DNA from: Niastella vici
GTDB lineage: Bacteria; Bacteroidota; Bacteroidia; Chitinophagales; Chitinophagaceae
NCBI RefSeq assembly: GCF_002077945.1
Contig: NZ_LVYD01000013.1
Coordinates: forward strand, 1-64,000
Direction: 5' to 3'
DNA length: 64,000 nt
Shown here: in pieces, positions 1-64,000 of the stretch
Position numbering within the stretch: the first letter of the stretch is position 1
How the letters are laid out: the number at the start of each line of letters is the position of its first letter
Notes under the pieces: model-generated
Databases searched by the model: none
Told to the model about the DNA's origin: nothing
Seen by the model: the letters and a program-made list of their open reading frames with translations, nothing else
Position numbers and translations under genes: made by a program

Positions 1-1
1 G

Positions 2-139
2 GGATTAATCTCTCACTTCCTACTCGATAGTGCTCCCTTAACTGAACAATTTTCAAACCGGTTCGTGCAGGGTTTAATCGCTTTAAAGAAATTTCAATGT
101 GAAAATTATAATGTCAAACAGGGATTTTACTCGCATATT
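2..139 (+). other. possible 3' end of an unidentified gene (open frame entering the window)
   Basis: One plus-strand frame is open from the window edge to a TAA at 137-139, about 45 codons, with a protein-like composition. It would overlap the end of the convergent NmrA-like gene by 26 bases. I do not recognise the peptide, and an open frame of this length can arise by chance in AT-rich DNA, so this is a weak call that only the upstream sequence can settle. Confidence 0.2.
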
Positions 140-1061
140 TCTTAAGCCATTGCTCAAAGGTCAGCAGGTCTGGGTTAAGTTGCTTTGACATACTAACGTC
201 TCTTGTTTTATTTAATTCTTTTTCGAACTCGTCGTAAAACTGGAACATATTTCCAAGGTCATCAGCGCCGGGAAAGCCAAAACCTCTGTATACATCTGCG
301 GGAATTTTATTGTAAACGACCTGCTCTCCCAACGCCTTGCTCAACCCTTCGGCCAACTCGTTTCCGGTTAAATGTTCACCAGCTATGCCAATTCTTTTAC
401 CCACCATTTCAGTTCCTTTTTTGAAAATGCCATATGCACATTTGCCAATGTCCTCGGCGGCAATGCCCGCCATCTTTGCATTGCCTATCGGAAGCGTAAG
501 CGCTAATCTGCCGTCCTCACCCCGTTTGGGTCCGGCGCCGAAGTAGATAAAATTATCCCAGTAAAAAGACGCGAGCAAAAAGGTTGTGGGTATGCCGGCT
601 GCAGTAAACAATTTATCTGATTCTCCTTTGCCATCGAAATGGGGAACTTTATACTGACCATGAATGGTAGGCATTCGCTGATCATTGAGGGGAACGTATT
701 CACGTGTATCTTCTAACGTAGACCAGATGACATGTTTCAGATCTGCCTGCTTTGCGGCCTCGACAAAGATGGCTGCTTCCGCCTTTTCTTTTTCTGCCGA
801 GAAATGCGCCCAGAAAAAAGTAACGAAAAAGGCACCATAAGCACCGCGGAGCGCATTTTCGACAGACTGTCGATTATCTATATCCGCAACAACAAGCTCA
901 GCTCCAAGTTGGGCTAATTCTTTTGCTTTATCGGAATTGATGTCGCGGGTAACTGCCCTTACTCCGAAGGAACTGTTTTTATCTTGCAGAATAGCGTGGG
1001 CGAGTCCACCGCCCTGGGCGCCGGTGGCGCCGAATATGGTGATTATCTTTTTTGATTGCAT
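114..1061 (-). CDS. NmrA-like NAD(P)-binding Rossmann-fold protein
   Basis: The 315-residue product begins with a beta strand and the glycine-rich dinucleotide loop GATGAQGG (residues 11-18), typical of the NmrA/HSCARG branch of atypical short-chain dehydrogenases. Family members are either redox sensors that bind NADP without catalysis or NAD(P)H-dependent quinone/isoflavone-type reductases. The active-site Tyr-x3-Lys of classical SDRs is not obvious, so a catalytic role cannot be assumed. There is no signal peptide, so it should be cytoplasmic. It is transcribed alone: the next gene upstream is also on the minus strand but ends about 165 bases away behind a terminator-like hairpin. Length and start fit the family. 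Substrate is unknown. Confidence 0.85.
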   Translation of the reverse strand: MQSKKIITIFGATGAQGGGLAHAILQDKNSSFGVRAVTRDINSDKAKELAQLGAELVVADIDNRQSVENALRGAYGAFFVTFFWAHFSAEKEKAEAAIFVEAAKQADLKHVIWSTLEDTREYVPLNDQRMPTIHGQYKVPHFDGKGESDKLFTAAGIPTTFLLASFYWDNFIYFGAGPKRGEDGRLALTLPIGNAKMAGIAAEDIGKCAYGIFKKGTEMVGKRIGIAGEHLTGNELAEGLSKALGEQVVYNKIPADVYRGFGFPGADDLGNMFQFYDEFEKELNKTRDVSMSKQLNPDLLTFEQWLKKYASKIPV

Positions 1062-1184
1062 ATAATAGATTTTCTATCTGAATTTAATGTAAAAACATTA
1101 ATAAAAGAAAACTATTATATGATCGTCCGGTGCGGCTTTGAAGCGGCTGAATTTAACTGGAATCGTGAGAAGAATGTAGAAATG

Positions 1185-1221
1185 AGGAGTACCATCCCGA
1201 TTCAATCGCGATGGCACTCCT
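1185..1221 (-). terminator. terminator-like hairpin after the TlpA-like gene
   Basis: The arms AGGAGT-a-CCATC and GATGG-c-ACTCCT (1185-1196 and 1210-1221) pair around a 13-base loop, five bases past the stop codon of the minus-strand thioredoxin gene. On the minus strand a moderately T-rich stretch follows. The T-tract is weak, so it may stop transcription poorly or mainly protect the mRNA end. Confidence 0.55.
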
Positions 1222-1225
1222 GCTG

Positions 1226-2647
1226 TTATTGTAGCCATTCGTTTATAACGGACACATCAAGCTGAGACAGGTTCACTAAAGGAAGTTGATTGTCATTTAT
1301 GTTTCCTGCTTTATCGATCACAAACGTCCGTGGCAGGAAATCTGCCTGATAGTCTTTGCATATTTTGAGGTTGAACCATCCCCTGGCTATTACGTTAACG
1401 CCATTGATCTGTAGTTCGTCCACCTTTTTTCGCCATTTATTGGCATCTTCCTCAAAACATATGTTCAGGAAGACGATGTTTTTATCTTTATACTTTTCAT
1501 TGATGATGGGACTGTACTTCATAAAATCCCTGGTACAGGCTCCGCAGGTTACTGACCAGAAATTAAGAAACACCCATTTGCCTTTAAAGTCAGAAAGGGA
1601 AACCTGGTTGCCGTTTATATCTTCCAGGGTGAAATCAGGAGCCTGGTTGCCATTCTTAAGTTTGGCAAAATCCAGGTCCATATTTTTTATCCTTTCCTTA
1701 ATGGCAGAATTTTGGCAAAGAGGTTTGTAGCCGTCAGAGATCTGGAGGGCATCTGCATAAGAACCGGCCCGGTATGTATTCTTAATGAGGTTCATGATCA
1801 GCCAGTCTCTGATAACAGGAATTTGCACATCTCCATTGATTGTTTGGTAACGTGCCTGATAATTAACGGTATTGTTCAGGCTGGTACTGTCTGATGTTAT
1901 AGTTTTTGCAAGGAGTGGATCTATGTTCTTAAAATTTAGCAAAAAACGACGGTAATAGTCTGAAGCGTAAAACAGCGGTTCGTTCAGGGAAAGATATTCC
2001 TTTTCTGAAGGTAGAAGGGAGGCGAATTTATTATATAGCTCTTTTCCGATTATTTTTTCATTAGCCTTTAGCGCGCAAACCGGGTTATACAAGAGCCAAT
2101 ACGTCAGATGCCTGGAGTATATTTCGAGCATTGTTTCTTTAGTACTGGGAGAGGGCTGTTGAATTCGTTGCAGGTAATCTTTTAACTGCTGGTTGTAAAT
2201 AACATTCAGTAAACTGTCTGATCTTTTTTCAGCAGCAGCATTAATTTCTTCAAGCCGGCCTTCGAATAAGGCGGAATTGTCAATCACCGCTGTTATTTCC
2301 CTTTTTCGTTGTGGATTGCTGGCCGTCAGGTTATAGGTTAAAAGTGATTCGTCAAGTGTTAGATCAATGCTGTCTCCAGGTAACACAGGAAAACGCAAGT
2401 CCTGGTTTATAAAGTTTATAGTGACGTAGCTTCCCTTTTCTAAGGTAATTTCCTGTTTGAAGTAGCCGGCATCGCTCACGAGTACAGAATCTTTCCTGTT
2501 TTCCAGCAAACCGTCTACTGAAACAATTATGAAATCATTTACGGGGTGAAGTACTATTCCTTTAATAACTGTAATGGTTTGGGCTATTCCAAAGAACATA
2601 CATAGTTGCAAACTGCAAAGGAGCAGTAAGCGTTTGATCTTGAACAT
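1226..2647 (-). CDS. TlpA-like thioredoxin-fold periplasmic protein
   Basis: Exported thiol-disulfide protein of the AhpC/TSA-TlpA group common in Bacteroidota. The first possible Met lies at 2680, but the internal Met at 2647 gives a classical signal peptide (basic MFKIKR then a leucine-rich core), so I chose it. The first two thirds form a DUF4369-like N-terminal domain followed by a helical region. The last about 140 residues are a thioredoxin fold with the motif T-C-G-A-C-T as redox centre (CxxC) and a downstream cis-proline segment LPRTFVID. Such proteins reduce periplasmic disulfides, often in cytochrome maturation or oxidative stress; the partner is unknown here. No linked redox genes are visible nearby. 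Confidence 0.85.
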   Translation of the reverse strand: MFKIKRLLLLCSLQLCMFFGIAQTITVIKGIVLHPVNDFIIVSVDGLLENRKDSVLVSDAGYFKQEITLEKGSYVTINFINQDLRFPVLPGDSIDLTLDESLLTYNLTASNPQRKREITAVIDNSALFEGRLEEINAAAEKRSDSLLNVIYNQQLKDYLQRIQQPSPSTKETMLEIYSRHLTYWLLYNPVCALKANEKIIGKELYNKFASLLPSEKEYLSLNEPLFYASDYYRRFLLNFKNIDPLLAKTITSDSTSLNNTVNYQARYQTINGDVQIPVIRDWLIMNLIKNTYRAGSYADALQISDGYKPLCQNSAIKERIKNMDLDFAKLKNGNQAPDFTLEDINGNQVSLSDFKGKWVFLNFWSVTCGACTRDFMKYSPIINEKYKDKNIVFLNICFEEDANKWRKKVDELQINGVNVIARGWFNLKICKDYQADFLPRTFVIDKAGNINDNQLPLVNLSQLDVSVINEWLQ

Positions 2648-2801
2648 GTTCAAACAAGTTTTTAGGGGTTGGGGGTACATTTCCGATAAATATCTAAAAA
2701 ATAAGCATATAATCCCAGTAAATAATCGTTTTTACAACACATAAAGTAAAAAATGCAGGCAGGACGGAGCAGGATAGTTTGTTCTAAATCATCTCTATAG
2801 A

Positions 2802-2940
2802 TATGATGATTATGGGAATATAAAAGAGGTTACTTTTTCGGGAGAGCCGGAGTATTTGCAGAAGTTGTTGGCGTTTAAGAAGGATGGAGGAGGATGTGCC
2901 CAGGTTCATGGGCAATCTTGAACCGTTTGACAAATATTAA
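2802..2940 (+). pseudogene. fragment of an unidentified gene with one frameshift
   Basis: A protein-like stretch (YDDYGNIKEVTFSGEPEY and onward) runs in one frame to about 2885, then continues in another frame as EEDVPRFMGNLEPFDKY before a TAA at 2938-2940. The change of frame and the lack of a start codon or ribosome-binding site upstream suggest the 3' remnant of a decayed gene. I do not recognise the family, and chance cannot be excluded for so short a segment. Confidence 0.35.
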
Positions 2941-2979
2941 ATGTAATTGCACATGGTAGTTATAAGCGACTCATATAAA

Positions 2980-3030
2980 ATGACCGATATTTCGGTCATC
3001 TTTGCTAATTATGACTGAAATATCGGTCAT
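2980..3030. promoter_or_regulatory. twin 20-bp palindromes, candidate operator
   Basis: Two copies of a 20-base dyad lie 31 bases apart (start to start). The first, 2980-2999, is ATGACCGATATTTCGGTCAT; the second, 3011-3030, is its reverse complement with one base changed. Each has 8-bp arms around a TATT or AATA centre, the size and symmetry of a dimeric repressor site such as those of TetR-type regulators. Neither copy has a T-tract. No intact gene starts immediately downstream, only a broken PAS domain, so the regulated gene may have been lost. Confidence 0.5.
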
Positions 3031-3073
3031 CTTAGTGAAAAGTGTATAATCCGATCCATCTTGGATTTTACAT

Positions 3074-3140
3074 TATCCTTTGCGTGGAATTTCTGTACTC
3101 CTTTCCCATGGAAATTTTATACTCCTTTGCGTGGAATAAT
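3074..3140. repeat. three imperfect ~22-24 bp tandem repeats
   Basis: The block holds three units of the form TACTCCTTTGCGTGGAA-plus-tail (about 3074-3095, 3096-3119, 3120-3140). The middle unit carries CCCAT instead of GCGT. The repeats run into the 5' end of the broken PAS reading frame and make its apparent N terminus (LYSF... twice) artificial. Confidence 0.6.
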
Positions 3141-3432
3141 CACCACGGATTTTTTAGAGTAGATGCTCAATGGACGGTAGAATGTTGGAACAGAGCAGCA
3201 GAGAAATTATTGTTGGTTCCAGCGATTAGTATAGTCGGAGAGAATCTATGGAAAAAATTTGCGGCAGTCATTCCATTAGATTCTATACGCTCTATCATAA
3301 AACATCTATAAAGAGCATTCCCGTTCATTTTCAGCTAAATTGGCAGAAATGGGAGGTCGTTTTGAGGTAATTACCTATTATTTCAGCGATACATTATCTG
3401 TTTATTTCTGCGATTCAGCCATTGGTCTTTAA
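3108..3432 (+). pseudogene. decayed PAS-domain protein fragment
   Basis: The reading frame encodes GFFRVDAQWTVECWNRAAEK and ...GENLWKKF, the core of a PAS sensor domain. It stops at 3309-3311. The fold continues in a second frame (SIPVHFQLNWQKW, from 3314) and then a third (GGRFEVITYYFSDTLSVYF, from about 3340 to the TAA at 3430-3432), matching the usual C-terminal PAS strands. Two frameshifts inside one domain and no kinase or output domain mark a pseudogene, probably of a sensor histidine kinase. It sits at the edge of the AT-rich accessory region together with other debris. Confidence 0.65.
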
Positions 3433-3622
3433 TATTTTCTCAACAACAATTTAAATAGTGGATATTACAGGTTAAGTATCCGACTTTTCAAAGAGACGAT
3501 AATAGTATGGATCTATTCATTTGAATAACTTTTTTTTATGCTCGTTCTACTAATTGGGAATTCAAAATGTTATAAATGAAACCGATTCACACTCCTGATA
3601 TTACGAGCTTAGATTCACACAT
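3433..3622. other. AT-rich spacer without recognisable genes
   Basis: Together with 2681-2801 this completes the long gap between the thioredoxin and Crp/Fnr genes. I see a repeated GATTCACAC word (near 3586 and 3612) and no open frame, tRNA, terminator or promoter that I would defend. Confidence 0.4.
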
Positions 3623-4333
3623 CTATTTATAATTTGCAATCTCTATTAATTTTTTTACATCATATATAACAATTTTTCTTCCTTTTGTTTTCAGTATCTC
3701 TTTTTCTTTAAATTCAGAAAGGATTCGTACTATGTTTTCTTTGGCGGTGCCAACTAAGCTCGCCAGGTCCTCACGTGACAAATTTATCTCAACAGGCTCC
3801 CCAGGTTTAAAATTCGTTTTATATTTTTCCCGTAACACTATTAATTGTAGAGCTAAACGCTCTCGTACTGAACGTTGTGCAAATAAAGTCATACCATTTG
3901 CCAAAACTGTAAATTCGTGACTAAGTGTCTTTAATAATCGACGACTTAAAATATTTGAGCGTTGCAATACTTCGAAAAAATCTTCTTTAGGGATGAATCC
4001 AACAACACTTTCCTCTAAAGCAGCTGCAGAATCAGGAAAGCGTTCCTCCGACAACACGGCATGATACCCTATCAATTCGCCAGAATTGGCTACATATATG
4101 ATTTGTTCGCCTCCATCTATCAATTTGTATTTTTTTACTTTTCCCTCTTTGATATAAAAAATGCCGGTTGGATATCCCCCTTCCCTAAAAATCACCTCTC
4201 CTTTACTATATGGCTGTTCACTTTGATTGGCAGAAAGAATGGCAAAGTCCTCATCTGGCAGGTTCATGAGGATGGATTCACTTTTAAAATCCCATTTGTC
4301 TATAGGAAATAATCCTCTGATACTCATATCCAA
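3623..4333 (-). CDS. Crp/Fnr-family transcriptional regulator
   Basis: The 236-residue protein has an N-terminal cyclic-nucleotide-binding beta-roll (about residues 25-145, with GEVIFREGGYPTGIFYIKEG and the later GELIGYH turn) and a C-terminal winged helix (about 165-232) whose recognition segment includes SREDLASLVGTAKENIVRIL. There are no cysteines, so it cannot hold an FNR-type oxygen-sensing FeS cluster. The Arg-Ser pair used by true CRP for cAMP is not evident either, so the ligand is unknown. It is divergent from the GcvH-like gene, 95 bases apart, and is the only intact regulator in the accessory region, which makes it a candidate controller of the downstream modules. An alternative start two codons downstream (MSIRG) is possible. 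Confidence 0.9.
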   Translation of the reverse strand: MDMSIRGLFPIDKWDFKSESILMNLPDEDFAILSANQSEQPYSKGEVIFREGGYPTGIFYIKEGKVKKYKLIDGGEQIIYVANSGELIGYHAVLSEERFPDSAAALEESVVGFIPKEDFFEVLQRSNILSRRLLKTLSHEFTVLANGMTLFAQRSVRERLALQLIVLREKYKTNFKPGEPVEINLSREDLASLVGTAKENIVRILSEFKEKEILKTKGRKIVIYDVKKLIEIANYK

Positions 4334-4392
4334 AGTTACTTTTTCATAACGAAAAACTGAAAAAAGTCATTTTTTAGAATGATTTAATGGTA

Positions 4393-4423
4393 TTGTAACT
4401 CTTCGGTTTCACAAATAACTTTG
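4393..4423 (+). promoter_or_regulatory. Bacteroidota-type promoter of the GcvH-like gene
   Basis: A TTG (4393-4395) and TAACTTTG (4416-4423) are 20 bases apart, matching the -33/-7 consensus TTG...TAnnTTTG of Bacteroidota housekeeping promoters. The start codon at 4429 lies only five bases after the -7 element, so the transcript would have almost no leader. An imperfect dyad TCATT-N6-AATGA just upstream (near 4368-4383) could be a regulator site, but this is weak. Confidence 0.5.
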
Positions 4424-4428
4424 CTTTT

Positions 4429-4830
4429 ATGAGCAAATCTAAATTTGTAAAACGTGATCTGTATTACACAAATGATCACGAATGGATTGATTACCAAGGG
4501 TCTGTTGCATACGTTGGAATTTGTGAATTCAAATTAAAAGGTATAAAACAGGTTCACCAAATGCTTTTTCCAGAAATGCTGGGTGTTATGAAAAAGGGTG
4601 AGGTTATAGCCACTATTCACTATGAGGATTACAAGATTTCTATTCATATGCCGGTTGATGGAAAAATTGTCAGTATCAATGAAGCCCTGCTCCCTGAGGG
4701 CAATAATTTGTTACTTACTCAACCCGAAAATAATGGCTGGGTCGCTTTGATAGTACCAAGCCAGCCGTATGAAAGAAAAGGATTATTGCAACCCGAACAG
4801 TACAGAATATTTACTAAAAGAAAATTCTAA
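4429..4830 (+). CDS. GcvH-like lipoyl-domain protein
   Basis: A 133-residue protein resembling the glycine-cleavage H protein: YYTNDHEWI near the N terminus, then a hammerhead barrel ending in a P-V-D-G-K turn. Lys69 (motif HYEDYKISIHMPVDG) occupies the place of the lipoylated lysine, although the spacing to the conserved Pro is two residues shorter than in E. coli GcvH. No gcvT, gcvP, lipoate ligase or lplA is nearby, so this is an orphan lipoyl carrier. Comparable orphan proteins (for example the LbpA proteins of sulfur oxidation) act outside glycine cleavage. It heads the plus-strand cluster and is followed 11 bases later by a methyltransferase. Function in the cluster is unknown; lipoylation is an inference. 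Confidence 0.75.
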   Translation: MSKSKFVKRDLYYTNDHEWIDYQGSVAYVGICEFKLKGIKQVHQMLFPEMLGVMKKGEVIATIHYEDYKISIHMPVDGKIVSINEALLPEGNNLLLTQPENNGWVALIVPSQPYERKGLLQPEQYRIFTKRKF

Positions 4831-4841
4831 AGCAAAGATTC

Positions 4842-5459
4842 ATGGATTTCACAATAAATACTAGTTCAAATTCGGATACTTTGGATCACTGGTTTAACTC
4901 AGATACCCAAATACATCATTTATATCCGCAATCTATTCAATTATTGGCTGTCAGGCATTGGACGCCGTTACATATTGCCAAATTGGTATCACAATTTCTT
5001 GTTCCGAAAGAGGGTGTAAAAGTGTTGGATATTGGCAGTGGCGTAGGAAAATTTTGTTTGGCCGGAGCTTATTATAAACCCGGTGCAATTTTTTATGGAG
5101 TTGAACAGCGCAAGCATTTAGTCGCTCACGCTGAAACGGCAAGGAATATTCTTGGCTTAGGGAATGTATATTTTTTAAATCAGAATCTAACTCAACTCGA
5201 TTTTAAACAGTACGACCATTTTTATTTTTATAACTCATTTTACGAGAATCTGGCGGATACAGAAAAAATTGACAACACGATAACATGCTCGCCACAATTG
5301 TACGATTATTATAATAAACAACTTTATAAAAAACTGGAAGAAATGCCTGCAGGAACAAGGCTGGCAACTTTTCATAGCCTTGAAGGCGAAATACCATCGA
5401 GCTATCAGGTAGTTGAGGCGTATGTTGGCAAACTATTAAAATTTTGGATAAAAATATGA
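4842..5459 (+). CDS. class I SAM-dependent methyltransferase (copy A)
   Basis: The 205-residue product has the SAM-binding motif I VLDIGSGVGKFCLAG (about residues 60-74), the acidic end of strand 2 (YGVEQRKHL) and a later aromatic YFYNSFYENL in place of the usual (N/D)PPY motif, so nucleotide N-methylation is not indicated. Substrate is unknown. It has a close paralogue at 6701-7306 and a deleted copy at 5521-5866, all opening with a shared segment of the form LYPQ-x-IQLL-x3-HWTPLHI. It is probably co-transcribed with the GcvH-like gene 11 bases upstream. Confidence 0.85.
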   Translation: MDFTINTSSNSDTLDHWFNSDTQIHHLYPQSIQLLAVRHWTPLHIAKLVSQFLVPKEGVKVLDIGSGVGKFCLAGAYYKPGAIFYGVEQRKHLVAHAETARNILGLGNVYFLNQNLTQLDFKQYDHFYFYNSFYENLADTEKIDNTITCSPQLYDYYNKQLYKKLEEMPAGTRLATFHSLEGEIPSSYQVVEAYVGKLLKFWIKI

Positions 5460-5520
5460 AGGGAGGAATCTACTAACATTTGCATTTAATGCCCGTTATT
5501 TTCAGTAAGGAAACCATTTT

Positions 5521-5866
5521 ATGAACTCTGAAGCTGCTTCAAGACTGTATTTAGACAACTGGTTTAGCTCAGACGCTCAATTTCATAACCTATACCCTCA
5601 GGGTATTCAATTATTATCAGGGCAGCACTGGACTCCCTTGCATATTGTCCAAATGGTAGTAGAATTTTTAACCTCTGAAGAAGATGTTAATGTGCTGGAT
5701 CTAGGAAGTGGCGTAGGAAAATTTAGTTTAGCCGCATCAACTTGAACAACTGCCAATTGGAACAAGATTGGCAACCTTTCATAGCCTGGATGGTGAAGTG
5801 CCGTCTAGCTATCATTTAGTAGAAGCAAAAGCCGATACTTCATTAAAGTTTTGGATGAAAATATGA
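5521..5866 (+). pseudogene. methyltransferase copy B with a large internal deletion
   Basis: The first 74 codons match copy A up to motif I (LDLGSGVGKFSLAA). The frame then closes, and the downstream bases in another frame read LPIGTRLATFHSLDGEVPSS through FWMKI and TGA at 5864-5866, matching the C-terminal 40 residues of copy A. Roughly 90 codons, including the rest of the SAM fold, are missing and the junction is out of frame. This is a dead duplicate. Its intact N-terminal frame (5521-5745) should not be annotated as a functional gene. Confidence 0.85.
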
Positions 5867-5885
5867 TTAACCAAACGACCAAATA

Positions 5886-6188
5886 ATGCCAATAAACTTT
5901 GAAAACGAAATTAGTGAAATATCCAATCATCTGAAAAAAGTGGAGGGTTATTTAGCCTGCGAAAAGATAATTGTTAGAAACATAGAAAAGCATTTGTACA
6001 AGGGATGCGATGAATTGAATATAGAACAATATCTAAAACAAACTTCCACATATATGGAAGATGTAATTGCTTCAAAACAAGGCGACATAGATTATATCAA
6101 TTTTAAATATGCGAGCGGATTTATCAACGAACTTTTAAAAACACCCAAGTGGAATAACTGGATAAAACTATATGATCTGAAATTTTAA
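5886..6188 (+). CDS. small conserved protein of unknown function (paralogue 1)
   Basis: A 100-residue soluble protein, mostly predicted helical and charged, with no known motif that I recognise. It is clearly paralogous to the product of 7326-7622. Shared features are the MPINF start, LKK-EG followed by ACE, an N-I-x-KH segment, GC-EL, and a C-terminal segment (Y-FINxLLxxP-xxNWxK). Each copy follows a methyltransferase, so the pair looks like a duplicated two-gene unit and the two products may act together. Nothing suggests export. Confidence 0.7.
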   Translation: MPINFENEISEISNHLKKVEGYLACEKIIVRNIEKHLYKGCDELNIEQYLKQTSTYMEDVIASKQGDIDYINFKYASGFINELLKTPKWNNWIKLYDLKF

Positions 6189-6193
6189 AGTAG

Positions 6194-6676
6194 ATGAATA
6201 GCATACTCGAAGCAAAAATTATGCATGTAGATAAAAAATATAATCGACCTAGTTATGTACAGGGCTTGTTAACACATAGGTGTTCGCGATGCAGAAAAGG
6301 CGGAATGTTTCAGGTAAATAATTCCTGCAATCTGAAGAAATTCATGAAAATGAATGATAAATGCCCTGTTTGTAACCAGATTTTCGAATTAGAAGTAGGA
6401 TTTTATTATGGAACCGCATATGTGAGTTATGCACTAACAGTTGCTCTATCAGTAACCTCTTTTGTTGCCTGGTGGGTATTAATAGGAATGTCGGTAAATG
6501 ACAATAGATTTTTTTGGTGGTTGGGGTTTAATATAATTCTGTTAATAGTACTTCAACCTTATTTAATGCGCTTGTCAAGAGCAATATGGCTGTCATTTTT
6601 TGTTCGTTATAATACAAATTGGGAAGCTGAAAAACCTGAAGATCCCGAGATTGATGAAATAAAGGTGAATGATTAA
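6194..6676 (+). CDS. DUF983 family membrane protein
   Basis: A 160-residue protein with two CxxC pairs before the membrane part (HRCSRCRKG and DKCPVCNQIF, within about residues 28-65), the signature of DUF983, likely a zinc knuckle. Two to three hydrophobic helices follow (about 75-100 and 110-130), then a charged tail. DUF983 proteins are inner-membrane proteins of unknown function. It lies between the two methyltransferase/small-protein units with five bases to the previous gene, so it is probably in the same operon. Confidence 0.85.
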   Translation: MNSILEAKIMHVDKKYNRPSYVQGLLTHRCSRCRKGGMFQVNNSCNLKKFMKMNDKCPVCNQIFELEVGFYYGTAYVSYALTVALSVTSFVAWWVLIGMSVNDNRFFWWLGFNIILLIVLQPYLMRLSRAIWLSFFVRYNTNWEAEKPEDPEIDEIKVND

Positions 6677-6700
6677 TTAAAGATTGTAAACTACATTAAT

Positions 6701-7306
6701 ATGCCTTTTGTTCCTACTTCTCGATACCTTGACCATATTTTCAAAAGCGAGCAAAGTTTTTGCCAATTATTTCCAGAATCAATTCAACAGCTCGACAAAC
6801 AGCATTGGTCACCATTAAATATAATTTATAAAGCTGTAACATTTCTTTCAAACAAAAAACAGGCAAGAATACTTGATATTGGAAGTGGTTCAGGAAAATT
6901 TTGTTTAGCTGGTGCTTATTATAATCCATTAGCTTTTTTTTATGGCGTAGAACAAAGGCAAAGTTTAATAGAACAAGCTCAATCAGCTAAGGAGAAGTTA
7001 GGAATATCTAATGTGGAATTTATATACAGAAACTTCACGCAGCTGGATTTAAAAGAATTTGAGGGGTTTTATTTTTATAATTCTTTTTTTGAAAATCTTC
7101 CAGGTACAGATAAAATTGATGACAGTATAGCTTATACATCCGAATTGTATCATTATTATAGTATCTATTTAAATAAGCAATTGGATACAATGCCTCCAGG
7201 CACAAAAGTGGCGACCTACTGTAGTTGGGATGATGAGATACCACCGGGTTATCAAAAGGTCGAAGCACATGCCAATGGATTATTAAAACTTTGGATAAAA
7301 ATGTGA
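6701..7306 (+). CDS. class I SAM-dependent methyltransferase (copy C)
   Basis: The 201-residue paralogue of copy A has ILDIGSGSGKFCLAG as motif I (about residues 58-72), YGVEQRQSLIEQ at strand 2 and YFYNSFFENL at strand 4. Identity to copy A is visible along the whole length, including the C-terminal KLWIKM/KFWIKI end. It is intact, so with copy B broken the cluster retains two functional members. Substrate is unknown. Confidence 0.85.
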   Translation: MPFVPTSRYLDHIFKSEQSFCQLFPESIQQLDKQHWSPLNIIYKAVTFLSNKKQARILDIGSGSGKFCLAGAYYNPLAFFYGVEQRQSLIEQAQSAKEKLGISNVEFIYRNFTQLDLKEFEGFYFYNSFFENLPGTDKIDDSIAYTSELYHYYSIYLNKQLDTMPPGTKVATYCSWDDEIPPGYQKVEAHANGLLKLWIKM

Positions 7307-7325
7307 ATGTAAAAGTTAAAGAAAT

Positions 7326-7622
7326 ATGCCTATTAACTTTTATTATGAAATGCAGCAAATTGTGCATTACCTCAAAAAGGCGGAAGGAAATAAAGCTTGT
7401 GAAGCAGTGGTTGTTAGCAATATCAGAAAGCATTTTGAGCAAGGGTGTAGTGAATTAGTCCTTGAAACCTACCTTAAAGAATTAATCAAACATCTTGGTT
7501 TATTAATTGAATCAAATAAAGGAACACTCATTGGCGCTAATTATAAGTATGCTTACGGTTTTATAAACACCCTTTTGGAAATGCCATCCGTCAAAAACTG
7601 GGTAAAGACAACTGGGCTTTAA
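7326..7622 (+). CDS. small conserved protein of unknown function (paralogue 2)
   Basis: A 98-residue paralogue of the product at 5886-6188, with the same MPINF start, LKKAEGNKACE, NIRKHFEQGCSEL and C-terminal YAYGFINTLLEMP segments. It starts 19 bases after methyltransferase copy C. No membrane segment, signal or catalytic motif is visible. The repeated pairing with a methyltransferase is the main clue to its role. Confidence 0.7.
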   Translation: MPINFYYEMQQIVHYLKKAEGNKACEAVVVSNIRKHFEQGCSELVLETYLKELIKHLGLLIESNKGTLIGANYKYAYGFINTLLEMPSVKNWVKTTGL

Positions 7623-7681
7623 GTTTAGAAGGCTTACAAAAAAGGAGCATTGAATTTTAATTTTAAAAACAGATTATTCTT

Positions 7682-7960
7682 ATGCCACTTACTATTGATG
7701 AATACCGATGTAAGCTTATTACTAAAATTTTATTTGCCCAATCTCCGGATGAAGTTACACGCTTTATAGACGTTGCTATGAAGAGTCTGAAAGATCACAA
7801 AGTTAATGGCTACATTATTACCAGATTTGTGACAAAAACAATTCATCATTTAGGAGAATTTAGTCCAATAGATCATAATGCGCAGCAATGGACTAATATT
7901 AAATTGGCAAGGAAACAATTTGATTACATCAGGCAACAAATCAATGTTACTGCCAAATAA
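7682..7960 (+). CDS. small hypothetical protein
   Basis: A 92-residue, probably helical soluble protein (start MPLTIDEYRCKL). Size and position suggest a distant relative of the two preceding small proteins, but I cannot align it convincingly. It is the last gene before the hydrogenase-4-like operon, 96 bases upstream of it. I do not recognise a family. Confidence 0.55.
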   Translation: MPLTIDEYRCKLITKILFAQSPDEVTRFIDVAMKSLKDHKVNGYIITRFVTKTIHHLGEFSPIDHNAQQWTNIKLARKQFDYIRQQINVTAK

Positions 7961-8056
7961 TGAATTATACGCCCGTTTTTAATCCGAATGATACCCGAAT
8001 TTAATCTATCCTCGATATGAGAATGCCGGCAAATAAAACTTTTTGTATCGATATCT

Positions 8057-10054
8057 ATGACTGAATCATTGTTTTTTATATCCATTTTATTGCTGGTGGC
8101 TGGGATTATTTCTATTCCGTTATTGCCACATTACCTGAGAGCAAGAGTTAATTTTATTTTTGTTTTCTTAATAGCCATCGCCTCTTGCGTTCCTGCGGTG
8201 AAGGTACTTTCGGGAGATTGTATTGATATTATCACTTGTAAAACCAATGTATTTGGTAATATTATTTTTCATTTAGACAGGCTGTCTTCATGGTTTATTC
8301 TTATCATCAATTTAACGTGCATTAATGGTGCGTTTTACGGTATAGGATACATGCAGCCGTATCATCAGCAACGATCAAATCTTTCCATGCATTGGATGTT
8401 ATATTTATTGTTTCAGTCTTCAATGCTTTGGGTATGCATGGCGCAGAATGGGTTAGCATTTCTGATCGTTTGGGAATTAATGTCCCTGTCATCCTTTTTG
8501 CTTGTCATCTTTGAACATCAGAATAAATCTACACTCAAGGCAGGAATAAATTACCTTGTACAAATGCACATCGGTGTGCTTTTCCTGACGACTGCTTTTA
8601 TTTGGGTTTATTTTTCGGAAGGCTCTTTTGAATTTAGTTCCATTAAAAACTTCTTTTCATCTCATTCAAACCTTGGGCTGTTCCTTTTATTCTTTATTGG
8701 CTTTGGCATAAAAGCAGAATTTATTCCCTTACATTCATGGTTGCCACAAGCACACCCCGCAGCCCCTTCGCATATCTCTGGTGTTATGTCAGGGGTTATA
8801 GTTAAGTTGGGGATTTATGGAATATTCAGGATTGTGCTTTTGCTAAGGCAGGATTTTACGATCATTGGAGAAATTGTTATTGTTATTTCAGTGCTTACCG
8901 GCCTTTATGGGGTTTTAAATGCAGCAGTACTTCGGGATTATAAGAGAATGCTTGCTTATTGTACTATTGAAAACATAGGTATTATTGGTATTGGCATCGG
9001 GCTTGGATTGATAGGAATGGGTAATGGGAATATGCTGTTACAAATCTTAGGGTTTACAGCGGCACTTTTACATACACTGAATCATTCGCTTTTTAAATCA
9101 TTGCTTTTTTTTAATGCAGGTTTCGTTCATCAGCAGACGCAGACAACGGATATGGAGAAACTCGGTGGATTGATTCATACTATGCCACAATCAGCCATGT
9201 TATTCTTAATGGGGGCACTAGCCATTAGCGGCCTTCCTCCTTTCAACGGGTTTGTATCAGAATTTCTTTTATACAGTAGCCTTATAACAGGAATTAATTC
9301 CATCGGCAATACTTACGTGATCCTGATGGTATCTTCTTTGACAGGGTTGGCAATTATCGGTGGAATCTCCATGCTTACTTTCACAAAAAGTTTTGGAACA
9401 ATATTTCTAGGTGTTCCTCGTACTTATTTTCATCAGCGTCCCAGGGAGGCCGGTTGGATTATGCGGTTACCACAGTACTTCATTTTAGCAATTATGCTTT
9501 CAATAGGATTGTTGCCACAATTATATTTATCAATTGTACAGGGAATCGTTTCAAGTTTTACACCATCAGTTACTTCAATAAATGAAGTAATGCCAGCATC
9601 ATTACTTGGTAGTATATCGGCTATTGGAAAGTTTACCTTGTTATTCATTTTGTTATTGATTTTAATATATTTTATAAGAACAAGGGTTACGCGAAGCCAT
9701 CCTGTTTCCGTAGATTCAACCTGGCGCTGCGGATATACTGCGCCTTCCCCAAGGATGCAGTACTCAGGTAAATCCTATTCAAATTCTCTTGGAAAACTGC
9801 TTAGCTTTGTTGTAATAGAAAAGAAAAAGTATAAAAAAATTCAGGTAAATGAAATATTTCCTGCAGAAAGAAAATACTCATCAAATTACAACGATTTTTT
9901 TATGACAAGAATCTTCAACCGCACCGTTAGCCAGCTTCTGTACTTTCTGGATTATTTTCAGTTCATTCAAAACGGAAAGATCCAATCATATATCCTGTAT
10001 GGTATTTTTTTTATTGTTCTTGTGTTTTTAGGAACGATTTTTAATATTATCTAA
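8057..10054 (+). CDS. HyfB-like proton-translocating antiporter-type subunit (first copy)
   Basis: A 665-residue polytopic membrane protein of the NuoL/M/N-MrpA/D family, closest in layout to HyfB/HycC of hydrogenase-4 and formate hydrogenlyase. The proton-channel residues are present: the TM5 Glu in IVWELMSLSSF, the TM7 Lys in GFGIKAEFIPLHSWLP and the TM8 Lys in GVIVKLGIYGI. After about 14 helices comes the HyfB-type C-terminal extension with the motif STWRCGYTAPSPRMQYS. It should form one of the ion-pumping half-channels of a complex I-like membrane arm. It overlaps the next gene by one base (TAATG), indicating translational coupling. Confidence 0.9.
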   Translation: MTESLFFISILLLVAGIISIPLLPHYLRARVNFIFVFLIAIASCVPAVKVLSGDCIDIITCKTNVFGNIIFHLDRLSSWFILIINLTCINGAFYGIGYMQPYHQQRSNLSMHWMLYLLFQSSMLWVCMAQNGLAFLIVWELMSLSSFLLVIFEHQNKSTLKAGINYLVQMHIGVLFLTTAFIWVYFSEGSFEFSSIKNFFSSHSNLGLFLLFFIGFGIKAEFIPLHSWLPQAHPAAPSHISGVMSGVIVKLGIYGIFRIVLLLRQDFTIIGEIVIVISVLTGLYGVLNAAVLRDYKRMLAYCTIENIGIIGIGIGLGLIGMGNGNMLLQILGFTAALLHTLNHSLFKSLLFFNAGFVHQQTQTTDMEKLGGLIHTMPQSAMLFLMGALAISGLPPFNGFVSEFLLYSSLITGINSIGNTYVILMVSSLTGLAIIGGISMLTFTKSFGTIFLGVPRTYFHQRPREAGWIMRLPQYFILAIMLSIGLLPQLYLSIVQGIVSSFTPSVTSINEVMPASLLGSISAIGKFTLLFILLLILIYFIRTRVTRSHPVSVDSTWRCGYTAPSPRMQYSGKSYSNSLGKLLSFVVIEKKKYKKIQVNEIFPAERKYSSNYNDFFMTRIFNRTVSQLLYFLDYFQFIQNGKIQSYILYGIFFIVLVFLGTIFNII

Positions 10055-12072
10055 TGGAAATTATTACAGCGTTCATATTAACTACCTTGTTAAGCATCCT
10101 GCTTGTTCCATTTATAAATGTCAGATGGAAGGGTTTAGTTACTGTAATGACTGTAGTTTTACTCGCTATTTTAAGTAGTATTATAGCGATTGAGGCAATG
10201 CATGGAAAACAAATTGAATATTTCTTTAGGGGCTCATCAGTTACCGGAAAAATTCCTTTGAGGGCTGATGCTTTGTCAGGTTTCTTTATCCTGATTATCA
10301 ATTTCACTTTTCTCACGGGCGCTTTATATGGCTTGCAGTATATGAAAGTTTACCGGGATCAGAAAGCCAATCTCTCACTTCATTGTATCAGCTTTATACT
10401 TCTTCAGGCAAGTCTTAACAGCATTTGTTCATTACAAAACACTATTGTATTTCTTATTGCCTGGGAAATAATGGCTTTATCATCTTTTATGTTGATCATT
10501 TTTGAGCATAATAAAAGGGAGACGTTAAATGCAGGAATAAACTTTTTAATCCAGTCGCATATCTGCATTATGTTTTTGATGCTTGGTTTTATATGGGTAG
10601 CGTTAAAAATGGATTCATTTGATTTCAGAGCTATTACCGTTTACTCCACAAATAATCCGTTACTCGCCGGTGTTGTTTTATTCTTTTGTTTCTTCATCGG
10701 ATTTGCCATAAAAGCAGGATTTGTTCCTTTCCATACCTGGCTGCCCTATGCGCATCCGGCAGCCCCTTCTCATGTATCGGGTGTAATGTCGGGAGTGATT
10801 ATTAAAATTGGCATCTATGGAATTTTGAGAATGCTATTACAAATAAAAAGCGATTACCTGGTAATCGGCTATATAATTCTGTTTATTTCACTCCTCACTG
10901 GAATTTATGGAGTGATGCTTGCCATCATTCAACACAACTTAAAACGGTTACTTGCTTATAGCAGTATTGAAAATATCGGTATCATTGGAATAGGAATAAG
11001 TCTGGGATGTATAGGAATAGGAAAAGGAAATAATATCTTATCCATCGTTGGATTTACGGGTGCATTGCTGCATACGTTAAACCACTCTCTTTTTAAATCA
11101 CTTTTATTTTATTGCGCTGGTAATGTATACCAGGCTGCTCACACTATGGATATTGAAAAGTTGGGCGGTATGGGTAAACAAATGTCTCATACTACCTTTT
11201 TATTTTTAATTGCTTCTCTTGCTATCTGTGGACTACCCCCTTTCAATGGATTTGTTTCTGAATTTCTAATTTACAATGGTCTGTTTACCGGACTGCGTGG
11301 TTCCGACAAAGTTTTACTTTCATGGATAGTATGCGGACTTTTTGGATTGGCATTAATCGGTGGATTAGCCATGTTATGTTTTACAAAAGCTTTCGGTTCG
11401 GTCTTTTTAGGTACGGCCCGCCACCATTTTCACCAAACTCCCAAAGAAGCTGTTATAGGGAAATTGATCCCAATGTATGGCATAGTTTTGTTAATAATAG
11501 CAATTGGCTTGTTCCCTAAATTTATTATTACTGCTTTTTCTAAACCGGTTTCTTTATTTGCTGTCAATCATTTTCCGTCAAGCCATCTACCTGCAGGGGA
11601 TGCCCTGTCAATAATTGGTTTATGTTCAGCAGCTTTCATTTTATTGGCTGGACTGATATATTTGATAAGGAAAAGAATGACAGCAAATAGATCGGTTGAA
11701 TTCAATGCAACCTGGGGTTGCGGGTATGTTGGTTCAACTGAAAAAATGCAGTATACAGCCGGTTCCTTTGTTCGTGCTTACCGCAAATTGGCAGAGCCAC
11801 TTTTTTCCATTTATAAAAAGAAAAAAGAAATAGAAGGTGTATTTCCTCAGAATGGGCAGCAAGAAACACATCCCTATGACAAAGCAGAAGAATGGTTGAT
11901 TGATTATCCCTTGCGGGTGTTAAAGGGATTCTTTAATAAATTTATTTTTTTGCAAAATGGCAATCTACAGTTTTACATATTATACGGTGTTGTTTTTATC
12001 ACGTTGATGCTGGGAATTCCTTTTTTGGTTGAATATTTAAAAGCGTTATTTCAATTTTTAAACAAGCTCTGA
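10054..12072 (+). CDS. HyfB-like antiporter-type subunit (second copy)
   Basis: A 672-residue paralogue of the preceding subunit with the same architecture: IAWEIMALSSF (TM5 Glu), GFAIKAGFVPFHTWLP (TM7 Lys), GVIIKIGIYGI (TM8 Lys) and the C-terminal WGCGYVGSTEKMQYTA extension. Tandem HyfB-type subunits mean the complex has at least three antiporter-like units once the HyfF-like subunit is counted. The two copies are well diverged, so the duplication is old. It overlaps the first copy by one base and is followed three bases later by the NuoH-like gene. Confidence 0.9.
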   Translation: MEIITAFILTTLLSILLVPFINVRWKGLVTVMTVVLLAILSSIIAIEAMHGKQIEYFFRGSSVTGKIPLRADALSGFFILIINFTFLTGALYGLQYMKVYRDQKANLSLHCISFILLQASLNSICSLQNTIVFLIAWEIMALSSFMLIIFEHNKRETLNAGINFLIQSHICIMFLMLGFIWVALKMDSFDFRAITVYSTNNPLLAGVVLFFCFFIGFAIKAGFVPFHTWLPYAHPAAPSHVSGVMSGVIIKIGIYGILRMLLQIKSDYLVIGYIILFISLLTGIYGVMLAIIQHNLKRLLAYSSIENIGIIGIGISLGCIGIGKGNNILSIVGFTGALLHTLNHSLFKSLLFYCAGNVYQAAHTMDIEKLGGMGKQMSHTTFLFLIASLAICGLPPFNGFVSEFLIYNGLFTGLRGSDKVLLSWIVCGLFGLALIGGLAMLCFTKAFGSVFLGTARHHFHQTPKEAVIGKLIPMYGIVLLIIAIGLFPKFIITAFSKPVSLFAVNHFPSSHLPAGDALSIIGLCSAAFILLAGLIYLIRKRMTANRSVEFNATWGCGYVGSTEKMQYTAGSFVRAYRKLAEPLFSIYKKKKEIEGVFPQNGQQETHPYDKAEEWLIDYPLRVLKGFFNKFIFLQNGNLQFYILYGVVFITLMLGIPFLVEYLKALFQFLNKL

Positions 12073-12075
12073 AGG

Positions 12076-12981
12076 ATGATAAGTTTTATTTTAATAATTA
12101 TCACAAGCCTGTTCTTCGGTGGAATCATTATTCGGACAAAAAGTATTACTTCCGGTCGTAAAGGCCCTGGTATTTTCCAACCGATAAAAGATATAATTCG
12201 TCTGTTAAAAAAAGGCTCTGTGTATAGCAAAACCACCAGTTTTATTTTTCAGATTGCACCCAGCATATATATTACCTCTGTTATCATGGCTATCATGATC
12301 ATTCCTTTCGGCGGATACAAAGGAATAATATCGTTTAAAGGAGATTTTGTATTTTTTGCTTATGTGTTGGGGGTAGGTAAGTTTTTCAATATTATCTCTG
12401 CATTAGATACTGGCAGTAGCTTTGAAGGAATGGGGGCAAGCAGGGAAGCATTATTTTCTATGTTTGCAGAACCTGCTTTTTTTATATTGATGGGTTCCTT
12501 AACCCTTCTCACAGGTCATACTTCCTTTCAACAAATATTTGCTTCACTGCATTTTGGTTCTTATATATCCTACATTCTCGGCGTTTTAGCCACCTTTGTA
12601 CTGGTCATGATTACAATGGTGGAAAACAGTCGTATGCCGATTGACGACCCTACAACTCACCTTGAACTTACAATGATCCATGAAGTAATGATACTTGATA
12701 ATAGTGGTTTCGACCTGGGAATGATTTTATATGCTACTAACTTGAAATTTGCCATGTACGGCGCTTTAATTGCAAACTTGTTTATGGGTACTTTTCCTTT
12801 GTATCTTACTATACCCATATTTTTCGGAATGCAGATGCTTTTTGCAATAGCTATCGGATTACTTGAGTCTTTTACGGCAAGATTCCGGATGAATCATAAT
12901 GCCCAATATATACTGGCACTATCATCGGTTTCCCTATTGATTTTCTTAGGGGTACTATTGATTTTAGGTCAATTCAGCTAA
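12076..12981 (+). CDS. HyfC/HycD-like (NuoH-type) membrane anchor subunit
   Basis: A 301-residue membrane protein of the NuoH/HycD family, which joins the hydrophilic arm to the membrane arm and forms the first ion-entry path. The conserved polar loop is present (ENSRMPIDDPTTHLELTMIH), as are the N-terminal GPGIFQPIKD segment and GSSFEGMGASREA, the usual contact with the large and small subunits. About eight helices are expected. Retention of the interface loop despite loss of redox ligands in the soluble subunits argues that the assembled complex is still selected for. Confidence 0.9.
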   Translation: MISFILIIITSLFFGGIIIRTKSITSGRKGPGIFQPIKDIIRLLKKGSVYSKTTSFIFQIAPSIYITSVIMAIMIIPFGGYKGIISFKGDFVFFAYVLGVGKFFNIISALDTGSSFEGMGASREALFSMFAEPAFFILMGSLTLLTGHTSFQQIFASLHFGSYISYILGVLATFVLVMITMVENSRMPIDDPTTHLELTMIHEVMILDNSGFDLGMILYATNLKFAMYGALIANLFMGTFPLYLTIPIFFGMQMLFAIAIGLLESFTARFRMNHNAQYILALSSVSLLIFLGVLLILGQFS

Positions 12982-13009
12982 CAACCAAAATAACAAGTCA
13001 ATAATAATA

Positions 13010-13639
13010 ATGACAAACGTATTACTGATAATATTTACCATTTCACTGTTATACCTAAGTATAGCCCATCGATTGATTACTTACATAAAAATCCTCGCAT
13101 TTCAGGGCGTATTGCTTTTTGGTATCGCTTTTATTGAGTTAATCGAAATTAATGCAATCAACCTCACTTTTGTACTTTTTGAAACAATTGCAGTAAAGGC
13201 AATTGTTATTCCTTTATTTATGAACTATACCATGAAAAGGAATAGAATAACCCGTGATGCAGAACCTTTTGTTCCCAACTTTGTATCGCTAATCATCATT
13301 ACACTTATTATCATTGCTACTTTCGTTTTATCCAATTCTATCACTGATACCCGCATTAGTAAAATATATTTTGTGGTAGCTCTTTCAACGCTATTTGCAG
13401 GATTATATATTATTGTTACAAGAAGTAAAATAATCACTCACATCATAGGGTATCTCGTCATCGAAAACGGAGTGTTTATTTTATCGGTGGCTCTGGGAAA
13501 TGAAATGCCTGTGCTGGTAAACCTGGGTATTTTGCTTGACATTTTCGCCAGCATTTTTTTACTGGGAGTTTTTGCGAACAGGATTGGTGATGTACTGAAA
13601 GATGTTGATGTTGACCAATTAAAAAATCTGAAAGATTAA
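13010..13639 (+). CDS. HyfE-like membrane subunit (NuoK-like C-terminal part)
   Basis: A 209-residue protein with about six transmembrane helices, the size and position of hydrogenase-4 component E. The C-terminal half carries a NuoK-like pair of acidic helices (GYLVIENGVFILSVA with a membrane Glu, then NLGILLDIFASIFLLGVF with a membrane Asp). In complex I the equivalent acids belong to the central hydrophilic axis. The gene is 28 bases after the NuoH-like gene and 9 bases before the HyfF-like gene. Confidence 0.85.
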   Translation: MTNVLLIIFTISLLYLSIAHRLITYIKILAFQGVLLFGIAFIELIEINAINLTFVLFETIAVKAIVIPLFMNYTMKRNRITRDAEPFVPNFVSLIIITLIIIATFVLSNSITDTRISKIYFVVALSTLFAGLYIIVTRSKIITHIIGYLVIENGVFILSVALGNEMPVLVNLGILLDIFASIFLLGVFANRIGDVLKDVDVDQLKNLKD

Positions 13640-13648
13640 TATCAAAGT

Positions 13649-15076
13649 ATGACCGGAATATATTTATCATGTGCATTTTTAATAAGTGGATTATTGCTTT
13701 TTAACAGGAACCGGGCGTTAAAAAATATGCTCGTAATAGCGTTTGTACTATTGCAGATTGGGTTTACAATTTATGAATATCTGCATATCAATACAATTGA
13801 ATTAACTTATTTCACGGCTGACTCATTGGGGGTGCTCCTTCTTATAACATTGTGCATTATCAGCATCCCGGCTTTTTACCACAGTTATGTTTATTTGGGA
13901 ACAAAGCAGGATAACCCCAAACATACTGCTATCTATTTTGCTGCGATGATTGCCTTATTAACTTCAATAAGCGCTGCTTATCTTTCCAACCATATCGCCG
14001 TTACCTGGATTTTTGTTGAATTAACCACGCTAAGTGCCTCTGCACTAATTTATCACCGCAGGAATAACCGTTCCCTGGAAGGTACCTGGAAATACGTTTT
14101 TGTTTGTGCCATCAGTATTACGCTTGTTTTCATTGGCATATTGTTTTTAAGTTTTTCTTTACCGAAGGCAGGTACTGATGATCTTTCTTTTTCGAACCTT
14201 TTGAATAAAGCTCGGGAACTAAATGCATTCTGGCTTAGATTGGCTTTCATTTTCATCTTTACAGGATTCACTGCCAAGTTAGGGTTGGTTCCTATGTACA
14301 CTGCTGGCATAGATGCAAAGGATAAGGCCCCGTCTCCTGCCGGTGCATTACTCTCCAGTGTTTTGATGAATGTCGGTTTCGTTGGTATTTTTCGTTCTTA
14401 TATAGTGACTGTAAATTCCTCTATTCACCAATGGGCGAGTCATGTGATAATCATCGCGGCCCTGCTTTCCATTTTTGTAGCAACCGTTTACATGACAAAG
14501 GTCAAAAATATTAAAAGAATGTTTGCCTATTCCAGTATTGAACATGCAGGCATAATTATGCTAGGTCTTGCAGCAGGAGGAGTAGGGAATTATGCAGCTA
14601 TACTGCATATTGTATTACATTCTTTCATTAAGTCAAGCCTTTTCTTCCAGCAAGGTCAGATCTATCGCATTTATCAAAGCAAGAGCATCTATGATGCAGG
14701 CAACTATTTTAAATATAATGTTACGGGGTCAATTGTTATGCTGCTGGCTTTCTTTTTTGCAACAGCCATGCCGCCGTCGGGTTTATTCATTAGCGAGTTT
14801 ATGATTTTTCGCTCCTTGTTTGAATCAAATTATTTGTGGATACTAATTGTTGTAATGTTCCTGTTGACAATTATCATTTGGTCTTTTGGTAAAAATATAT
14901 TTAAACTTCTTTTCACACCTGCTGTTGATTTTAAGGAAGAAGGCGTTAAAAAAATAAACCCGTTTGAATCTCTTTCTCAATTCATTTTACTTGGGCTGGT
15001 TGTTTACCTGGGATTAATTCCGCCGCAACAGTTTGTAACATTAATTCAGGAAACTATAAAAAATATACCGCATTAA
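13649..15076 (+). CDS. HyfF-like antiporter-type subunit
   Basis: A 475-residue NuoN/HyfF-type protein with about 14 helices. The TM5 Glu (FVELTTLSASAL) and the TM7 Lys (TGFTAKLGLVPMYTAGIDAK) are kept. At the TM8 position the usual Lys is Asn (SSVLMNVGFVGIF), a difference from the two HyfB-like subunits that could weaken its own channel. It is third in the row of antiporter-like subunits and ends one base before the large-subunit start codon. Confidence 0.88.
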   Translation: MTGIYLSCAFLISGLLLFNRNRALKNMLVIAFVLLQIGFTIYEYLHINTIELTYFTADSLGVLLLITLCIISIPAFYHSYVYLGTKQDNPKHTAIYFAAMIALLTSISAAYLSNHIAVTWIFVELTTLSASALIYHRRNNRSLEGTWKYVFVCAISITLVFIGILFLSFSLPKAGTDDLSFSNLLNKARELNAFWLRLAFIFIFTGFTAKLGLVPMYTAGIDAKDKAPSPAGALLSSVLMNVGFVGIFRSYIVTVNSSIHQWASHVIIIAALLSIFVATVYMTKVKNIKRMFAYSSIEHAGIIMLGLAAGGVGNYAAILHIVLHSFIKSSLFFQQGQIYRIYQSKSIYDAGNYFKYNVTGSIVMLLAFFFATAMPPSGLFISEFMIFRSLFESNYLWILIVVMFLLTIIIWSFGKNIFKLLFTPAVDFKEEGVKKINPFESLSQFILLGLVVYLGLIPPQQFVTLIQETIKNIPH

Positions 15077-15077
15077 T

Positions 15078-16577
15078 ATGAGTTATATAAGTATAGGAAA
15101 TAATGAAACTATTCGTATCTCCGCTATCCCGGAATTATCTTATTCCTCATTCCTGGAGTTCAATGTATCCTCGATGATAAAAGCAAATAGTTCTCATTGT
15201 GTAAATTATTTTGGATATCCTTACAAAGGTAAGATCAAATTAATCTGCTGTATCGCGAATGACGACTTACATACAATAAATATTTCATCAAGTATAGTGG
15301 ATAGCCAGGCTCAGCTTCCTTCTTTTACAAAGCATAATCTTGCATTCGAAAAATATGAAAGGGAAATTCATGAAAATTTTGGAACACAATATGTAGACCA
15401 TCCCTGGTTAAAACCCGTACGATTTCCCTTCAACCGGTTTAACAAAAGCCTGAGAGTAGCAGACTATCCTTTTTTCAAAATTGAGAGCGAGGAATTACAC
15501 GAAGTGGGTGTGGGCCCCATACATGCGGGTATTATTGAGCCGGGCCATTTCCGTTTTATCTGCAATGGCGAACAGATTCTTCACCTGGAGATACAATTAG
15601 GTTACCAGCACAGGGGAATTGAGCGATTATTCCTTGAAAGAAAAAAATTGCTGCAACGTACGACTTTGGCTGAAAATATTGCAGGTGATTCCGTAGCGTC
15701 GCATGGGGTTGCCTTTGTAAACCTTTGGGAAAGTTTATGCAACTATCATGCAGACAGGGATTTGCAATTGGCCAGAACCATTGCTCTGGAATTAGAACGA
15801 ATTGCTATTCACACCGGTGATTTAAGCGCAATGTGTACCGATGTCGGTTATCAACTCGGCAGCGCAGTATTTGGCAGATTGAGAACACCGGTTATTAACT
15901 ATTTTCAAAAATGGTGTGGCAACCGTTTGGCGAAAGGATTGATCCGCGCTGGTAAAAATAATTACCCGCTTACTGAAGCATTAATGGGGGAGCTTACTCA
16001 ACTACTGGACGACTATGAAAAAGATTTCGAAGAAATCGCTGAAGAGCAATTTAGTTTGCCAAGTGTATTAGCTCGCTTTGAAAAAACAGGAGTTGTAACG
16101 GCAGAGCAAGCAGCTATGATTGGAACGGTTGGCATGTCGGCTAGAATGAGTGGGATTAAAAGGGATATCCGTTCTTCACATCCTCATGATTTATATTATG
16201 AGTTACAACATCAGCCGGTAATTAAGAAGCAAGGCGATGTTTACTCTAGAGCACGGATGCGGAAGAAAGAAATCAATCAATCTATTGAATATGTAAGAGA
16301 GCTAATCCAAGACATACCGATGGGCAAGCATAGAATTGGTCTTTCTGGATATCCTGCACCAGATTCATTCGCTATTTCATTAGTAGAAGGCTGGAGAGGT
16401 GAAATTTGCCATTGTGCTGTTACAGATGAAATAGGTGAATTGGTGCATTATAAAATAAAAGATCCATCGTTTCATAATTGGCTGGCAACAGCATTGGCCG
16501 TTCGGAATAATGAAATCTCTGATTTCCCTATTTGCAACAAAAGCTTTGATCTGTCTTATTGTGGTCATGATCTATAA
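15078..16577 (+). CDS. HyfG-like large subunit lacking all NiFe-ligand cysteines
   Basis: A 499-residue protein with an N-terminal NuoC/30-kDa-like domain (about 1-120) fused to a NuoD/hydrogenase-large-subunit domain (about 140-499), the arrangement of HyfG/HycE. In catalytic NiFe enzymes two CxxC motifs hold the metal. Here the first reads E-N-I-A-G-D-S (Ala202 and Ser205 in place of Cys), and the C-terminal one reads F-D-L-S-Y-C-G-H-D-L (Ser493 and Gly496 in place of Cys; Cys495 is one residue off). The protein also ends there, without a maturation-protease tail. It therefore cannot bind NiFe and belongs with energy-converting hydrogenase-related (Ehr) proteins. The HRGIER segment near 178-183 is kept. 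A quinone-reduction role like NuoD is possible only if an electron path exists. Confidence 0.88.
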   Translation: MSYISIGNNETIRISAIPELSYSSFLEFNVSSMIKANSSHCVNYFGYPYKGKIKLICCIANDDLHTINISSSIVDSQAQLPSFTKHNLAFEKYEREIHENFGTQYVDHPWLKPVRFPFNRFNKSLRVADYPFFKIESEELHEVGVGPIHAGIIEPGHFRFICNGEQILHLEIQLGYQHRGIERLFLERKKLLQRTTLAENIAGDSVASHGVAFVNLWESLCNYHADRDLQLARTIALELERIAIHTGDLSAMCTDVGYQLGSAVFGRLRTPVINYFQKWCGNRLAKGLIRAGKNNYPLTEALMGELTQLLDDYEKDFEEIAEEQFSLPSVLARFEKTGVVTAEQAAMIGTVGMSARMSGIKRDIRSSHPHDLYYELQHQPVIKKQGDVYSRARMRKKEINQSIEYVRELIQDIPMGKHRIGLSGYPAPDSFAISLVEGWRGEICHCAVTDEIGELVHYKIKDPSFHNWLATALAVRNNEISDFPICNKSFDLSYCGHDL

Positions 16578-16594
16578 AACTAAAACAGGCAAAA

Positions 16595-17347
16595 ATGTTA
16601 GATAATCTTAAAATACTGTTTCATCAGGGCAGACAATACATTCCTGATGTGACCGCTGCACAAGTTCCAGGTATATTCAAAGGCAGACCGGTAATCAGTT
16701 CTGAAATAATTAATGAAGCTGAGCTGGCAGAAATTTGCCCAACAAACGCTATCTCGACAGCCCCTGTTTGCATTGACTTGGGAAAATGTACCTTTTGTGG
16801 AGAGTGTGCCTTTGCGTTTCCAGGTAAAATAAAATTTACAACAGATTATAGAATCGCTACCAATGACCGTGGGAGGCTTGTGATAATGGAAGGAAGTGAT
16901 AAACCCGTTGAGTTGAATCCAGAACTGATAAGAAAGGAAATTTCTAAATATTTCAGTGGCTCTTTAAAATTACGACAGGTATCAGCAGGTGGCGATAATA
17001 GCTGCGAATTGGAATTGAATGCCTGTGGAAATGTAAATTTTGATATGGGAAGGTTCGGTATTGAATTTGTAGCCTCGCCACGTCACGCAGATGGAATTGT
17101 AATTACAGGGCCTATAACAGAAAATATGGCCCAGTCATTACAGATTTGTTATGATGCAATACCTGCCCCCAAAATCATCATACTTGCAGGAATTGATGCT
17201 ATAAGCGGAGGCATATTTGAAGGCAGTCTTGCGTTAAACAGAAGTTTTTTGTCGAAATATAAAATTGATTTGTATGTACCCGGCAATCCTATACATCCTC
17301 TGACATTTATAAATGGAGTGCTTGAACTTATAAGAAAGAAAAAATGA
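16595..17347 (+). CDS. HyfI/NuoB-like small subunit with ferredoxin domain and degraded proximal cluster site
   Basis: A 250-residue fusion. Residues about 40-90 are ferredoxin-like with EICPTN and the motif C65-T-F-C68-G-E-C71; the usual fourth Cys after it is Phe (AFAFP), but Cys48 could complete one [4Fe-4S] cluster. Residues about 125-250 are the NuoB/HyfI fold (RFGIEFVASPRHADGIVITGP is diagnostic in part). The four proximal-cluster ligand positions read Asp134, Cys137, Asp201 and Asn231, so a normal N2-type cluster is unlikely. The gene overlaps the next by four bases (ATGA). Confidence 0.85.
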   Translation: MLDNLKILFHQGRQYIPDVTAAQVPGIFKGRPVISSEIINEAELAEICPTNAISTAPVCIDLGKCTFCGECAFAFPGKIKFTTDYRIATNDRGRLVIMEGSDKPVELNPELIRKEISKYFSGSLKLRQVSAGGDNSCELELNACGNVNFDMGRFGIEFVASPRHADGIVITGPITENMAQSLQICYDAIPAPKIIILAGIDAISGGIFEGSLALNRSFLSKYKIDLYVPGNPIHPLTFINGVLELIRKKK

Positions 17348-17907
17348 ACAATGTTGGCAATCATACTGAAAAAATAACCGGAATAATACAAGATATTCTC
17401 ATAGCTATTTTGATAGCCATTCCTTTCATTTTTATTGGATTTTCTACAGCTTTATTTGTTGGAGCGATAGTCGCCTCGATCCTTTTGATGCGAAGGACAA
17501 TAAAAAATTTAAATCCAGGGCACATTAATGGATATAGAATTTTAAATAAGGGAAATGAATTAACCGTTCCGCCAAGAGTTGAGGTATTCGAAATTAGCAA
17601 TTCAGCAACTTTCGAAATTCTATACAAATATGTAGAGGTATTGAAAATGATGACCATACGACCAAGTATCCTTATTATACGTCTTAACCGAATCTGGCAT
17701 ATTCATTCCAATGACGCTGATATACTCAGCAAAGTAATAACTAATCTGTATGTAGGAAAGATTAAAATTTGTTTATCAGATGTAGATATAAATCTTGAAC
17801 GGCAGTTAAATACATATAACCTCCTACAAAAGATTGGAAAGGACTTTGTTTTCTGTTCGATTGATGATGCGATAAGATATGCTGAAAAAAGTTTCGATAA
17901 CCACTAA
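17344..17907 (+). CDS. SulP-type C-terminal membrane segment plus STAS domain protein
   Basis: A 187-residue protein with two closely packed hydrophobic segments (about residues 18-52, ending ASILLMRRT as at the end of SulP/SLC26 transporters) followed by a STAS domain (about 70-185: PPRVEVFEI, then IRPSILIIRL, then a conserved-strand ISKVITNL/CLSDVDI region). SulP proteins carry sulfate, bicarbonate or other anions, but the transport core is absent here, so this is a stand-alone tail. Translational coupling to the small-subunit gene (ATGA overlap) suggests it is a dedicated part or regulator of the complex. STAS domains commonly bind nucleotides or partner proteins. Confidence 0.75.
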   Translation: MNNVGNHTEKITGIIQDILIAILIAIPFIFIGFSTALFVGAIVASILLMRRTIKNLNPGHINGYRILNKGNELTVPPRVEVFEISNSATFEILYKYVEVLKMMTIRPSILIIRLNRIWHIHSNDADILSKVITNLYVGKIKICLSDVDINLERQLNTYNLLQKIGKDFVFCSIDDAIRYAEKSFDNH

Positions 17908-17969
17908 TAGAAAAAAAATGGGCACGAAGCCCCAATAATTCTTAAAAGGGCTAACTAACTTTATTAATA

Positions 17970-18257
17970 ATGAAAAATGAAATACGACAAAATGTTGATT
18001 CTACTTCCAGGTTAACGCTATCGATCCTGCAAAAGTTAAAAAATGAAGGTTTTAAATATGTACAGGTGAAAGGTTTAACTCAGGTAGGCGCTTAGACTAT
18101 ATGGCACCACCGCTTTATTCTGTTGGTGCCAATTAAAGATATACCGGAAGATATAAGGAAGAAGGACATATATGAGCCAATCAACAGTCAGATATTAATT
18201 GATTGGGCTGAATTTTCAAATGATGGAATTGAAGTATTGATTGCCTCACGTTATTAA
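17970..18257 (+). pseudogene. small conserved-type protein interrupted by an in-frame TAG
   Basis: One frame reads from ATG 17970 to TAA 18255-18257, 95 codons, with a single TAG at codon 42 (18093-18095). Both halves look protein-coding: MKNEIRQNVDSTSRLTLSIL before it, and VPIKDIPEDIRKKDIYEPIN up to IEVLIASRY after it. The frame does not shift, so the simplest reading is a point nonsense mutation in a small gene. Recoding or readthrough is possible but has no support beyond the intact downstream frame. The family has no function known to me. Confidence 0.7.
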
Positions 18258-18342
18258 AGAGTTGAATTTCTACTATATCCCAGTCATTCAAAATAAAGCA
18301 TTTCTTTTTAATTGGAACCTTCTTAAAATAGCTTAGTGAATT

Positions 18343-18942
18343 ATGAAAGATAAATGTAACCTGTTATACATAGAAATGCAGAAAGGTATTAACCGTTGTT
18401 TACAACTACCATTGCCTGAGATTGAACAATTAGAATGTTGTTGCCGGATTTGTATAAATTATTGGGACCAATTAAAAGCATGGATAAGGGTAAATAATCA
18501 CATAATTGAAAATAGAAAAATAGATTTTTTCAAAAATTGTAAACCTAAATTTACCGGGTTGATTGAATACTATATGCAACGTTGCCAGGCTATATTATTC
18601 CTGCCACAAGATAACAAAGAAGAAAAAATTCAATTTTGGCAAAGAGAGTTAACCAAGATTAAGCATTTTTTCAATGAACATAAAGAGTTTTGTGAATATT
18701 ATATCAAAGGGGACACAGATAGAGATTATATTTATTTTATGAATAATGATAGTAAGGAAGGTTATCACAAAAAAAGAATATATACTTCGGATAAACAAAC
18801 CTCATCACCCTATGATTATCTGACAGCTACCTTACTTGCATATCAGCAATATGAAATATACGTTAGTGATCAATTGAAAATTTTGGATGATGCTGGGAAC
18901 GACTTGGCCAACGAACAAATGAACAGCATACAGAAGAATTAG
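18343..18942 (+). CDS. RteC-family protein, probably truncated at the C terminus
   Basis: A 199-residue protein. Its central part, EYYIKGDTDRDYIYFMNND followed by TSSPYDYLTATLLAYQQYEIY, matches the core RteC pattern (YY-x-G-x2-x-D-x2-YF and TSxDYxxAxxLAxxxxxxY). RteC is a regulator of excision and transfer in Bacteroides conjugative transposons, and relatives are spread through Bacteroidota mobile elements. The C-terminal helical DNA-binding part I would expect after this core (WTxSK-x-LxELIYAL) is absent, so it may be inactive or a short variant. It is a mobile-element marker next to the tRNA-Asn gene. Confidence 0.65.
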   Translation: MKDKCNLLYIEMQKGINRCLQLPLPEIEQLECCCRICINYWDQLKAWIRVNNHIIENRKIDFFKNCKPKFTGLIEYYMQRCQAILFLPQDNKEEKIQFWQRELTKIKHFFNEHKEFCEYYIKGDTDRDYIYFMNNDSKEGYHKKRIYTSDKQTSSPYDYLTATLLAYQQYEIYVSDQLKILDDAGNDLANEQMNSIQKN

Positions 18943-19163
18943 AATTTAAATGTTTAAACTTACCAAGGCCGGTTTTATTAGACAATAGCCCCCTTATTTA
19001 AAAGCACTTGTAGATTTAACCATTATGTTGCCATTACCCGGCCAAACGGTTCTCTGGTAGTGCTACCGAATAAACTTTGGGTGATTTTTTTCGTTGTATC
19101 GCTTCGTCTATCGGGTGAGATAAAGCTTCTTTATTTAGTACTGTTCACAAAAATCATTTTCAG
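18943..19163. other. non-coding AT-rich spacer upstream of the integrase remnant
   Basis: I see no open frame with coding character, no strong hairpin with a T-tract and no repeat in this stretch. It probably holds degraded sequence of the integrated element. Confidence 0.4.
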
Positions 19164-19237
19164 ATAACCGATTGCAGGGGCTACAATTTTATGGTGCAAA
19201 TTTTGGTGCAAATAAAAAAGCAGCTACATCCAAATGA
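19164..19237 (+). pseudogene. possible integrase C-terminal remnant at tRNA-Asn
   Basis: A plus-strand frame ends in FYGANFGANKKAATSK and TGA at 19235-19237, a tail I associate with tyrosine recombinases of Bacteroidota that finish beside a tRNA. The frame next to it continues into the tRNA as LQDLNLRPSD, the well-known tRNA-overlap peptide. No catalytic Arg/His/Tyr region remains. The 3' end of tRNA-Asn (19261) faces this side, which is the normal orientation for insertion. Evidence is short-motif resemblance only. Confidence 0.35.
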
Positions 19238-19260
19238 TTGTAACTGCTTGATTCTCTTGC

Positions 19261-19333
19261 TCCCCCTTCAGGACTTGAACCTGAGACCCTCTGATTAACA
19301 GTCAGATGCTCTAACCAACTGAGCTAAGGAGGA
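19261..19333 (-). tRNA. tRNA-Asn (GTT)
   Basis: The reverse complement folds into a full 73-base cloverleaf: a 7-bp acceptor stem (TCCTCCT with AGGGGGA), a D arm TAGCTCAGTTGGTTAGAGCA, the anticodon arm TCTGA-CTGTTAA-TCAGA with anticodon GTT, and a T arm with GGTTCAAGTCC. CCA is not encoded. Its 3' end borders the AT-rich accessory region, so it is a likely attachment site. Confidence 0.95.
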
Positions 19334-19552
19334 ATATGTGTTCCATTTCAGAACTAATTGAAAAACCGGCAGTTATTTACTACCTCTCTTCCGAAATGGG
19401 CAGCAAAAATAAGGAATTTCTCATTTTAAAAAACACCTGGTCAAAGAAAATCGGGGAATTAATTTAAAAAAATTTCTTCAAAGAGAGCCGCCCATATTTC
19501 CTATTGATCTTTTAATCACCTTGTTGGCTTTTTCCAAGCCTTTTCTCAAAAA

Positions 19553-19936
19553 TCACAACCACCCAAACAACCCGCCATCAGGCATACCCACAAAAATCGC
19601 CTCTCCCCGCACCTCAACCGGATACGTCTTCAAATAATATCCCTCCCCACTCGTATTGCGGCCATTTTTCAAACTGAACTTATACCGGTGCACCGGGCAT
19701 ACCACATTGCCAACGGCATCAATATACCCTTCCGACATAATACCACTCGCATGCGGACATTTATAAGCAAAGGCATACCACGCCGACTGGTGGCGTGCAA
19801 GGCAAAGCTTTTTACCTTTTACTTCCACCACGGCAATGCCCTGCCCGTTGAACAACAGTTCAGATGAATGCTCCGCTATTTGATGGTACTGGTACTTTTT
19901 TTCCGTCATGCAGGTAGGTTCTGGGGGAACCGCCAT
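19553..19936 (-). CDS. Rieske [2Fe-2S] ferredoxin-type protein
   Basis: A 127-residue protein with the two Rieske ligand boxes, Y-K-C-P-H-A and V-V-C-P-V-H-R (Cys/His pairs for a [2Fe-2S] cluster), separated by about 18 residues, and the following YKFSLKNG turn. There is no membrane anchor or signal peptide, so it is a soluble ferredoxin-like member, similar in size to dioxygenase ferredoxins or NirD. Its start codon overlaps the hflX stop by one base (TAATG), so it is translationally coupled to hflX; the functional link is unclear. Minor alternative: the ferredoxin component of an oxygenase encoded elsewhere. Confidence 0.88.
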   Translation of the reverse strand: MAVPPEPTCMTEKKYQYHQIAEHSSELLFNGQGIAVVEVKGKKLCLARHQSAWYAFAYKCPHASGIMSEGYIDAVGNVVCPVHRYKFSLKNGRNTSGEGYYLKTYPVEVRGEAIFVGMPDGGLFGWL

Positions 19937-21144
19937 TATAAAAAGCCCGTTCTGTACGGGTACCGGATGGCGTATAATTCTTTAACCTTATTTAAAATGG
20001 TGTTTCGCAGTTCCTCAATGTTCGTTCTTTCAGTGGCCGAAATAAAAACGCAATTACCCTGTAACTGGTTTTCCCAGCGTTCTTTGAGGTCTACCAGGAT
20101 TTCAGATCGCACTTCTTCTTCCAGCCAGGGATCAAACGTGTTCTTTTCGTACTGGTCCATTTTATTGAAAATGGTGATCACCGGCTTGTCGATCACATTC
20201 AATTCCTGCAGGGTTTTATTTACCACTCCTATCTGGTCTTCATATTGTACATGCGAGGTGTCGGCCACATGCAGCAGAATATCTGCTTCGCGCACTTCAT
20301 CGAGCGTGCTTTTAAAACTTTCTACCAGGTGGTGCGGCAATTTGCGAATGAACCCCACCGTATCACTTAATAAAAACGGCGTAGTCTCAAACACTACTTT
20401 GCGGGTAGTGGTATCAAGCGTGGCAAACAATTTATTCTCGGCAAACACTTCACTCTTTGCCAGCAGGTTCATGATGGTGCTTTTGCCCACGTTGGTATAA
20501 CCTACCAGGGCTACCCGAATAAATTCTCCGCGGTCTTTCCGCTGGGTAGATGCCTGCTTGTCAATTTCGCTCAGGCGTTTACGCAACAGCGCTATCTTTT
20601 CGCGCACGATACGGCGGTCGGTCTCAATTTCCGTTTCACCGGGTCCCCTGGTTCCAATACCGCCTCCTAACCGTTCCAGGTGCTTCCACATACCTCGCAG
20701 GCGCGGCATCAGGTACTGGTATTGGGCCAACTCAACCTGTGTTTTGGCCTGGGCGGTTTTTGCCCGGCGGGCAAAAATGTCCAGAATAAGGTCACTGCGG
20801 TCGATGGTCTTCACTTCCAACACTTTTTCAATATTGGTGATCTGCGACCCGCTAAGCTCATCATCGAAAATTACAATGTTGATATCGCGTCCTTCGATGT
20901 AGTTTTTGATCTCTTCCAGCTTTCCCTTGCCCACAAAAGTGCGGCTATCGGGGTGGGGCAGTTTTTGGGCGAACCGTTTTACGGCTTTGGCGCCGGCGGT
21001 TTCTGCCAGAAATGCCAACTCGTTCAGGTATTCAGTAACCTGTTCTTCGGTCTGTAATTTATGTACCAGTCCTACCAGTACAGCCTTCTCTTCTTTTTGA
21101 ATGATATTCTTCTTGTCTAACAATTCCTTCAGTTTTCCGTGCAA
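19936..21144 (-). CDS. hflX: ribosome-associated GTPase HflX
   Basis: The 402-residue product has the HflX N-terminal domain (about 15-125, including FVGKGKLEEI), a coiled linker containing GGIGTRGPGETEIETDRR (about 165-185), and the G domain with G1 VGYTNVGKST, G3 DTVGFI and G4 NKMD. HflX splits or rescues stalled 70S and 50S ribosomes under stress. Length is normal. It is the first gene of a two-gene unit with the Rieske protein. Its upstream region carries unusual direct repeats (see the repeat entries). The start MHGKLKELL is the first in frame. Confidence 0.95.
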   Translation of the reverse strand: MHGKLKELLDKKNIIQKEEKAVLVGLVHKLQTEEQVTEYLNELAFLAETAGAKAVKRFAQKLPHPDSRTFVGKGKLEEIKNYIEGRDINIVIFDDELSGSQITNIEKVLEVKTIDRSDLILDIFARRAKTAQAKTQVELAQYQYLMPRLRGMWKHLERLGGGIGTRGPGETEIETDRRIVREKIALLRKRLSEIDKQASTQRKDRGEFIRVALVGYTNVGKSTIMNLLAKSEVFAENKLFATLDTTTRKVVFETTPFLLSDTVGFIRKLPHHLVESFKSTLDEVREADILLHVADTSHVQYEDQIGVVNKTLQELNVIDKPVITIFNKMDQYEKNTFDPWLEEEVRSEILVDLKERWENQLQGNCVFISATERTNIEELRNTILNKVKELYAIRYPYRTGFL

Positions 21145-21152
21145 AAGTAAGC

Positions 21153-21308
21153 TGAAAAACCGGAAATGGGGGCAGCGTTTAACGGTTCCGGTCTTTGGCT
21201 GGGGATTTGGTTCGCCCGGTAGGCGGCTGCAAAGCCGGAAATGGGGGTACCGGTTATGGTGCTTTGTTTAGAATCTGGTGCCCGGTGGCGGCCGCAAAAC
21301 CGGAAATG
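21153..21308. repeat. ~30-bp direct repeats upstream of hflX
   Basis: Two copies, 21214-21243 and 21280-21308, share the pattern GCCCGGT-(A)-GGCGGCYGC followed by AAARCCGGAAATG, with two substitutions and one indel, 66 bases apart. A third partial copy (AAACCGGAAATG) ends near 21168, right in front of the hflX start. The block is GC-richer than other intergenic DNA. No open frame of interest covers it. Confidence 0.65.
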
Positions 21309-21443
21309 AGCGCAGGGATTGCCGGTTCTCGTCCACTTGGTTGGGATCTGGTTGGGGAAAGGTGGAGGTATATTTAGACAAGGAGCTGAAAAACACGTAA
21401 TAAAGGTTGAACAAAGACCTGATAAAGGGAATGTTCTTATCAA

Positions 21444-21487
21444 GTCTTTGTTTGGTCTTTGTTATGTCTTTGGTTGGTCTTTGTTTG
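21444..21487. repeat. four 11-bp tandem repeats (GTCTTTG + 4)
   Basis: Four consecutive units, GTCTTTGTTTG, GTCTTTGTTAT, GTCTTTGGTTG and GTCTTTGTTTG, occupy exactly 44 bases. The inverse word CAAAGAC occurs once before (about 21413) and once after (about 21494). The period of about one helical turn puts each GTCTTTG on the same face of the DNA. Confidence 0.85.
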
Positions 21488-21556
21488 ATACCCTGCCAAA
21501 GACGCCACTACCTTGGGTGAAAGCCTTCAGCCCACGTTTATCCGGAAATACCGGGC

Positions 21557-21604
21557 AAAAAAAATCCGGAAGAATTTCCCGCCTGTGCGGGATCTTCTTC
21601 CGGA
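21557..21604 (-). terminator. strong intrinsic terminator of the beta-barrel gene
   Basis: On the minus strand the sequence reads TCCGGAAGAA, an inner CCCGC stem, then TTCTTCCGGA, followed by eight T residues. It lies about 55 bases past the stop of the gene at 21659-22444. This is a textbook Rho-independent terminator. Confidence 0.9.
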
Positions 21605-21658
21605 TCGAATATTTTGAAATTATGTTCTAATACGGGCTGGCTGGAACCGCTGCCCGAT

Positions 21659-22444
21659 CTACAGGCCGCTGATAGTTATACCTATCTGGAATGGTCGTAT
21701 ATTCTGTAAGCCTGAGCTGGTAGGGGCTGCGCCATCTTTAAACAACTGGTTCACCTGGTACATACCGTAAATGCCAAACACACCTTTACTAATGCGGGCG
21801 GTAACTGCCAGGCGGGTAGTATTAAAGTAGCGTTTTGATTTTGTTTTTTCAGTATACGTGAGAATGGTTCCGCCTTTACTGTTCATCAGGTTCTTACCTT
21901 TTGTCATGGCGCTTAACATGGTTCCCACTTTTGCACCAATGGCCGCTTTCCAGCTTTTATTGGTGTTTTCAGGATCAGCCGCAAACCGGAGTTCAACAGG
22001 GATTTCCAGGTAAGTGGTAGCGATCTTGTATTTTTTGAAGTAGGTAGAATCTTTTTTAAAGGACAGTGTGTTCGAATTTTTACCGGCAATATCTATGGTC
22101 TGTTTATCGAGGTAGAAATTGTCGGTTCCCAAACCCGCACCAATGCCCACACTAAACCGGGGATTGGTTTTGAAGGGGAAGTCGAACATAAAATACATAT
22201 TAAAACTGCGGGGAATACCCTTGGTGTTAATAGTATCTGGTATAGATGCCCATCCATTGTACCCCAATTGCATCATGAAGTGGTCATTAGGCCGGTTGGC
22301 GAGGTTGACCTTGCTCCAATCCCTTTTCTTTGTTGTAGGGGCAGGTGCAGGAGCTGGTGCTGCTGGTTTTACTATAGAAGAGTCCTGTGCAAATAATGGA
22401 AGTACAGATGCCAATGCGAGGGAAAGCGTAATCAATTTTTTCAT
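21659..22444 (-). CDS. outer-membrane beta-barrel protein (PorT-like)
   Basis: The 261-residue protein starts with a clear signal peptide (MKKLITLSLALASVLPLFAQ), then a proline/alanine-rich linker (PAAPAPAPAP, about 27-37) and an aromatic, alternating-strand region typical of small Bacteroidota beta-barrels of the PorT/OMP_b-brl type. The last residue is Leu after IGITISGL rather than the usual terminal Phe. The cargo or substrate is unknown. It stands alone between hflX and tRNA-Met, closed by a strong terminator. Confidence 0.75.
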   Translation of the reverse strand: MKKLITLSLALASVLPLFAQDSSIVKPAAPAPAPAPTTKKRDWSKVNLANRPNDHFMMQLGYNGWASIPDTINTKGIPRSFNMYFMFDFPFKTNPRFSVGIGAGLGTDNFYLDKQTIDIAGKNSNTLSFKKDSTYFKKYKIATTYLEIPVELRFAADPENTNKSWKAAIGAKVGTMLSAMTKGKNLMNSKGGTILTYTEKTKSKRYFNTTRLAVTARISKGVFGIYGMYQVNQLFKDGAAPTSSGLQNIRPFQIGITISGL

Positions 22445-22570
22445 ACTGTTCTCAAATGATTGTCAAAAGTATCTTTCACAGGGTTAATGAAAGGTTAAGG
22501 TTACAAAAAAGCCCATAGCACTGCCATGGGCATAATGAAGTAATGGTTGACTTTTTTGCAAACTTGCCCC

Positions 22571-22588
22571 TCCCGATAGCTATCGGGA
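22571..22588. repeat. 18-bp palindrome TCCCGATAGCTATCGGGA
   Basis: A perfect palindrome, followed immediately by a second TATCGGGA half. Palindromes of the form CCCGATAGCTATCGGG are, to my knowledge, scattered in intergenic regions of Bacteroidota. A related half (CTCCCGATAATTATT) lies at about 22687. Confidence 0.7.
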
Positions 22589-22740
22589 TATCGGGAAACA
22601 ATACGTCAAATAAGGAAATATGCACTACAGAGGCCCTGTTTAAATCGACCAGTAATCCGGCGACTTGTGTAAGGAACACCCTAACCCCTCCCGATAATTA
22701 TTTTGGAGAGAAAGCCAACGATGAAATAAGAACTGTGTGT

Positions 22741-22813
22741 GGACCCTGCTGGGATCGAACCAGCGACCCTCTGATTATGAGTCAGATGCTCTAACCGTCT
22801 GAGCTAAGGGTCC
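22741..22813 (-). tRNA. tRNA-Met (CAT)
   Basis: The reverse complement forms a 73-base cloverleaf with acceptor arm GGACCCT/AGGGTCC, the anticodon arm TCTGA-CTCATAA-TCAGA (anticodon CAT) and T arm GCTGG-TTCGATC-CCAGC. The acceptor begins with a paired G-C, so it is an elongator rather than an initiator; an Ile2 tRNA modified at C34 cannot be excluded from sequence alone. Confidence 0.92.
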
Positions 22814-22999
22814 AATCCGCGACTTTCGTCGGGGACAAATATCTTGAATTAAAGAGCTTTTCGTTTCAAAGAGCAGCAAAATTAGAAAAATTCATTCAGT
22901 ACCCGGCAGAAATCTCATTTAATTTTTTAAATTACCTGGTGCAGCAGCTTTCGGGTCACCATTTTGGTCTTTTAACCTGACGATTAGCGTTTTTTTATT

Positions 23000-23569
23000 A
23001 TGCTTGCCAGCCCTCATATTCAGGATCTGCAACAGCGAATTGCGCTATATGACGACCAGTCCGCCTATAAGGAATTGTATGCCCTTTTCTATAAGTCGCT
23101 TCAGCAATTTGCCATTTCATTTGTGCGCTCGCCCGAAGTGGCCGAAGAGATCGTTTCTGACGTATTTATAAAAGTGTGGAAAAAAAGGGCTGGGCTGAAC
23201 CGTATCCATAACCTTAAACTATACCTTTTTATCAGCACCAAGAACGGCGCCCTTAATTACCTCCGTACGCAAAAGAAAGTTTTCCTGCAACCCGAGCAAT
23301 ACCTTGTTCAGCTGCAAAGCATTTATTTCAATCCCGAAAAACTGATGCTTACCGCTGAAATGATGAACCGGGTGCAAAAAGCCATCAATGACCTGCCACC
23401 CCGCTGCCAGCTTATTTTCAAACTGATAAAAGAAGATGGCCTGAAGTACCGCGAAGTGGCCGAATTACTGCAAGTGTCCCTGAAAACTGTTGAAAATCAA
23501 ATGACTATTGCCATCCGAAAAATTGGGCAGGCCATTCATTTCGATATTCGTACCACCCTGTCATCCTAA
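23000..23569 (+). CDS. ECF RNA polymerase sigma factor
   Basis: A 189-residue sigma-70 family protein of the Bacteroidota ECF type. Region 2 covers about residues 25-90 (EEIVSDVFIKVWKKR), and region 4 about 125-180 with the helix-turn-helix LKYREVAELLQVSLKTVENQ. It lies 159 bases upstream of a FecR-like anti-sigma gene and ahead of a SusC with an STN domain. Together these form a trans-envelope signalling set in which substrate binding at the outer membrane releases the sigma factor. Targets should include the SusC/D operon. Confidence 0.93.
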   Translation: MLASPHIQDLQQRIALYDDQSAYKELYALFYKSLQQFAISFVRSPEVAEEIVSDVFIKVWKKRAGLNRIHNLKLYLFISTKNGALNYLRTQKKVFLQPEQYLVQLQSIYFNPEKLMLTAEMMNRVQKAINDLPPRCQLIFKLIKEDGLKYREVAELLQVSLKTVENQMTIAIRKIGQAIHFDIRTTLSS

Positions 23570-23728
23570 GCTACACGCCGTGGTGGGGAAGCAGGGTTCA
23601 CCAACGGGCGAATGAGACGTGAGGTCCCATACCATTTGATAACTGGTTAATTCAAAAAAATTCTGGATTCCTTTGGGGGTATGCTTTTTAAAGTAGTGTC
23701 CTTATGAGTATATACTATTTATATACCC

Positions 23729-24862
23729 ATGAGCAAGGAGAGAACCTGGTTTTTAATTGGTAAAAAACTGGCTGGTGAGGCAAGCGCTGAAGAATTGAAT
23801 GAATTGGAAGGACTGTTGCGTAGCGATCCTGATATGCATTATGCCCTTCAAAACATAACTGACTTATGGAACCTGCATGCACCGCCTGTTAACAATGAGA
23901 CGGAGGATGCATTTGACCGTCATCTCAACCGGTTGAAAGCAGCTGGTGTAAACTGGGACCAACCCGAGGACAACGAATTACAACCCGACTTTACAAATAC
24001 TCAAAAACGTTCCCGAAAATCATTAGTGATCATCAGTATAGCTGCAGCCGTGCTCATGGCCACCAGCATATACTGGTATAATTCTGTAACCAAACGTACA
24101 ACGGCATCCCGCCCTTTTGTAGCCGCTCATACCGCCGAAAAAAATGAAGTGAGTACCCGCAATGGTTCCAAATCAAAGATCATCCTGCCCGATGGGTCAA
24201 AAGTTTGGCTGAATGCCGGCAGCGTGCTTACCTATAATAAAGATTTTGGCGGCGAAATACGGGAAGTAGACCTCAGTGGCGAGGCCTTTTTTGAAGTAAT
24301 GCCGGCTGTTTCGCCTGCAACCGCACAAAAGATCCCATTCATCATCCATACCCAACATATTGATGTGCGGGTGCTGGGCACAGCCTTTAATGTAAAATCG
24401 TACCCCGGCGATAAACAAACCGAAACCAGCCTGGTTCATGGCAAGGTAGAAGTGCTGATCCATGACCGTCCCGAACAAAAGTTCACGCTGCGCCCCAATG
24501 AAAAACTGGTTGTAATGAATGATGAGGAAAGCGCACCGGTAACCAACAAAAAAAGCGCAGCGAATAATGAACCCTTTGTTTCATATAGCAAATTAACCTA
24601 TGCCAAAGCCGATAGTCTGGTGGTTGAAACTGCCTGGGTGCAAAACAAGCTCGTCTTCGATAATGAATCTTTTGAGGATGCGGCCCTTAAAATGGAACGC
24701 TGGTATAATGTAGAAATAACGTTCAGCGATGCCAAAATAAAGGAGGTCCATTTCTCAGGAAAGTTTGAGAACGAAACTATACAACAGGTCCTGGATTACC
24801 TGAGCGTGATAGGGCCTTGTCATTATTCCATGCAGGGTAATAAAATAATTATAGGGAGTTGA
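23729..24862 (+). CDS. FecR-family anti-sigma factor
   Basis: A 377-residue inner-membrane protein: a cytoplasmic N-terminal part (about 1-90) that would bind the sigma factor, one transmembrane helix (about 93-115, SLVIISIAAAVLMATSIYW), a periplasmic FecR domain (about 140-250, with GSKSKIILPDGSKVWLNAGS) and a C-terminal DUF4974-like STN-interacting domain (about 300-377). It should hold the upstream ECF sigma factor inactive until contacted by the STN domain of the SusC receptor encoded next. Confidence 0.93.
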   Translation: MSKERTWFLIGKKLAGEASAEELNELEGLLRSDPDMHYALQNITDLWNLHAPPVNNETEDAFDRHLNRLKAAGVNWDQPEDNELQPDFTNTQKRSRKSLVIISIAAAVLMATSIYWYNSVTKRTTASRPFVAAHTAEKNEVSTRNGSKSKIILPDGSKVWLNAGSVLTYNKDFGGEIREVDLSGEAFFEVMPAVSPATAQKIPFIIHTQHIDVRVLGTAFNVKSYPGDKQTETSLVHGKVEVLIHDRPEQKFTLRPNEKLVVMNDEESAPVTNKKSAANNEPFVSYSKLTYAKADSLVVETAWVQNKLVFDNESFEDAALKMERWYNVEITFSDAKIKEVHFSGKFENETIQQVLDYLSVIGPCHYSMQGNKIIIGS

Positions 24863-24922
24863 TTTTTTAATCAAAACGATTGCCAATGATTGATAACAAT
24901 AGTTCTTAAACCTTAAACAAAA

Positions 24923-24950
24923 GCGGAACCTCATTGCAGTGAGATTCCGC
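24923..24950 (+). promoter_or_regulatory. hairpin between fecR-like and susC-like genes
   Basis: The sequence GCGGAACCTCA and TGAGATTCCGC pairs over 11 positions (one mismatch) around a six-base loop. No T-tract follows on the plus strand. It lies about 80 bases upstream of the receptor start and could be an attenuator or an mRNA-stability element that sets receptor levels apart from those of FecR. Confidence 0.45.
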
Positions 24951-25030
24951 CAGGTAAATACAGGCTGAAATGCGATTTCCTGTTTAAGGCACAGGAAACA
25001 CCTATTATTTAACCTTCCAATTAACAAAGT

Positions 25031-28000
25031 ATGAAAAAAAACGGAATTCTGCTGAGTTTCGGCAGGGACCCGCTTTTGCAAAAGTTCCTCCGCATTATGA
25101 AGCTTTCATTCGCTATAATACTGCTTGGTTGTCTTCATGTTGCTGCCGGTGGCTTCTCCCAGAACAGGATAAGTGTCGATTTTCAATCAACACAATTAAA
25201 ACGGGCATTGGTATTAATTGAAAAGAAAAGCAATTTCCGGTTCCTGTATAACGAAAGCCTGGTAACCAATGCACCCCGCATTACTTTAACTATGGTTAAT
25301 GCTGAAGTAACAGATGTATTGCAACGTGTGCTTGACAATACCGGATTATCGTTTCAATTAATGGCTAATAACCTCATCATCCTGAAAACAGGTATGGCTG
25401 TGAGGCAGGATATAAAGGTATCGGGCCGGGTAACCAGTACCAGTGGCGAACCCGTTGCCGGCGTTTCGGTGTTGGTTCGAAATACCAGCATCGGCACTAC
25501 AACCGATGGCGCCGGAAATTATGCATTGACGGTGCCCGACAGTGCCATCCTGGTGTTCTCATCACTGGGTTTCGAAACCCAGGAAATACCAGTCAATGGC
25601 CGGGCATCTATTAATGTTAGCCTGAAGGCTGCAGAAGCTGCTTCGCTGCAACAGGTAGTAGTGATCGGGTATGGTACCAGCACCCGAAAAGACCTCACGG
25701 CACCTATTGGCGTCGTGAATCCTGAAGACCTTAATAAACGAACAACGGCCAGTCCCATGCAGGCGCTACAGGGTAGTGCCACGGGTGTGCAGGTAGTTAC
25801 TACCGGAGCGCCAGGCGGTACACCAACGGTGCGCATCAGGGGCGTTGGTTCTTTTAATAATACAAATCCATTGTATGTGGTCGATGGCATGTTTGTCGAT
25901 AACATCGACTTCCTCAATACCAACGATATTGGTGAAATGTCGATCCTGAAAGATGCCTCTGCCGCTGCCATCTACGGTGTTCGGGCAGCCAACGGCGTGG
26001 TGATCATCACTACCAAAAAAGGAAAATATAATATGAAGACCCGGGTAACCTACAATGGTTACTTCGGCGTGCAGGTGCCAACCGGTAAGTTCAAGCTGGC
26101 GAACGCCTCCCAGTATTCGGCCATGGAACTGGCCAAACAAACAGCTTCCGATTCGGCCAGGGTAAAATTATCAGTTTCAAAATTTGGCGGTTCCGGATTA
26201 AATCCTTCAACCAATACCGACTGGTACGACGAAATATTTCAACCATCCGCACTCATGCACAATCACAGCATTGATTTAGCCGGCGGTTCAAATAAAGTAA
26301 ACTATACTGTTGGGTTAAATTACCTTTTTCAGGATGGCATTCTCGATGCAGAGAACAATTACGCCAGGTATAACGTGCGCTTTCAAATGGAAGCCAAACC
26401 ATACGATTGGTTAAAGCTAGGCATCACCAGCATATACAGTAATTCGGTACAAAGAAATCCCAATAATGATGCGGTAACGCTGGCCTATAAAGCTTCGCCT
26501 TTGTACCCGGTATTTGATAATACCAACACATTGGCCACTCCTAAAAAATACGCCACCTCCACTTCCCTGGGATTTTCAAATGGGGTATTCAATAACCCGG
26601 TAGCTGCTGCAGATTATTGGTACGACAGAACAAAAGGTTTTCAGATCTTACCTACCATATATGGGGAAGCCGATCTCATGAAAAATAAACTCTCCTTCCG
26701 CTCCCAACTCAGTCAGCGGTACGCTTCAAACCTGAACCAGAATTATTTACCGGCGTATTATGTTGATAACAACCAGCAGTTGGCCAAGTCGGCATTGACA
26801 ACAACCGAAGACCGGCTCGAGAATTATATCCTCGACAATTTGCTCACCTATAAAGGAAGTAAAGACAGTCATCATTGGACGGTGCTGCTGGGCCAGTCGG
26901 TACGGGAAGAACGGTACCGCAGTACCCAGGTAATAGCCGACAGTGTGCCCAGCCAGCAGGAATTCTGGTATGCCGATCAGGGTGTGCGACGCACCAATGG
27001 TTACAACGAAACCGGCTATAGAAATGGCTCTGCCTCTTTTTTTGGAAGGCTGAGTTATGATTATGCCGGCAGGTATTTACTCACCGCTACTTTCAGGGCC
27101 GATGGTACCTCGAAATACCAGGATAAATGGGGTTATTTCCCCTCTGTTGGTTTGGGCTGGGTGATCTCTGATGAAAGCTTTATGAAGGGCCAAAAATTGT
27201 TCGACCTGTTAAAGGTTCGTGGTTCCTGGGGCAAGCTGGGTAACGATAACGTAAACCCAAGTACCGGCTATGCGGTTGTATACAGCGGAAATGATTACTC
27301 AGGCATATTTGGAAGCACTGGTTCTACTTATGGCACACCCGTTACCGGCTACCGTATTGATCCGGTATTTGGAACTGTGGTTTGGGAAGTGGTAACAGAA
27401 TGGGACGGTGGTATCGATTTTTCGCTGTTGAATAAAAGATTGAAAGGATCAGTGGATTATTACCACCGGCAAACCGACAAGCTGGCTTTTGAAAGGAACA
27501 TCCCGTTTATCAGCAGTATAAAGCAATATGGGAACTGGGGTAAATTAAATAACAGCGGTTTTGAAGTAATGCTGAACTGGGCCGATAAGATAGGCGACTT
27601 TGGCTATCAGTTAGGCGGTAATCTCACAACTATCAAGAACGAAGTGGTTGACCTGCTGGGTTTGAAAAACCTGCCCGGCGGTATTGCAGAATTCCCGACC
27701 TTATCGCGTGTAGGCGACCCATTTAATTTCTTCTACGGATACCAGGTGGCAGGCATTTATCAAAACCAGGCAGAAATAAATGCGGATCCCATTGCTGTGG
27801 CCAATAACGTAAAACCCGGTTACTTCAAATATCTGGATGCGAATGGAGATAAAGTGCAGGATGATCTTGACCGGGTAAACCTGGGAAGTTATATACCAAA
27901 AGTTACCTATGGTTTTAATATTGGTTTTGATTATAAAAATATTGACCTCAACTTCTTCTTCCAGGGTGTGGGTGGCAATTCAATTCTGAACTATAACCGT

Positions 28001-28432
28001 TCTACCCGGCAAAAATTTCCGGACATGAATGGTGATGAAAAATTTGTTACCAGCTTGTGGACGGGTGAAGGTTCTACCAATAAATATCCTTCGGCTATTG
28101 CTACCACGCAAAGCTGGAATAATTACGCCAGCTCATTTTATGTTGAGAACGGCGCTTATTTACGCCTGCAGAATATACAGCTTGGTTACAATTTCAGGGT
28201 GGGAAAAACAAATGCTGCCTCGTTCAGGATCTATGCTACAGCCGACCGGCCACTTATTTGGACAAGATACACAGGTATAACGCCTGAAGTAGCAGCGCCG
28301 GCGCAATTACCAAAAGACCGGGCAGCCGGTCCATCTAATACGCCAGCGACATTTACCTCAAATTATGGGTACGACAGTAATGTGTATCCAACAACGGCCG
28401 TATACTCCGTAGGTGTTAGAATAACTTATTAA
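25031..28432 (+). CDS. SusC/RagA-type TonB-dependent receptor with STN domain
   Basis: A 1133-residue outer-membrane transporter. In order: a signal peptide (a hydrophobic stretch at about 24-45), an STN signalling domain (about 47-115, ISVDFQSTQLKRALVLIE), a carboxypeptidase-regulatory-like domain (about 125-205), a TonB box and plug (about 205-320, with VVIGYGT and the SusC signature VRIRGVGS/NPLYVVDG), and a 22-strand barrel to the C terminus. The STN domain is what talks to FecR, so this receptor is both importer and sensor. It pairs with the SusD lipoprotein starting 18 bases downstream to bind and import an oligosaccharide; the neighbouring enzymes suggest beta-1,2-glucan fragments. Confidence 0.95.
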   Translation: MKKNGILLSFGRDPLLQKFLRIMKLSFAIILLGCLHVAAGGFSQNRISVDFQSTQLKRALVLIEKKSNFRFLYNESLVTNAPRITLTMVNAEVTDVLQRVLDNTGLSFQLMANNLIILKTGMAVRQDIKVSGRVTSTSGEPVAGVSVLVRNTSIGTTTDGAGNYALTVPDSAILVFSSLGFETQEIPVNGRASINVSLKAAEAASLQQVVVIGYGTSTRKDLTAPIGVVNPEDLNKRTTASPMQALQGSATGVQVVTTGAPGGTPTVRIRGVGSFNNTNPLYVVDGMFVDNIDFLNTNDIGEMSILKDASAAAIYGVRAANGVVIITTKKGKYNMKTRVTYNGYFGVQVPTGKFKLANASQYSAMELAKQTASDSARVKLSVSKFGGSGLNPSTNTDWYDEIFQPSALMHNHSIDLAGGSNKVNYTVGLNYLFQDGILDAENNYARYNVRFQMEAKPYDWLKLGITSIYSNSVQRNPNNDAVTLAYKASPLYPVFDNTNTLATPKKYATSTSLGFSNGVFNNPVAAADYWYDRTKGFQILPTIYGEADLMKNKLSFRSQLSQRYASNLNQNYLPAYYVDNNQQLAKSALTTTEDRLENYILDNLLTYKGSKDSHHWTVLLGQSVREERYRSTQVIADSVPSQQEFWYADQGVRRTNGYNETGYRNGSASFFGRLSYDYAGRYLLTATFRADGTSKYQDKWGYFPSVGLGWVISDESFMKGQKLFDLLKVRGSWGKLGNDNVNPSTGYAVVYSGNDYSGIFGSTGSTYGTPVTGYRIDPVFGTVVWEVVTEWDGGIDFSLLNKRLKGSVDYYHRQTDKLAFERNIPFISSIKQYGNWGKLNNSGFEVMLNWADKIGDFGYQLGGNLTTIKNEVVDLLGLKNLPGGIAEFPTLSRVGDPFNFFYGYQVAGIYQNQAEINADPIAVANNVKPGYFKYLDANGDKVQDDLDRVNLGSYIPKVTYGFNIGFDYKNIDLNFFFQGVGGNSILNYNRSTRQKFPDMNGDEKFVTSLWTGEGSTNKYPSAIATTQSWNNYASSFYVENGAYLRLQNIQLGYNFRVGKTNAASFRIYATADRPLIWTRYTGITPEVAAPAQLPKDRAAGPSNTPATFTSNYGYDSNVYPTTAVYSVGVRITY

Positions 28433-28449
28433 TCTTAATTACGAAGGTT

Positions 28450-29967
28450 ATGAACAAGCTTAAATATATTATACTTCCTTTACTCGTGCTTGCCGCAACG
28501 GGATGTAAGAAGTTTCTCGATCGCGATCTGGAAGACAGGCCCAGAGGTACTTCCATTGATTATACCCTATTAGGCGGCATGTATTCACCGGTTTCAGGTG
28601 TTTACAGAACTGCAAGCGGCGAAAATCCCGGCCTGGTTCACTGGATGGATCTTGGAGTACGTGCTGTCAGGGGCGATGATGTATCGAAAGGTTCCAGTAC
28701 CAACGACCAGGCTACGTTGACTGATATCAAGAATTTTCAGAACAGCAATCCCGGTGTGGTTTCTTTCTGGGGCACCAATAACTACTGGAACGATCATTAC
28801 GGGCTGGTGTTGTATTGTAATGAGGCATTGAACGACCTTGACAAGTATCGTGCAAACATTCCTGATGGGGATGGCAGTAATCTTGCATTGTATAATCAGT
28901 ACAGGTTCGAAATAAGGGTCATCAGGGCAATAGCTCATTTACTGATCTCCCGTGTGTTTGGCGATGTTCCTATTCTTAAAGACAATATTAATTTGGCGCA
29001 GGTAAAAAAGAGCACGGTGCTCGAAGTACGGCAGTGGATCATTTCTGAAATGGATTCTGCCGTTGGTTACCTCGAAGATGCCCGCCCCAACCAGGCAACC
29101 CATAAAGGGGCGGTAACAAAATATACAGCTCTTTTATTGAAGGCAAAAGCCGCTGCAGATGCAGCGGGAAATGATAATGGAAGTCCATATTGGGATCAGG
29201 TGCTGGCTGCCACCAATGACATCATTAACAGCAATAAATTCTCCCTGTATCCCGACTTTTATCAACTCTGGAAATTACCCGGTAAACTGAGTGATGAATC
29301 GTTATACGAATTGCAGTTCTCTGATTTTGGCACCAGCAGTGGTACCGCAGTTTCACCCGGCGTGTTTTTTATATTTCAGGGACCAAACGGTGATCAACAC
29401 GGAAGCAAGATCGCCGGCTGGGGTTTTATGCAGCCAACTGATAATATTGTAACTTTCCTGAACAGCCGCAACGATTCGGTTCGTTTAAAAACGAGCATAT
29501 TGTTTGCCGGTGCTGATGGATCAACCTTTGTAACCACGCCCAGTGGTGATAAAATATATGGCAATTCGAATGGACAAACCCGGTTTATGGGTAAGGCTTA
29601 CCTGCCCAGTAACCAAATGACTCCGGGAAGGACTGATTATGGATCCAATAACAATGTGCGAATGCTGCGCTATGCCGATGCGTTGTTATTAAATGCCGAA
29701 GCAAAAGTGCGTAAGGGACAGAATGGCGATGTGCCTTTCAACCTGGTTCACCAGCGGGCAAAATTAAGTGCTGTTACAGGCGTAACCCTGCAACAGGTAC
29801 TCGATGAACGCCGGGCCGAATTTGCCTGCGAATGGTGGGGCGAACGGTATAATGATCTAATACGAACAGGTCAGGCCGCTACCGTACTGGCTCCCCAGGG
29901 TTTTGCCGCAGGTAAGGAATACGTTCCGGTTCCAACCGCACAAAAAGATCTTAATCCGAATTTGTAG
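28450..29967 (+). CDS. SusD/RagB-type surface glycan-binding lipoprotein
   Basis: A 505-residue lipoprotein with a lipobox at L-A-A-T-G-C19, followed by KKFLDRDLEDRP, typical of SusD N termini. TPR-like helical segments (about 60-220) and the C-terminal SusD domain (ALLLNAEAKVRKGQ, then LDERRAEFACEWWGERYNDL) are present. It caps the SusC barrel and binds the glycan at the cell surface. It is co-transcribed with the receptor. Confidence 0.95.
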   Translation: MNKLKYIILPLLVLAATGCKKFLDRDLEDRPRGTSIDYTLLGGMYSPVSGVYRTASGENPGLVHWMDLGVRAVRGDDVSKGSSTNDQATLTDIKNFQNSNPGVVSFWGTNNYWNDHYGLVLYCNEALNDLDKYRANIPDGDGSNLALYNQYRFEIRVIRAIAHLLISRVFGDVPILKDNINLAQVKKSTVLEVRQWIISEMDSAVGYLEDARPNQATHKGAVTKYTALLLKAKAAADAAGNDNGSPYWDQVLAATNDIINSNKFSLYPDFYQLWKLPGKLSDESLYELQFSDFGTSSGTAVSPGVFFIFQGPNGDQHGSKIAGWGFMQPTDNIVTFLNSRNDSVRLKTSILFAGADGSTFVTTPSGDKIYGNSNGQTRFMGKAYLPSNQMTPGRTDYGSNNNVRMLRYADALLLNAEAKVRKGQNGDVPFNLVHQRAKLSAVTGVTLQQVLDERRAEFACEWWGERYNDLIRTGQAATVLAPQGFAAGKEYVPVPTAQKDLNPNL

Positions 29968-30007
29968 CCCGTACCCCCCAGTACCAAAATCAAACGCTAC
30001 GCCCATA

Positions 30008-31366
30008 ATGATACGTTGCAGGTTATCCGTAATAACAGTTGTAATTTCTTTTTTATTGATCCGTTGCACCAATACCCTGAAACCAACGAATTCGGAAGCC
30101 AGGTTCACTCCGGATGATGAAGAGTTGTTCACCGCTGTTCAGCACCAGACATTTCAATATTTCTGGGATGGGGCGGAACCGAATAGCGGAATGGCAAGAG
30201 AACGAATTCATGTCGACAATGTTTATCCCGAAAAAGATCAAAACGTTGTTACCAGTGGTGGAAGTGGCTTTGGTGTAATGGCGTTACTGGCTGGCATACA
30301 CCGTGGTTTTATTACCCGCAATGAGGGCCGGGAACGGCTCGAAAAAATAGTGCAGTTCCTGAAAACAGCCGATCGCTTTCACGGAGCCTGGCCACATTGG
30401 TTTTATGGTAAAACCGGTAAGGTAAAACCCTTCGGCCGTAAAGATGATGGGGGCGATCTGGTTGAAACTTCTTTTCTGATGCAGGGACTGCTTTGTGTGC
30501 GGCAATTCTTTATAAACGGCGATTCAACTGAAAGGGTGCTTTCTGCAAACATCGATACTTTATGGCAGGGGGTGGAATACGATTGGTACCGCCATAATGA
30601 AAATGTGTTGTACTGGCACTGGAGTCCCCATTACAATTGGGAAATGAATTTCCCGGTTCGGGGTTATAATGAGTGCCTCATTATGTACGTACTGGCGGCC
30701 TCATCGCCTACCCATGGTGTTCCGGCTGAAGTATACCACGAAGGGTGGGCACAGAATGGCAAAATTGTTTCACCCTGGACCGTATTTGATTATCCGTTGC
30801 AATTGTATCACCAGGGCGATTCGCCGTATGGCGGTCCGTTGTTCTGGGCACATTATTCGTTCCTGGGGCTCGATCCGCATGGATTAAGAGATCGATACGC
30901 CGATTACTGGATGGAAAATAAAAACCAAACGCTCATCAATTATGCCTGGTGCATAAAAAATCCCAAATACTTTCAGGGCTATGGTCCCGATAACTGGGGC
31001 CTAACGGCCAGCTATTCTGTAAAAGGATATGCCGCTCATGCGCCGGGAAAGGATGCTGACCTGGGTGTAATATCACCTACAGCAGCCTTGTCATCCTTTC
31101 CCTATACGCCACAACTATCCATGCAGGCTATGCGGCATTGGTACAACGACATGAAAGATAAGCTGTGGGGGCCTTATGGTTTTTATGATGCGTTTAGCCA
31201 AACCGCCAACTGGTACCCGCAACGCTACCTCGCGATAGATCAGGGCCCGATTGTTGTAATGATGGAAAACTATCGCAGTGGTTTTTTATGGAAGTTGTTT
31301 ATGAGTTGCCCCGAAGTAAAAGCAGGATTGAAAAGGTTAGGGTTTACAAGTCCGTATTTTAAGTAG
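30008..31366 (+). CDS. GH144-type glycoside hydrolase (endo-beta-1,2-glucanase)
   Basis: From the ATG at 30008 the product is 452 residues. An upstream in-frame Met at 29903 would overlap susD and lacks a signal, so I reject it. A hydrophobic leader ends LIRC, a plausible but atypical lipobox. The rest carries the conserved blocks of the (alpha/alpha)6 family of which the Chitinophaga pinensis endo-beta-1,2-glucanase is the reference: FQYFWD, SGMARER, VTSGGSGFGVMAL, GAWPHW, GGDLVETSFLMQGLL, YWHWSPHYNW, GPLFWAHYSFLGLDP and AIDQGPIVVM. It would cut beta-1,2-glucan to sophorose-type oligosaccharides in the periplasm or at the surface. The alternative older label is a glucoamylase-like protein (DUF2329). 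Confidence 0.85.
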   Translation: MIRCRLSVITVVISFLLIRCTNTLKPTNSEARFTPDDEELFTAVQHQTFQYFWDGAEPNSGMARERIHVDNVYPEKDQNVVTSGGSGFGVMALLAGIHRGFITRNEGRERLEKIVQFLKTADRFHGAWPHWFYGKTGKVKPFGRKDDGGDLVETSFLMQGLLCVRQFFINGDSTERVLSANIDTLWQGVEYDWYRHNENVLYWHWSPHYNWEMNFPVRGYNECLIMYVLAASSPTHGVPAEVYHEGWAQNGKIVSPWTVFDYPLQLYHQGDSPYGGPLFWAHYSFLGLDPHGLRDRYADYWMENKNQTLINYAWCIKNPKYFQGYGPDNWGLTASYSVKGYAAHAPGKDADLGVISPTAALSSFPYTPQLSMQAMRHWYNDMKDKLWGPYGFYDAFSQTANWYPQRYLAIDQGPIVVMMENYRSGFLWKLFMSCPEVKAGLKRLGFTSPYFK

Positions 31367-31384
31367 CCCGGAGCGCTTGGGCGT

Positions 31385-31492
31385 CCTGAGCGCAGTTGAA
31401 GGATAGAAGGATCGAAGGGTCGTAGGACCAGGCCAGATGCCCTGAGCGCACTGAGTGTCCTCTGCGCCCTGAGCGGAGTCGAAGGATAGAAG
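31385..31492. repeat. short intergenic repeat family (CCTGAGCGnAGTnGAAGGATAGAAG)
   Basis: Two copies of about 25 bases, 31385-31409 and 31466-31492, differ at a few positions, with a third truncated version (CCCTGAGCGCACTGAGTG) between them. They share the CTGAGCGGAGTCGAAGG word that is frequent in intergenic DNA of many Bacteroidota. They sit between the GH144 and GH43-like genes and may act in mRNA processing or simply be dispersed repeats. Confidence 0.65.
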
Positions 31493-31521
31493 TGCCGGGG
31501 TGCTCATAAAATAACTGCTGC

Positions 31522-33348
31522 ATGTTTACAAAACTGATCTATACCTGTTTTTTAATAGCGGCTATAGTTCCGCAGGTTTTCCCTCAAAGCAAGGATGAAA
31601 AGGGTGGGTCTCTTACAAACAGGAGGCTCACCCCCAATCCTATCGTTACTGCACACACCTTTTGCAACCCCATAAATATCGATTACGGCTATACGCCCAT
31701 TCCCAATTTTACCGAATGGGGTAAGCACCGGGCTACCGCCGACCCGGTGATTGTGGTATATAAAGGCGATTATTATTTATTCAGCACCAACCAATGGGGC
31801 TATTGGTGGAGCAATGACATGTGTAACTGGCACTTTATATCCCGCTCGTTCCTGAAGCCCTGGCACAAGGTATATGATGATCTTTGTGCACCGGCAGTGT
31901 GGGTGCAGGGCGATACCCTGCTGGTGTTCGGTTCAACCTATTCTACCAATTTTCCCATTTGGATGAGCACCGATCCCAAAGCAAATACCTGGAAGGAAGC
32001 CGTAGATTCCTTTGCCATCGGCGGCTGGGACCCTGATTTCTTCCTCGATGATGATGGCAGGCTGTATATGTACAATGGCAGCAGCAACCGGTATCCGTTA
32101 TATGGGATAGAAATTGACCGAAAAACTTTTTTGCCTGCAGGCACGCGCAGGGAAATGTATTTGCTAGAACCGTGGCGTTATGGCTGGCAGCGCTTTGGCG
32201 AATACCTCGATAATACCTTCCTGGACCCATTTATTGAAGGCGCCTGGATGACGAAATACAACGGTAAATATTACCTGCAGTACGGCGCACCCGGCACCGA
32301 ATTCAGCGGTTATGCCGATGGGGTTGTGGTAGGGGAACATCCTTTGGGGCCATTTATACCCCAATCGCTCCCCTTCAGTTATAAACCTGGCGGCTTTGCC
32401 CGCGGCGCCGGTCATGGCGCTACCTTTAAAGACAATTACAACAACTGGTGGCATGTTTCAACCATTGCCATTTCGGTGAAAAATAATTTCGAACGGCGCC
32501 TCGGCATCTGGCCGGCCGGTTTTGATAAAGACGATGTCCTTTACATGGATGCTGCGTTTGGCGATTACCCACATTATTTGCCGGGGCAAAACGGTGGGGC
32601 GGGCCGGCGGGAGGCTAAAGATAGCGAAGCCTTCTTTACTGGCTGGATGCTGCTCAACTACAATAAACCCGTAACCGTTTCATCTACCCTTGCCAGTTAT
32701 TATCCTAATTTTGCCGTGGACGAGAACATCAAAACCTACTGGAGCGCCGCCACCGGCGACAAAGGCGAATGGATACAAACCGATCTGGGTAATATAAGTA
32801 CCGTAAGGGCCATTCAGATCAATTATGCCGATCAGGATGTGAATTTCCTGGGCAAGCAACAGGGCATTTATCATCAATATAAGATCTATCAAAGCGCCGA
32901 TGGTAAAAAATGGAAGTTGCTGGTTGATAAAAGCAACAACCGCACTGATGTTCCCCACGATTATATCGAACTCGGCAATCCGGTTCAAACCCGGTATATA
33001 AAACTCGAAAACGGGCATATGCCCGGCGGAAAATTTGCCATCAGCGGGTTGCGCGTATTTGGTACTGGTAACGGCAGTAAGCCCGATAGTGTGAAACAGT
33101 TCATTGTATTACGAACCGAAAAGGATAAACGCAGTGCCTGGCTCAAATGGTCGCCGGTGGGCAATGCCTATGCGTATAATATTTACATGGGCATAGCTCC
33201 TGATAAATTATACAATTGTGTAATGGTGTACAGCAGCAATGAATATTACTGCAAAGCCATGGATAACCAGCAACCTTACTATTTCTGCATTGAAGCAGTC
33301 AATGAAAACGGGGTATCGGCAAGAAGTAAAGTAATGAAAGTTGAGTAG
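31522..33348 (+). CDS. GH43-like glycosidase with F5/8C and fibronectin-type domains
   Basis: A 608-residue exported protein (signal MFTKLIYTCFLIAAIVPQVFPQ). Residues about 45-355 are a five-bladed propeller of the GH43 type. The three acidic positions are visible at ATADPVIVVYKG, WDPDFFLDDDG and FIEGAWMTKYNGKYYLQYG, fitting base, pKa modulator and acid. Next is an F5/8 type C (discoidin) carbohydrate-binding domain (about 390-520) and a fibronectin-III-like domain (about 525-608). GH43 enzymes usually act on arabinose or xylose linkages, so its place in a beta-1,2-glucan locus is unexpected; it may belong to a distant subfamily with glucan-related activity. Substrate is not known. Confidence 0.8.
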   Translation: MFTKLIYTCFLIAAIVPQVFPQSKDEKGGSLTNRRLTPNPIVTAHTFCNPINIDYGYTPIPNFTEWGKHRATADPVIVVYKGDYYLFSTNQWGYWWSNDMCNWHFISRSFLKPWHKVYDDLCAPAVWVQGDTLLVFGSTYSTNFPIWMSTDPKANTWKEAVDSFAIGGWDPDFFLDDDGRLYMYNGSSNRYPLYGIEIDRKTFLPAGTRREMYLLEPWRYGWQRFGEYLDNTFLDPFIEGAWMTKYNGKYYLQYGAPGTEFSGYADGVVVGEHPLGPFIPQSLPFSYKPGGFARGAGHGATFKDNYNNWWHVSTIAISVKNNFERRLGIWPAGFDKDDVLYMDAAFGDYPHYLPGQNGGAGRREAKDSEAFFTGWMLLNYNKPVTVSSTLASYYPNFAVDENIKTYWSAATGDKGEWIQTDLGNISTVRAIQINYADQDVNFLGKQQGIYHQYKIYQSADGKKWKLLVDKSNNRTDVPHDYIELGNPVQTRYIKLENGHMPGGKFAISGLRVFGTGNGSKPDSVKQFIVLRTEKDKRSAWLKWSPVGNAYAYNIYMGIAPDKLYNCVMVYSSNEYYCKAMDNQQPYYFCIEAVNENGVSARSKVMKVE

Positions 33349-33414
33349 CATTTATTTAAGAGGAGTTGCCTGCCGGTTGGCGGGCGGCCAACCTTCAGAC
33401 TAAAATATATATTT

Positions 33415-35691
33415 ATGCGCAGGACATTTCTAACGATTGTTGCCTTATCCTCCCTGTTTCGCGTACTGGCACAAACGCCCGAAGCCAAAATGAAAGCCTT
33501 TGTGGCTAACCTCATGACCAAAATGACCCTCGAAGAAAAGATCGGTCAGTTGAACCTGGTAACACCCGGCTGGGGTGTGCCAACCGGTTCAGTGGTAAGT
33601 AAAGGTGTTGAAGATAACATCCGCAAAGGGAACGTTGGCGGGTTATTCGGCATCTTTGGCCCCGATAAAATTCGCCAGGCGCAGGCCCTGGCTGTAAACG
33701 AAAGCCGCTTACACATCCCCCTCCTCTTTGGCCTCGATGTAATACACGGCCATAAAACAATTTTTCCCATTCCCCTGGGGCTCTCCTGTTCCTGGGACAC
33801 GGCCCTCATAGAGCGTAGCGCCCGCATAGCCGCCACCGAAGCTTCGGCCGATGGCTTGTGCTGGGTTTACTCGCCCATGGTTGATATTGCCCGTGACCCC
33901 CGCTGGGGCCGCATTGCGGAAGGGGCCGGCGAAGATCCTTACCTCGGTTCAAAGATTGCGCGTGCCATGGTTAAAGGCTATCAGGGCAACGATCTGTCGA
34001 AAGACAATACCGTGATGGCCTGCGTAAAACATTTCGCCTTATACGGTGCAGCCGAAGCCGGCCGCGATTACAATACTACAGATATGAGCCGTATCAGGAT
34101 GTACAATGAGTACCTGCCGCCTTACAAAGCGGCGGTAGATGCCGGTGTTGGCAGTGTTATGAGCTCATTCAATGAAATTGATGGGGTGCCAGCTACGGGC
34201 AACCGGTGGCTGCTGACCAACTTATTACGCGATCAGTGGGGCTTTAAAGGCTTTGTAGTATCAGATTATACCTCGGTCAATGAAATGATAGCGCATGGCA
34301 TGGGCGATTTGCAGGCGGTTTCTGCAAGGGCCCTCAATGCCGGTCTTGATATGGACATGGTGGGCGAGGGATTTTTAACCACCCTGCAAAAATCACTGAA
34401 AGCCGGAACGGTAACCCTTAAACAGATCGATGATGCCTGTCGCCGCATACTGGAAGCAAAATACAAACTGGGTTTGTTTCAGGACCCCTACCGGTATGTA
34501 AATAACGCCCGCCCCGATAAAGAAATATTGACACCAGAGAACCGGAAGGCCGCCCGCGAAATAGCTGCCCGCTCCCTGGTGCTGTTAAAGAATGATAATA
34601 AAATATTGCCGCTGAAAAAAGCCGGTACCATTGTGCTGGTGGGTCCGTTGGCCAATAACCATACAGAAATGCTGGGCACCTGGGCCGTTTCGGGCGATAA
34701 CAGCAAAAGCATAACCATTCAGGAAGGCATGCAAAATGTAGCCGGTAACAGTGTGCAGATAACGTATGCAAAAGGCGCCAATATTACCGATGACACCGCT
34801 TTTGCCAAACGCATTAGTCCGTTTAACAAACCAACCGAGATAGATCCACGAACACCGGAGTCCCTCATTCAGGAAGCGGTTGACGCAGCCGGTAAGGCCG
34901 ATGCAGTGGTTGCCGTAGTAGGCGAAGCGGCTGAAATGTCGGGCGAATCGGCCAGCCGAAGCGATCTCGACCTGCCCGGCAGCCAGCGAAAACTGATTGA
35001 GGCCCTGGCAAAGACCGGAAAACCATTGGTGGTGGTTCTATTGAACGGCCGCCCCCTGGCCCTTCCCTGGCTTCCCGAACAGGCGCCGGCCATTGTGGAA
35101 GCCTGGTTTGCCGGTACAGAAGCCGGTAACGCCATTGCCGATGTGCTGTTTGGCAATTACAACCCATCGGGTAAGCTCACGACCTCCTTTCCACGCAATG
35201 TGGGCCAAATACCCATTTATTATAATCGCAAGAACACGGGCCGGCCCTATGAAGGCGGCAATCCGAAATTCAAATCAGATTACCTCGATGTGGTGAATGA
35301 ACCATTGTATCCGTTTGGGTATGGGCTCAGCTATTCCACGTTTGTATATGATACCGTTACTCTTAACCAGAACACCTTGCACGAGGGCCAGTCGATAACC
35401 GCTTCCGTCATGGTTTCCAATAAAGGCGATGTGGCGGGGGAAGAAACGGTACAGTTGTATATCCAGGACCTGGTGGGTTCGGTAACCCGCCCCGTAAAGG
35501 AATTGAAAGGGTTTCAGAAAATTTACCTGAAAGCCGGGGACGTTAAAAAAGTAGATTTCACCATTACTGTAAACGACCTGAAGTTCTATAACAGCGAGCT
35601 GAAATATGTGGCGGAACCGGGCGATTTCAAATTATACATTGGTACCAACAGCCGCGATGTAAAGGAAGCCGCTTTCAGGTTGGTAAAATAA
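33415..35691 (+). CDS. GH3 beta-glucosidase (BglX-like)
   Basis: A 758-residue exported enzyme (signal peptide MRRTFLTIVALSSLFRVLAQ) with the GH3 N-terminal TIM barrel (about 35-355), including the KHFALYGAAEAGRDYN substrate block, and the nucleophile Asp284 in GFVVSDYTSV. The C-terminal alpha/beta sandwich (about 390-600) has the EAAEMSGESASRSDLDLPG acid/base region, and a fibronectin-III-like domain closes the protein. It should release glucose from beta-linked gluco-oligosaccharides produced by the GH144 enzyme. It begins 66 bases after the GH43-like gene. Confidence 0.95.
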   Translation: MRRTFLTIVALSSLFRVLAQTPEAKMKAFVANLMTKMTLEEKIGQLNLVTPGWGVPTGSVVSKGVEDNIRKGNVGGLFGIFGPDKIRQAQALAVNESRLHIPLLFGLDVIHGHKTIFPIPLGLSCSWDTALIERSARIAATEASADGLCWVYSPMVDIARDPRWGRIAEGAGEDPYLGSKIARAMVKGYQGNDLSKDNTVMACVKHFALYGAAEAGRDYNTTDMSRIRMYNEYLPPYKAAVDAGVGSVMSSFNEIDGVPATGNRWLLTNLLRDQWGFKGFVVSDYTSVNEMIAHGMGDLQAVSARALNAGLDMDMVGEGFLTTLQKSLKAGTVTLKQIDDACRRILEAKYKLGLFQDPYRYVNNARPDKEILTPENRKAAREIAARSLVLLKNDNKILPLKKAGTIVLVGPLANNHTEMLGTWAVSGDNSKSITIQEGMQNVAGNSVQITYAKGANITDDTAFAKRISPFNKPTEIDPRTPESLIQEAVDAAGKADAVVAVVGEAAEMSGESASRSDLDLPGSQRKLIEALAKTGKPLVVVLLNGRPLALPWLPEQAPAIVEAWFAGTEAGNAIADVLFGNYNPSGKLTTSFPRNVGQIPIYYNRKNTGRPYEGGNPKFKSDYLDVVNEPLYPFGYGLSYSTFVYDTVTLNQNTLHEGQSITASVMVSNKGDVAGEETVQLYIQDLVGSVTRPVKELKGFQKIYLKAGDVKKVDFTITVNDLKFYNSELKYVAEPGDFKLYIGTNSRDVKEAAFRLVK

Positions 35692-35726
35692 TTTTGAGCC
35701 GTAACTTGCGCCCAAATCAGCAATCA

Positions 35727-36338
35727 ATGACACGGGTGAAAAATATAATTTTTGATTTGGGCGGGGTTTTATTGAACCTGGATGTGGCGCAAACCCGCGA
35801 TGCATTTATAAAACTGGGACTTAATCAAATAGACGAGTTGTTTCGCATAGGGCATGCGGAATCCTTTTTCAAGGATTATGAAGTAGGCACTATTTCAGAT
35901 GAAGAATTTGTAGAAAAAGCGCAGCAACTGTCGCTACCCGGTACTACCAGCGACCAGGTTATTGCGGCCTGGAATGTTATGCTGCTCGATTTTCCGGTAG
36001 AACGGGTGCAACTGCTGAACCAGCTGAAAAACAAATACCGCTTATTTTTATTCAGCAATACCAATGCAATACACCTGCTGTCGTTTCACAAAACTTACCA
36101 GGATGTATATGGCGCTGCCATGGACGATCTTTTTGAAAGAGCTTATTATTCGCACCTCATCAACCAGCGCAAGCCCGATGTGGCGGCCTTTCAATATGTA
36201 ATAAACGACAGCAAGCTGGAAGCAGAAGAAACCCTGTTCATTGACGATGCGCTGGTAAATGTGGAAGGGGCGCGGCTGGCCGGCTTGCAGGCGGTTCATT
36301 TAACCGGTGGCAAAACGATACTGGATCTGGGACTTTGA
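35727..36338 (+). CDS. HAD-superfamily hydrolase (YihX-like sugar phosphatase type)
   Basis: A 203-residue cytoplasmic protein. A TTG at 35694 extends the frame, but the ATG at 35727 places the first catalytic motif IIFDLGGVLLNLD right at the start, as in the family (normal DxD first motif, here with the Asp in FDLGG and a later Asn-Leu-Asp). Motif II is FSNTN, motif III the RKPD Lys and motif IV LFIDDALVN. Relatives such as YihX dephosphorylate glucose-1-phosphate, which would fit the end of a glucan locus, but substrate prediction in this superfamily is unreliable. It begins 35 bases past the GH3 stop. Confidence 0.85.
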   Translation: MTRVKNIIFDLGGVLLNLDVAQTRDAFIKLGLNQIDELFRIGHAESFFKDYEVGTISDEEFVEKAQQLSLPGTTSDQVIAAWNVMLLDFPVERVQLLNQLKNKYRLFLFSNTNAIHLLSFHKTYQDVYGAAMDDLFERAYYSHLINQRKPDVAAFQYVINDSKLEAEETLFIDDALVNVEGARLAGLQAVHLTGGKTILDLGL

Positions 36339-36355
36339 AGAATCGTGAAAAGGTA

Positions 36356-36373
36356 ATCCGCCAGCTGGCGGAT
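36356..36373. repeat. 18-bp palindrome ATCCGCCAGCTGGCGGAT
   Basis: A perfect palindrome 17 bases after the HAD stop codon. No T-tract follows. The CCGCCAGCTGGCGG core is a common dispersed palindrome in this phylum and may act as an mRNA 3' end protector. Confidence 0.65.
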
Positions 36374-36462
36374 GAAATCGGCAATCGGCAATGAACTTCC
36401 GGTGGCGCAAGATTAGTTATTAATTTCAATGGACGGGAGCAATTCACCATTGACCCTGGCAA

Positions 36463-36723
36463 CTACTCTTTTACCTCCTCAAAATCAATGTAATCGCCCG
36501 CTTTTGACTGTGAAGCGGTGGCGCCATTACCGGCCGTTGAGGCATGGGTGGCCGAAGTACCGTTGTGGGGTGTGTCATGTTGCTCCTGATGCTGGCGTTG
36601 GAATTCCTTAACCTGGCGGCGTACACGCCAGGTCATTTTTACAATGGGCACCAGCAGGCCAAATACAAACTTGTATAAAAAAACGGCCAGCAATATGTAT
36701 AATAAGACGCGCGCAATATTCAT
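36463..36723 (-). CDS. DUF4834 family small membrane protein
   Basis: An 86-residue protein with one N-terminal transmembrane region (about 4-30), a basic stretch (WRVRRQVKEFQRQ), a low-complexity Thr/Ala/Gln region, and the characteristic end DYIDFEEVKE. DUF4834 proteins are short Bacteroidota inner-membrane proteins of unknown function and are often next to rimP, as here. Divergent from rimP. Confidence 0.8.
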   Translation of the reverse strand: MNIARVLLYILLAVFLYKFVFGLLVPIVKMTWRVRRQVKEFQRQHQEQHDTPHNGTSATHASTAGNGATASQSKAGDYIDFEEVKE

Positions 36724-36967
36724 ATTAAAAAAACTAAAGGTATAAATACAGCACCTAACAAACTGTTAAGTTGGATCAAACAAAATTCCCCTTCGCTGCG
36801 AAAACAGACCTTATCGCAAAAAAATGGGAACTGGCAAAATTATACCAAATCAACAAGTTTAGACTTTTGAATGTTCATAAAACCTGATTTTTAGCTTTTC
36901 TTTCCTGGTAAAATGACGGCCGTCAGGTGTTTGAAAGTGCGTTTATTCAAAATTAACAAACGGGTTT
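36724..36967. other. spacer between DUF4834 and the rimP promoter
   Basis: Together with the promoter and leader below, this 338-base gap separates divergent genes. The first 240 bases are AT-rich with no open frame, hairpin or repeat that I can support; they should hold the DUF4834 promoter. Confidence 0.4.
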
Positions 36968-36999
36968 TTGGATTTAATTATCTAATTACCTTACCTTTG
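36968..36999 (+). promoter_or_regulatory. promoter of the rimP-nusA-infB cluster
   Basis: TTG (36968-36970) and TACCTTTG (36992-36999) are 21 bases apart, fitting the Bacteroidota TTG/TAnnTTTG consensus. Transcription would start near 37006, giving a leader of about 55 bases ahead of rimP. Confidence 0.6.
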
Positions 37000-37020
37000 C
37001 CAAGGCAAAAGATGATTAGA

Positions 37021-37042
37021 AAGGGAACGGAATCGTTCCCTT
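37021..37042 (+). promoter_or_regulatory. leader hairpin upstream of rimP
   Basis: AAGGGAACG and CGTTCCCTT pair perfectly (9 bp) around the tetraloop GAAT, followed by CTTTATTTCCC, 19 bases before the rimP start. It resembles a short attenuator or ribosome-access element. Since NusA, encoded two genes on, acts on RNA hairpins during transcription, feedback control is conceivable. Confidence 0.6.
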
Positions 37043-37061
37043 CTTTATTTCCCGTAAGAGC

Positions 37062-37526
37062 ATGGAAACACCAGTACAGGCAATTGAAAAAATGATACAG
37101 GATATGCTGATCAATGATCCGGCTTATTTCCTGGTTGAGATCAAAGTAAAACCCACCAATAACGTCAAACTATTTTTGGATGGCGACCAGGGAGTGACCA
37201 TTGAGAAATGTATCTCCTGGAACCGGGCTTTATACAAAAAGATCGAAGAAGAAAATCTGTTCCCGAATGGAGACTTTTCGCTTGAGGTATCCTCACCCGG
37301 CGTTGATGAACCCTTAAAATTGTTGCGACAATACAAAAAAAACCTGGGCCGCACCGTTGAGGTGATCCTTAAAGACGGTATTAAAGTTACCGGCAAAATG
37401 TTGGAGGTAAGCGAAGAAGGCATAATGATTGAGGAAACAAAAGGAAAAAATAAAAAGAAAGAGGTGTTAAACCACCAATTTCAATTTGATCAAATAAAAT
37501 CAACAACAATTCAAACCGTATTTTAA
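37062..37526 (+). CDS. rimP: ribosome maturation factor RimP
   Basis: A 154-residue protein with the RimP N-terminal alpha/beta domain (about 1-85, ending FSLEVSSPGVDEPLK, the family signature) and a C-terminal SH3-like barrel (about 90-154). RimP assists 30S subunit maturation. The upstream order (DUF4834, rimP, nusA, infB) is standard in the phylum. The start METPVQAIE is preceded by GTAAGAGC, and no better start exists. Confidence 0.95.
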   Translation: METPVQAIEKMIQDMLINDPAYFLVEIKVKPTNNVKLFLDGDQGVTIEKCISWNRALYKKIEEENLFPNGDFSLEVSSPGVDEPLKLLRQYKKNLGRTVEVILKDGIKVTGKMLEVSEEGIMIEETKGKNKKKEVLNHQFQFDQIKSTTIQTVF

Positions 37527-37534
37527 TTGATCTT

Positions 37535-37553
37535 CCCGACGGTTTGTCGGGAG
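37535..37553. repeat. hairpin TCCCGAC-N5-GTCGGGA between rimP and nusA
   Basis: A 7-bp perfect stem (extendable by a G-T and a C-G pair) in the 44-base rimP-nusA gap. No T-tract, so more likely an mRNA processing or stability element than a terminator. Confidence 0.5.
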
Positions 37554-37570
37554 GGAAAAAATTGTAGTAT

Positions 37571-38818
37571 ATGGCAAGCATAAACCTGATAGAGGCCTTC
37601 GCAGACTTTAAGGACGCAGAAAATATAGACCGCCCTACCATGATGAAAGTGGTAGAAGATGTTTTCAAAACCCTGCTGCGTAAAAAATATGGCAGTGACG
37701 AGAATTTTGACGTAATTGTGAATGCAGAGAAAGGTGACCTGGAAATTATGCGCCGCCGTACTATTGTAGAGGACGGGGCTGTTATGGACCCTCTGGCTGA
37801 AATTGCTTATAGTGATGCCGTTAAAATTGAACCCGACTTTGAAGTGGGTGAAGAATTATATGAGGAAATAAATATCCTCGATTTTGGCCGCCGGGCCATC
37901 CTGGCCGCCAAACAAACCCTGGCAAGCCGTATTAGTGACCTGAAAAAGAACGTGTTGGTAAAGAAATACGGCGACCGCATCGGCGAAATTATCAGCGCCG
38001 AGGTATACCAGGTTTGGAAAAAAGAAATTTTATTGCTCGATGAAGAAGGGAATGAGTTAATATTGCCTAAGTCTGAGCAAATTCCGCAGGACTATTTCAA
38101 GAAAGGTGAAAATATCCGCGCCGTTGTAAAAAAAGTAGAACTAAAAAACAATTCTCCGGTCATTATTTTGTCCCGTACCTCTCCCTCTTTCCTGGCAAAA
38201 CTGCTTGAAATTGAGGTGCCTGAAATATTTGATGGTTTAATTGTTATCAAAAAGATCGTACGTGAACCCGGCGAAAGGGCCAAAGTGGCCGTAGAGTCGT
38301 ACGACGACCGTATTGACCCGGTTGGTGCCTGCGTAGGGATGAAAGGTAGCCGTATCCATGGGATCGTACGGGAATTGAAAAATGAGAACATTGATGTTAT
38401 TAACTGGACCAACAACATCCAGCTGCTGATCCAGCGCTCGCTTACCCCGGCCAAGATCACCACGCAGGATCTTGACAATGATAAGAAACAGGCAAATGTG
38501 TACCTGAAGCCCGACCAGGTGTCGCTGGCGATCGGTAAAAAAGGGGTGAATATCAAGCTGGCACAGGAATTAACAGGGTATAGCATCGACGTTTATCGCG
38601 ATACAGAAGGCGAACCACAGGAATTCGATATCGATCTGGAAGAATTCAGCGATGAAATTGAAACCTGGATCATTGACGAGCTCAAACGCGTTGGTTGCGA
38701 TACAGCCCGCAGCGTGCTCGATCTCACCGCCGAGGAACTGGAAAGAAGAACCGACCTCGAAAGAGAGACTATCAATGAAGTTCGCCGTATTCTGAATGAA
38801 GAATTTGAAAAAGGATAG
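37571..38818 (+). CDS. nusA: transcription termination/antitermination factor NusA
   Basis: A 415-residue NusA with the N-terminal RNA polymerase-binding domain (about 1-130), an S1 domain (about 135-200), KH1 and KH2 (about 230-345, with GACVGMKGSRI and LAIGKKGVNIKLA), and a short acidic C-terminal region. It lacks the two long C-terminal acidic repeats of the E. coli protein, as is usual outside Gammaproteobacteria. It acts in pausing, termination and antitermination. Confidence 0.96.
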   Translation: MASINLIEAFADFKDAENIDRPTMMKVVEDVFKTLLRKKYGSDENFDVIVNAEKGDLEIMRRRTIVEDGAVMDPLAEIAYSDAVKIEPDFEVGEELYEEINILDFGRRAILAAKQTLASRISDLKKNVLVKKYGDRIGEIISAEVYQVWKKEILLLDEEGNELILPKSEQIPQDYFKKGENIRAVVKKVELKNNSPVIILSRTSPSFLAKLLEIEVPEIFDGLIVIKKIVREPGERAKVAVESYDDRIDPVGACVGMKGSRIHGIVRELKNENIDVINWTNNIQLLIQRSLTPAKITTQDLDNDKKQANVYLKPDQVSLAIGKKGVNIKLAQELTGYSIDVYRDTEGEPQEFDIDLEEFSDEIETWIIDELKRVGCDTARSVLDLTAEELERRTDLERETINEVRRILNEEFEKG

Positions 38819-38865
38819 TAGGAACTGGTTAAAAGGTCAAAGAAGCGGGAATAGTTAAAGAATTT

Positions 38866-38912
38866 CATATAAGTCAAAGAACTTAATCGATATTATTAAT
38901 TTGACTTATATG
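38866..38912. promoter_or_regulatory. 13-bp inverted repeat in the nusA-infB gap
   Basis: CATATAAGTCAAA (38866-38878) and TTTGACTTATATG (38900-38912) are perfect inverse complements separated by 21 bases. Outside them, GTCAAAG...GTTAAAG on the left and TTTAACTTCC...TTTGACTTTTTCCC on the right also pair partly, so most of the 179-base gap can form one long stem. It separates nusA from infB. Confidence 0.6.
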
Positions 38913-38997
38913 AGCATTTTAACTTCCGTTTGACTTTTTCCCAGTAATTTGCTGATCCAAACAGCGAACAAAACAAAAAATTGTCTTACAATAACGA

Positions 38998-41900
38998 ATG
39001 GCAGAAACAACAACAATAAGATTAATGGCCGCAGCCAAAGAGTTTAACATCGGCAAGGAAACGCTGGTAGACTTTTTGGTAGGAAAGGGATTTAACAATG
39101 ACGATCTCAAACCTACGTCAAAACTGACGGAGGAAATGTATCGTGCTTTGCAACAGGAATTCCAGAGTGATAAAGTGGCCAAGTTAAAAAGCGACCAGAT
39201 TGATCTGCCGAAGGGAAGTCTGGAAGCGAAGAAGAAGAAGGAAGACGATGCTGCGGCTGTGAAAAAAGAGGTGGTCAAAAAGCAGGAACCAGCTCCGGTT
39301 GTGGAAGAGAAAAAAGAAGAAAAAGTAGAGAAGGTTGAGAAAGTAGAGAAGGTAGAAAAAGTTGAGAAGACTGAAAAAGCCGAGAAGCCAGAAAAGGTAG
39401 AAGAAGTTCCGCCTGTAGTTATTCCTGAACCACCAGTTGTCGTTGAAAAAGTGGAAACCCCGCCTGTAGAGGAAAAGAAAGAAGTGATAGAAGAGCCAAA
39501 GGTGGAGGAAAAACAACCAGAAATTACAAAAGTTGAAGCGCCCGGTATTGAAGGGCCTAAAGTACTTGATAAGATCGATCTTTCAGCAATAGATTCTTCA
39601 ACAAGACCGAAGAAAACACCTGTTGTTGTTAAGAAAAAGGAACAGGACGAGCCACCGGTAAAAGCGAAGGAAGAAACGCCACCGGTGATAGAAGAAGCAA
39701 AGACTCCCAAAGAAGAAGTACAGGAGCCAAAAGAAGAAACTGCTACTGTTACGCCTGTGGTGGCTGAGGAAAAGCCGAAAAAGCCAAAAGAGGAAGTTGT
39801 TCAAAAACAGCAGCCGCAACAACCACAACAGCCGGCAAAACAGATAGAAAAGAAAAAGGTACAGGAACCGGTAAAGGAAGTGCCAAAAGAAGAAGAGAAA
39901 GCAGAAGCACAACCCCCGGTTATTGAAAATATTAAAGCAGATAAACTTACGGGACCGAAAATTCTGGGCAAAATTGAATTACCGGTTGGCGACGAAGCCC
40001 GCACCAAACCGAAGCCCAACGAGGAAAAGAGGAAGCGCAAGCGCATTCCCATCGAAAAAAAGGACCAGCAACAACAGTCGGCTCAGGAAAGAGCTCAACA
40101 CCTGTTCAAGAAAAGAGAACCAGGCGATCAGCGTGGCGGACAGGGTGGCCATCATGGCGGCGGCGGGCAACATGGTCATCATGGTGGACAGGGCGGCCAG
40201 CAAGGCGGCGGACAGCACCGGCAAGGTGGTGGTCAGCACCAGGGCGGCGGCGGAAACTTCAGAGGCGGTGGTAATAACCGTCCCGGTCAAAACCGTCACC
40301 AGGGAGGTGGAAATCGCCATGTATCGCGCGAGCCCAAAGAGATCAACGAAAAAGAGATCCAGGATAAAATACGTGAAACACAAGCCAAGCTCTCTGGTAA
40401 TAAGGGCGGCAAGGGCATAAAAGCCAAACGCCGTCACGACAAACGCCAGAGCATGGCTGAGCGGGAAGGTGTTGACGGACAGGACAACAAGCTGCAGGTA
40501 ACCGAGTTCATCAGCGTAAGCGAGCTGGCTAACCTCATGGATGTAAGCTTTGCCGAAGTGATCAGCAAGTGTATGAGCCTGGGGCTGATGGTGTCTATCA
40601 ACCAACGTCTCGATGCCGAGGTAATTGAGCTGGTAGCCGGTGAATTTGGTTATGAAGCCGAGTTCATTGATATGGAAAAGCAGCTTGAACTGGAAGAAGA
40701 AGAAGAAGTGGATAATGCAGAAGATCTGCAACACCGCGCTCCCATCGTTACTATCATGGGTCACGTTGACCACGGTAAAACTTCGTTGCTCGACTATATC
40801 CGCAGTGCCAATGTAGTAGCCGGTGAGGCGGGTGGTATTACCCAGCACATTGGCGCCTACGAGGTAACATTGGCCAACGGTAAAAAGATCAGTTTCCTTG
40901 ATACACCAGGTCACGAAGCGTTTACTGCGATGCGTGCCCGTGGTGCCAAAGTAACCGATATTGCAGTTATTGTAGTAGCAGCAGACGATGCGGTGATGCC
41001 GCAAACCAAGGAAGCCATCAGCCACGCACAGGCTGCCGGTGTACCTATGATCTTTGCCATCAACAAGATCGATAAAGATGGTGCTAACGCACAAAAAATA
41101 TACGAACAACTGGCCGGTATGAACCTGCTGGTTGAAGAATGGGGTGGTAAATACCAAAGCCAGGAACTGAGTGCCAAGAAAGGATTGAACGTAGACAAGC
41201 TCCTGGAAAAGATCCTGCTCGAAGCAGAATTGCTGGAACTGAAAGCCAACCCCGATCGTGAAGCAACCGGTACCATCATTGAAGCTACCCTCGATAAAGG
41301 TCGCGGTTATGTAGCTACGGTACTTGTTCAAAACGGAACCTTAAAGCATGGCGACCTGGTTGTATCGGGTCAGTTCTATGGCCGTGTTAAAGCCATGTTC
41401 AACGAACGTAACAAACGCGTTGACGAAGCGCCACCATCTACCCCGGTATTGATCCTTGGATTGAATGGTGCGCCCCAGGCCGGTGAGAAGTTCAAAGTAT
41501 ATGAAGATGAAGGTGAAGCCAAAGAAGTAGCTAACCGCCGTGCACAGATCCTGCGTGAACAGGGTATCAGAACCAAGAAACACATTACGCTCGATGAAAT
41601 TGGCCGTCGTTTGGCGCTGGGTAACTTTAAACAACTGAACCTGATCCTGAAAGGTGACGTGGATGGTTCGGTAGAAGCCCTGAGCGATTCATTACAGAAA
41701 TTATCAACCGAAGAGATCGTTGTATCAGTAGTACATAAAGCGGTAGGTGCCATCAGTGAAAGTGACGTAATGCTCGCAACTGCATCTGATGCCATTGTGG
41801 TAGGTTTCAACGTTCGTCCTTCTACCCAGGCCAACCGCCTGGCCGAAAGCGAAGGAGTGGAAATCAAGCTCTACTCTATCATCTATAACGCCATTGAAGA

Positions 41901-42255
41901 AGTTAAGAGCGCGATGGAGGGTATGTTGGAGCCGAAGATCACCGAGAAGATCGTTGCCAACGTAGAAGTACGGAACGTATTCGTGTTCGACAAAGCAACG
42001 GTGGCTGGTTGTTATGTACTCGATGGAAAGATCCTGCGTAACTCCAAGATCCGGGTTATTCGCGATGGCATCGTAGAATATCCTAAAGGTGAAGGACAAA
42101 GCGCAGAACTACAATCGCTGAAACGCTTTAAAGACGACGTGAAGGAAGTGCCTTCAGGCATGGAGTGCGGTTTAACCGTTAAAAACTTCAGCGGTATTAA
42201 AGTAGGTGATATTATCGAAGCGTTTGAACTGGAAGAAGTAAAAAGAACATTATAA
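38998..42255 (+). CDS. infB: translation initiation factor IF-2
   Basis: The 1085-residue product is long because of its linker. An IF2-N domain (about 1-60) is followed by a highly charged region (about 75-370) with KVEK repeats and Pro/Glu-rich blocks, then a Gly/His/Gln-rich stretch (about 378-445), then the G domain (about 580-750: G1 [13 protein letters not shown]3 DTPGHEAF, G4 NKID) and domains II-IV to the C terminus. It places initiator tRNA on the 30S subunit. The 450- and 263-codon open frames opposite it are shadows of its biased composition. Confidence 0.97.
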
Positions 42256-42276
42256 AAGCTCAGGCATAAAAGAATC

Positions 42277-42315
42277 AAGGCACAAGCGGGAAATCCTACT
42301 TGTGCCTTATTTTCT
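42277..42315 (+). terminator. intrinsic terminator after infB
   Basis: AAGGCACAAG and CTTGTGCCTT form a perfect 10-bp stem around a 12-base loop, followed by ATTTTCTT. It lies 21 bases past the infB stop. Confidence 0.85.
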
Positions 42316-42424
42316 TCAGGCTTGTGCCATTTGTCCCGAAACTTTTGTTAAATAACCTTTGCCACTCAGTAAATGGAGAGGTAACCAGTAAATTTGGCCC
42401 TGTCCCTTCAAATTATTAATTCAG

Positions 42425-43804
42425 ATGAAATCTGTTTTTACATTCATTTCCGCCCTGTTCCTGACTACGATCGTGATGGCCCAGGCTACACGTAAAGTAA
42501 CTGCCGACAAAATTGTAGGCATTGTGGGCGATAAGATCATCCTTAAATCTGATGTTTATAACGATATTCTCGACCGCCAGCGCCGGGGAGAACAGGTTCC
42601 CGAAAACGCCAACTGCGCAATTATGGAACAGATCCTGACGCTGAAAGCCCTGGTATTGCAGGCAGAAAAAGATTCCATTCAGGTTGGTGACGATGAAATA
42701 GACGCCCTGCTCGACAACCAGATCCGCGGGTTTGTTCAAATGTATGGGTCAAAGGAAGCGCTGGAAGAAATTGCCGGCCGTACCGTATACCAGATCAAAG
42801 AAGATTTTCGCCAAACTTTTAAAGAAAGAAAGCTGGCTGAGCGCATGCGCGATAAGATCGTGGAAAATATCAAGATCACTCCGCAGGAAGTAAAAGAGTT
42901 CTTCCTGAAGAAAGATCAAAACAATTTACCCTTTTACGAATCGGAAGTAGTGATCGGGGAAATTACAGTGAACCCCAAAGCAAGCCGCGATCTCGAAAAG
43001 CTCACCATTGATGAATTGAACGATTTTAAAAAGCAGGTAGAGTCGGGCACGCAAAAATTCGAGATCCTAGCCAAATTATATACACAAGACCCGGGCAGTA
43101 AGGAAAATGGCGGGCAGTATTCTATTAACCGTACAGAAAAGACCTGGGACCCGGCTTTCCTCAACAATGCTTTCCGGCTTAAAGAAGGACAGGTTTCCCC
43201 GGTATTTAAATCAAAATTCGGCTATCACATTATACAGATGGTTAGCCGCGCCGGTGATGACGCCATCGTTCGTCATATATTGCGCATACCATCAATAACC
43301 GATGATGAAATAAATGAGGCCATCAAAAAACTGGATTCAGTACGCTCTAAACTGATCGCCGGAACTATCACCTTTGGTGAAGCTGTTGCCCGTTATAGCG
43401 AGGATGAAAATTCCAAATTTACCGGTGGTATAAGACAGGGCCAGAACGGTTCAACCTATCTGGAATTAGGTCAGTTGGATAAAGAGTTGGTTGAGTTGCT
43501 GTCGAAGACCGATCTGAAACCCGGTGAATATTCAAAACCTACACCCTACTCCGATGAAAGAGGTAAAAAAGGTGTACGCATCGTTTATTTGAAAGCCCGC
43601 ACCACGCCACACCGTGAAAATCTTAAAGATGATTATGACCGCCTGGCAAAAGACGCATTGGAAGTAAAAAAACAAAAGGCACTGGAAGCCTGGTTTGCAT
43701 CAAAGATCCCCTCCTATTACATAATGATCGATGATGATTTCAAGGGCTGCGGAACCCTGCATAACTGGATGCAATATGCGGCGGCAAATAATAATAAGCA
43801 GTAA
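42425..43804 (+). CDS. SurA-like periplasmic peptidyl-prolyl isomerase
   Basis: A 459-residue exported protein (signal MKSVFTFISALFLTTIVMAQ) with a SurA N-terminal chaperone domain (about 25-165) and two parvulin domains (about 170-275, with GGQYSINR and FGYHIIQMVSR; about 280-395). It should chaperone outer-membrane proteins. A C-terminal GCGTLHNWM tail is unusual but the domain order is intact. A strong terminator follows. Confidence 0.9.
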   Translation: MKSVFTFISALFLTTIVMAQATRKVTADKIVGIVGDKIILKSDVYNDILDRQRRGEQVPENANCAIMEQILTLKALVLQAEKDSIQVGDDEIDALLDNQIRGFVQMYGSKEALEEIAGRTVYQIKEDFRQTFKERKLAERMRDKIVENIKITPQEVKEFFLKKDQNNLPFYESEVVIGEITVNPKASRDLEKLTIDELNDFKKQVESGTQKFEILAKLYTQDPGSKENGGQYSINRTEKTWDPAFLNNAFRLKEGQVSPVFKSKFGYHIIQMVSRAGDDAIVRHILRIPSITDDEINEAIKKLDSVRSKLIAGTITFGEAVARYSEDENSKFTGGIRQGQNGSTYLELGQLDKELVELLSKTDLKPGEYSKPTPYSDERGKKGVRIVYLKARTTPHRENLKDDYDRLAKDALEVKKQKALEAWFASKIPSYYIMIDDDFKGCGTLHNWMQYAAANNNKQ

Positions 43805-43827
43805 AAAATTAGAAATATAAATAAGAT

Positions 43828-43862
43828 AACACCCCGGCGAATAGTCCGGGGTGTTGCTTTTT
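43828..43862 (+). terminator. intrinsic terminator after the SurA-like gene
   Basis: AACACCCCGG and CCGGGGTGTT form a 10-bp GC-rich stem with an 8-base loop, followed by GCTTTTT, 24 bases after the stop codon. Confidence 0.92.
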
Positions 43863-44045
43863 ATACAGGTTTTTGGGTAGTTGGGCCTGACAATTTTGTG
43901 GTTCCCTTTTCTTATATGCTTTTGCCCTAATGCATTATTCATTGTAATAAATAGTCATTTAAGCGTAGGTGTAAACCCTTAAATGGGTTAGAAACGCATT
44001 CGTTACTGTTGGCATAAACAACCTTTTAAGTATTTTGTATAAGTA

Positions 44046-44082
44046 TTTACATGTAAATAGTACATTAAAGCTTAACATGTAT
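44046..44082. promoter_or_regulatory. paired ACATGT sites upstream of the multi-PAS kinase
   Basis: TTTACATGTAA (44046-44056, inside the perfect 16-bp palindrome TATTTACATGTAAATA) is followed 26 bases later (start to start) by TTAACATGTAT (44072-44082), 17 bases before the kinase start. The same two 11-mers in the same order lie upstream of the operon at 56405. A shared transcription factor is a reasonable inference. A weak -7-like TATTGTTG overlaps the second site. Confidence 0.5.
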
Positions 44083-44098
44083 TGTTGCAAAATGCTGT

Positions 44099-47000
44099 AT
44101 GCTAAAACAGTCAAAGAAATCTATTCCTGAAGTTAGTCCTGATCATACCGCCCTTAGCCTTCAAACTGATACGGCGGGTGTCATCTTATCGGCTTCAGCT
44201 GACCTGCTTTCTTTTACTGGTAAGCATAAGGAAGAACTCATAGGCATCTCCTTCAAAAAGATCATTGATTCGGCCGATAAACCCAAACTACAGGCCATTC
44301 TTAATGCCGGTGTTGATACCGGCCTCATAATACAATTAGCGCTGAAAGGAAAAGCAGGTGTTCGTCATATTGGTTTTACTGCTACCTGTCAAAAAAACAA
44401 TCGCACAACAGGAGATGTAATTGCCTGGGAGGCTGTACAGGAACCTGTAATCGCTGCTATTACTGAACAACCCGATACAAGTGCAGCTGAATTAATAGCC
44501 GTGCGTAATGAGCTGAAAGAAGTTACAGAACGCTATAAAGCATTTGTGCAGCAAAGTTCAGAGATCATCTGGCGTTGCGAATTAGAGACCCCCATCAATA
44601 TCAACGACCCCGAAGAAAAGCAGATCCTTCAATTATTCGACGGTAATTTGGCCGAATGCAACGACCAGATGGCGCATTTTTATGGGTATGTAAATACAGC
44701 CGGTGTAATTGGTAAAAAGGTTTCGGTTTTTTTTGACCCCAACGAACCGGTTACGTATCAGGTGGTGAAAGAATTTATACAGCAGGGTTATAAGATATAC
44801 CGCCGCTTATCAATGCATATTGACCACCATGGCAATCAACGGTATTTCCTGAATAACCTGGTGGGTGTGGTAGAAGGGGAAAAATTATTACGCGTTTGGA
44901 CCACCCAGAACGAAATAACCCAGCTGCGGATGGCCGAAAAGGCCAATCGCTATCAGGCCCAGGTGCTGGAGAATGTTTTTGATGCTGTGATGTCAAGTGA
45001 CCAGAACCTGCTGGTAAAAAGCTGGAACCAGGCTGCTGAAAAATTATATGGCATAAAGGCTGCCGATATATTGGGTCACCCTATTCATGAGTTCATTGAC
45101 CTGAATTATCATGATACCACCCACGAAAAGTTGTTGCAGGCGCTGTATGCAACAGGCGCCTGGAATGGAGAGATCTCTTTTATAAGACCATCAGACGGTA
45201 AAAAAATAGTTATCTGGGCAACGATCTCCTTACTGAAAAATAATAAAGGACAGATCACTGATATCATTGCCATCAATAAAGATATTACCGAACGCAAACA
45301 GGCCGAGCAGGCGATCCGCGAAGGAGAAGAACGGTTCAGGCAATTTGCCGATGCCGCGCCGGTAATCATTTGGGTAGCCGATGAACAGGATAATACCATC
45401 TACGTAAATAAATGTTTTGAGCAGTTTACCGGAATAACATTGCAGGAAGTGGAAGGCTGGAAAAATATTGTTTTCCCGGCCGATTTGCCCGTAGCAATAG
45501 AAAAGTACAAAAGGTATTTCAAGTATCGCGAACCGGTAGTGCTGGAATACCGGCTGAAAACGAAAGACAACGAGTTTCGCTGGGTGCTCGATCATGGCGT
45601 GCCCCGCTTTCTGGAAGATGGCACTTTTGTAGGTTATATAGGTTCCATTGTTGATATACACGATCGTAAGCTGGCCGAAGAAAAGATCCGCTTTCAGGTA
45701 CAGGTAATGCAGGATGTTTCGGAAGGCATTATTTCAACCGATCTTGAGTTTAATATCATCTCGTTTAATAAGGCAGCTGAAAATATCTATGGTATACCTT
45801 CAAATGATATGGTAGGGAAGCGCCTGAACGATTTCATTAACCTTTCCTACCTGTCAATTACCTGGGAGCAGGCCTTGCATCAATTGCATGAAAAAGGCAG
45901 CTGGGAAGGGCAGGCCTATTTTAATCGCCATGATGGCAAGCGCATATACCTGAATTGTGCTTTATCATTTGTAAAGAACGAACGGGGAACCCGCATAGGT
46001 TTTGCCGGAATTTACCGCGATATTACCGAGGCGCGTCAATCGCAGGAAAACCTGCGTATCAATGAAGAGAGGTACCGATCGGTAGTGGATGCGCTGGGTG
46101 AAGGCATTCTGATGCACGATAAGAACGGAATTATTATCGCCTGCAATCACAGCGCTGAAATGATATTGAACGTTTCGCGCAGCCATTTAATAGGAAGAAG
46201 TACATCGGGCACCGAAAGTACATGCATATATGAAGATGGAAAGCCATTCCCGGCAGAGCAACACCCATCATGGATCACGTTGAAAACAGGCCAGTCGCTG
46301 CAGAATGTGATCATGGGTATTCAACGGGGCGATGGTACATTGGTATGGATCAGCATCAACACCGAGCCGGTGTATTACACCGAACAACGGGTGCACCCCG
46401 ATGCAGTGGTGTCATCATTTGTTGACATTACCCAGAAAAAAGCTGCCGAAATAGAATTGAAGCGCAGCCAGCAGCAGCTCAGGGAATATTCTGAACGTAT
46501 AACAAACATACTGGCCAGTATAACCGATGGTTTTATTGCCGTTGATAAGAACCTGAACATATTCTTATGGAACCATGCCGTGGAACATATAACCGGTTTG
46601 GATGCAAAACATGTGATCGGCCTGGGGGTTGAAAAGATCTTCCCCAATTTTGCCGGTACCACTGAATACCACCAGTATATTGAGGCCATCAATAAAGGCA
46701 ATTCTTCAAACTTTGAACATTTTCTGCCGGCATTCAATCGCTGGCTCGAAACAAGTGTATATCCGTTTTCACAAGGCGCATTCATCTACTTCAGGGATAT
46801 AACCGACCGCAAAAAGCAGGAACGGTTATTAGAGCTCGAAAAAGAAGTGCTTGAAATAAATGCACAGCCTGCGGCTTCGCTGAAAACAACCATCGATTAT
46901 TTCCTGGCAGGGCTCGAAAAGACCTTCCCGAATAAGATCTGTTCGGTGATCATGCTGAATGATGACAAGCAAACCATTCAGCATTTATCGGGTCCCAGCC

Positions 47001-48388
47001 TGCCCGAAGAATATACCCACATGGTAAATGGTATAAAGATCGGTCCGGCCGTGGCTTCCTGCGGCACTGCCATTTTCAGAAAGGAAAAAGTGATCACAAT
47101 AGATGTGGAAACTGATCCGCTGTGGGATGATTACCGGCATATGGCCCGGCAATTCGATCTAAGGTCATGTTGGTCGTTCCCTATTTTAAATGCCGGCAAC
47201 GATGTGCTGGCCACTATTGCTGTATATCACCGGCAGCCTGCAATACCCACCGAAGCCGAACTCAGTTTATTTGAACGCGTGAACAGCCTCCTGCGGATCA
47301 TTATTGAAAATAAGAATGCCGAATTAAAGATCAGGTTGAGCAATGAACGGTATTTGCTGGTGACAAAAGCCACCAACGATGCCATTTGGGATTGGGATGT
47401 AAATACCAACACGCTGTATTGGGGCGAAGGCATTTACACCCTGTTTGGTTTTAAGCCTGGTTATATTGATAATTCAGACAATTTCTGGGAAAACTGTATT
47501 CACCCCGATGATCGCGACCGTGTGGTGAATGGGTTGAACGGGTTCCTGAAAGACGGCACCTCAAAGATCTGGGAAGATGAATACCGCTTTATAAAACCCG
47601 ATGGAGAATACGCGCTGGTGTTTGACCGTGGCTTTTTGATCTTCGATCATTCAGGTAAAATTGCCCGCATGGTTGGGTCAATGCAGGATATCACCGATAA
47701 AAAAGAACTGGAAAAGAAATTATTAAAACAGGAACTCGATAAACAAAAACTCATTGCCCAGGCGGTGGTAAATGCCCAGGAAAAAGAAAGGGCTGAAATT
47801 GGTAAGGAGTTACATGATAATGTGAACCAGATATTGTCAACTGCCAAATTATATCTTGAACTGGCACAAACAGACGACAATAGCCGGCTCGAGCTCATCA
47901 ATCGCAGCACCAAAAATATTTCTGATGCCATTAATGAGATCCGAACCATTTCGCGCTCCCTGGTTCCCCCAAGTATTGGCGACCTGGGCCTTATTGATTC
48001 GGTACAGGACCTTGTTGAAAACATAAAAGCCACCAGAAAATTACACGTAGAGTTTTACTATTCAGGAACCCTGGATAATATACTGGATGAAAAAAGGAAG
48101 CTGATGCTGTTCCGCATCATTCAGGAACAGGTGAACAATGTATTGAAACATGCTTCGGCCAAAAACCTGGTGATCGAACTTATTGCCGACAGTGAAGGCC
48201 ATGCCGTTGACCTAACGATCAGTGATGACGGTAAAGGATTTGAGTTGGATAAAGTGCGATCGAAAAAAGGCGTGGGGCTATCGAATATCGCCAGCCGCGC
48301 TCAGTTATTCAATGGCAGTGTGCATATAGTAACAGGTTTAGGCGAAGGATGTAAACTAAAAATAAATGTCCCTATTTCAAATATCTAA
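44099..48388 (+). CDS. multi-PAS/GAF sensor histidine kinase (HisKA_3 type)
   Basis: A 1429-residue kinase with no transmembrane helix or signal, so a cytoplasmic sensor. I count about eight PAS modules: roughly 20-110, 145-285, 290-400, 410-530, 540-655, 660-790, 805-910 and, after a GAF domain (about 920-1085), 1100-1215. The output part is HisKA_3 with phospho-acceptor His1239 in GKELHDNVNQILS, then HATPase_c (about 1330-1425, DDGKGFEL and KKGVGLSNI). It forms an operon with a LuxR-type response regulator starting 15 bases downstream. A haem, flavin or redox ligand for one of the PAS modules cannot be read from sequence. Confidence 0.93.
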   Translation: MLKQSKKSIPEVSPDHTALSLQTDTAGVILSASADLLSFTGKHKEELIGISFKKIIDSADKPKLQAILNAGVDTGLIIQLALKGKAGVRHIGFTATCQKNNRTTGDVIAWEAVQEPVIAAITEQPDTSAAELIAVRNELKEVTERYKAFVQQSSEIIWRCELETPININDPEEKQILQLFDGNLAECNDQMAHFYGYVNTAGVIGKKVSVFFDPNEPVTYQVVKEFIQQGYKIYRRLSMHIDHHGNQRYFLNNLVGVVEGEKLLRVWTTQNEITQLRMAEKANRYQAQVLENVFDAVMSSDQNLLVKSWNQAAEKLYGIKAADILGHPIHEFIDLNYHDTTHEKLLQALYATGAWNGEISFIRPSDGKKIVIWATISLLKNNKGQITDIIAINKDITERKQAEQAIREGEERFRQFADAAPVIIWVADEQDNTIYVNKCFEQFTGITLQEVEGWKNIVFPADLPVAIEKYKRYFKYREPVVLEYRLKTKDNEFRWVLDHGVPRFLEDGTFVGYIGSIVDIHDRKLAEEKIRFQVQVMQDVSEGIISTDLEFNIISFNKAAENIYGIPSNDMVGKRLNDFINLSYLSITWEQALHQLHEKGSWEGQAYFNRHDGKRIYLNCALSFVKNERGTRIGFAGIYRDITEARQSQENLRINEERYRSVVDALGEGILMHDKNGIIIACNHSAEMILNVSRSHLIGRSTSGTESTCIYEDGKPFPAEQHPSWITLKTGQSLQNVIMGIQRGDGTLVWISINTEPVYYTEQRVHPDAVVSSFVDITQKKAAEIELKRSQQQLREYSERITNILASITDGFIAVDKNLNIFLWNHAVEHITGLDAKHVIGLGVEKIFPNFAGTTEYHQYIEAINKGNSSNFEHFLPAFNRWLETSVYPFSQGAFIYFRDITDRKKQERLLELEKEVLEINAQPAASLKTTIDYFLAGLEKTFPNKICSVIMLNDDKQTIQHLSGPSLPEEYTHMVNGIKIGPAVASCGTAIFRKEKVITIDVETDPLWDDYRHMARQFDLRSCWSFPILNAGNDVLATIAVYHRQPAIPTEAELSLFERVNSLLRIIIENKNAELKIRLSNERYLLVTKATNDAIWDWDVNTNTLYWGEGIYTLFGFKPGYIDNSDNFWENCIHPDDRDRVVNGLNGFLKDGTSKIWEDEYRFIKPDGEYALVFDRGFLIFDHSGKIARMVGSMQDITDKKELEKKLLKQELDKQKLIAQAVVNAQEKERAEIGKELHDNVNQILSTAKLYLELAQTDDNSRLELINRSTKNISDAINEIRTISRSLVPPSIGDLGLIDSVQDLVENIKATRKLHVEFYYSGTLDNILDEKRKLMLFRIIQEQVNNVLKHASAKNLVIELIADSEGHAVDLTISDDGKGFELDKVRSKKGVGLSNIASRAQLFNGSVHIVTGLGEGCKLKINVPISNI

Positions 48389-48403
48389 ACCCCCTTATTG
48401 ATT

Positions 48404-49045
48404 ATGGAAAAAATTAGTGTCTTAATTGCAGATGACCACAAGTTGATACGGGAAACCTGGAGTTTTATCCTGAACAACGATCCCCGTTTCAATGTGGTAG
48501 CCGAATGCGGCGATTCAGAACAGGCGGTGGAAATGGCCAAGAGCAAAAAGCCCCAGATCGTGCTCATGGATATCAATATGCTGCCTATTTCAGGTTTTGA
48601 GGCCACCGAAAAGATCAGAAAGGTATCGCCGGCTTCCCGCATTATTGGCATTTCCATGCACTCGCAGCCAGCTTATGCCAAAAAAATGTTGCAGATAGGC
48701 GCACGCGGCTATGTAACCAAAAATTCTTCCAAGGAAGAAATGATAAATGCCATTATGGAAGTGCATAGCGGAAACAAATACATCTGCGATGAAATAAAGA
48801 ATAATATTTCGGAGCTGGTGCTCGAGGAAAACAGGGATGTGCCCAATGTAAATGCATTGACCGAACGGGAAATTCAGATCATTAACCTCATAAAAGAGGG
48901 ACAATCATCGAAAGAGATTGCCATGAGCCTGAATATTTCGTTAAAAACAGTGGAGGTGCATCGCCATAATATTCTGAAAAAATTAAAGCTTAAAAATTCA
49001 GCCTCGCTGGTGAATTTCATAAATAATGTAGCTACCAGTATGTAA
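48404..49045 (+). CDS. NarL/LuxR-type response regulator 1
   Basis: A 213-residue regulator (the TTG two codons upstream is less likely than the ATG at 48404). Its receiver domain has the acidic pair in IADDHKLIRETW, phospho-acceptor Asp56 in VLMDINMLP, Thr/Ser and Lys at SMHSQ and VTKNSS, and a C-terminal LuxR helix-turn-helix (LTEREIQIINLIKEGQSSKEIA, then LKTVEVHRHNILKKLKL). Its kinase is very probably the adjacent multi-PAS protein. It is strongly similar to regulator 2 at 51618. Confidence 0.95.
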   Translation: MEKISVLIADDHKLIRETWSFILNNDPRFNVVAECGDSEQAVEMAKSKKPQIVLMDINMLPISGFEATEKIRKVSPASRIIGISMHSQPAYAKKMLQIGARGYVTKNSSKEEMINAIMEVHSGNKYICDEIKNNISELVLEENRDVPNVNALTEREIQIINLIKEGQSSKEIAMSLNISLKTVEVHRHNILKKLKLKNSASLVNFINNVATSM

Positions 49046-49391
49046 TGGGTACTGGCTGTGATGTACACAATTACTTATATAGGATACATCTAATATTTAA
49101 TTATTAGAAATGTAGGGGACATTTAATAACCAATTTGGGGGATCAGTAACACGCACCTAGGGGTAAACCTTTATATCCGGCTGAAAAAATTCATTAAGTG
49201 TTTAAAAGACATTGAATAATTTATGATTTCTTTCGGAAAATGTATGAATTTAGCACTACCAATATCTATAGAAAACGAAGTAAAAATCCAACGTCCGTAA
49301 TCCAGATCCTAACGAAAACCGAACCGTCCAATGCCCGTTTAAATTAAAAACAAACCGGCGCAGATATTGATCCAATGTCCTAACGAGAAAC
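49046..49391. other. long untranslated segment before a strong terminator
   Basis: No plausible reading frame occupies this stretch. A repeated pattern, ATCCAGATCCTAACGAAAAC (near 49300) and ATCCAATGTCCTAACGAGAAAC (near 49370), suggests constrained or duplicated sequence. It is either a long 3' untranslated region of the response regulator or a small RNA ending at the terminator at 49392. Confidence 0.35.
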
Positions 49392-49436
49392 AACCCCCAT
49401 ACCTATGAAGACTGGGGGTTTTTTTTATTTTTTGGT
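49392..49436 (+). terminator. strong intrinsic terminator upstream of the PurF-like gene
   Basis: AACCCCCA and TGGGGGTT pair around a 13-base loop, followed by eight T residues in sequence plus ATTTTTT. It closes the transcription unit that begins upstream and isolates the following gene. Confidence 0.92.
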
Positions 49437-49454
49437 CCCCACCTTAACTTTCCA

Positions 49455-49489
49455 TTGTTTCTTCCTTTCATTTATTCCTTGTAACTTTG
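49455..49489 (+). promoter_or_regulatory. promoter of the PurF-like gene
   Basis: TAACTTTG at 49482-49489 matches the Bacteroidota -7 element; a TTG at 49455-49457 is 24 bases upstream, slightly long for the -33 element. The start codon is 29 bases after the -7 element. Confidence 0.5.
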
Positions 49490-49518
49490 CGCTTTCTTTT
49501 TTCAACCGGGAGTAATTC

Positions 49519-51366
49519 ATGAGTGATGCAATAAAACATGAATGCGGTTTAGCATTCATCCGTTTAAGAAAGCCGTTCTCCTATTATTTGCAACAATACG
49601 GTACAGTAATGTGGGGCCTGAACAAGCTGTACCTGCTCATGGAAAAGCAACACAATCGTGGCCAGGATGGCGCCGGTTTGGCTGCCGTGAAACTGAACGT
49701 GGAACCTGGTTATCCCTTTTTGCAGCGTATCCGCAGCAGTGCCAATCAACCCATAGCGGATATTTTCAGTAAAATAAGTCAGGAAGTAAAAGAGCTGGAA
49801 AAATACCAGCCCGATGTAATGAAACACCCCGGTTTAATGAAGGGGCATATTTCATACCTGGGCGAATTGCTGTTGGGACATTTGCGCTATGGCACCCAGG
49901 GAAAGAATAATGCAGAATTCTGTCATCCATTTATAAAGCGTCATACCATTCCGGCCCGTAATATGGCGCTGGCAGGCAATTTTAACCTCGTTAATACCGA
50001 CGAGCTGTTCGACCTCATCAATATTGAACCCGGTGAGTTCCAGAAACAAAGCGACCTGGCGGCCATGATGGAAGTAATTCACCATTTTCTGGTGAAGGGT
50101 GATGAGCAATCGCCCATTGATACGGATGTGCTGCAAGTCTTACGCAAGGCAGTACCCCTTTTCGATGGCGGTTTTACTGTTGGCGGTTTGCTGGGTAATG
50201 GCGATTCATTTGTGTTCAGGGATGCCCATGGCATTCGCCCTGCTTATTATTATATTGATGAAGATGTGGTTGTTGCTGCTTCTGAGCGGTCGGCCATACG
50301 CACGGTTTTCAATGTTGGCGAAAATGAAGTGAAGGAACTGATGCCAGGTATGGGGTTGATCGTAAAGGCCAGTGGCGATATCACCATCGACAAAATAACT
50401 GAACCAAAAGAACGCAAAGCCTGCAGCTTTGAGCGCATTTATTTTTCACGGGGCAGTGATGAAAAGATCTATCGCGAACGTATTGCCCTGGGTTACAACC
50501 TGAGCCCGCAGATCCTGAATGCAGTTGATAATGATCTTAAGCATACTATCTTTTCCTTTATACCCAATACGGCCGAAGTGGCTTTTTACGGGTTATGGAA
50601 AGGATTGGATGATTACCTGAAACAGGTAAAAATTCAACGTATTTTATCGTGGGGCAAGGATTTCACAGAAGAGATGCTGGCCGAAATGATCAACCGTAAA
50701 ATACGGATTGAAAAGGTCGCGATCAAAGACGTTAAAATGCGCACCTTTATTACGGAAGATATAAGCCGTAACGAAATGGTGCAGCACGTATATGATGTAA
50801 CATATGGTACGGTAGAAAAGGGCGTTGATTCTTTGGTGGTGATCGATGATTCTATCGTTAGGGGTACTACCCTTAAAGAAAGCATTGTGCGAATGCTGGC
50901 CCGGCTTGAACCGAAAAAGATCATAATTGTTTCCTCAGCGCCGCAGATCCGCTATCCCGATTGCTATGGAATTGACATGAGCAAACTGGGCGATTTTATT
51001 GCATTCAGAGCGGCCACTGAGTTAATGAAAGAGCATGGCAAGGAAGATTGCCTGAAGGAGCTGTACGAAAGGTGTAAAGAATTGCAACGTTTAGGCCAGC
51101 TACATACGGAAAACGTGGTTAAACACGTTTATAAACCATTCACAACCGAACAGATCTCAGATAAAATTGCTGAATTGATTACCCCCAAAGGGCTTAACTT
51201 GCCGGTACAGGTAATATTTCAGACAATTGAATCCCTTCATAAAGCGTGTCCAACCAATACAGGCGACTGGTATTTTACCGGAAATTACCCGACCCCCGGA
51301 GGCAACCGGGTGGTAAATAAAGCGTTTATTAACTATATGGAAGGTAAAAATGTGAGGGGTTATTAA
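49519..51366 (+). CDS. PurF-like amidophosphoribosyltransferase
   Basis: A 615-residue protein. The N-terminal class II glutamine amidotransferase domain (about 9-290) has Cys9 in KHECGLAFIRL as candidate nucleophile (so removal of an eight-residue propeptide would be needed) and the QHNRGQDGAGLA and GHLRYGTQG blocks. The C-terminal phosphoribosyltransferase domain has the PRPP loop VVIDDSIVRGTT (about 438-449). PurF catalyses the first step of purine synthesis, glutamine plus PRPP to phosphoribosylamine. It is longer than the usual 470-500 residues and diverged, and Bacteroidota often carry this second form, so a specialised role is possible. Confidence 0.82.
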   Translation: MSDAIKHECGLAFIRLRKPFSYYLQQYGTVMWGLNKLYLLMEKQHNRGQDGAGLAAVKLNVEPGYPFLQRIRSSANQPIADIFSKISQEVKELEKYQPDVMKHPGLMKGHISYLGELLLGHLRYGTQGKNNAEFCHPFIKRHTIPARNMALAGNFNLVNTDELFDLINIEPGEFQKQSDLAAMMEVIHHFLVKGDEQSPIDTDVLQVLRKAVPLFDGGFTVGGLLGNGDSFVFRDAHGIRPAYYYIDEDVVVAASERSAIRTVFNVGENEVKELMPGMGLIVKASGDITIDKITEPKERKACSFERIYFSRGSDEKIYRERIALGYNLSPQILNAVDNDLKHTIFSFIPNTAEVAFYGLWKGLDDYLKQVKIQRILSWGKDFTEEMLAEMINRKIRIEKVAIKDVKMRTFITEDISRNEMVQHVYDVTYGTVEKGVDSLVVIDDSIVRGTTLKESIVRMLARLEPKKIIIVSSAPQIRYPDCYGIDMSKLGDFIAFRAATELMKEHGKEDCLKELYERCKELQRLGQLHTENVVKHVYKPFTTEQISDKIAELITPKGLNLPVQVIFQTIESLHKACPTNTGDWYFTGNYPTPGGNRVVNKAFINYMEGKNVRGY

Positions 51367-51617
51367 TTAATAAGCCTATCATATTGAAAATTATACGGTT
51401 ATTAATGCATTTTTAAAATGAAGTTTGCATATATCAGAAAAAATGCTTAATATCAAGTACGGGATTATATGTAACCACTTCGATACCCCACAGAAAACAA
51501 CGGTATAAGACTCATCCATTAGTAGTTGTACAAAAGGTCTAAGACAGCCTTATGCTGTTTTGCGTGCCGTTGTGCAGATAATAAGCTCATTCACACACTA
51601 CTGAAAAAAAATTTCGT

Positions 51618-52253
51618 ATGAGTAAAATTACCATCATGATTGTTGATGATCACACCTTGATCCGCGAAACCTGGTCATATTTGTTGGGAAGGAATGAAGA
51701 TCTGGAAGTTATTGCAGAACTAGGGGATGGTCAACGCGCCATTGAAATTGCACGGGATAAACGCCCTAACATCGTATTGCTCGACATCAACATGTCACCA
51801 TTGAATGGATTCGACATATTGAAAATGATCCGTAAGCTATCACCCGGGTCAAAAGTTATTGCCGTGTCAATGCACTCGCAGCCGGCCTATGCCAAGAAGA
51901 TGCTGCGGCTGGGTGCAAGAGGTTACGTAACCAAAAATTCGCCCCGTAAAGAAATGCTGGATGCCATTCACCAGGTGTGCGCCGGCAATGTTTACATATG
52001 CCAGGAGGTGAAGAACATTCTGTCGGAACAAATGATGAATGAAGAAGAAGGTGGTGATGGGTTGAATCAGCTTTCTGAACGTGAAATTGAAGTGATTAAT
52101 CTTATACGGAATGGGCTGTCGTCGAAAGAAATAGCCGATAAGTTAGCCATATCAATCAAAACAGTGGAAGTACACCGCCATAATATTCTAAAGAAACTAA
52201 AAGTAAAAAATACAGCTTCGCTGATCAATTATATCAACTCGAGCGGACTGTAA
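51618..52253 (+). CDS. NarL/LuxR-type response regulator 2
   Basis: A 211-residue paralogue of regulator 1 with the same layout: VDDHTLIRETW, phospho-acceptor Asp56 in VLLDINMSPLNGF, SMHSQPAYAKKML and the LuxR helix-turn-helix LSEREIEVINLIRNGLSSKEIA, then IKTVEVHRHNILKKLKVKN. No kinase is adjacent, so it is an orphan. The near-identical alpha4-beta5 face suggests it could be phosphorylated by the same multi-PAS kinase. The purF-like gene separates the two. Confidence 0.95.
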   Translation: MSKITIMIVDDHTLIRETWSYLLGRNEDLEVIAELGDGQRAIEIARDKRPNIVLLDINMSPLNGFDILKMIRKLSPGSKVIAVSMHSQPAYAKKMLRLGARGYVTKNSPRKEMLDAIHQVCAGNVYICQEVKNILSEQMMNEEEGGDGLNQLSEREIEVINLIRNGLSSKEIADKLAISIKTVEVHRHNILKKLKVKNTASLINYINSSGL

Positions 52254-52432
52254 TTCTCCTCTTTTTACTGTTCATAATACACTTAAATTATACGTATTTT
52301 TCCCGGGGAATAAGTGCGTTTGGCAAAGTATTTGCGGCAAATGCACTTGCCGACCGTTTAGCTTCCTATGGGGAACCAATTTTAATAACAGGCCTGTTAA
52401 ATTTCTGATTCCTTTGATCGAACTCATTATTT

Positions 52433-52464
52433 ATAGGGGGATTTATCCCCCTATTATTTTTTTA
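52433..52464 (+). terminator. intrinsic terminator after response regulator 2
   Basis: ATAGGGGGAT and ATCCCCCTAT form a GC-cored stem with a minimal TT loop (in practice about 9 bp with a 4-base loop), followed by TATTTTTTTT. Confidence 0.85.
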
Positions 52465-52537
52465 AAAAACATTCCTTCCCTTCCGGTGCCGGCTTGCCAG
52501 GCAGGGCATCTGACCAAAAAACAATTAATATTGTCTT

Positions 52538-53029
52538 ATGAAATCAGTAATAATCATAAGGCACGCGAAAAGCAGTTGGGATAACATGGGAGTTGATGAC
52601 TTTGATCGCCCCCTGAATGATCGCGGTAAAGAAGATGCGCCCAAAATGGCTAAAAGACTGCAAGAACGAAATGTAACAATCGATGCTTTTATTTCAAGCT
52701 CAGCTAAACGGGCCCGCAAAACTGCAGCCCTGTTCATAAAAGAATTCGGCGGCGAAAAAGAGGAAATTATTTTAGTACCTGAGTTATACCTGGCAGGCCC
52801 TGAAGCATTTTATAATGCCATTGCCAATGCGCCTGCCAAAGCCAATACCATTGCGCTCTTTAGCCACAACCCCGGCATTACTGACTTTGCCAATGAACTT
52901 ACCGAAGTGCGCATTGATGATATGCCTACCTGCGCCATTTTTGCCGTTAAAGCCGATATTCAGGATTGGTCAGCGTTTAAAGACGCGGAAAAACAATACT
53001 GGTTTTTTGATTATCCAAAAGCGAAGTAG
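52538..53029 (+). CDS. SixA-like histidine phosphatase
   Basis: A 163-residue member of the histidine phosphatase (phosphoglycerate-mutase-like) superfamily, with the catalytic I-R-H9-A-K-S motif, a second conserved Arg in SSSAKRARKTA and a late His in LFSHNPGITDF. The short length and the RHAKSSW start are those of SixA, which removes phosphate from histidine phosphotransfer domains in signalling. Its position right after a response regulator and near a large kinase is suggestive, though SixA-like genes also occur alone. Confidence 0.88.
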   Translation: MKSVIIIRHAKSSWDNMGVDDFDRPLNDRGKEDAPKMAKRLQERNVTIDAFISSSAKRARKTAALFIKEFGGEKEEIILVPELYLAGPEAFYNAIANAPAKANTIALFSHNPGITDFANELTEVRIDDMPTCAIFAVKADIQDWSAFKDAEKQYWFFDYPKAK

Positions 53030-53086
53030 CGCTGGGATGATTGGGAGCGATGAGATCACCTGGCAGGTGCCTGCGGTTTAATGCAT

Positions 53087-54202
53087 TTATTTTTTGATCT
53101 GGTCAACCAGGTCACCAATAACCTTTTTATATACTTCCATATCAAATGCTGATTGCCTGTAAGGAAACGTCTTTACGGCTTCCAGTGCTTTTGACAGGGC
53201 AAATTGGTTCTGTGGAACAGTATAGGCCAGCTGTTGTGTAAACAGATGCGTGGCTAAATATTCCTGTTCTGCCTGCCCGGGCGTGGCTACCAGAATGCTT
53301 TTTTTGCCAAGCTTCAACAGGTCCATAACCGTGGTATAGCCCGACCGGCTAATCACGAATTCCGAATCACATATCAATTGATTCAACAGGCTGGCTGGCG
53401 CATGATTGTATATGGTAAGGTTACCTTCCACCCTGGCACCGGAGTTTTCTGCCGGCAATGCCCTTACCAATACGGTTTTACCCGGCTGTTGTTTCAGGAA
53501 TGGCAGTAACAGGTTTTCAAAAATAGTACGTTGCGGTTCGGGCCCCGAAAGAATGATCAATAAATTTATAGCGCATTTTTCTGCTTTACAGGGGGTGAAC
53601 CGGCTTAGGGCGCCGATATACTGAACAGGTATCGCCGGTAATTTCGATGGATTAGACAGTTCACCAGCCAGTGTTGGGGAGCCTTTTTGATCGGGTACCC
53701 AACAGGTTGAAAACCGTTGAATGCGGCGATAATTGAACCATTGCACCAGGCGGTTGGTAAGGCGGCCCAACCCGGTTTTAATATATAGCTGGTGGGTTAT
53801 AAAAACCGAATGAACGCCGGGTGCATAAAGGCCGAACCGGTTGTCGGAAATAATGCAATGGACTTGTTTCGACTTCAGGAAAATATTTAACCAGGTATTT
53901 TCGTTATTGATTTTGATCAATATTTTTGGCGTCTGGAGGATGAGCCGCACAATTGTACCCCACCTGTTTTTACCGTATTTCAAATTATACCCTGCTAAAT
54001 GCACGTAAACAAGCTCAGGAAACTCCTTGATCAATAAAGCTTTTTGCGTTGAATTACAGGCTATAATAACGTTGCAACCCTGATGTAGTAATTCGAGGAT
54101 GATGGGAATACAACGCGTAGTATGCCCCAATCCCCAATCCAACGGCGATAGCAATACGACGGGTTTTTCCGGTGTGTTGTTAAATTTGTTGCTTTCGGCC
54201 AA
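53087..54202 (-). CDS. MurG/GT28-like glycosyltransferase
   Basis: A 371-residue GT-B fold protein. The N-terminal start VVLLSPLDWGLGHTTRC contains the Gly-rich GxGH loop of the family, and the C-terminal nucleotide-sugar site shows the DSEFVISRSGYTTVMDLLKLGK block (SGxTTxxE/D-like). It has no transmembrane helix, so it is probably a peripheral enzyme working on a lipid or polysaccharide acceptor at the inner membrane. Specific donor and acceptor are unknown. Divergent from the small lipoprotein gene. Confidence 0.82.
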   Translation of the reverse strand: MAESNKFNNTPEKPVVLLSPLDWGLGHTTRCIPIILELLHQGCNVIIACNSTQKALLIKEFPELVYVHLAGYNLKYGKNRWGTIVRLILQTPKILIKINNENTWLNIFLKSKQVHCIISDNRFGLYAPGVHSVFITHQLYIKTGLGRLTNRLVQWFNYRRIQRFSTCWVPDQKGSPTLAGELSNPSKLPAIPVQYIGALSRFTPCKAEKCAINLLIILSGPEPQRTIFENLLLPFLKQQPGKTVLVRALPAENSGARVEGNLTIYNHAPASLLNQLICDSEFVISRSGYTTVMDLLKLGKKSILVATPGQAEQEYLATHLFTQQLAYTVPQNQFALSKALEAVKTFPYRQSAFDMEVYKKVIGDLVDQIKK

Positions 54203-54255
54203 TATGAAATACTAATTTGTTCGTAAAATAGTTTAATTTAGTAAGAACCAAGTAT

Positions 54256-54399
54256 ATGAAGAAAGTAAGTTATTCCGTGATCGTTTTGTTAATTATCAGC
54301 CTGGTTATTGCCAGTTGCAGTTCAGGTAATCGCATCAGTGGTGGCGGTTCATCCAAAAAATGCGGCTGTGGTTTAAACAGGGGATTTGTAGGTTATTAA
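54256..54399 (+). CDS. 47-residue lipoprotein with CGCG-type tail
   Basis: A short gene: ATG at 54256, TAA at 54397-54399. The product has a basic start MKKVSYS, a hydrophobic core VIVLLIISLVIA, a lipobox ending A-S-C20, a Ser/Gly linker, then SKKCGCGLNRGFVGY. Cys20 is the lipidation site, and the CGC pair near the end could be a metal-binding or disulfide element. Tiny lipoproteins with this kind of ending are common in Bacteroidota and unstudied as far as I know. The coding frame differs from that of the overlapping upstream part of the next gene. Confidence 0.7.
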   Translation: MKKVSYSVIVLLIISLVIASCSSGNRISGGGSSKKCGCGLNRGFVGY

Positions 54400-54413
54400 A
54401 GCCGAACCAGACA

Positions 54414-54662
54414 ATGAAAAACTCTAATCGTGATCTGCTTGTCCTCGTGAAGGATGCCTATACAAATAAGGAAGCTATGCAATTTGAGCTTCAACAGTTG
54501 AACCTGTTACTCGTAAACTTCGAAACACTGGATAGTTTTTGCATAGCGCATGAAGTATTCGATATTCAAAAGTACCGGGTACTGAAAAAGAAATCACAAT
54601 TACAGAAGATCATTGAAAAGGAAACTTTAAAGCCTTTTGTTTTTATTTGCAACAAGAATTAA
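54414..54662 (+). CDS. small hypothetical protein
   Basis: From ATG 54414 the product is 82 residues; an upstream in-frame ATG at 54360 would lie inside the lipoprotein gene, so I prefer the later one. It is helical, with leucine and glutamine heptads in the middle (about 15-40) that could form a coiled coil. No signal peptide, membrane segment or known motif. It ends 20 bases before a strong bidirectional terminator shared with the aminotransferase. I do not recognise it. Confidence 0.6.
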   Translation: MKNSNRDLLVLVKDAYTNKEAMQFELQQLNLLLVNFETLDSFCIAHEVFDIQKYRVLKKKSQLQKIIEKETLKPFVFICNKN

Positions 54663-54681
54663 CCTGTCTGTCTTAAGCATA

Positions 54682-54721
54682 AAAAAAGAGATAAAGAGAA
54701 TACTCCCTTTATCTCTTTTTT
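54682..54721. terminator. bidirectional intrinsic terminator
   Basis: AAAAAAGAGATAAAG and CTTTATCTCTTTTTT form a perfect 15-bp stem. With T-tracts on both strands it closes the convergent small gene (plus) and aminotransferase (minus). Confidence 0.92.
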
Positions 54722-54735
54722 CATTTATGACCGTT

Positions 54736-55992
54736 TTAGCTTAATTGCTTTAACGCATTCCTGAGTTGATCGATCATGGCGCTGATCTCTTCTTTTTTAC
54801 AGGTGCCAACACTTAAGCGGTACCAGGGTGAGGACTTGTCGGCCCCAAACGCATAAAAAGGAACCACCGCCAGTTTGGCCTCATTCAGCAAATATGCAGT
54901 TACATCGCTTTGTTGCAATAACTGGTTGCCACCGGCTGTTTTTTTACCAACCAGGTCAATTTTTATGGTCAAATAAATAGCGGCCTGCGGCGCAATGGCA
55001 TCTACTGAAAAACCTTCGCTCTTCAATTGCTGCAAGCCATTGTATATATCACGTAGCCGAACTTCTACCTCGCCTCTGAATTGTTGCAGGTAACTATCTA
55101 TCGCTTCTTTGTTATACAGGAAACGGGCAACGGCTTTTTGTTCGGCCATAGGCGCCCAGGACCCAACATGGCTCATGATCGCTTTCATTTTATCGAGGAT
55201 CAACTGCGGACCAAATGCCCAGCCCACCCGCACGCCGGTAGCAGCAAATGCTTTACTGATGGCGTCAATGAAAATGGTAAATGGTTTCATGGCAGGGCGC
55301 AATGAAACCGGGTTGTAATGTTCTATATCACCAAATGTAAGCTGCCAGTACATTTGATCATACATCACGTATAATTTCTTCTCATGGTCGCCGCGGCGGT
55401 TGTTTTCTTCCAGCACCATATCGCAAATGGCTTCCAGATCGTGTTTGGTGAACGTGGTACCGGTAGGGTTTTGTGGCGAGCACAGTGCCAGCAGGGTAGC
55501 GCCTTTTAAATGCGGTTTAATATCTTTTGCAATGGGCATAAAGTTATTTTCGGCCCGTGCTTCTACCACTATATGTTCGGCCCCTACAAAATGCGTATAA
55601 TGGTTATTGTTCCACGAAGGAACTGCATAGATCACTTTGTCTTCTTTATCGCAAATGGCGCGGTATAACGAATAGATCAATGGCCGGCCGCCGCAGGATA
55701 CCAATATCTCAGCGGGGGTATAGTTCAACTGTTCCCGCTCTTTTAAAAAATACGCAATGGCCTCCCGCAGGTCAAGGTTACCCTCTGCGGCGGGGTAATT
55801 GGTAAAATGGTTCCGGTATGCCGTTATGATCTCTTCTTCCAGGCCTTTGGGAATAGGAAAAATGGCCGGGTCAAAATCGCCCACCGTAAAGTTGTAGATC
55901 TTTTCTCCCGCCCGGATCTTATCGCGTATTTCACCGCCCAGTTTTACTATTTCCGATCCAATCAATGTTTCTGCAAGATGGCTAAGTTTCAT
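54736..55992 (-). CDS. class I/II PLP-dependent aminotransferase
   Basis: A 418-residue fold-type I aminotransferase of the aspartate/aromatic type. Visible blocks are SCGGRPLIYSLYRAI (cofactor pocket), CSPQNPTGTTF (Asn for PLP), YDQMYWQL (Asp/Tyr), the Schiff-base Lys in DAISKAFAATGVRVGWAFG (about residue 245) and the substrate Arg in WYRLSVGTC near the end. It has no signal peptide. The exact amino acid pair cannot be inferred. Confidence 0.93.
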   Translation of the reverse strand: MKLSHLAETLIGSEIVKLGGEIRDKIRAGEKIYNFTVGDFDPAIFPIPKGLEEEIITAYRNHFTNYPAAEGNLDLREAIAYFLKEREQLNYTPAEILVSCGGRPLIYSLYRAICDKEDKVIYAVPSWNNNHYTHFVGAEHIVVEARAENNFMPIAKDIKPHLKGATLLALCSPQNPTGTTFTKHDLEAICDMVLEENNRRGDHEKKLYVMYDQMYWQLTFGDIEHYNPVSLRPAMKPFTIFIDAISKAFAATGVRVGWAFGPQLILDKMKAIMSHVGSWAPMAEQKAVARFLYNKEAIDSYLQQFRGEVEVRLRDIYNGLQQLKSEGFSVDAIAPQAAIYLTIKIDLVGKKTAGGNQLLQQSDVTAYLLNEAKLAVVPFYAFGADKSSPWYRLSVGTCKKEEISAMIDQLRNALKQLS

Positions 55993-56141
55993 CTGTAAAT
56001 ATTAGGTGTTTTTTATGGCCGAACCCGCCTCACCGGGCGAGCCGCTATTCCCCTGATACAAAATTAAATTATCGTAAACAAAAAGGAGGTATAATCAATG
56101 GCGATGGGCATTTTTGACAGGCTCACCCATTGGGCAACTGA

Positions 56142-56213
56142 GCCATCCAGGGGAGTCGAACCCCCGACCTGTTAATTACGAATCAACTGCTCTGCCAGCT
56201 GAGCTAGGATGGC
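56142..56213 (-). tRNA. tRNA-Thr (CGT)
   Basis: The reverse complement forms a 72-base cloverleaf with acceptor GCCATCC/GGATGGC, D arm TAGCTCAGCTGGCAGAGCA, anticodon arm GTTGA-TTCGTAA-TTAAC (anticodon CGT) and T arm GGGGG-TTCGACT-CCCCT. CCA is not encoded. Confidence 0.93.
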
Positions 56214-56287
56214 TTGCAATGCGCTGTAAAATTAATAAACTCTATAATCTTTTAACGGCTGCCCGCTAATGTTGCCTTATCTGGCTT

Positions 56288-56322
56288 TTTACATGTAACT
56301 TTTCAACCATGTTAACATGTAT
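56288..56322. promoter_or_regulatory. paired ACATGT sites upstream of the TlpA-like operon
   Basis: TTTACATGTAA (56288-56298) and TTAACATGTAT (56312-56322) occur 24 bases apart (start to start). The same words, in the same order and 26 bases apart, lie upstream of the multi-PAS kinase at 44099. The second site overlaps the palindrome CATGTTAACATG. The start codon is 83 bases away. Confidence 0.5.
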
Positions 56323-56404
56323 ATAGCGTTACTTTTACAAGGAATTAACAACTTAACCGTTTTTATTTTCAATAATTCAGGGATTTTTCTGTTATTGCAA
56401 CACT

Positions 56405-57847
56405 ATGAAAAGATTTTTATCGCTGGCTATACTGTTGATAAGCTGTATGTTAACTGAGGCGCAATCTGGCTATAATATTCCTATTACGCTAAAACCTTAT
56501 AAGAATACTTATATCTATCTGGGTTACTATTATGGAACCAAGGTAAAAGCCCTGGCCGATTCGGCATTACTCGATGCCAATGGTAAAGGCGTATTTTCAG
56601 GGAAGGAACCGTTGCCGGGCGGCATTTACTTTGTAGTTTCGCCCCGCAAGGAGATCCTGTTCGAGGTGCTGATCGATAAACAACAGCAATTCTCTATCGC
56701 AGCCGATTCGGCAACTTTACCCAATAATGTACAGTTTACGGGTTCAACCGAAAATTCCCTGTTCCAGCTATATACCAGGTTCACCAACAACATAGGCAAC
56801 GATATCAACAAAACAACTACTGAATTCAAGGATGCAAAAAATGCAAAGGATTCAGCAAGGTTGCGGAACCGGTTAAAGCAGCTTACCGATCGCATGCAGG
56901 TATACCGCGATAGTTTGATCGCTAAAAATCCCAACTCATTTTTAACGGTATTGTTCCAGGCGATGAAGGAACCGGTGGTACCACCAGGTTCAAAACACCC
57001 GGGTGGCAAGTACGATTCGCTGTATGCCTACCAGTATTTTAAATCGCATTACTGGGATGGCATTTCATTCAGCGACGGCAGGCTGGTACGAACGCCTTTC
57101 TTTGAAGCAAAACTGGAAAAATATTATAAAGAGCTGGTTGTTCCCAACCCCGATTCAATAAAGCTGGAAGTAGATCATATGTTGCTGTATTCAAGAAGCA
57201 ATACTGAAATGTTTAAATTCCTGCTGGTTCATTTTGTGCAGAAATACGTTAACCCCGAATACATGGGCCAGGATGCTGTATTTGTTCACCTGTTTGAGAA
57301 ATATATAAATACCGGGCAGGCAGATTTTTTTACCAAGCAGTATAAAGATTTTATGTTCAAGCGGGCCTACAGCATGATGGCTAACCTTATAGGACAACCG
57401 GCAGCCAATCTGGAGCTGGTTGATACACTCGACAAGCCCACGCCCCTGTATAATATAAACAGTGAATTTACCGTGATCTGTTTCTGGGACCCTACCTGCA
57501 GCCATTGTAAAGAAACTGTTCCCAAGGTTGATTCAATTTTTAAAGCCAAATGGAAGAATGAAGGCGTTGCCGTATACGGCGTAATGGTTGATGGAGGAAA
57601 AGATGCCTGGAAAAAATTTATCAACGACAATAATCTCAGCGGCTGGTCGCATGTTTATCAGCTGCCTTCCCAGCAAAAAGAAGAAGAAGCTGCCGGGAAA
57701 CCGAATTACCGGCAGTTATATGATGTGTATCAAACGCCCATTTTGTATCTGTTAGATAAGAATAAGAATATCATAGCTAAAAAGCTCGGCTATCTGCAAA
57801 TTGATGAAGTGATTGACCTTAAACTTAAAAATAAAAAATCCAACTAG
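56405..57847 (+). CDS. TlpA-like thioredoxin-fold protein with DUF4369/DUF5106-type domains
   Basis: A 480-residue exported protein (signal MKRFLSLAILLISCMLTEAQ). An N-terminal DUF4369-like domain (about 20-120) and a helical DUF5106-like middle (about 125-330) precede a thioredoxin fold with the redox motif W-D-P-T-C-S-H-C-K and a TPILYLLDKNKNI cis-Pro region. It probably reduces or isomerises disulfides in the periplasm. It is followed by a parvulin chaperone gene starting four bases past its stop codon, so the two form an envelope-folding operon. Confidence 0.88.
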   Translation: MKRFLSLAILLISCMLTEAQSGYNIPITLKPYKNTYIYLGYYYGTKVKALADSALLDANGKGVFSGKEPLPGGIYFVVSPRKEILFEVLIDKQQQFSIAADSATLPNNVQFTGSTENSLFQLYTRFTNNIGNDINKTTTEFKDAKNAKDSARLRNRLKQLTDRMQVYRDSLIAKNPNSFLTVLFQAMKEPVVPPGSKHPGGKYDSLYAYQYFKSHYWDGISFSDGRLVRTPFFEAKLEKYYKELVVPNPDSIKLEVDHMLLYSRSNTEMFKFLLVHFVQKYVNPEYMGQDAVFVHLFEKYINTGQADFFTKQYKDFMFKRAYSMMANLIGQPAANLELVDTLDKPTPLYNINSEFTVICFWDPTCSHCKETVPKVDSIFKAKWKNEGVAVYGVMVDGGKDAWKKFINDNNLSGWSHVYQLPSQQKEEEAAGKPNYRQLYDVYQTPILYLLDKNKNIIAKKLGYLQIDEVIDLKLKNKKSN

Positions 57848-57851
57848 CATT

Positions 57852-59798
57852 ATGAGTGTTATCAGTAAAGCAGCGGGTGCTTCATTATTGATCTTCATGA
57901 CCGCCACCGGAAACGCCCAGGTATTGTTCACGTACGGCGGTAAGGCAGTTACAAAGACCGATTTTTTAAAAGCGTACAATAAGAATAATACTGAAAATAG
58001 TCCCACCGATAAATCGTACCGCGACTATCTGGAGCTGTACACGCGGTTTAAGCTAAAGGTGCAGGCGGCCCTTGACAAAAAACTGGATACAATTAGCACG
58101 CAAAAAGCGGAGTTGAACAGTTTTCGCAACCAGATCATCGACGGGTATGTACGCGACGAGGCCAGTATAAATGAACTGGTAACCGAATCTATTCTCCGCA
58201 GCAGGAAGGACATTCATATTGCCCATATTTTTGTGGCAGCCGGAAAAAATGCAACCCCCGAGGCAGTAAAAAAAGCCGAAGAGAAGATCAATGCTGCCCT
58301 GAGCCAGTTGCAAAAGGGCCAGGATTTTTCAAAGGTGGCTGCTGAGTTTTCAGAAGATCCATCCGTTTCAGTAAATAAAGGCGATGTCGGGTATGTTACA
58401 GCGTTGGTGCTGCCTTACGAACTGGAAAATGCAGTATATACAACACCGGTTGGCAAATTTTCTACTCCTGTTCGCAGTAAAGCCGGGTTCCATATTTTCA
58501 AGAACCTTGACGAAAGAGAAGGATATGGAAGAATGAAGGCCGCTCAGATCTTATTAGCATTTCCCCCCAATGCCACCAATGAGCAAAAGGCAGAAGTTAA
58601 AAAAAGAGCCGATTCAATTTATAACGTATTGACAAAAGGGAGCGATTTCAAATTGCTGGTAACCCAGTTCAGCAACGATAATATTAGCTGGCAGGCTGGT
58701 GGTGAAATGGTTGAGTTTGGGGTTGGGCAGTATGAACTGCCGTTTGAAAATGGCGCCTTCGCACTTAAAAAAGATGGTGATATCAGTGAGCCCGTAATGA
58801 GCAGTTTCGGCTATCATATTATCAAGCGGCTGCAACACAAACCTGCTGTTGCCGATACCGCGAATGCCCAGTTGAGAGAGGAGTTCAAGCAACGTATAGT
58901 GCAAAGCGACCGAATGCAGGTATCCCAGAAAATGTTGCTGAAAAAAGTGCTCCAGACCACCGGGTTTAAAAAGTATCCGGTAAATGAACAACTCCTGTTC
59001 ATTATGGCCGACAGTGTTTTTGCCAATAAGCACCTGCCTGTGTTTGCCGATCTCAATGCAAAAACACCCCTGTTCTCGTTTACCAAAAAAACGATTACTG
59101 TAAAGGATTTTCAGGCCAACCTCGAAATGATCAGGAACTATGAGAACATGCGGGCCGGTAAAACCAATCAACAGCTGTATGATGAATTTATAGAAGTGAG
59201 CGCTTTTGATTATTACCGCCAGCACCTCGAAGAATACAATAAAGAGTTTGCCTATCAGTTGAACGAATTTAAAGAAGGCAACCTGCTGTTTGAAATTATG
59301 CAACGTAAAATATGGGACCCCGCATCTACCGATTCGGCCGGTTTGAAAAAATATTATACGGCGCATAAAGACAAATACTGGTGGGAAAGCAGCGCCGATG
59401 CTATCATTTTTACCGCTACCAATGAAAAGGCATCAGAAGAATACAGGAATAAGGTGAAGGAGAATTATAAAGACTGGAAAAAATATATTGACCTCAGTGG
59501 CGGGCATTTACAGGGCGACTCGGGCCGGTTTGAATTAGGCCAGATCCCTGTTGTTGACAGAACAAATTTCACCGAAGGCCTTATAACCGCCAACGTGAGA
59601 AATGAAACCGATAACACCGTTGCATTCGCTTACATAGTTAAATTATATCCCAATCGCGAAGTACGTGGGTTTGCTGATGCCCGCGGTTTTGTGATCAACG
59701 ATTACCAGCTGTATCTCGAAGAACAGTGGATCGCTGAATTAAAAAAGAAATATCCGGTAAAAATAAATGAAGCCGTTCTGAAAAGCTTGTCAAAGTAG
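57852..59798 (+). CDS. periplasmic double-parvulin peptidyl-prolyl isomerase
   Basis: A 648-residue exported protein. The Met at 57813 would overlap the preceding gene and precede a basic, non-signal start; the ATG at 57852 gives the signal peptide SKAAGASLLIFMTATGNAQ. A SurA-like chaperone region (about 20-115) is followed by two PpiC/parvulin domains (about 120-220, with DVGYVTALVLPYELENAV and FHIFKNLDEREGYG; about 225-330, with FGYHIIKRLQHK) and a long alpha-helical C-terminal part without a recognised domain. It should act on outer-membrane or secreted proteins. Confidence 0.9.
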   Translation: MSVISKAAGASLLIFMTATGNAQVLFTYGGKAVTKTDFLKAYNKNNTENSPTDKSYRDYLELYTRFKLKVQAALDKKLDTISTQKAELNSFRNQIIDGYVRDEASINELVTESILRSRKDIHIAHIFVAAGKNATPEAVKKAEEKINAALSQLQKGQDFSKVAAEFSEDPSVSVNKGDVGYVTALVLPYELENAVYTTPVGKFSTPVRSKAGFHIFKNLDEREGYGRMKAAQILLAFPPNATNEQKAEVKKRADSIYNVLTKGSDFKLLVTQFSNDNISWQAGGEMVEFGVGQYELPFENGAFALKKDGDISEPVMSSFGYHIIKRLQHKPAVADTANAQLREEFKQRIVQSDRMQVSQKMLLKKVLQTTGFKKYPVNEQLLFIMADSVFANKHLPVFADLNAKTPLFSFTKKTITVKDFQANLEMIRNYENMRAGKTNQQLYDEFIEVSAFDYYRQHLEEYNKEFAYQLNEFKEGNLLFEIMQRKIWDPASTDSAGLKKYYTAHKDKYWWESSADAIIFTATNEKASEEYRNKVKENYKDWKKYIDLSGGHLQGDSGRFELGQIPVVDRTNFTEGLITANVRNETDNTVAFAYIVKLYPNREVRGFADARGFVINDYQLYLEEQWIAELKKKYPVKINEAVLKSLSK

Positions 59799-59868
59799 TT
59801 TTAAACTTAATGCAACTATAGCAGTCAAAGCAGGGCTTATTTATAAACACCCTGTAAAACAACTACGT

Positions 59869-60567
59869 ATGATCGCAAAACGACTTATTTATTTGTTCGT
59901 TATCAGCTGTATTAGTGTAACTTCCTTTGCCCAGAACGGAGCTGCCTGGTTAAAAGGCGGCGTAAACTTTGCCAATGTATCTTATAATAGTAATGGCGAA
60001 GTAGATAATGCCAATATACTTACTTCATTTCATGTTGGTATAGTAGGCGATATTCCCATTTTAAAGGTGCTGGCCATTCAACCCGGTATATTATTTACCG
60101 GCAAAGGGTCCAAAATTCAAAGTGGTAACTCAACCGATCTCAATTATTATAAAGCAACTGTTAACCCAACGTACATTGAGGTGCCTGTAAATGCGGTGAT
60201 CAAACTGCCCCTGGCATCAGATGAATCAAATTTCTTTTTTGGTGCTGGTCCGTACATAGCCATTGGCGTTGGTGGCAAACGTAAAATTGAAGGAAAGACT
60301 GTGGGCGTGGCATTCAGCAGTAACGAGAAAATTGAATACAGCAACGACGATCCTTCCACATTCAATAATGAAGAAGGCGCCGGCCTGGGCGTTATGAGAA
60401 GATTTGATTATGGCTTGAATGGCATCGCCGGTTTTCAGTTAGGTAAGGGCATGATAGCGCTTAATTATGGATATGGTTTGGCCAAACTGCAATCGGGTAC
60501 AAACAGCTCGGCCGACAATAATAACAAACATCGTGTATTAAGTATCTCCGTAGGATTTAGATTATAA
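59869..60567 (+). CDS. outer-membrane beta-barrel protein (OMP_b-brl type)
   Basis: A 232-residue exported protein with signal peptide MIAKRLIYLFVISCISVTSFAQ and alternating amphipathic strands (GGVNFANVSYNS, IQPGILFTGKGSK, FFFGAGPYIAIGVG), finishing with VLSISVGFRL. This is the small porin/PorT-like fold of Bacteroidota. Specific role is unknown. A strong terminator follows. Confidence 0.82.
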   Translation: MIAKRLIYLFVISCISVTSFAQNGAAWLKGGVNFANVSYNSNGEVDNANILTSFHVGIVGDIPILKVLAIQPGILFTGKGSKIQSGNSTDLNYYKATVNPTYIEVPVNAVIKLPLASDESNFFFGAGPYIAIGVGGKRKIEGKTVGVAFSSNEKIEYSNDDPSTFNNEEGAGLGVMRRFDYGLNGIAGFQLGKGMIALNYGYGLAKLQSGTNSSADNNNKHRVLSISVGFRL

Positions 60568-60584
60568 TATTCTTATCATTGACT

Positions 60585-60640
60585 CGGAAGTTTTGTGAAT
60601 GTGCTTTATCGCAATGCAAAACTTCCGGGTTTTTCTTTTT
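60585..60640 (+). terminator. intrinsic terminator after the beta-barrel gene
   Basis: CGGAAGTTTTG and CAAAACTTCCG form an 11-bp stem with a 21-base loop, followed by GGTTTTTCTTTTTT. The convergent gene ends at the same point, so it may be shared. Confidence 0.88.
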
Positions 60641-62187
60641 TATTGTACCTCATATATATAAACCGTTTTATTATTAAGCAACAGTTTTTCCCTGATACGC
60701 AGGAAGGAAAAAGGCGTCAGGTCTTTTTTTGAGATCAGGAAGTGAATGTTGTATTTTTTTAACGACTCGTATTGTTTATCCTTCCAGGTGCTGTAATACC
60801 TGCATTTCAGGTGATAGCAAAGTTGCGTTACTTCTACCATGGAATAAGTATCGGAGGCGATTGGCTGATGCTGCAAGAATGAAAGCTGCGGCAGGTGCTG
60901 ATAAAAACTTTTATAATACAAATATTCACTTGAGCTGCGGGTCAATTTGCGTTGGCCAAGTAGTACAAAAGGAACAACACTTAAAGCTAATAATACTGTC
61001 ACCATCGGCACAAAGATCTTTTTATTGATAAATATCCATGCCAGTTGTATAATAAAAAAGAAAAGCAGGTGAAATAGACTGATACTGGTTAAAATATACC
61101 GGTCAAGAATAAATAAAGGCAGGTAAAGGAGCGGGTAAAACACAAAGAACCAGCCAATTTTATGAATACTGCCATTGTACAACAGCGTGCCTTTCTTCCT
61201 GTTGAAATACAGAATCAATAAAGAACAGCCTATTAACAGCCACTTGGCGCCGCTACTGTCCAGCATGTTGATCATGCTTTTAATGGAATTCTGAACGAGT
61301 TGTAGCTGATAAAAAAAACTATTTACATCACGGAAAGGCGACCAGCTATAATTATCTAACAAATGGGCCGGATCAGTATGCGCGCTGTAGGCATTTTCAA
61401 AAGGAGGCGGAAACAGATCTTCATTGGTAGGGAAACCTTTGCCATAGTTGGGATTTGTCAAATTGTAATTGAGCCTTCCTGCAGTACTAAATGTCAGATT
61501 GTGTTCATGTATGCTTAAGGTGGCGATCCAGACAAAAGAAAGAATTATAAAAGAACCATACGTTTTAATGACCGGGATGATAAGTTTAGATCGGGACCCG
61601 TTTTTCTTCGCAAGCTCCAGCAGCATTAAAAATGCCAGGAACAAATGCACGACCCCAAAATTATACGACTTTGAAAAATACGCACAAGCTGCCACTGCGC
61701 CAGCCAGCCCGGGTATTTTTTTATTGAATGTAAAACGGTCGTCAGTTATGAGTAATAGAAACGATAAACAAAACACCGTTGCTGTCAGATCGGGTGTTAA
61801 TGTAGACATGGCATAAAACAACATCAGCAACAGGGCATACAGGCAGAAAGCCCTATAAAAAATTGGATGTGTTAAATACCGGCGAGCAAGTTTGCAAAGT
61901 ATGTACAAGCCGAAACCAGCTGACAGAAAATTGATCACATAACAGCATGGCAACAACGGCAAGCCTGCCATTTTACAAAAACATAATACCCATGAATACA
62001 GCGGCGACCAGTATCCGTTGATGGCATGTTGAAAGTCGCCCGTGGCATAAAGTTCAGCAATATTGATATAGGCGAGGGTGTCATTATTTAAAAACTTATG
62101 GTAGCTGAGCTGAAAATACAGGCCAAAAAAAGCACCGATTGCAAACAGGCCAGCTGTTATTTTATCAAAGCCTGTTTTTGGGATCAT
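60640..62187 (-). CDS. polytopic membrane protein, possible GT39-like glycosyltransferase
   Basis: A 515-residue protein with about 11-12 hydrophobic helices and a short soluble C-terminal end. It has the loose architecture of dolichyl-phosphate-mannose-type (GT39/PMT-like) or related lipid-linked sugar transferases: a first periplasmic loop after TM1 with acidic residues (FLNNDTLAYINIAELYATG) and a large loop in the middle (about 255-300). I see no decisive catalytic motif, so the glycosyltransferase label is tentative. Confidence 0.6.
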   Translation of the reverse strand: MIPKTGFDKITAGLFAIGAFFGLYFQLSYHKFLNNDTLAYINIAELYATGDFQHAINGYWSPLYSWVLCFCKMAGLPLLPCCYVINFLSAGFGLYILCKLARRYLTHPIFYRAFCLYALLLMLFYAMSTLTPDLTATVFCLSFLLLITDDRFTFNKKIPGLAGAVAACAYFSKSYNFGVVHLFLAFLMLLELAKKNGSRSKLIIPVIKTYGSFIILSFVWIATLSIHEHNLTFSTAGRLNYNLTNPNYGKGFPTNEDLFPPPFENAYSAHTDPAHLLDNYSWSPFRDVNSFFYQLQLVQNSIKSMINMLDSSGAKWLLIGCSLLILYFNRKKGTLLYNGSIHKIGWFFVFYPLLYLPLFILDRYILTSISLFHLLFFFIIQLAWIFINKKIFVPMVTVLLALSVVPFVLLGQRKLTRSSSEYLYYKSFYQHLPQLSFLQHQPIASDTYSMVEVTQLCYHLKCRYYSTWKDKQYESLKKYNIHFLISKKDLTPFSFLRIREKLLLNNKTVYIYEVQ

Positions 62188-62220
62188 GTTGGGGAGTATT
62201 AATTGTAAAGTAAGATAAAA

Positions 62221-62265
62221 GAAAAAGGGTTTCGTGCATTGTTCACGAAACCCTTTTTCTTTTTT
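62221..62265. terminator. bidirectional-type terminator downstream of metF
   Basis: GAAAAAGGGTTTCGTG and CACGAAACCCTTTTTC form a perfect 16-bp stem with a 7-base loop and T-tracts on both sides. It ends the minus-strand metF unit and lies just upstream of the minus-strand membrane protein gene. Confidence 0.93.
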
Positions 62266-62277
62266 ATGCCAATGAAT

Positions 62278-63231
62278 TTATAAGATCTCTTTTACTGCAT
62301 TATAGATCACTTTGGGTTTTCCCAGGGTGTAATAATGCAATACCGGTACACCGGCTTTTTTCAGTTCTTTCGATTGCAGTAACAGCCATTCTGTGCCCAC
62401 TTTTTCAACGTCGGCATCTGTTTTACAATTCATGATCTCGTTGCTGAGGTCATCGGGAATATCAACGTGGAAGGTACGTGGTATCACCGACAATTGTTTT
62501 TTGCTGGTGATCGGTTTTAATCCCGGAATAATGGGAATGGTAATACCGCTCTCGCGGCAGCGCTTTACAAAGTCAAAATATTTCTGGTTGTCGAAGAACA
62601 TCTGGGTTACTACATATTCGGCGCCTGCTGCTACCTTGGCTTTCAGGAAGGCCAGGTCGGTTTGCAGATTGGGTGCTTCAAAATGTTTTTCGGGATAACC
62701 GGCTACGCCAATGCAAAAATTGGTGCGGAAGCCATCGCGGATATCTTCTTCCAGGTAAACGCCATTATTCAGGTTCTGCACCTGTTTCAGCAGGTCGATC
62801 GCATAGCTGTTACCGCCTTTTTCCGGTTCAAAAACGGTTTCATTCTTGGCCGCATCGCCACGCAGCACAAGTACATTGTCGACCCCTATAAAATGCAGAT
62901 CGATGAGGGCGTCTTCGGTTTCCCGTTTGTTAAAACCGCCGCAAATGAGGTGGGGAACTGCATCAACCCGGTAATGGTTCATGAGCGCTGCACAAATACC
63001 AACGGTTCCGGGGCGTTTACGAACTTCTACTTTTTCAAAGGTTCCATCGGCCTTCTTTTTGAAAACATGCTCACTGCGGTGATATGTAACATTGATAAAA
63101 GCAGGTTTGAATTCCATTAACGGATCAAGATGCTCGTAGATCGAGTTAATGGTTTTACCTTTTAACGGGGGTAATATTTCAAATGAAATAAGCGAATCTT
63201 TTGCCTGGCGAATGTGGTCGATAACTTTCAT
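62278..63231 (-). CDS. metF: 5,10-methylenetetrahydrofolate reductase
   Basis: A 317-residue (beta/alpha)8 flavoprotein. Visible are the N-terminal FEILPPLKGK (SFEFFPP-like) start, the NVTYHRSEH block, LVLRGDA in the FAD/NADH part and YVVTQMFFDNQKYFDFVKRCRE, the folate-site signature, then IPIIPGLKPI. It reduces methylene-THF to methyl-THF for methionine synthesis. It appears to be a single-gene unit. Confidence 0.95.
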   Translation of the reverse strand: MKVIDHIRQAKDSLISFEILPPLKGKTINSIYEHLDPLMEFKPAFINVTYHRSEHVFKKKADGTFEKVEVRKRPGTVGICAALMNHYRVDAVPHLICGGFNKRETEDALIDLHFIGVDNVLVLRGDAAKNETVFEPEKGGNSYAIDLLKQVQNLNNGVYLEEDIRDGFRTNFCIGVAGYPEKHFEAPNLQTDLAFLKAKVAAGAEYVVTQMFFDNQKYFDFVKRCRESGITIPIIPGLKPITSKKQLSVIPRTFHVDIPDDLSNEIMNCKTDADVEKVGTEWLLLQSKELKKAGVPVLHYYTLGKPKVIYNAVKEIL

Positions 63232-63508
63232 GTAATTAACAACAGTTTTTCAAAGGCCTCACCATTATTTTATTGTCTTAACAGAACATTGGTGTAACCT
63301 TTCAAGAATTCTATATTGTGATATTGTAACCTGATGGCTCCTGATCATTGAAAATAAGCACATTAGTAAAAATAGCTTATTTATGCCGTAAAACCGGCCT
63401 GCAAACATAAGTCAGGAAATCGGGATGGCAAATACCTGTTAAATTACCGTTTCTGCCTTCTTCTATTTGAATTAGTTCTGGTATTTTTGCCGGAAACCTT
63501 AATTACAA

Positions 63509-64000
63509 TTGATCAGCGAGATTAATACACAGGAACTGGTAAAAATTTACCGTAACCGTACCGTGGTAAATCATGTTTCGGTAAACGTAAAGCAAGGTGA
63601 AATTGTAGGGTTGCTGGGTCCCAACGGGGCCGGTAAAACCACTACTTTCTACATGGTGGTAGGCCTCATAAAACCTGACGAAGGCAAGGTATTCCTTGAC
63701 CAGGAAGAGATCACCAAATTACCCATGTACAAACGGGCCCAAATGGGCATTGGTTACCTGCCACAGGAAGCTTCGGTATTTCGCAAACTAAGCGTGGAAG
63801 ATAACATCAAGGCGGTGCTTGAAATGACAAAGCTTACCAAAGCCCAGCAGCGTCAAAAGCTGGAAAGCCTGCTCGATGAATTCCGCCTGCACCATGTTCG
63901 CAAGAACAATGGCGACTCGCTCAGTGGTGGCGAACGGCGTAGGACCGAGATAGCCCGGGCCCTGGCGGTAGACCCCAAATTTATATTACTCGATGAACCT
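63509..64000 (+). CDS. lptB: LPS export ABC transporter ATPase LptB (partial, 5' end)
   Basis: The frame is open from a TTG at 63509 to the window edge, 164 codons, with no ATG in a suitable place upstream, so TTG is the probable start. Walker [11 protein letters not shown]-loop [11 protein letters not shown] (typical of LptB), signature LSGGERRR and Walker B FILLDEP are all present; the H-loop lies outside the window. LptB powers lipopolysaccharide extraction with LptFG. Coding continues past 64000. Confidence 0.92.

Follow-up and report, generated by a model that had tools for sequence, protein, structure and literature searches.

Loss of proximal [4Fe-4S] cluster ligands in a Bacteroidota-centred clade of hydrogenase-4/complex I-like complexes

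Introduction

A 64,000-nucleotide stretch of Niastella vici DNA (hereafter the window) encodes a complex of the energy-converting hydrogenase-related (Ehr) type that belongs to a large conserved clade. As judged from the sequence, what is unusual about this clade lies in the small subunit (SS), where the proximal [4Fe-4S] cluster, called N2 in complex I, has lost three of its four ligands, and not in the loss of the NiFe ligands from the large subunit (LS). A preliminary description of this DNA had taken the missing NiFe site as the main oddity. That emphasis needs correction: absence of the NiFe cysteines is already known from the Ehr/Hyq family and, in the available text of PMC6349859 and PMC10284858, it is what defines Ehr. 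The same texts agree with the description's remark that Ehr complexes with such losses are known and their reaction is not. The loss of the proximal cluster ligands is, as far as our searches of the open-licence literature show, the new part: they brought up no report of a complex I or Ehr relative without the proximal cluster.

For complex I, the central open question is how chemistry at N2 and in the quinone pocket can drive proton pumps that lie far away. A relative in which evolution has preserved the channel residues together with a conserved core of LS and HyfC, and removed the N2 ligand set, the quinone residues and the NiFe site, would show which parts can be separated and could allow coupling to be studied without electron transfer. 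Should the Asp-Cys-Asp-Asn site described below hold a metal, none of the centres described for the superfamily in the literature examined would resemble it.

Results

An intact operon with a complete membrane arm

The hydrogenase-4/complex I-like operon occupies positions 8057-17907 of the window and consists of eight tightly packed genes on the forward strand, with intergenic gaps of -4 to 28 bases (Table 1). All eight are present with intact frames in the list of open reading frames (ORFs), and family scans agree; the ORF list of the window contains no NADH module (NuoEFG) in the operon. A promoter and terminator scan gave counts close to those of shuffled sequence.

Table 1. Genes and selected residues of the operon (positions in the window).
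Feature	Position	Strand	Evidence or remark
HyfB-like antiporter subunit 1 (B1)	8057..10054	+	channel residues E140, K219, K250, E402
HyfB-like antiporter subunit 2 (B2)	10054..12072	+	channel residues E138, K220, K251, E403
HyfC/NuoH-like coupling subunit	12076..12981	+	conserved acidic residues present
HyfE-like membrane subunit	13010..13639	+	family scan
HyfF-like antiporter subunit (F)	13649..15076	+	E124, K210, E383
LS, NuoC + NuoD/HyfG-like fusion without NiFe ligands	15078..16577	+	alignment, family scan
LS codons 202-205 (A-G-D-S), former first CxxC	15681..15692	+	alignment with HyfG/HycE
LS codons 493-496 (S-Y-C-G), former second CxxC	16554..16565	+	alignment with HyfG/HycE
LS Cys253	15834..15836	+	Cys in 71/72 clade LS
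LS Cys444	16407..16409	+	Cys in 72/72 clade LS, 0/15 N2-containing relatives
SS, ferredoxin-like domain fused to NuoB/HycG-like domain	16595..17347	+	family scan, alignment, fold
SS Cys48 ... Cys65, Cys68, Cys71, sole remaining [4Fe-4S] motif	16736..16807	+	82/82 genes
SS Asp134 ... Cys137, ligand positions 1 and 2 of former proximal (N2) cluster	16994..17005	+	alignment
SS Asp201, ligand position 3 of former N2 cluster	17195..17197	+	alignment
SS Asn231, ligand position 4 of former N2 cluster	17285..17287	+	alignment
STAS fragment with a membrane tether, resembling the C-terminus of SulP transporters	17344..17907	+	4-base overlap with SS stop

A full set of membrane subunits with channel Glu and Lys residues had been described for this locus; we could confirm the set, and the channel residues in B1, B2 and F, the fourth channel position of F being Asn241 as in E. 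coli HyfF. Among the complete genes compared, the channel residues are invariant in B1 (44/44) and B2 (50/50); in F, three of the four channel positions are invariant in all 63 subunits and Asn241 is found in 62. The acidic residues of HyfC are also retained in the clade. Of the 44 loci with enough upstream sequence, 35 have two long HyfB genes, two have a split second copy and seven have a single HyfB. L040 and L041 each show one HyfB and the N2-containing L047, L052 and L053 each show two, so the HyfB duplication may have come before or after the cluster loss.

The G+C content of the operon is 0.368 and that of the block at 3623-7960 is 0.344, compared with 0.448 for positions 19500-64000. 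A search of 58 related genomes, including nine of the genus Niastella, gave as its strongest LS match one with an E value of 9.7e-31 and 26% identity over residues 140-491; the main Ehr matches in a sample of the phylum reach 1e-77 to 1e-177. The weak LS matches in these 58 genomes suggest acquisition of the operon.

The large subunit lacks NiFe ligands and quinone-site residues

Alignment with E. coli HyfG and HycE places Ala202, Ser205, Ser493 and Gly496 at the four NiFe cysteine positions, and the codons agree, so the replacements reported in the preliminary description stand. Across 72 clade LS, position 202 is Ala in 60, Ser in nine and Thr in three, and position 205 is Thr in 53, Ser in 12, Ala in five and Cys in two; positions 493 and 496 are Ser and Gly in all. 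A shifted ligand does not account for the loss: Cys495 lies one residue off and is a Cys in only 47 of the 72. Neither does sequencing error, since all four cysteines are missing from each of the 20 Ehr LS of one alignment, that of the window included, and the 72 clade LS are consistent.

The LS stops at residue 499, where the tail of HycE/HyfG starts, and none of 87 aligned Ehr LS has any residue past Leu499, compared with 32 in HycE and in HyfG. The tail of a hydrogenase large subunit is removed by a maturation protease; these LS genes therefore directly encode the mature end. Neither HypC nor the NiFe large-subunit family PF00374 had a match in the genome; in a control set of 14 genomes, the same searches gave matches in 4 and 5, respectively.

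Ile153 and Gly203 of the LS, which are Ile and Gly in 72/72 clade LS, align with a His and a Tyr of E. coli NuoCD that, following the available text of PMC7684303 and the alignment, are taken as the pair at the quinone head. Together with the missing NiFe site, these two replacements make the usual reactions with H2, NADH or quinone unlikely. Glu154, a Glu in 72/72 clade LS, aligns with MbhL Glu21, which the same text of PMC7684303 names as key to proton reduction. Asp204, Asp462, Asn487, Lys488, Ser493, Tyr494 and Asp498, which also belong to the cavity, are each found in 72/72 clade LS.

Cys253 and Cys444 are both present in L040, the deepest branch of the clade. Position 253 is Ala, Ser or Gly in 13 of 15 N2-containing relatives. 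Other cysteines frequent among the 72 clade LS are Cys41 (in 70), Cys57 (67), Cys58 (68, absent in L040) and Cys446 (66). Positions 246 and 248 also differ in the clade; they lie beside His245, which we take to lie at N2 in complex I.

Structure predictions, for which alignments drew on 51 and 35 of the 80 loci introduced below, confirmed the folds of SS (mean pLDDT 78.5) and LS (79.2); the cavity loops at LS residues 144-156 and 479-499 have pLDDT below 50, and the pocket geometry rests on homology. A search of the PDB by sequence returned no Ehr structure, the nearest entry being E. coli formate hydrogenlyase (7z0s).

Three of four proximal cluster ligands are replaced in the small subunit

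The proximal [4Fe-4S] ligand positions of the window SS are occupied by Asp134, Cys137, Asp201 and Asn231. HMM alignments place Asp134, Asp201 and Asn231 on ligand cysteines of both MbhJ and HycG, by which a misalignment hiding shifted cysteines was rejected. The small-subunit defects noticed earlier are real, and weightier than had been implied.

An alignment of two SS sequences was used to scan 84,980 species genomes; it gave 264 relatives, of which we analysed the best 80. With the window and L040 they make 82 distinct SS genes, among which Asp134 and Asn231 are invariant (82/82 each), Cys137 is present in 81 (Asn in L067) and Asp201 in 81, with one unread. The peptide patterns of the scan favour the N2-less clade, so that a share of 80/80 is no estimate of how much of Ehr the clade makes up. 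A table of 115 SS ligand rows, in which some genes are duplicated and from which ORFs best matching an E. coli query are omitted, contains DCDN in 81 rows, DNDN in one, DCXN in one and CCCC in 32; outside this table, the proximal cysteines are kept in L038, the second L039 copy, L054, L055, L056, HycG and HyfI. In a sample of the phylum comprising 395 genomes, an LS match at the Ehr level was present in 17, and two of the 17 (Niastella vici and G066) are of the Asp/Asp/Asn kind. Sequencing error or a pseudogene was rejected as an explanation, as the same SS residues occur in 82 genes, the frames in the window are intact and dN/dS is low.

The ferredoxin domain of SS retains one [4Fe-4S] motif in 82/82 genes. 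The ligands of its second cluster are lost: position 75 is Cys in 2/82, and the first CxxCxxC is missing in the N2-less rows. By complex I numbering, we take the remaining cluster to correspond to N6b, the neighbour of N2. The ORF list shows no second NuoB-like gene in the operon, and the three others in the genome are weak matches (E 5e-14 or worse) on contigs that carry other NuoD-like genes; supply of N2 by a second NuoB-like protein was rejected on these grounds. With the NiFe site, the quinone residues and the N2 cysteine set all absent, no known path leads electrons from the remaining cluster to the cavity, and the complex thus appears to have lost the usual electron route into its core.

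The N2-less complexes form one maintained clade

In a tree of LS sequences, which excludes the SS trait, 25 of the 80 clade loci, L040 and the window make up 27 N2-less rows, which a single branch separates from the rest (99/95; 97% of 200 bootstraps); the program flagged the branches leading to the outgroups as long. The nearest Ehr outside the clade, L041, has all four proximal cysteines. Median Nei-Gojobori dN/dS values for close pairs are 0.081 for LS (26 pairs), 0.078 for SS (60), 0.036 for HyfC (17), 0.091 for HyfB2 (9) and 0.044 for HyfF (13). The five operon genes for which dN/dS was computed are under purifying selection, and the complex is maintained, because the cluster motif is present in 82/82 SS genes, the channel Glu and Lys residues are invariant in the complete genes compared and median dN/dS lies between 0.04 and 0.09.

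Among the 80 loci, 54 have complete genes for B, C, E, F, LS and SS, and contig ends cut many of the others. The residue counts for LS and the membrane subunits cover LS of at least 480 aa, SS of at least 235 aa and membrane subunits of at least set lengths. The titles of the 80 records name Chitinophagaceae, Bacteroidales, Prolixibacteraceae, Flavobacteriaceae and Saprospiraceae, with one Marinimicrobia MAG; most records are titled as metagenome assemblies, and one as a culture-collection strain, Flavihumibacter profundi KCTC 62290. A plasmid collection holds 100 records that match LS, with identities of 30.9-39.9% among the 20 matches listed.

Gene neighbourhood

No partner oxidoreductase recurs beside the operon in the 80 loci, many of which are cut by contig ends, and a constant partner enzyme was rejected on this basis. 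The commonest neighbours are a Crp-type regulator (10/80 loci) and methyltransferases (8/80, or 11 by a looser listing). A STAS fragment adjoins SS in the window and in 3/80 clade loci, some loci having little or no downstream sequence, and a full-length SulP-like gene lies upstream in four N2-containing relatives (L048-L051). SulP-like and STAS genes are too rare across the loci, and a SulP/bicarbonate link was rejected as the mechanism. An RteC-family gene, of a kind presumably linked to conjugative transposons, directly follows the operon in the window.

Discussion

We lean, tentatively, towards the reading that this Ehr-type member of the hydrogenase-4/complex I superfamily may be a cation or proton translocator driven or gated by the binding of a ligand or proton rather than by electron transfer. 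With more doubt, we consider it possible that the Bacteroidota-centred clade as a whole has no electron route to the core and that a conserved Asp-Cys-Asp-Asn site, to which a proton, a cation or a small ligand binds, has taken the place of N2, with the former catalytic arm coupling ion movement to chemistry other than redox. In such a mechanism, the former N2 pocket (Asp134, Cys137, Asp201, Asn231) and the former NiFe cavity (e.g. Glu154, Asp204, Lys488, Tyr494, Asp498) would form one polar site. Binding or release of a ligand, cation or proton at this joined LS/SS site would shift the coupling loops, whose movement would drive the passage of ions through the membrane arm or result from it, while the last cluster could act as a structural element or a redox gate. 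Cavity, pocket and channel residues are conserved together in the clade. The earlier proposal, that this looks like a pump or antiporter powered by neither H2 nor NADH, is plausible.

Counted in favour of this tentative reading are the conservation of Asp134, Asp201 and Asn231 in a single clade, the channel residues, the dN/dS values, the loss of the quinone residues, the lack of HypC and PF00374 matches and of a second NuoB in the operon, and the lack of a recurrent oxidoreductase. Against it, the motif of the remaining cluster, taken to be the neighbour of N2, is present in 82/82 genes, which is more than a vestige needs. In addition, Cys137 (81/82) and the clade cysteines Cys253 and Cys444 of LS would fit a relocated metal centre. 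The main rival builds on these residues: an electron-transfer enzyme in which a new centre, mononuclear or an oddly ligated Fe-S cluster, sits on Asp134, Cys137, Asp201 and Asn231, perhaps with Cys253 and Cys444, and passes electrons from the ferredoxin cluster to some substrate. Its four pocket residues are conserved together with the neighbouring [4Fe-4S] motif, and Cys444 (72/72, versus 0/15 in N2-containing relatives) and Cys253 (71/72) both extend to L040. Yet Asp and Asn are, as we understand it, poor Fe-S ligands, Asn137 in L067 speaks against a centre built on Cys, and Cys253 is shared with HycE and HyfG and so is not new to the superfamily; on balance we regard such a centre as rather unlikely.

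Redox chemistry of another kind was considered by analogy with MBS, in that the cavity might extend into the vacated N2 pocket and a substrate might react at or near the remaining ferredoxin-type cluster. We judge this improbable. MBS, a NiFe-less relative, does carry out chemistry on a cluster facing the chamber, but that cluster is the proximal one, according to the available text of PMC7684303, and its ligands are lost here. The motif found in 82/82 genes offers a cluster for this role, yet one with a full Cys set and no predicted open iron. That cluster presumably also lies one step further from the chamber. It is still less probable that LS and SS are kept above all as a scaffold for assembling an Mrp-like antiporter, or as its regulatory lid, and have no binding chemistry themselves. 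The complex has indeed retained all of its channel residues and lost its redox residues, and Mrp antiporters, as we understand them, function without a redox arm; LS and SS, however, are constrained like the other subunits (median dN/dS 0.081 and 0.078, within 0.036-0.091), and many cavity residues are invariant. A hydrogenase or quinone reductase of the Hyq or complex I kind is very improbable indeed, given that the NiFe ligands, the N2 ligands and the quinone His/Tyr are all absent, with no HypC in the genome and no NADH module in the operon. Deletion of Azorhizobium Hyq, whose HyqG has neither of the CxxC motifs, nevertheless changes H2 turnover and evolution (PMC3357923, available text); this counts against a translocator free of redox chemistry and warns against excluding redox chemistry in the wider family, though HyqI keeps its N2-type cysteines.

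Ehr complexes combine an LS similar to group 4 hydrogenases, without NiFe ligands, with Mrp antiporter-like subunits, as the available texts of PMC12342949, PMC10284858, PMC6349859 and PMC10432482 describe them. Their function in Nitrospira is described as unknown (PMC12342949, PMC10284858); in ammonia-oxidising archaea they perhaps have another electron-transfer role (PMC10432482), and in Margulisbacteria and relatives they are suspected charge translocators (PMC6349859). The Niastella vici clade shares this architecture and additionally lacks three of the four proximal [4Fe-4S] ligands; these SS ligands are reported for Hyq and stand outside the written definition of Ehr. The Hyq 'endo-hydrogenase' of Azorhizobium and other rhizobia likewise has a fused NuoC/D-like LS without both CxxC motifs and HyqBCEFGI-type genes. 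It differs in that HyqI is reported with the N2-type Cys set (PMC3357923, available text), of which one of four is left here. In addition, HyfB is present twice in the window operon and a ferredoxin domain is fused into its SS. MBS of Pyrococcus furiosus is another relative that has no NiFe site, and it too has coupling loops and subunits of the antiporter-like type. Its catalysis takes place on a three-Cys proximal [4Fe-4S] cluster, whereas one ligand Cys remains here, and the available text of PMC7684303 describes it as lacking an equivalent of MbhL Glu21, which the window LS keeps as Glu154.

Among solved structures, the LS closest in sequence and in fold (7z0s_E) belongs to the E. coli formate hydrogenlyase / hydrogenase 4 systems (HycE, HyfG, HycG), which also share the types of membrane subunit; by comparison, the complex described here has no NiFe ligands, no 32-residue C-terminal tail and no genomic HypC. 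Of the marks of group 4 NiFe hydrogenases, namely two CxxC motifs, a processing tail and HypC, none was found. Respiratory complex I has a homologous core and homologous channel residues, but here the operon has no NADH module and the subunits have neither the N2 Cys set nor the quinone His/Tyr. Unlike an Mrp antiporter, the operon encodes NuoB- and NuoD-like subunits, SS and LS, and both are constrained.

Genes flanking the operon

Upstream of the operon in the window lies a block of low G+C content (positions 3623-7960), the genes of which are listed together with the downstream neighbor in the table below. Portions of this block again adjoin the operon in other loci of the clade that lacks the proximal N2 cluster, for example L058 and L087.

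Genes on either side of the operon in the window
Gene	Position in the window	Remarks
Crp-type regulator	within 3623-7960	divergent
GcvH-like protein	within 3623-7960	
Methyltransferases	within 3623-7960	two, related to each other
Small proteins	within 3623-7960	~100 aa, related copies
DUF983 protein	within 3623-7960	
RteC-family gene	18343-18942	immediately 3' of the operon

The RteC-family gene has a G+C content of 0.307. Since genes of the RteC type are found in conjugative transposons and this one directly adjoins the operon, the latter may be located on or next to a mobile element.

Related operons in other genomes

A Variovorax plasmid (L039:9845-27988) carries two differing Ehr operons spaced by ~4 kb; both have a 'fused MFS/spermidine synthase' gene close by. 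In L078 (11372-20534), an N2-less operon is adjoined, as judged by eye, by the gene for a NiFe hydrogenase large subunit in which both CxxC motifs are present and by genes resembling hypE, D, F, B, and A.

In the N2-containing relatives L042, L043, and L044, the ferredoxin domain is likewise apparently reduced to one cluster, while L041, which is closer to the window, keeps both; cluster loss in this domain may therefore have occurred more than once.

A full-length SulP-like transporter gene lies upstream of the N2-containing Ehr operons in L048, L049, L050, and L051, whereas the window and L070, L077, and L095 have only a TM+STAS fragment, located downstream.
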